Part shown: one piece after another, positions 1 to 11,406 of the stretch
Layout of the letters: each line of letters starts with the position of its first letter
Position numbering within the stretch: the first letter of the stretch is position 1
Source: Syntrophales bacterium
GTDB lineage: Bacteria > Desulfobacterota > Syntrophia > Syntrophales > UBA2192
NCBI GenBank assembly: GCA_025454095.1
Contig: JALOPC010000053.1
Span: 1 to 11,406 of the forward strand
Direction of reading: 5' to 3'
Length of the DNA stretch: 11,406 nt
The notes under the pieces: generated by a model
What the model was told of the DNA's origin: nothing
Seen by the model: only the letters and a program-made list of their open reading frames with translations
The model's database searches: none
Program-made: the position numbers and the translations under genes

Positions 1-30
1 CCCCTGATGGACTGGAAGGCGCTTCTCTGA
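1..30 (+). other. possible 3' end of an upstream reading frame (unresolved)
   Basis: Frame 1 reads nine codons (PLMDWKALL) and then a TGA at 28-30; frame 3 stays open to a TGA at 63-65. Either could be the tail of an upstream gene cut by the window edge, and I cannot choose between them. The following gene is of a type (NIL-domain ferredoxin) that in many anaerobes lies beside a COG1900/DUF39 homocysteine-biosynthesis gene. That is a guess about what lies upstream, not something this short tail shows. Confidence 0.2.
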
Positions 31-58
31 GCCTCCCGGGCCCCGATCGGGGAGAAGC
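21..58 (+). other. inverted repeat / possible terminator-like hairpin
   Basis: GCTTCTC (21-27) is the perfect reverse complement of GAGAAGC (52-58), and a GC-rich palindrome, CCCCGATCGGGG (41-52), lies partly inside it. The structure sits just before the promoter of the next gene and after a possible upstream stop codon. That position suits the 3' end of the preceding transcript. No T-run follows, so it is not a convincing intrinsic terminator. Confidence 0.3.
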
Positions 59-61
59 TCC

Positions 62-90
62 TTGACAAACCCACGGGGATCACTTAGGTT
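62..90 (+). promoter_or_regulatory. sigma70-type promoter for the NIL-ferredoxin gene
   Basis: A perfect -35 box TTGACA (62-67) is followed after exactly 17 bases by TAGGTT (85-90), which matches TATAAT at three of six positions. The start codon at 116 would lie about 20 bases beyond the expected transcription start. The -35 context CTTGACAAAC is identical to that of the mtaB promoter at 1047-1056, which supports both calls. Confidence 0.5.
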
Positions 91-115
91 TGGTGAAACG
101 GGCAGGAAGAAAAGC

Positions 116-535
116 ATGACGGCATCGGTCACGAAAAAAGTCATCATCCGATACAGCGCCGACAACGTCGATCAGCCGATCGCGTGCCACCTGGCCAAGA
201 AGTACGACCTCGATTTCAACATCCTGAAGGCGAGAATTTTCCCTCGCCGCGAGGGCGTCATGGTCCTCGAGCTGAGCGGGACAAAGGAAAACTTCGATGC
301 CGGGGTGCGGTTCATGAAAGAAAAGGGGCTCCGCGTGGAACCCCTTTCGAAAAGCGTGACCCAGAATACGGACAAATGCGTTCACTGCGGGGCCTGCATC
401 GCCTTTTGCCCCACCGAGGCCCTCCACATGGACCCCGCCACCTCGAAAATCATCTTCGACCCCGAGCGCTGCAACGGCTGCGAGTTTTGCGTTACCGCCT
501 GCCCGGCGCGGGCGATGTCCATCGACCTGTTCTGA
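116..535 (+). CDS. NIL-domain 2x[4Fe-4S] ferredoxin
   Basis: This is a small cytoplasmic electron-transfer protein of 139 residues. Residues about 5-77 look like a NIL domain, the ligand-binding fold also found at the C-terminus of MetN-type methionine transporters. The C-terminal half carries two complete cluster motifs: Cys88, 91, 94, 98 (CVHCGACIAFCP) and Cys119, 122, 125, 129 (CNGCEFCVTACP), i.e. a bacterial-type 2[4Fe-4S] ferredoxin. Archaeal and bacterial relatives (MA1822 type) partner COG1900 proteins in homocysteine synthesis from aspartate semialdehyde, so sulfur transfer is the best functional guess; that partner is not in the window. I chose the ATG at 116 because AGGAAG (104-109) sits at good spacing and the fold starts there. 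A TTG at 62 in the same frame overlaps the -35 box and would add 18 non-conserved residues. The gene converges on the next one with 99 bp between them. Confidence 0.85.
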   Translation: MTASVTKKVIIRYSADNVDQPIACHLAKKYDLDFNILKARIFPRREGVMVLELSGTKENFDAGVRFMKEKGLRVEPLSKSVTQNTDKCVHCGACIAFCPTEALHMDPATSKIIFDPERCNGCEFCVTACPARAMSIDLF

Positions 536-585
536 ACAGGCCTCGAAAGGCACGTCACAAGCCGGCGGCCGCAGGCCGAAAACAT

Positions 586-616
586 TCCCCCCCTGTAAAA
601 GCGGACAAGGTGGGGA
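586..616. repeat. possible degenerate dispersed palindromic repeat
   Basis: Between the convergent genes is a run of seven C (587-593), then TGTAAAAGCGGACAAGG and a GGGG (612-615). The C-run / AAAAG / G-run layout resembles, in degraded form, the short C-run / AAAAGGGGG repeats common between genes in Deltaproteobacteria. The match is from memory and imperfect, and no second copy is visible here. Confidence 0.25.
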
Positions 617-634
617 CGCGGTATGGTTCACCGG

Positions 635-976
635 CTACTTTTTCTTCCCTGAGCCAGCATCCTTCTTCTCGCCGTCTTCGCGGGCCTCGTTCATGTGCTT
701 CTGCATCTTGTTTTTCTGGTCCGAGAAGAAATCCTTCATGTTCTCCTTCACATCGCCTGCCTTGGCCGTGATCTGGTCGACGATTCCCGTTAATTTCGTC
801 TTCAGATCCCCCGACGGGCTGAAATGCTGAAAGGCCAGTATGGCCAGAACGGCGACGGCGATGACGAGCGTGAGCTTGAAGAAACGGCTGAGAAGCCAGA
901 AAAGACCGACGGCGGCAAGGATGATGAGAAGGACGATCACCCCATTTTCGGACATGAACCCGGCAATGGCATCCAT
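635..976 (-). CDS. small two-helix membrane protein, function unknown
   Basis: The 113-residue product is not one I recognise. It has two adjacent hydrophobic helices (about residues 12-29 and 34-51) joined by a tight basic turn (SRFFK). A hydrophilic tail follows, probably helical (about 57-100), and ends in a Lys/Gly-rich stretch (KKDAGSGKKK). This predicts a helical hairpin in the inner membrane with a charged cytoplasmic tail. The start is well supported: reading on the minus strand, AAGGGGGG (complement of 983-990) lies six bases before the ATG (974-976). It is the only minus-strand gene here and is divergent from mtaB; the intergenic 977-1165 must hold both promoters. Composition and codon use look like the neighbours, so nothing suggests transfer. 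It could be a stress- or envelope-associated small protein, but nothing visible fixes a role. Confidence 0.7.
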   Translation of the reverse strand: MDAIAGFMSENGVIVLLIILAAVGLFWLLSRFFKLTLVIAVAVLAILAFQHFSPSGDLKTKLTGIVDQITAKAGDVKENMKDFFSDQKNKMQKHMNEAREDGEKKDAGSGKKK

Positions 977-1047
977 CGCGATCCCCCCTTGTGCGATATG
1001 AGTCCCTTTAACACGATTCCGCTGTGATATCCACTAATTATTGCGCC

Positions 1048-1076
1048 TTGACAAACATCGGGCCTCGGTCTAGATT
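1048..1076 (+). promoter_or_regulatory. strong sigma70-type promoter of the mtaB-rnc-era-der cluster
   Basis: The -35 box TTGACA (1048-1053) is perfect, the spacer is exactly 17 bases, and the -10 box is TAGATT (1071-1076; four of six matches). Transcription would start near 1083, giving a leader of about 83 bases before the mtaB ATG. The adjacent downstream genes overlap or nearly abut and show no other clear promoter, so this is probably the main promoter for the cluster. Confidence 0.7.
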
Positions 1077-1082
1077 GCATTT

Positions 1083-1165
1083 TCAAGAAACGTGCCGACA
1101 CGAGGGATTCCCCGCGATGCGGCACCGGTCGAAAGACCGCCGGCATCGGCCTGCAGGGACGGATC
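1083..1165 (+). promoter_or_regulatory. structured 5' leader of mtaB
   Basis: The leader contains GTGCCG (1092-1097) complementary to CGGCAC (1120-1125), then a five-pair hairpin CGGTC-GAAA-GACCG (1126-1139) with a GNRA tetraloop, then GCCG-GCAT-CGGC (1139-1150). The Shine-Dalgarno AGGGAC (1155-1160) follows at once. I see no match to a known riboswitch. The clustering of small hairpins just before the ribosome site may matter for translation or for processing. Confidence 0.35.
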
Positions 1166-2533
1166 ATGAACGACAAACGGGGGAAGACAGTCCCGGACGG
1201 GAGGGACCCGGCGGAAAGGACCAGACGGGTCGCTCTCGTGACGCTGGGCTGCAAGGTCAACCAGTGCGATTCGGCGGGCATGGCCCAGCGGCTCGAGCAG
1301 CTGGGGCACACCCTGGTCGGCTTCGATGCCGAGGCCGATGTCTTCATCGTCAATACCTGCACGGTCACTGCGCGGACGGATTTCCAGTCGAGGCAGCTCA
1401 TCCGCCGAGCCGCCCGTAGAAACCCCTCCGCGCCCGTCATCGTGACAGGCTGCTATGCCCAGGTGGCGCCGGAGCTGCTCAAGGCGCTGCCCAATGTGCG
1501 CCTCGTTGCGGGCAATGTCGAAAAAGAACTCATCCCGGGGCTTGTGGGCTCGCTCAACGGGGGCCCCGCGGAGGTGCGGGTCCGGAACATCGGGCAAACC
1601 GGGGTCTTTTCGGGCCTCACCGCCGATCGATTCCCCGGCAGGACGAGGGCTTTTCTCAAGATCCAGGACGGCTGCAATGCCCGCTGCAGTTACTGCATTG
1701 TCCCGACGGCGCGGGGGCCCAGCCGCAGCATGCCGCCCGGGGATGTTCTCGAGCGGGTGGCGGCCCTGGCCGGTTCGGGCTGCCGCGAGATCGTGCTGAC
1801 GGGCGTGCACCTGGGCGCATGGGGAGCGGATCTTTCCCCGGCCTCGGGTCTTCCGCAGCTGCTCCGGCGCATCGAGGAGGCGGGAACAGTCGGCAGGCTC
1901 CGTCTCAGTTCGATCGAGCCTCTCGAGGTGAGCGGTGAGCTGATCGCCTGCCTGCGGGAGTCGGCGGTCTTGTGCCCGCATGTGCACATCCCGCTTCAGA
2001 GCGGCGACGACACGGTCCTCACCGCCATGGGAAGGCACTACGACCGGCGCTTCTTCAGGGACCTCGTGCACAGGCTTGCCGACGAAATCCCCGGCGTGGC
2101 CGTCGGTGTCGACGTCATGGCCGGGTTCCCCGGCGAGGGGGACCGGGAGTTCGAGAACACGCTGGAGCTGCTGCGCGGCCTTCCGGCGGCCTACTTCCAC
2201 GTCTTCCCCTACTCGGAGCGGCCGGGCACGAAGGCAGCGGCGCTGCCGGGAAAGGTCGAGGAGACTCTGCGCGCCCGTCGTGCTGCGGAGCTCAGGGCCC
2301 TGGGCCTCGCCAAGCGGGAGGCCTTCGCGAAACGGGCCGTCGGATCGAGGCAGACCGTTCTCGTCGAGGGCAGCCGCGACCGGAAAACGGGCCGCCTGAA
2401 GGGGTTCACCGGCAATTACATCCCCGTGCTCCTGGCGGGCGGGGGCAGGGACTCGATGAACCGCCTGATCGATGTCGTCATCGAATCCGCCGAGGCCGGG
2501 ACGGCAAGCGCCCGGGTGTGCCATGAACAGTGA
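1166..2533 (+). CDS. mtaB: tRNA (N6-threonylcarbamoyladenosine(37)-C2)-methylthiotransferase MtaB
   Basis: A radical SAM enzyme that adds a methylthio group to t6A37 (ms2t6A) in ANN-decoding tRNAs; it acts in the cytoplasm with two [4Fe-4S] clusters. The 455-residue length is normal. The N-terminal UPF0004 domain has its three cluster cysteines at C29 (TLGCKVNQ), C65 (NTCTVT) and C96 (TGCYAQ). The radical SAM motif is C170, C174, C177 (GCNARCSYC), and a TRAM-like RNA-binding domain covers about 393-443. The LGCKVNQ and NTCTVT wording points to the MtaB branch rather than MiaB or RimO. The ATG at 1166 follows AGGGAC (1155-1160) at five bases and fits the family N-terminus apart from a polar lead of about 20 residues. 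It overlaps rnc by 11 nt, which suggests translational coupling. Confidence 0.9.
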   Translation: MNDKRGKTVPDGRDPAERTRRVALVTLGCKVNQCDSAGMAQRLEQLGHTLVGFDAEADVFIVNTCTVTARTDFQSRQLIRRAARRNPSAPVIVTGCYAQVAPELLKALPNVRLVAGNVEKELIPGLVGSLNGGPAEVRVRNIGQTGVFSGLTADRFPGRTRAFLKIQDGCNARCSYCIVPTARGPSRSMPPGDVLERVAALAGSGCREIVLTGVHLGAWGADLSPASGLPQLLRRIEEAGTVGRLRLSSIEPLEVSGELIACLRESAVLCPHVHIPLQSGDDTVLTAMGRHYDRRFFRDLVHRLADEIPGVAVGVDVMAGFPGEGDREFENTLELLRGLPAAYFHVFPYSERPGTKAAALPGKVEETLRARRAAELRALGLAKREAFAKRAVGSRQTVLVEGSRDRKTGRLKGFTGNYIPVLLAGGGRDSMNRLIDVVIESAEAGTASARVCHEQ

Positions 2534-3263
2534 CCGCCGGATGCGGCTCGAGGCTCTCGAGGAGGCCCTGGGGTACCGATTCAACGACCCCTCCCTGCTG
2601 GACTGCGCCCTCACGCACCGTTCCTACGCGAACGAGAACCCGGACCTGCTGAAGCAGGACAACGAGCGCCTCGAGTTTCTCGGCGATGCCGTATTGACCC
2701 TGTGCATCAGCGACATGCTGATGAAGAAATTCCCGGACTGCACGGAAGGGGATCTCTCCAAGATCCGCTCCTCCATCGTCAACGAGAAGCCCCTGGCCAG
2801 GCTGGCCAAGGAGCTTCACCTGGGGGACTACCTGCTTCTGGGCCGGGGCGAGGACATCTCCGGCGGGAGACTCAAACATTCGCTTCTCGCCAACGCGTTC
2901 GAGGCCATCATTGCCGCCATCTACTGCGACACGGGCTTTGACGGTGTGTGCGCCTTTGTCGGCAGGCGGTTCCTCCGCCTGCTGGACACGGGCGACATCA
3001 AGGTCCTCTACCAGGACTACAAGACCAGCCTCCAGGAGATCACCCAGAACCGTTTCCGGATCATCCCGCGGTACAGCGTGCTCAGGGAGTTCGGGCCCGA
3101 CCACGACAAGGTCTTCCAGATCCGGGTGAGCGTCGGCGACATCGTAAGCACGGCAGGTTTGGGCCGAAACAAGAAAGAAGCCGAGCAGAGGGCCGCCAAG
3201 AAGGCCCTCGAGGCCATCGAAAGCCTCCGGCTGCCCGACAATGGAGAAGACGTGCAGGAGTGA
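2523..3263 (+). CDS. rnc: ribonuclease III
   Basis: Cleaves double-stranded RNA, including the 30S rRNA precursor and structured mRNAs. The 246-residue protein is of normal length. The catalytic domain (about 8-155) has the signature NERLEFLGDAV (47-57), with E48, E51 and D55 matching E. coli E38, E41 and D45. E127 in LLANAFEA matches E117. N124 replaces E. coli D114; I believe Asn is common there in other bacteria, so this is not evidence of inactivation. A double-stranded RNA-binding domain covers about 165-232. I chose the ATG at 2523, inside the mtaB 3' end, because the family N-terminus begins there. A longer in-frame extension to 2472 lies wholly within mtaB. RNase III is noteworthy here because long inverted repeats at 6586-6694 and 8963-9422 could form its substrates. 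Confidence 0.93.
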   Translation: MNSDRRMRLEALEEALGYRFNDPSLLDCALTHRSYANENPDLLKQDNERLEFLGDAVLTLCISDMLMKKFPDCTEGDLSKIRSSIVNEKPLARLAKELHLGDYLLLGRGEDISGGRLKHSLLANAFEAIIAAIYCDTGFDGVCAFVGRRFLRLLDTGDIKVLYQDYKTSLQEITQNRFRIIPRYSVLREFGPDHDKVFQIRVSVGDIVSTAGLGRNKKEAEQRAAKKALEAIESLRLPDNGEDVQE

Positions 3264-4353
3264 GTGCCGCACCGCAGCAGAAAATAAGGTGGAAGAGTCT
3301 CCCTTCCACAACTCAACACTCAAAACTCATAACTCAAAATTTTCTGTTACTGGACCGGACAGGCCGAATATTTCCGGCAACGCGGATGCGGTTACGGAAG
3401 CGGGCATGCGCGAAACAGTGAGCGCCTGCCGCGCCGGGAACGGCGGACGATACGACCGCGCGGAGATCGCCTTTTACGGGGGCAGTTTCACGGGCATGCC
3501 CCGCGAGGAGCAGATGGCCCTTTTGGCGACGGCGGCGGGACTGATTGCGGAAGGCGCCGCGCATTGCATCCGTATCTCCGCCCGCCCCGATGACATCGAC
3601 GAGGCCCGGCTCGACACCCTCGCGGCGATGGGGGTGAGGACCGTGGAGATCGGCGCCCAGTCCATGGACGACGAGGTGCTCCGGAGGGCGGGGCGGGGCC
3701 ACAGCGCCGACGATGTTCGCAGGGCCGTGGGACTCTGCAGGGCCAAGGGGTTCGAGACGGGCCTTCACCTCATGGCGGGACTCCCCGGGGAGAGCCGTGA
3801 CTCCTTCGCGGCTTCCGTCGCGGAGGTGATCCGGATCGTCCCGGACACGGTCCGCATCCACCCCGTACTCGTCTTCCGCGACACGGAACTGGCACGCCGT
3901 TACGCCCGGGGGCAATACCGTCCCCTCTCCCTGGACGAGGCGATAAGCTGGTGCAAATCGGCGCTCGTGAACTTCACCAGGGCGCAAATCCCCGTCATTC
4001 GCCTCGGGCTGCAGGCGACGGACGAAATGGACAAAGAAGGGTGCATCCTTGCCGGCCCCTGGCACCCGGCCTTTCGGAGTCTCGTGGAGGCGGAGATATT
4101 CCGGGACATGGCCCTGGAACTGATGGACAGGGCCTCCGCGGGCGGAACAGAACGGGTTTTCCGCGTGGCCCCCACGGACCTGTCGAGCTTCAACGGCCCC
4201 CGGGGAAGGAACCGATCGCTGCTGGAGTCGCGTTTCGGCGGCGTGTCGATTGCCGCCCTCCCCGACCCGGCGATCCCGAGGGGTGCCCTGAAGATGCAGG
4301 ACGGCCTGCGGGAGTACGGGACATCGATCACGGAGGTCACGTCGCTTGTTTAA
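3241..4353 (+). CDS. Elp3-like radical SAM protein, cluster-binding N-terminus missing (probably inactive)
   Basis: The open frame matches the short bacterial COG1243-type radical SAM family often found between rnc and era. Recognisable blocks are AFYGGSFTGMP (residues 77-87), VEIGAQSMDDEVLRRAGRG (135-152), GLHLMAGLPG (174-183) and GLQATDEM...ILAGPWHPAF (256-278). What should come first, about 25 residues ending in a CX3CX2C motif (GCPHRCxFCNQ in relatives), is absent. Family similarity resumes only at about PNISG (codons near 3364). Before that lies the ACTCNNN repeat. No forward frame of 3264-3365 contains the motif, so a simple frameshift does not explain the loss. The ATG at 3241 lies inside rnc with no ribosome site; GTG 3289 or ATG 3406 are the next in-frame choices. 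The remaining 330 codons are intact, so the loss is recent, the shortened protein has another use, or the join is an assembly error. The 3' end overlaps era by 8 nt and carries its Shine-Dalgarno. Confidence 0.7.
   Translation: MEKTCRSECRTAAENKVEESPFHNSTLKTHNSKFSVTGPDRPNISGNADAVTEAGMRETVSACRAGNGGRYDRAEIAFYGGSFTGMPREEQMALLATAAGLIAEGAAHCIRISARPDDIDEARLDTLAAMGVRTVEIGAQSMDDEVLRRAGRGHSADDVRRAVGLCRAKGFETGLHLMAGLPGESRDSFAASVAEVIRIVPDTVRIHPVLVFRDTELARRYARGQYRPLSLDEAISWCKSALVNFTRAQIPVIRLGLQATDEMDKEGCILAGPWHPAFRSLVEAEIFRDMALELMDRASAGGTERVFRVAPTDLSSFNGPRGRNRSLLESRFGGVSIAALPDPAIPRGALKMQDGLREYGTSITEVTSLV
3289..3309 (+). other. small perfect hairpin beside the ACTC repeat
   Basis: GTGGAAG (3289-3295) and CTTCCAC (3303-3309) form a perfect seven-pair stem with a seven-base loop, just upstream of the heptamer array. 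No T-run follows, so it is not an intrinsic terminator. It may mark the edge of the repeat unit. Confidence 0.4.
3311..3338 (+). repeat. ACTCNNN heptamer array (four units), probable solo arm
   Basis: Four consecutive seven-base units begin with ACTC: 3311-3317, 3318-3324, 3325-3331 and 3332-3338, with the last three bases varying (AAC, AAA, ATA, AAA). The array is AT-rich compared with its surroundings. It shares the seven-base period, with four constant and three variable bases, of the GGGTNNN arrays at 6586-6694 and 8963-9422. The sequence at its right end (TCAAAATTT, 3334-3342, then CTGT) recurs next to the 6660-6694 arm. No complementary GAGT arm is present nearby, so I read it as a single leftover arm. 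Confidence 0.6.
4332..4337 (+). promoter_or_regulatory. Shine-Dalgarno deciding the era TTG start
   Basis: GGAGGT lies eight bases before the TTG at 4346, inside the last codons of the radical SAM gene. It supports the unusual start codon and would keep era translated whether or not the upstream frame is made into protein. Confidence 0.7.
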
Positions 4354-5236
4354 GTCAGGATTCATCGCCATCGCCGGGCGGCCCAACGTCGGCAAGTCGA
4401 CACTGCTGAACGCCATCGTGGGCGAGAAGCTCGCCATCACGAGCAGCAAACCCCAGACGACGAGAAACCGGATCACCGGGATCCGGAACACCGAAGACGG
4501 GCAGTTCATCTTCCTCGACACCCCGGGGATCCATCACGCGAAGACGCCCCTGAACCGCTACATGGTGAAGGAAGCGACGAGCGCCTTCGGCGAGGTGGAC
4601 CTGATCCTGCTGCTCGTCGAGGCGGACCGGGGTTTCGACCCCGACGACGGTCTCATCCTCGAGAGCCTGCCGGCTTCAGGAGCGCCCGCTTTCCTGGTGA
4701 TCAACAAGATCGACCTCGTGGAGAAACCGAAGCTGCTGCCCCTGATCGACCGGTTTCGCGGCCTTTACGATTTCCGGGAGATCGTGCCCGTGTCGGCCGC
4801 CACCGGCGACGGCGTGGGCCTCCTGCTCGACCTGATCCGCGACGCGATGCCCGAGGGCCCGAAGCTCTTTCCCGACGACATGTTCACGGACAATTCCGAG
4901 CGGTTCATCGCCGCCGAGATCGTCCGGGAGAAGATCCTGCAGTTGACCCACCGGGAAATCCCTTATGCGACGGCCGTCACGGTGGATTCCTTCAAGGAGG
5001 ACGAGGAGAAGAACCGAATCCGGATCGCCGCCACGATCACCGTGGAGAAGGACTCGCAAAAAGGCATACTCATCGGCAAGGGCGGCAGGATGCTCAAGGA
5101 GATCGGGACGCAGTCGCGGCTGGAGATGGAGAAGTTCTTCGCCGCGAAGATCTTCCTGGAACTCTTCGTCCGCGTGCGCAAGGATTGGACGAAAGACGCC
5201 AAGTGGCTGAAGGAGTTCGGCTACGGGGACAAATGA
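4346..5236 (+). CDS. era: GTPase Era
   Basis: Essential-type GTPase that binds the 3' end of 16S rRNA during 30S maturation, at the membrane and ribosome. The 296-residue length is normal. GTPase motifs: G1 GRPNVGKST (11-19), G2 PQTTR (36-40), G3 DTPG (58-61), G4 NKID (120-123), G5 SAAT (about 150). The C-terminal KH domain carries the RNA-binding GKGG (about 244-247) and the family-typical LFVRVRKDW near the end. Translation starts at a TTG, with GGAGGT eight bases upstream; no ATG gives the conserved N-terminus. The gene overlaps the truncated radical SAM frame by 8 nt and is followed by der after four bases, so the three are co-transcribed. Its job in 16S maturation fits with rnc upstream. 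Confidence 0.95.
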   Translation: MFKSGFIAIAGRPNVGKSTLLNAIVGEKLAITSSKPQTTRNRITGIRNTEDGQFIFLDTPGIHHAKTPLNRYMVKEATSAFGEVDLILLLVEADRGFDPDDGLILESLPASGAPAFLVINKIDLVEKPKLLPLIDRFRGLYDFREIVPVSAATGDGVGLLLDLIRDAMPEGPKLFPDDMFTDNSERFIAAEIVREKILQLTHREIPYATAVTVDSFKEDEEKNRIRIAATITVEKDSQKGILIGKGGRMLKEIGTQSRLEMEKFFAAKIFLELFVRVRKDWTKDAKWLKEFGYGDK

Positions 5237-5240
5237 GGTT

Positions 5241-6584
5241 ATGAAACCACTGATTGCCATCATCGGCCGGCCCAATGTCGGCAAGTCGACTCTCTTCAAC
5301 CGGCTCTCGGAGCGGAAGAAGGCCATCGCCATCGATCAGCCCGGCGCCACGCGCGACCGCAACTACGCCGAGGCGTCCTGGAACGGCAGGGCTTTCACCG
5401 TCGTCGACACGGGCGGCTTCGAGCCCATCTCGACGGAAAAGATTTTCATGCAGATGCGCGAGCAGACCCGGCTCGCCATGGAGCAGGCCGACATCATCAT
5501 CTTCCTCATGGACGGCAGGGACGGCCTCACCCCCTCCGACGAGGAGATCGTGCGCCAGCTTCGATCGTACAGAAAACCCGTGTACTACGCCGTCAACAAG
5601 ATCGACGGACCCCGTCACGACGAGAACGTCTTCGATTTCTACCGTATCGGGATCGAACCCATCTACACGATCTCGGCCGAGCACGGCCGGGGGGTGGACG
5701 AACTGATGGATGCCGTAACGGCATCCATCCCCGAATCGCCCCCCCCGGACGAGGAAGCTGACACCGGGGAAGAGGAGCCGATCCGGATCGCCGTGGTGGG
5801 CCGCCCCAACGTGGGGAAGTCCTCCCTGGTCAACAAGATCCTGGGCTACGAGCGGACCATCGTCAACCCCCTGCCGGGGACGACACGGGACGCCATCGAC
5901 ACCCCGTTCGAGCGCGGGGGACGCAGGTACGTCCTCGTCGACACGGCGGGAATCCGCAGAAAGAGCCGCATCAGCCAGAACCTCGAGAAGTACAGCGTCA
6001 TCGAGGCATTCAGGACGCTGGACCGCTGCAACGTGGCGCTCGTCCTCATCGACGCCGAGGAGGGGGTGACGGAACAGGACGCCAAGATCGCGGGACTCGC
6101 CCTCGAAAAGAGGGTCGCCTGCATCCTGGTAGTCAACAAGTGGGACCTCGTCGAGAAGGACAACAGCACGGTGGGCGTTTACGTCAACAAGCTGCGGGAC
6201 GAGCTGAAATTCCTCCAGTTCGCTCCCATCGCCTTCGTCTCCGCCCTGACGGGACAGCGGGTGGGACGCATTTTCGAGCTGATCGATGGGGTCTGGGCTG
6301 AGTTCACGAAGCGCGTCCCCACGGCTGAGCTCAACGCGCAGGTGGAGCGCTACGTCTCCGAAAACCCGGCCCCCATGTACCGCAACCGTCCCAACAAGAT
6401 CGTCTATGCCACCCAGCCCCGCGTGAAGCCGCCGACCTTCGTCTTCTTCGTCAGGGAGCCCAAGGCGATCCACTTCTCCTACGAGCGGTACCTGGCCAAC
6501 CGGATTCGCGAAGGCCTGGGTTTCGAAAGCGTCCCCATCCGCCTCATCTTCCGCAAGCGCCACCGGGACAAGGAGAAGAAATAG
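5241..6584 (+). CDS. der: GTPase Der (EngA)
   Basis: Double GTPase needed for 50S ribosome assembly. At 447 residues it has two full G domains in tandem. Domain 1: GRPNVGKST (9-17), DTGG (56-59), NKID (119-122), SAE (145-147). Domain 2: GRPNVGKSS (187-195), DTAG (234-237), NKWD (299-302), SAL (334-336). A KH-like domain fills the remainder from about 350. An acidic linker (about 166-180) separates the two G domains. The C-terminus is basic (RKRHRDKEKK), as is common in the family. The ATG at 5241 lies four bases after the era stop; its ribosome site is poor (GAGG at 5235-5238, very close), so coupling to era is likely. The stop (TAG, 6582-6584) is one base from the first GGGT heptamer of the following repeat. 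Confidence 0.95.
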   Translation: MKPLIAIIGRPNVGKSTLFNRLSERKKAIAIDQPGATRDRNYAEASWNGRAFTVVDTGGFEPISTEKIFMQMREQTRLAMEQADIIIFLMDGRDGLTPSDEEIVRQLRSYRKPVYYAVNKIDGPRHDENVFDFYRIGIEPIYTISAEHGRGVDELMDAVTASIPESPPPDEEADTGEEEPIRIAVVGRPNVGKSSLVNKILGYERTIVNPLPGTTRDAIDTPFERGGRRYVLVDTAGIRRKSRISQNLEKYSVIEAFRTLDRCNVALVLIDAEEGVTEQDAKIAGLALEKRVACILVVNKWDLVEKDNSTVGVYVNKLRDELKFLQFAPIAFVSALTGQRVGRIFELIDGVWAEFTKRVPTAELNAQVERYVSENPAPMYRNRPNKIVYATQPRVKPPTFVFFVREPKAIHFSYERYLANRIREGLGFESVPIRLIFRKRHRDKEKK

Positions 6585-6585
6585 A

Positions 6586-6694
6586 GGGTATTGGGTATCG
6601 GGGACAGGGTATAGGGAAGGTACGGCAGATTATTTTGTATAAACGAAATCTTCATCCATCCCGAGACCCTAAACCCTGGACCCTAAACCCTTGC
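6586..6694. repeat. inverted GGGTNNN / CCCNNNN heptamer arms without a gene
   Basis: Left arm: five seven-base units starting with GGG at 6586, 6593, 6600, 6607 and 6614. Right arm: five units starting with CCC at 6660, 6667, 6674, 6681 and 6688. The two units at 6667 and 6681 are CCCTAAA, identical to a plant-type telomere repeat. Only 39 bp (6621-6659), visibly AT-rich, lie between the arms. On the minus strand the 39 bp contain ATGAAGATT (complement of 6647-6655), the same first nine bases as the four-helix-bundle gene at 8999. This could be a leftover of that gene in the opposite orientation, or chance. The arms begin one base after the der stop codon. I read the locus as a gene-less version of the 8963-9422 element. 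Confidence 0.7.
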
Positions 6695-6719
6695 TTTTCA
6701 AAATTTCCTGTGCTAGAGA
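6691..6719 (+). promoter_or_regulatory. possible promoter of the binding-protein gene
   Basis: TTGCTT (6691-6696), a 17-base spacer, then an extended -10 TG-C-TAGAGA (6711-6719). Each box is only a half match, but spacing is exact and the TG extension helps. The -35 box overlaps the last CCC heptamer of the right arm, so the repeat may contribute to the promoter. The leader to the ATG at 6805 would be about 80 bases. Confidence 0.35.
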
Positions 6720-6804
6720 AGCGCTTTATCGGGGCCTGAATGCCCGCTGATCACGCTGCCTTGTCTTTCATCCTGTCAAGGGATATCAAAAAAGGAGGAG
6801 AGTT

Positions 6805-7983
6805 ATGAAGATGAGACACCTGGTGGTCGCGTTACTGGTCCTGGGCCTGGCCGTCTCGATGCCGGCACCCGCATTTTCCCAGGCGAAATCGGACACGATC
6901 AAGATCGGCGCGTTCCTGCCCATGACGGGAGGGGTGGCTGCCTACGGCCAGGGTTCCTGGCAGGGCATTCAGGTCGCCAGGGACATGAAGCCGACCATCC
7001 TCGGCAAGAAGGTCGAACTCGTGCTCGCCGACGACAAGAGCGACAAGATCGAGGCCGCCAACGCAGTGACCCGGCTGGTCGAGAAGGAAAAGGTCGTCGC
7101 CATCATCGGCTCCTCCATCAGCGGCAACACGATGGCCGGCGGGCCGATCGCCGAAAAGGCCGGCGTGCCCATCATCTCCCCCACGGCCACCAACCCCCTC
7201 GTGACGCAGGGCAAGAAGTACATCTTCCGCGTGTGCTTCATCGACCCCTTCCAGGGCGAGATGGCCGCCAAGTATGCCTATGAAACCCTGAAGAAGCGAA
7301 AGGCCGCCCTCATCATCGACAAGGCGCAGGACTACTGCGTCGGTCTGGCCGACTTTTTCGAAAAGAGCTTCACCAAGCTCGGCGGCCAGATCGTGGCGAA
7401 GACCTACTGCCAGACCGGCGACAAGGACTTCACGGCCCAGCTCTCGGCCATCAAGGCAAAGAACCCCGACGTGCTCTACATGCCCAACTACTACACCGAA
7501 GTCGCCCTCGCCATGAAACAGGCCAAGGACCTCGGGCTGAATCTCCCCGTGCTCTCCGGTGACGGCGCGCAGGACAAGGCGCTCATCGACATCGGCAAGC
7601 AGTACGTGGAAGGCCTGATGCTGACGGGTCACTTCGAGAAGGCCGCGGCGAACACGGACCTGGCCAAGAAGTTCATCCCCCTCTACGAGAAGAAGTTCGG
7701 CAAGGTCGGGACCTTCGACGTCATGGGCGCCGATGCGTACTTCGTGCTGGCCGACGCGATCGAGCGCGCCAAGTCCACCGACGGCGCCAAAATCCGCGCA
7801 GCCTTGGCGTCCACGAAGAACTTCAAGGGCATCTCCGGCACCATGACGATCGGTGAGGACGGCAACGCGATCAAGAGCCTCGTCATCGTCCAGGTCCGCG
7901 GAGGCGACTTCAAGTACGTGGCCACCGTCGAGCCCGCCGGCGCGAAGCCCGAACCGAAGAAAGCGGCTCCGAAGAAGAAATAA
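6805..7983 (+). CDS. livJ: branched-chain amino-acid ABC transporter, periplasmic substrate-binding protein
   Basis: Captures the substrate in the periplasm and delivers it to the LivHM channel. The 392-residue protein has a Sec signal peptide (basic MKMRH, hydrophobic core 6-19) with likely cleavage after residue 25 or 27 (AFS-QA-K). The mature part has the Peripla_BP_6 layout: TIKIGAFLPMTGGVAAYGQ (31-49), VVAIIGSSISGNTMA (97-111), VPIISPTATNP (121-131), PDVLYMPNYYTEV (221-233), GADAYFVLADAI (308-319). The family binds leucine, isoleucine, valine or a range of other small amides and acids, so the substrate cannot be fixed from sequence. AAGGAGGAG (6792-6800) directly precedes the ATG, the strongest ribosome site in the window. 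The last 16 residues are a Lys/Pro/Ala tail (KPEPKKAAPKKK) not usual for the family. An intrinsic terminator follows, so it can be made in excess over the membrane subunits. Confidence 0.88.
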   Translation: MKMRHLVVALLVLGLAVSMPAPAFSQAKSDTIKIGAFLPMTGGVAAYGQGSWQGIQVARDMKPTILGKKVELVLADDKSDKIEAANAVTRLVEKEKVVAIIGSSISGNTMAGGPIAEKAGVPIISPTATNPLVTQGKKYIFRVCFIDPFQGEMAAKYAYETLKKRKAALIIDKAQDYCVGLADFFEKSFTKLGGQIVAKTYCQTGDKDFTAQLSAIKAKNPDVLYMPNYYTEVALAMKQAKDLGLNLPVLSGDGAQDKALIDIGKQYVEGLMLTGHFEKAAANTDLAKKFIPLYEKKFGKVGTFDVMGADAYFVLADAIERAKSTDGAKIRAALASTKNFKGISGTMTIGEDGNAIKSLVIVQVRGGDFKYVATVEPAGAKPEPKKAAPKKK

Positions 7984-8010
7984 GCAAGCAGGCGATAAAC
8001 CGATGGACAG

Positions 8011-8041
8011 AGAGGGGCGATTGAACGATCGCCCCTCTTTT
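8011..8041 (+). terminator. intrinsic terminator between livJ and livH
   Basis: A perfect 11-base-pair stem, AGAGGGGCGAT (8011-8021) with ATCGCCCCTCT (8028-8038), has a six-base loop and ends in TCTTTT (8036-8041). It lies 27 bases past the livJ stop and 29 bases before the livH start. No good promoter is seen between it and livH, so partial readthrough probably sets the ratio of binding protein to permease. Confidence 0.85.
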
Positions 8042-8070
8042 GTAAACGCTCAGGGTCGGGGACGGTTTAT

Positions 8071-8958
8071 TTGGAACTGACTTTCTTTCTCCAGCAGATG
8101 ATCAACGGTGTGGCCCTGGGGAGCCTCTACGGGCTCATCGCCATCGGCTACACCATGGTCTACGGGATCATCCGGCTCATCAATTTCGCCCACGGCGACG
8201 TCATGATGATGGGGTGCTACTTCGCCTACTTCGGCATCCTCATGTTCAGCCTCCCCTGGTGGGCCTCGTTCGTCGTCGCGATCGTCCTGACAGCCCTCCT
8301 GGGCATGATGATGGACAAGGGCGCGTACGTGCCCGTCCGTAACGCCCCGCGCATCTCGGCCCTCATCACGGCCATCGGCGTCTCGTTCCTGCTCGAAAAC
8401 CTCGGCCTCGTCGTCTTCGGGGGTCGTCCCAAGGGCTTCGAGACACCCGACATGTTCAGCGAGGTCTACGAGGTCGCCGGTCTCATGTTCCCCGCCCTGG
8501 TCCTCTGGACGCCCCTGCTGACCCTGGCCATCCTCGGCGTTGTCCTCTTCATCATCTACCGGACCAAGACGGGACGGGCCATGCGCTGCATCAGCCACGA
8601 CATGGAAACGACGCGGCTGATGGGCGTCGACGTCAACCGGATCATCTCGATCACCTTCGCCGTGGGCTCCGCAGCGGCGGCAGCGGGCGGGATCATGTGG
8701 GCCATGCGATACCCCGAGATCAACCCGCTGATGGGCATCATCCCCGGCTTCAAGGCCTTCGTGGCCGCCGTCCTGGGCGGCATCGGCAACATCACCGGTG
8801 CGATGCTCGGGGGGCTTTTGCTGGGGGTTGCGGAGATCCTGCTCGTGGCCCTGATGCCGGAGCTGGCCGGCTACCGCGACGCCGTGGCCTTCGGCCTGCT
8901 GATCCTGATCCTGCTCTTCCGCCCCACGGGGCTGATGGGAACGAAACTGCCGGATTAA
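8071..8958 (+). CDS. livH: branched-chain amino-acid ABC transporter permease LivH
   Basis: One of the two inner-membrane channel subunits. The 295-residue protein is almost entirely hydrophobic segments. Family blocks: LQQMINGVALGSLYGLIAIG (7-26), YTMVYGIIRLINFAHGDVMM (27-46), the cytoplasmic coupling region GRAMRCISHDMETTRLMGVD (168-187) and GGIGNITGAMLGG (236-248), ending FRPTGLMG. The start is a TTG at 8071 with GGGGA (8058-8062) eight bases upstream. The ATG at 8098 would remove the first nine conserved residues and has no ribosome site. The stop TAA is four bases before the first GGGT heptamer of the inserted element, which separates livH from its usual neighbour livM by 514 bp. Confidence 0.9.
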   Translation: MELTFFLQQMINGVALGSLYGLIAIGYTMVYGIIRLINFAHGDVMMMGCYFAYFGILMFSLPWWASFVVAIVLTALLGMMMDKGAYVPVRNAPRISALITAIGVSFLLENLGLVVFGGRPKGFETPDMFSEVYEVAGLMFPALVLWTPLLTLAILGVVLFIIYRTKTGRAMRCISHDMETTRLMGVDVNRIISITFAVGSAAAAAGGIMWAMRYPEINPLMGIIPGFKAFVAAVLGGIGNITGAMLGGLLLGVAEILLVALMPELAGYRDAVAFGLLILILLFRPTGLMGTKLPD

Positions 8959-8962
8959 AAAA

Positions 8963-8997
8963 GGGTATTGGGTCTCGGGTATCGGGTATAGGGCAAA
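8963..8997 (+). repeat. left arm, five GGG-initial heptamers
   Basis: Units are GGGTATT, GGGTCTC (8970), GGGTATC (8977), GGGTATA (8984) and GGGCAAA (8991). Five G3 runs spaced by four bases could also form a G-quadruplex in the RNA or in the plus DNA strand. The AGGG at 8990-8993, five bases before the ATG at 8999, doubles as the Shine-Dalgarno of the enclosed gene. Confidence 0.8.
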
Positions 8998-8998
8998 A

Positions 8999-9370
8999 AT
9001 GAAGATTCAGAGCTATAGAGAGCTGATTGCCTATCAGAAAGCTTATCAACTGGCACTTGACATATACAAGACCACGAAGAAATTCCCGAAGGACGAACTG
9101 TTCGGGATCGTTTCTCAGATGCGAAGAAGTGCTGTTTCAGTTCCTTGCAATATCGCAGAAGGATATTGTCGAAATCACAGAAAAGAATACGTGCAATTTC
9201 TAAACATTGCTTTTGGTTCATGTGGCGAGTTGGAAACACTGTTATCTCTGTCCAAAGATCTCGGATATCTTGCTCTGAATGATTTCAATACGTTTGATGA
9301 ACAATTGAAGGACGTTTCAAGATTATTATGGAAATTGATTGTTTCGTTAAAGGGCCGACAGCCGGAATAA
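8999..9370 (+). CDS. four-helix-bundle protein, S23 / 23S rRNA intervening-sequence family
   Basis: The 123-residue protein clearly belongs to the S23 (TIGR02436-type) four-helix-bundle family, first known from intervening sequences in the 23S rRNA of Leptospira and others. Key blocks are SYRELIAYQKAYQLALDIY (5-23), then SQMRRSAVSVPCNIAEGY (39-56) and RKEYVQFLNIAFGSCGELET (61-80). It has no known catalytic residues. Relatives form oligomers (pentamers in solved structures) with a basic surface, and their cellular role is unknown; nucleic-acid binding has been proposed. Here it is not in rRNA but between livH and livM, enclosed by inverted heptamer arms. Its base composition and codon choice (many AAA, GAA, ATT, TTT) differ from the GC-rich neighbours, a sign of separate origin. 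Its frame is intact, so it has been kept or has arrived recently. Confidence 0.9.
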   Translation: MKIQSYRELIAYQKAYQLALDIYKTTKKFPKDELFGIVSQMRRSAVSVPCNIAEGYCRNHRKEYVQFLNIAFGSCGELETLLSLSKDLGYLALNDFNTFDEQLKDVSRLLWKLIVSLKGRQPE

Positions 9371-9387
9371 GAATGATCTTCTTCATT

Positions 9388-9422
9388 CCCTAGACCCGAT
9401 ACCCCATACCCGAGACCCTGTT
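9388..9422 (+). repeat. right arm, five CCC-initial heptamers
   Basis: Units are CCCTAGA, CCCGATA (9395), CCCCATA (9402), CCCGAGA (9409) and CCCTGTT (9416). They pair with the left arm in seven-base register. Just beyond lies TTGAGA (9422-9427), five of six matches to a -35 box, but no acceptable -10 follows at 16-18 bases. I therefore do not call a promoter for livM here. Confidence 0.75.
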
Positions 9423-9472
9423 TGAGAAATGCTGTATCCTGGCCCTTAGCGAGCAAAGCTGGATAGTCAAAC

Positions 9473-10522
9473 ATGGACATCAATCATAAACGAAACGTCC
9501 TCCTCTCCGTTCTCGGCACGATGCTCGTGCTGGCGGTGGTGCAGCTTGCCGGCAGCCACGGCACGGAGTACCAGATCCGCATCCTGAACAACATCGCCAT
9601 CTTCATCGTCATGGCCGTGAGCTACAACCTCATCAACGGCGTCACGGGGCAGTTCTCGCTCGCGCCCAACGCATTCGTCGCCCTCGGCGCGTACACGTCG
9701 GCCCTGCTCACCCTGACGCCGGCGGAGAAGGAGATCTCGTTCATCATCGAGCCCTGCATCTGGCCCCTGAGCGTGATCACGACCCCCTTCCTCGTCTCGC
9801 TGCTGGCAGCGGGTGTCGTGTCGGCCCTTCTGGCGTTCGTCATGGGTTTCCCCGTTTTCCGCACCCGCGGGGACTATCTGGCCATCGTAACCCTCGGCTT
9901 CGGGGAGGTGGTGCGCGTGATTGCCAACAACACGCAGAGCATCACCAACGGCCCGCTCGGCCTCAAGGGAATCGCCGAGCACACAACCCTCTGGTGGTCC
10001 TGCGGCGCGGCCATTGTCACCGTGTTCCTGATAGGCCGGATGGTCCGCAGCAGCTACGGCATGGCCATGAAGGCCATCAAGTACGACGAGGCGGCGGCCG
10101 AGGCCGTGGGCATCAACACCTACTGGCACAAGATGCTCGCCTTCACGACGAGCGGCTTCTTCCAGGGAATCGGCGGGGGTCTTCTGGCCCACCTGATCAC
10201 CACGATCTCGCCCACGCTCTTCACCTTCTTCCTGACCTTCAACCTCCTGATCATCATCGTCATGGGCGGTCTCGGCAGCACGACCGGGGCCATTCTCGGG
10301 GCCATCCTCTTCACCTGGGGCGGCGAGTGGCTTCGCTTCGTCGACGAGCCCATGAACCTCGGCTTCGTCGAGATCCCCGGCATCCCCGGCATGCGCATGG
10401 TCATCTTCTCGTGCATCCTGATCTTCATCATGATTTTCGCCCGCCACGGAATCATGGGGACGAGGGAGTTCAACTGGAACTGGCTGTGCAGGAAGCTCGG
10501 TATCGGAGGTCGCGCCCGATGA
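9473..10522 (+). CDS. livM: branched-chain amino-acid ABC transporter permease LivM
   Basis: Second inner-membrane channel subunit, partner of LivH. The 349-residue protein has a short polar N-terminus and many hydrophobic helices. Family blocks: SYNLINGVTGQFSLAPNAF (50-68), FPVFRTRGDYLAIVTLGFGE (126-145), SITNGPLGLKGI (156-167), the coupling region SYGMAMKAIKYDEAAAEAVGIN (194-215) and VMGGLGSTTGAILGA (263-277), ending with RHGIMG and a charged tail. The ATG at 9473 has a weak site (GGA, 9461-9463), perhaps because it was once coupled to livH before the element at 8963-9422 came between. Its stop overlaps the livG start as ATGA, so livM, livG and livF are tightly coupled. Confidence 0.9.
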   Translation: MDINHKRNVLLSVLGTMLVLAVVQLAGSHGTEYQIRILNNIAIFIVMAVSYNLINGVTGQFSLAPNAFVALGAYTSALLTLTPAEKEISFIIEPCIWPLSVITTPFLVSLLAAGVVSALLAFVMGFPVFRTRGDYLAIVTLGFGEVVRVIANNTQSITNGPLGLKGIAEHTTLWWSCGAAIVTVFLIGRMVRSSYGMAMKAIKYDEAAAEAVGINTYWHKMLAFTTSGFFQGIGGGLLAHLITTISPTLFTFFLTFNLLIIIVMGGLGSTTGAILGAILFTWGGEWLRFVDEPMNLGFVEIPGIPGMRMVIFSCILIFIMIFARHGIMGTREFNWNWLCRKLGIGGRAR

Positions 10523-11289
10523 GTGTGCTCTCGGTAGAACATCTCACGATGAAGTTCGGCGGCCTCGTGGCCGTGAACGACTTTCATCTGGAGCTCGAGA
10601 AGGGCGAGATCGTGGGTCTCATCGGCCCCAACGGCGCAGGCAAGACGACCGTCTTCAACATGATCGCCGGCTACTACGTGCCTACGGAGGGTTCGATCCG
10701 CTTCCAGGGCCAGCCGACCCAGGGCAAGAAGGCCAACCAGATCACAAAAGCCGGAATCGCCCGCACCTTCCAGAACATCCGCCTCTTCTCGGAGCTCTCC
10801 GTCATCGAGAATGTCATGATCGGCTACCACTGCCGACTCCGATCCACGTTCCTCGGCGCAACCCTGAAGCTGCCCCTCTACCGCCGCGAGGAGAAAATGA
10901 TGCACGAAGGGGCCTTGAAGCTTCTGGCCGAGGTCGGGCTGACGGACGTGGCGCACGAGATGTCCACTTCCCTGCCCTACGGAAAGCAGAGGCGCCTCGA
11001 AATTGCCAGGGCGCTCGCCACGGGCCCGCAACTCCTGCTGCTGGACGAACCGGCCGCAGGCATGAACCCCAACGAGACGCAGGACCTGCTGCAGCTCATC
11101 CTCAGGCTCCGGAAAGACTACGACCTGACGGTATTCCTGATCGAGCACGACATGAAGTTCGTCATGGAGATCTGCGAGCGCATCAAGGTGCTCGATTACG
11201 GGACCACGATTGCCGAGGGCACGCCCCACGAGATCCAGAACAATCCAAGGGTCATCGAGGCCTACCTGGGGGAGGTGCAGTGTGCTTAA
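10519..11289 (+). CDS. livG: branched-chain amino-acid ABC transporter ATP-binding protein LivG
   Basis: One of two cytoplasmic ATPases that drive the LivHM channel. The 256-residue length is normal. ATPase motifs in order: Walker A GPNGAGKT (36-43), Q-loop Q85 in ARTFQNIRLF, ABC signature LPYGKQRRLEIARAL (152-166; the LSGGQ position reads PYGKQ, usual for LivG), Walker B LLLLDEP (172-178) followed by AAGMNPNE, and switch histidine H210 in LIEHDM. The ATG at 10519 overlaps the livM stop and has GGAGGT (10505-10510) eight bases upstream. A much longer open frame upstream in the same frame is only the shadow of livM. Confidence 0.95.
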   Translation: MSVLSVEHLTMKFGGLVAVNDFHLELEKGEIVGLIGPNGAGKTTVFNMIAGYYVPTEGSIRFQGQPTQGKKANQITKAGIARTFQNIRLFSELSVIENVMIGYHCRLRSTFLGATLKLPLYRREEKMMHEGALKLLAEVGLTDVAHEMSTSLPYGKQRRLEIARALATGPQLLLLDEPAAGMNPNETQDLLQLILRLRKDYDLTVFLIEHDMKFVMEICERIKVLDYGTTIAEGTPHEIQNNPRVIEAYLGEVQCA

Positions 11290-11406
11290 GGTCGAGGGCC
11301 TGAACGTCCACTACGGCGGCATCCACGCGCTGAAAAACGTGTCGATCCACGTGCCCGAGGAAAAGGTCGTCACCCTCGTGGGGGCCAACGGCGCGGGCAA
11401 GAGCAC
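11282..11406 (+). CDS. livF: branched-chain amino-acid ABC transporter ATP-binding protein LivF (5' part, cut by window end)
   Basis: Second ATPase of the LIV transporter; only 41 complete codons are present. They read LKVEGLNVHYGGIHALKNVS and go on to the Walker A motif GANGAGKS (34-41), where the window ends. The GANGAGKS wording, as against GPNGAGKT, is typical of LivF. The start is a GTG at 11282 that overlaps the livG end by 8 nt, with a strong site GGGGGAGGT (about 11267-11275) six bases upstream. Confidence 0.88.
   Translation, partial: MLKVEGLNVHYGGIHALKNVSIHVPEEKVVTLVGANGAGKS

Follow-up and report, generated by a model that had tools for sequence, protein, structure and literature searches.

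The window, as we call the whole stretch of 11,406 nucleotides analysed here, carries a short insert between two transporter genes. The arms, the S23 gene, its two neighbours and the gene-less element of the window are read on the forward strand. The codirectional neighbours livH (8071-8958, stop codon 8956-8958) and livM (9473-10522, start at 9473) both encode branched-chain amino acid permeases (PF02653); their names are taken from the initial annotation. Between them lies an intact gene (8999-9370) for a four-helix-bundle protein of 123 aa of the 23S rRNA-intervening-sequence (S23) type, enclosed by two arms of 31 bp each. The left arm (8963-8993) is built of GGG-initial 7-mers of the GGGTNNN type and starts 4 nt past the livH stop codon. 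The right arm (9388-9418) consists of CCC-type 7-mers and is the reverse complement of the left arm at exactly 26 of 31 positions in the seven-base register, where the initial annotation had given about 26. Even when shifted by 7 the arms still pair (20/24 and 22/24), and the inverted-repeat score is 21, a value to which none of 1000 dinucleotide shuffles came closer than 12.5. In the RNA fold, the whole insert is closed by the stem of the two arms (MFE z -4.1; equalled by 0 of 100 shuffles). The S23 gene is the single sense ORF of at least 80 aa with a start between the arms; no transposase is encoded there, and two overlapping antisense ORFs are without Pfam match. The G+C content of the S23 ORF is 40%, as compared to 62-64% in livM and livH. 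An intact S23 gene at this position, richer in AT and unaccompanied by a transposase, is what the initial annotation had described, and all three points hold. A search of the window against Rfam gave no match.

The protein exceeds the curated cut-offs of its family over the full domain, with 131.1 bits against PF05635 (E 2.3e-38, cut-off 33.8, residues 7-110) and 127.3 bits against TIGR02436 (E 2.8e-37, cut-off 24), and is thus a member of the S23 / 23S_rRNA_IVP family. Matches to Avd models are weaker (PF22296, E 1.4e-5; NF033474, 1.1e-7; phrog_3206, 1.1e-11). S23 genes (IVP, "four helix bundle protein") are common and, to our knowledge, have no known function. Among ten chosen pairs one was saturated, and the low dN/dS values of the nine others (0.02-0.14) indicate strong purifying selection on the S23 protein. 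It had no match in a defence library, and no S23 was found in the phage records searched. The nearest solved structures are 2gsc and 2rld, with five chains per entry in both, and a Xanthomonas relative is described as a homopentameric ring in the parts of PMC4990558 available to us.

With its S23 ORF inside a terminal stem of 26/31 pairs that closes the RNA fold, the insert appears to be built like an rRNA intervening sequence (IVS). It lies between two permease genes and not in a helix of 23S or 16S rRNA, and is therefore not classed as one.

A second, gene-less element of 105 bp (6586-6690) is located between der and a periplasmic-binding-protein gene of the same window. Its left arm (6586-6616) starts 1 nt past the der stop codon and is followed by a loop of 43 bases (6617-6659), related to the loops of other gene-less elements in the same genome, and by the right arm (6660-6690); the arm unit is that of the S23 element. 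The gene names era, der and rnc used in this study were read from translations, and the Pfam domains agree. The window also encodes RNase III (2472-3263; PF14622, PF00636, dsrm), the cutter of rRNA intervening sequences elsewhere; its presence here is probably a coincidence. About 46 bp past the end of this ORF there is a lone 7-mer array of the AACTCAA type (3310-3339), for which no inverted partner was seen. Arrays resembling it (TTGAGTT) occur near S23 loci of genome G007, at L079 and weakly at L080.

Heptamer arms around S23 genes

Arms of this kind were surveyed around two sets of S23 genes. PF05635 was present in 32 of 60 genomes, the window's own included. Set A comprises 70 S23 genes from the window's order and covers a subset of the S23 places in these 32 genomes. 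Of 101 domain hits, 71 were near full length and unique, and all but one of these had 100 nt or more of flanking sequence. Set B comes from named genomes of many phyla: 80 loci among 522 relatives gave at least 82 S23 domains in at least 78 loci, 76 of them with flanks. Arms were called at an inverted-arm score of at least 14.

Matched inverted arms enclose 51 of the 70 genes in set A and, among the matches listed, 55 of 76 in set B; control places in the same loci had arms in 0/420 and, again among the matches listed, 4/456 cases. When the left arm of one element was set against the right arm of another, 7/348 combinations matched in set A and 11/376 in set B (among the matches listed). The two arms of one element match each other and arms of different elements rarely do. 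The units themselves vary between elements (GGGTATC, AGTGAAA, AAGGCTG, GTCGTAC, TTAAGTA, GTCGGTA, CAGTTAT and many more). Among lags of 4-12, a period of 7 in both flanks was found at 34/70 genes of set A and 47/76 of set B, a period of 8 at 8/70 and 4/76, and every other lag at 0 or 1 (set B among the matches listed). Median lengths are 466 bp for the element and 28 bp for the arm, and in 96 of 106 elements G exceeds C in the left arm on the sense strand. Arm-bearing records of set B, among the matches listed, are titled Chloroflexi, Planctomycetota, Omnitrophota, Acidobacteriaceae, Fibrobacteres, Nitrospirae, Bacteroidetes, Calothrix, Treponema, Armatimonadota, Zixibacteria, Geobacter and Methanophagales archaea, among others, and include the Patescibacteria-type Nomurabacteria, Uhrbacteria and Staskawiczbacteria.

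In both sets together, 40 of 146 S23 genes remained below the arm threshold. Of the 27 weakest-armed genes, 18 are still accompanied by a 7-mer array less than or equal to 600 nt away, on one side or both, and 9 are not; rRNA was found at 0 of 28 S23 loci with weak or 8-mer arms. Genomes G003 and G005 each hold different units side by side, every one matched across its element. One contig of G003 carries three S23 genes within about 4 kb (L065, contig C44) and one of G005 carries two within about 5.5 kb (L071, contig C131); the armed ones among them differ in unit. Seven S23 genes (L052, L056, L066, L072, L075, L084, L097), mostly with arms of 8-base repeats, have neighbourhoods conserved between genomes, unlike most others, and are possibly settled copies.

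S23 matches were also present in 40 plasmid records, of which 14 were examined, mostly the best matches and all of them cyanobacterial. These 14 copies represent 10 distinct neighbourhoods (L296/L297, L299/L300 and L302/L303/L304 share theirs). All 14 have arms, with scores of at least 14.5, and 0 of 84 control pairs in the same loci reached 14. Period 7 is seen in both flanks of 12 copies; of the remaining two, one has a period of 8 and the other is weak. The gene annotated upstream runs in the same direction in 12/14. Two of the copies (L301, L307) lie inside CRISPR-cas operons, at the cas6 / cas4 junction and at that of cas10 with a cmr3-family gene.

Insertion sites and element boundaries

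Gene calls around the elements were made with a longest-ORF heuristic, for which errors are expected in GC-rich DNA. The upstream gene is codirectional in 86 of 98 elements (none was called for 8 of 106), and in 62 of these 86 its stop codon is at most 15 nt from the left arm; these counts and those of orientation between genes carry errors, because the same kind of heuristic mislabelled the window's own gene-less der-livJ element. An orientation count of gene-less elements in the window's genome (24 distinct, 9 usable) was discarded. Between two codirectional genes, 67 elements are in sense and 4 in antisense direction, and in a number of elements the stop codon falls within the first 7-mers. 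Such placement could reflect selection for harmless, co-transcribed insertions, or targeting.

The initial annotation had proposed a dispersed element, to be checked by looking for empty sites in relatives, and had regarded mobility as unsupported if close relatives all kept gene and arms between livH and livM and no further arm-flanked copies existed in the genome. The proposal withstood this comparison. In G002 the livH-livM spacer is empty, with 2 bp; G006 has a decayed S23 element at the same junction (arm score 11.5, below threshold), and G001, G004 and G005 have other spacers. The era-der junction behaves likewise: it measures 4 bp in the window's genome (G000) and 6 bp in G006, and the genes overlap in G004, while an S23 element is intact there in G003 and truncated in G001 (arm score 12.5, below threshold). 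The S23 protein of the G003 era-der element is about 88-89% identical to the window copy. A reciprocal case is found in Nostoc sp. ATCC 53789, in which two plasmids carry near-identical operons (identical aa: A 143/146, B 89/95, C 510/513). An S23 element with GGAGTCA/GAAGTCA-type arms occupies A|B on pNsp_a, and one with GGGAAAA-type arms occupies B|C on pNsp_c; each junction is uninterrupted in the other plasmid, with a 3-bp spacer, so that each plasmid provides the empty site of the other. The two S23 proteins are identical at 48/121 positions. Together with the arm-flanked S23 genes found elsewhere, the empty junctions support dispersal well. Further arm-flanked copies, for which the initial annotation had suggested a search, are common in other genomes; the window's own, incomplete genome yielded a single S23 gene.

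Homology between the G000 and G003 elements (80.5% over 467 bp) ends at most 3 nt from the outer arm edges on both sides: it extends 56 and 80 nt past the S23 domain, and the arm edges are at 53 and 83. For another pair, one element being from the window's order and the other from a MAG titled Chloroflexi, the corresponding values are 42/43 and 41/40, with ends at most 1 nt from the arm edges. Although 111 of 144 pairs were scored as element-limited, these are mostly matches inside the gene, and the boundary evidence is limited to the pairs that reach the arms. No clear target-site duplication was seen by eye between filled and empty junctions; the one candidate, a TTCTA repeat at a single junction, overlaps the array. 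Comparison of genomes, on which the case for movement rests, shows that arms and gene insert and are inherited as one unit and that the arms mark its ends.

Polymerase slippage at hairpins, in steps of 7 nt, has been proposed for heptamer excess (cited in the portions of PMC4679880 and PMC4692102 seen) and might generate simple-sequence arrays near which S23 genes merely happen to lie, the shared units reflecting mutation habits of the host. That units are genome-specific fits this explanation. The matching of arms within but rarely between elements does not, nor do the coexistence of different matched units in G003 and G005 and the homology of two pairs that stops at the outer arm edges. In addition, 7-mer arrays were found at 0 of 20 Y1 transposase loci (G001-G006, G061), all from S23-bearing genomes; one of these loci had a short 8-mer array. 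We consider slippage, already disfavoured on these grounds, very improbable.

Gene-less hairpins and their cognate S23 genes

The assembly of the window's genome (G000; 2.2 Mb, 377 contigs, 86% complete) contains many gene-less relatives of the S23 element. Four GGG units in 7-bp register were matched 433 times with at most 2 mismatches, as compared to 36 times for the reversed pattern. Left and right arm pairs with a gap of 40-60 bases gave 237 matches, compared to 3 for the reversed pattern; one element yields several matches, and with about 22 distinct elements in the first 100 rows the genome should contain roughly 50 in all. An alignment of 17 gene-less elements revealed a related loop in common. 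Judged by alignment, one loop end appears similar to the 3' terminus of the S23 element (GGGAATGAAGAAGATC... versus GGGAAGGAAGAAGATT...). The hairpins look like internal-deletion derivatives of the S23 element, and as short inverted-repeat elements that share ends with a gene-bearing element of the same genome they conform to the definition of a MITE. Short paired arrays with the unit of the local S23 element also occur in G061 and G062. Some other arrangements were seen. At three loci (L004, L011 and L244, the latter at G000:C25:2022-2100) 7-mer arm pairs surround an intrinsic-terminator-like hairpin instead of the usual loop, and at one (L292, G062:C41) inverted 7-mer arrays about 1 kb apart surround a 342-aa non-S23 ORF.

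The number of hairpins was compared with the presence of an S23 gene of the same lineage in eight genomes. Paired GGGTNNN matches, with reversed-pattern controls in brackets, numbered 317 (10) in G003, 73 (1) in G005, 40 (9) in G001, 38 (10) in G006, 17 (14) in G004, 12 (11) in G002 and 4 (4) in G007, besides the 237 (3) of G000. An intact S23 of the window's lineage was found in G000 and G003 only, and fragments in G001 and G006. GGATTC matches numbered 80 in G005, where an S23 with GGATTC-type arms is intact, 33 in G003, 2 in G001 and 0 in the five others. In two other genomes, 76 and 117 matches were obtained with the arm unit of the S23 gene present there, compared to 0-12 and 0-6 in eight others. 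These counts support a dependence of the gene-less hairpins on their cognate S23, an argument that rests on eight genomes, two units and incomplete assemblies. The chief exception is G005, with its 73 GGGT matches and no intact cognate S23 found; none was found either in G001 and G006, with about 40 matches each, and the 33 GGATTC matches of G003 stand without an S23 shown to carry GGATTC arms. A very abundant 7-mer array family was met in G065 (Calothrix brevissima, the genome of L186), where 1254 matches were obtained with GACTWTTGACTWTTGAC, the reversed pattern used as a control.

S23 lineage and arm unit go together. The similarity of units between elements is 0.05-0.08 at less than 45% S23 identity, 0.49 at 65-75%, 0.62 at 75-85% and 0.88 at 85% or more, a rise which plain co-inheritance predicts too. 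Between G000 and G003 the synonymous sites of S23 differ at 73% and the arm units have a similarity of 0.95; arms that are nearly the same despite such divergence suggest constraint on the arms, or their correction by many other copies.

S23 might also have a role, for the host or selfish, apart from movement, and the element be moved wholly in trans by another system; a Y1/RAYT-type transposase, as in the case of REP elements, would be an example. In such systems the hairpin ends typically lack a clear duplication. Y1_Tnp was present in 17 of 19 S23-bearing genomes as compared to 12 of 20 without S23, a difference that is not decisive. Y1_Tnp was found in neither G000 (86% complete) nor G064, despite the intact element of G000 and its GGGT hairpins, the second most of the eight genomes. 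The absence of 7-mer arrays from the 20 Y1 loci points the same way, and on both counts the window element departs from the REP/RAYT type. Purifying selection on S23 and the agreement of its lineage with the unit likewise argue against a mover in trans, which we regard as quite unlikely. Reverse transcription in trans was a separate candidate; it was rejected, since a search of 19 S23-bearing genomes left 11 without an RVT_1 match, two of these 11 being rated 100% complete.

A possible mode of spread and related systems

We propose that the insert of about 456 bp (8963-9418) is probably a mobile element whose S23 protein recognises the arms and helps to spread both its own element and the gene-less hairpins, strand joining being left to the host. 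S23, perhaps as a pentameric ring, would recognise its own arm unit as an RNA or single-stranded-DNA hairpin. It would then assist in copying the element that encodes it and, acting in trans, the gene-less hairpins, and insertion would take place in sense direction at junctions just past stop codons. The strand-joining enzyme would have to be supplied by the host. By analogy to rRNA intervening sequences, the stem may allow excision of the insert from the transcript, which would make the insertion harmless. If S23 does bind its own unit and move hairpins, it would represent a mobile element with freely changing ends and without a known strand-joining enzyme of its own.

Some of these features could also be expected of an IVS-like RNA processing module, in which RNase III cuts the stem in the mRNA and separates or stabilises cistrons. 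S23 would then be a passenger or act as an RNA chaperone, and spread would be rare and incidental. The initial annotation, too, had supposed that the element may cut or stabilise its host mRNA. In the 23S rRNA IVS of Coxiella, an element of 428-444 nt, RNase III cuts the 28-bp terminal stem that encloses the S23 ORF, and tandem GACAGAT heptamers occur in the 5' arm in varying copy number (PMC4990558, seen in part). This layout, the stable RNA fold of the window element and the sense orientation within operons are consistent with processing. A site that serves the host needs neither freely changing units nor abundant gene-less copies, and the presence of the elements differs between near relatives. 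Moreover, mismatches in 106 arm pairs gave no signal of a constraint on the RNA (G-U 93, A-C 79, p 0.32). We regard such a processing module as unlikely.

The preferred reading, that of a mobile element recognised by its own S23, invites comparison with several known systems. Mobility has been proposed earlier for the S23-bearing IVS of Coxiella and Leptospira (as cited in PMC4990558, in the part seen), and the Coxiella IVS shares with our elements an S23 ORF enclosed by a terminal stem with heptamers. Unlike rRNA IVS, our elements lie at junctions of protein-coding operons, with no rRNA at the 28 S23 loci tested; both their arms are many-copy 7-mer arrays, the units of which differ between elements; and S23 elements have their unit in common with gene-less ones. 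The Avd protein of diversity-generating retroelements is a relative of S23 in sequence. The window's genome (86% complete) yielded no RVT_1 reverse transcriptase and the Avd models PF22296 and NF033474 scored below their cut-offs, which sets the window element apart from such retroelements.

Among openly licensed PubMed Central papers we found none that connects matched heptamer arms with S23 genes located elsewhere than in rRNA. Heptamer repeats of bacteria have been explained by slippage, quadruplexes and regulation, and the term S23 is absent from the main texts of PMC4692102, PMC2700814 and PMC4679880, as is helix bundle from that of PMC4692102. One class of heptanucleotide elements in Geobacter metallireducens consists of five tandem heptamers with paired sites on alternate strands (PMC2700814), and TAACTGA repeats are described in Beggiatoaceae (PMC4679880). 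Judged from the parts of these papers seen, both resemble our gene-less elements in being multicopy intergenic 7-mer arrays, and both were taken to be regulatory RNA or binding sites of regulators. The stem-loops in P6b of the Nostoc tRNA-Leu intron are also alike, with stems of 7-nt repeat motifs in two alternative classes, and differ in being gene-less and confined to one locus within a group I intron (PMC4476775, seen in part).

More tentatively, and with somewhat less than even confidence, we suggest that S23 elements may form a general mobile class of bacteria and archaea without a known strand-joining enzyme. Its grammar would be two inverted 7-mer arrays of almost any unit, provided that it agrees between the arms. 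A cognate S23 ring would read this unit, and each S23 lineage would also spread gene-less hairpins of its own unit. The rRNA IVS would then be members located in rRNA, and the heptamers of Xanthomonas, Nostoc and Geobacter gene-less ones. S23 genes and heptamer repeats would in this way be tied together as the gene-bearing and gene-less forms of one element. In Xanthomonas and Nostoc, dispersed G-rich heptamers (GGGAATC / GGGGA(C/T)T) have been described; two Xanthomonas genomes contain 70 and 75 of them as inverted pairs, and only few such pairs were reported in Nostoc; downstream of ORFs, those of Xanthomonas lie mostly at most 50 bp from the stop codon, on the coding strand, and some overlap it (PMC4692102, as far as seen). 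There they are read as quadruplex-forming sequences, and here the same architecture would be that of the gene-less form of an S23 element.
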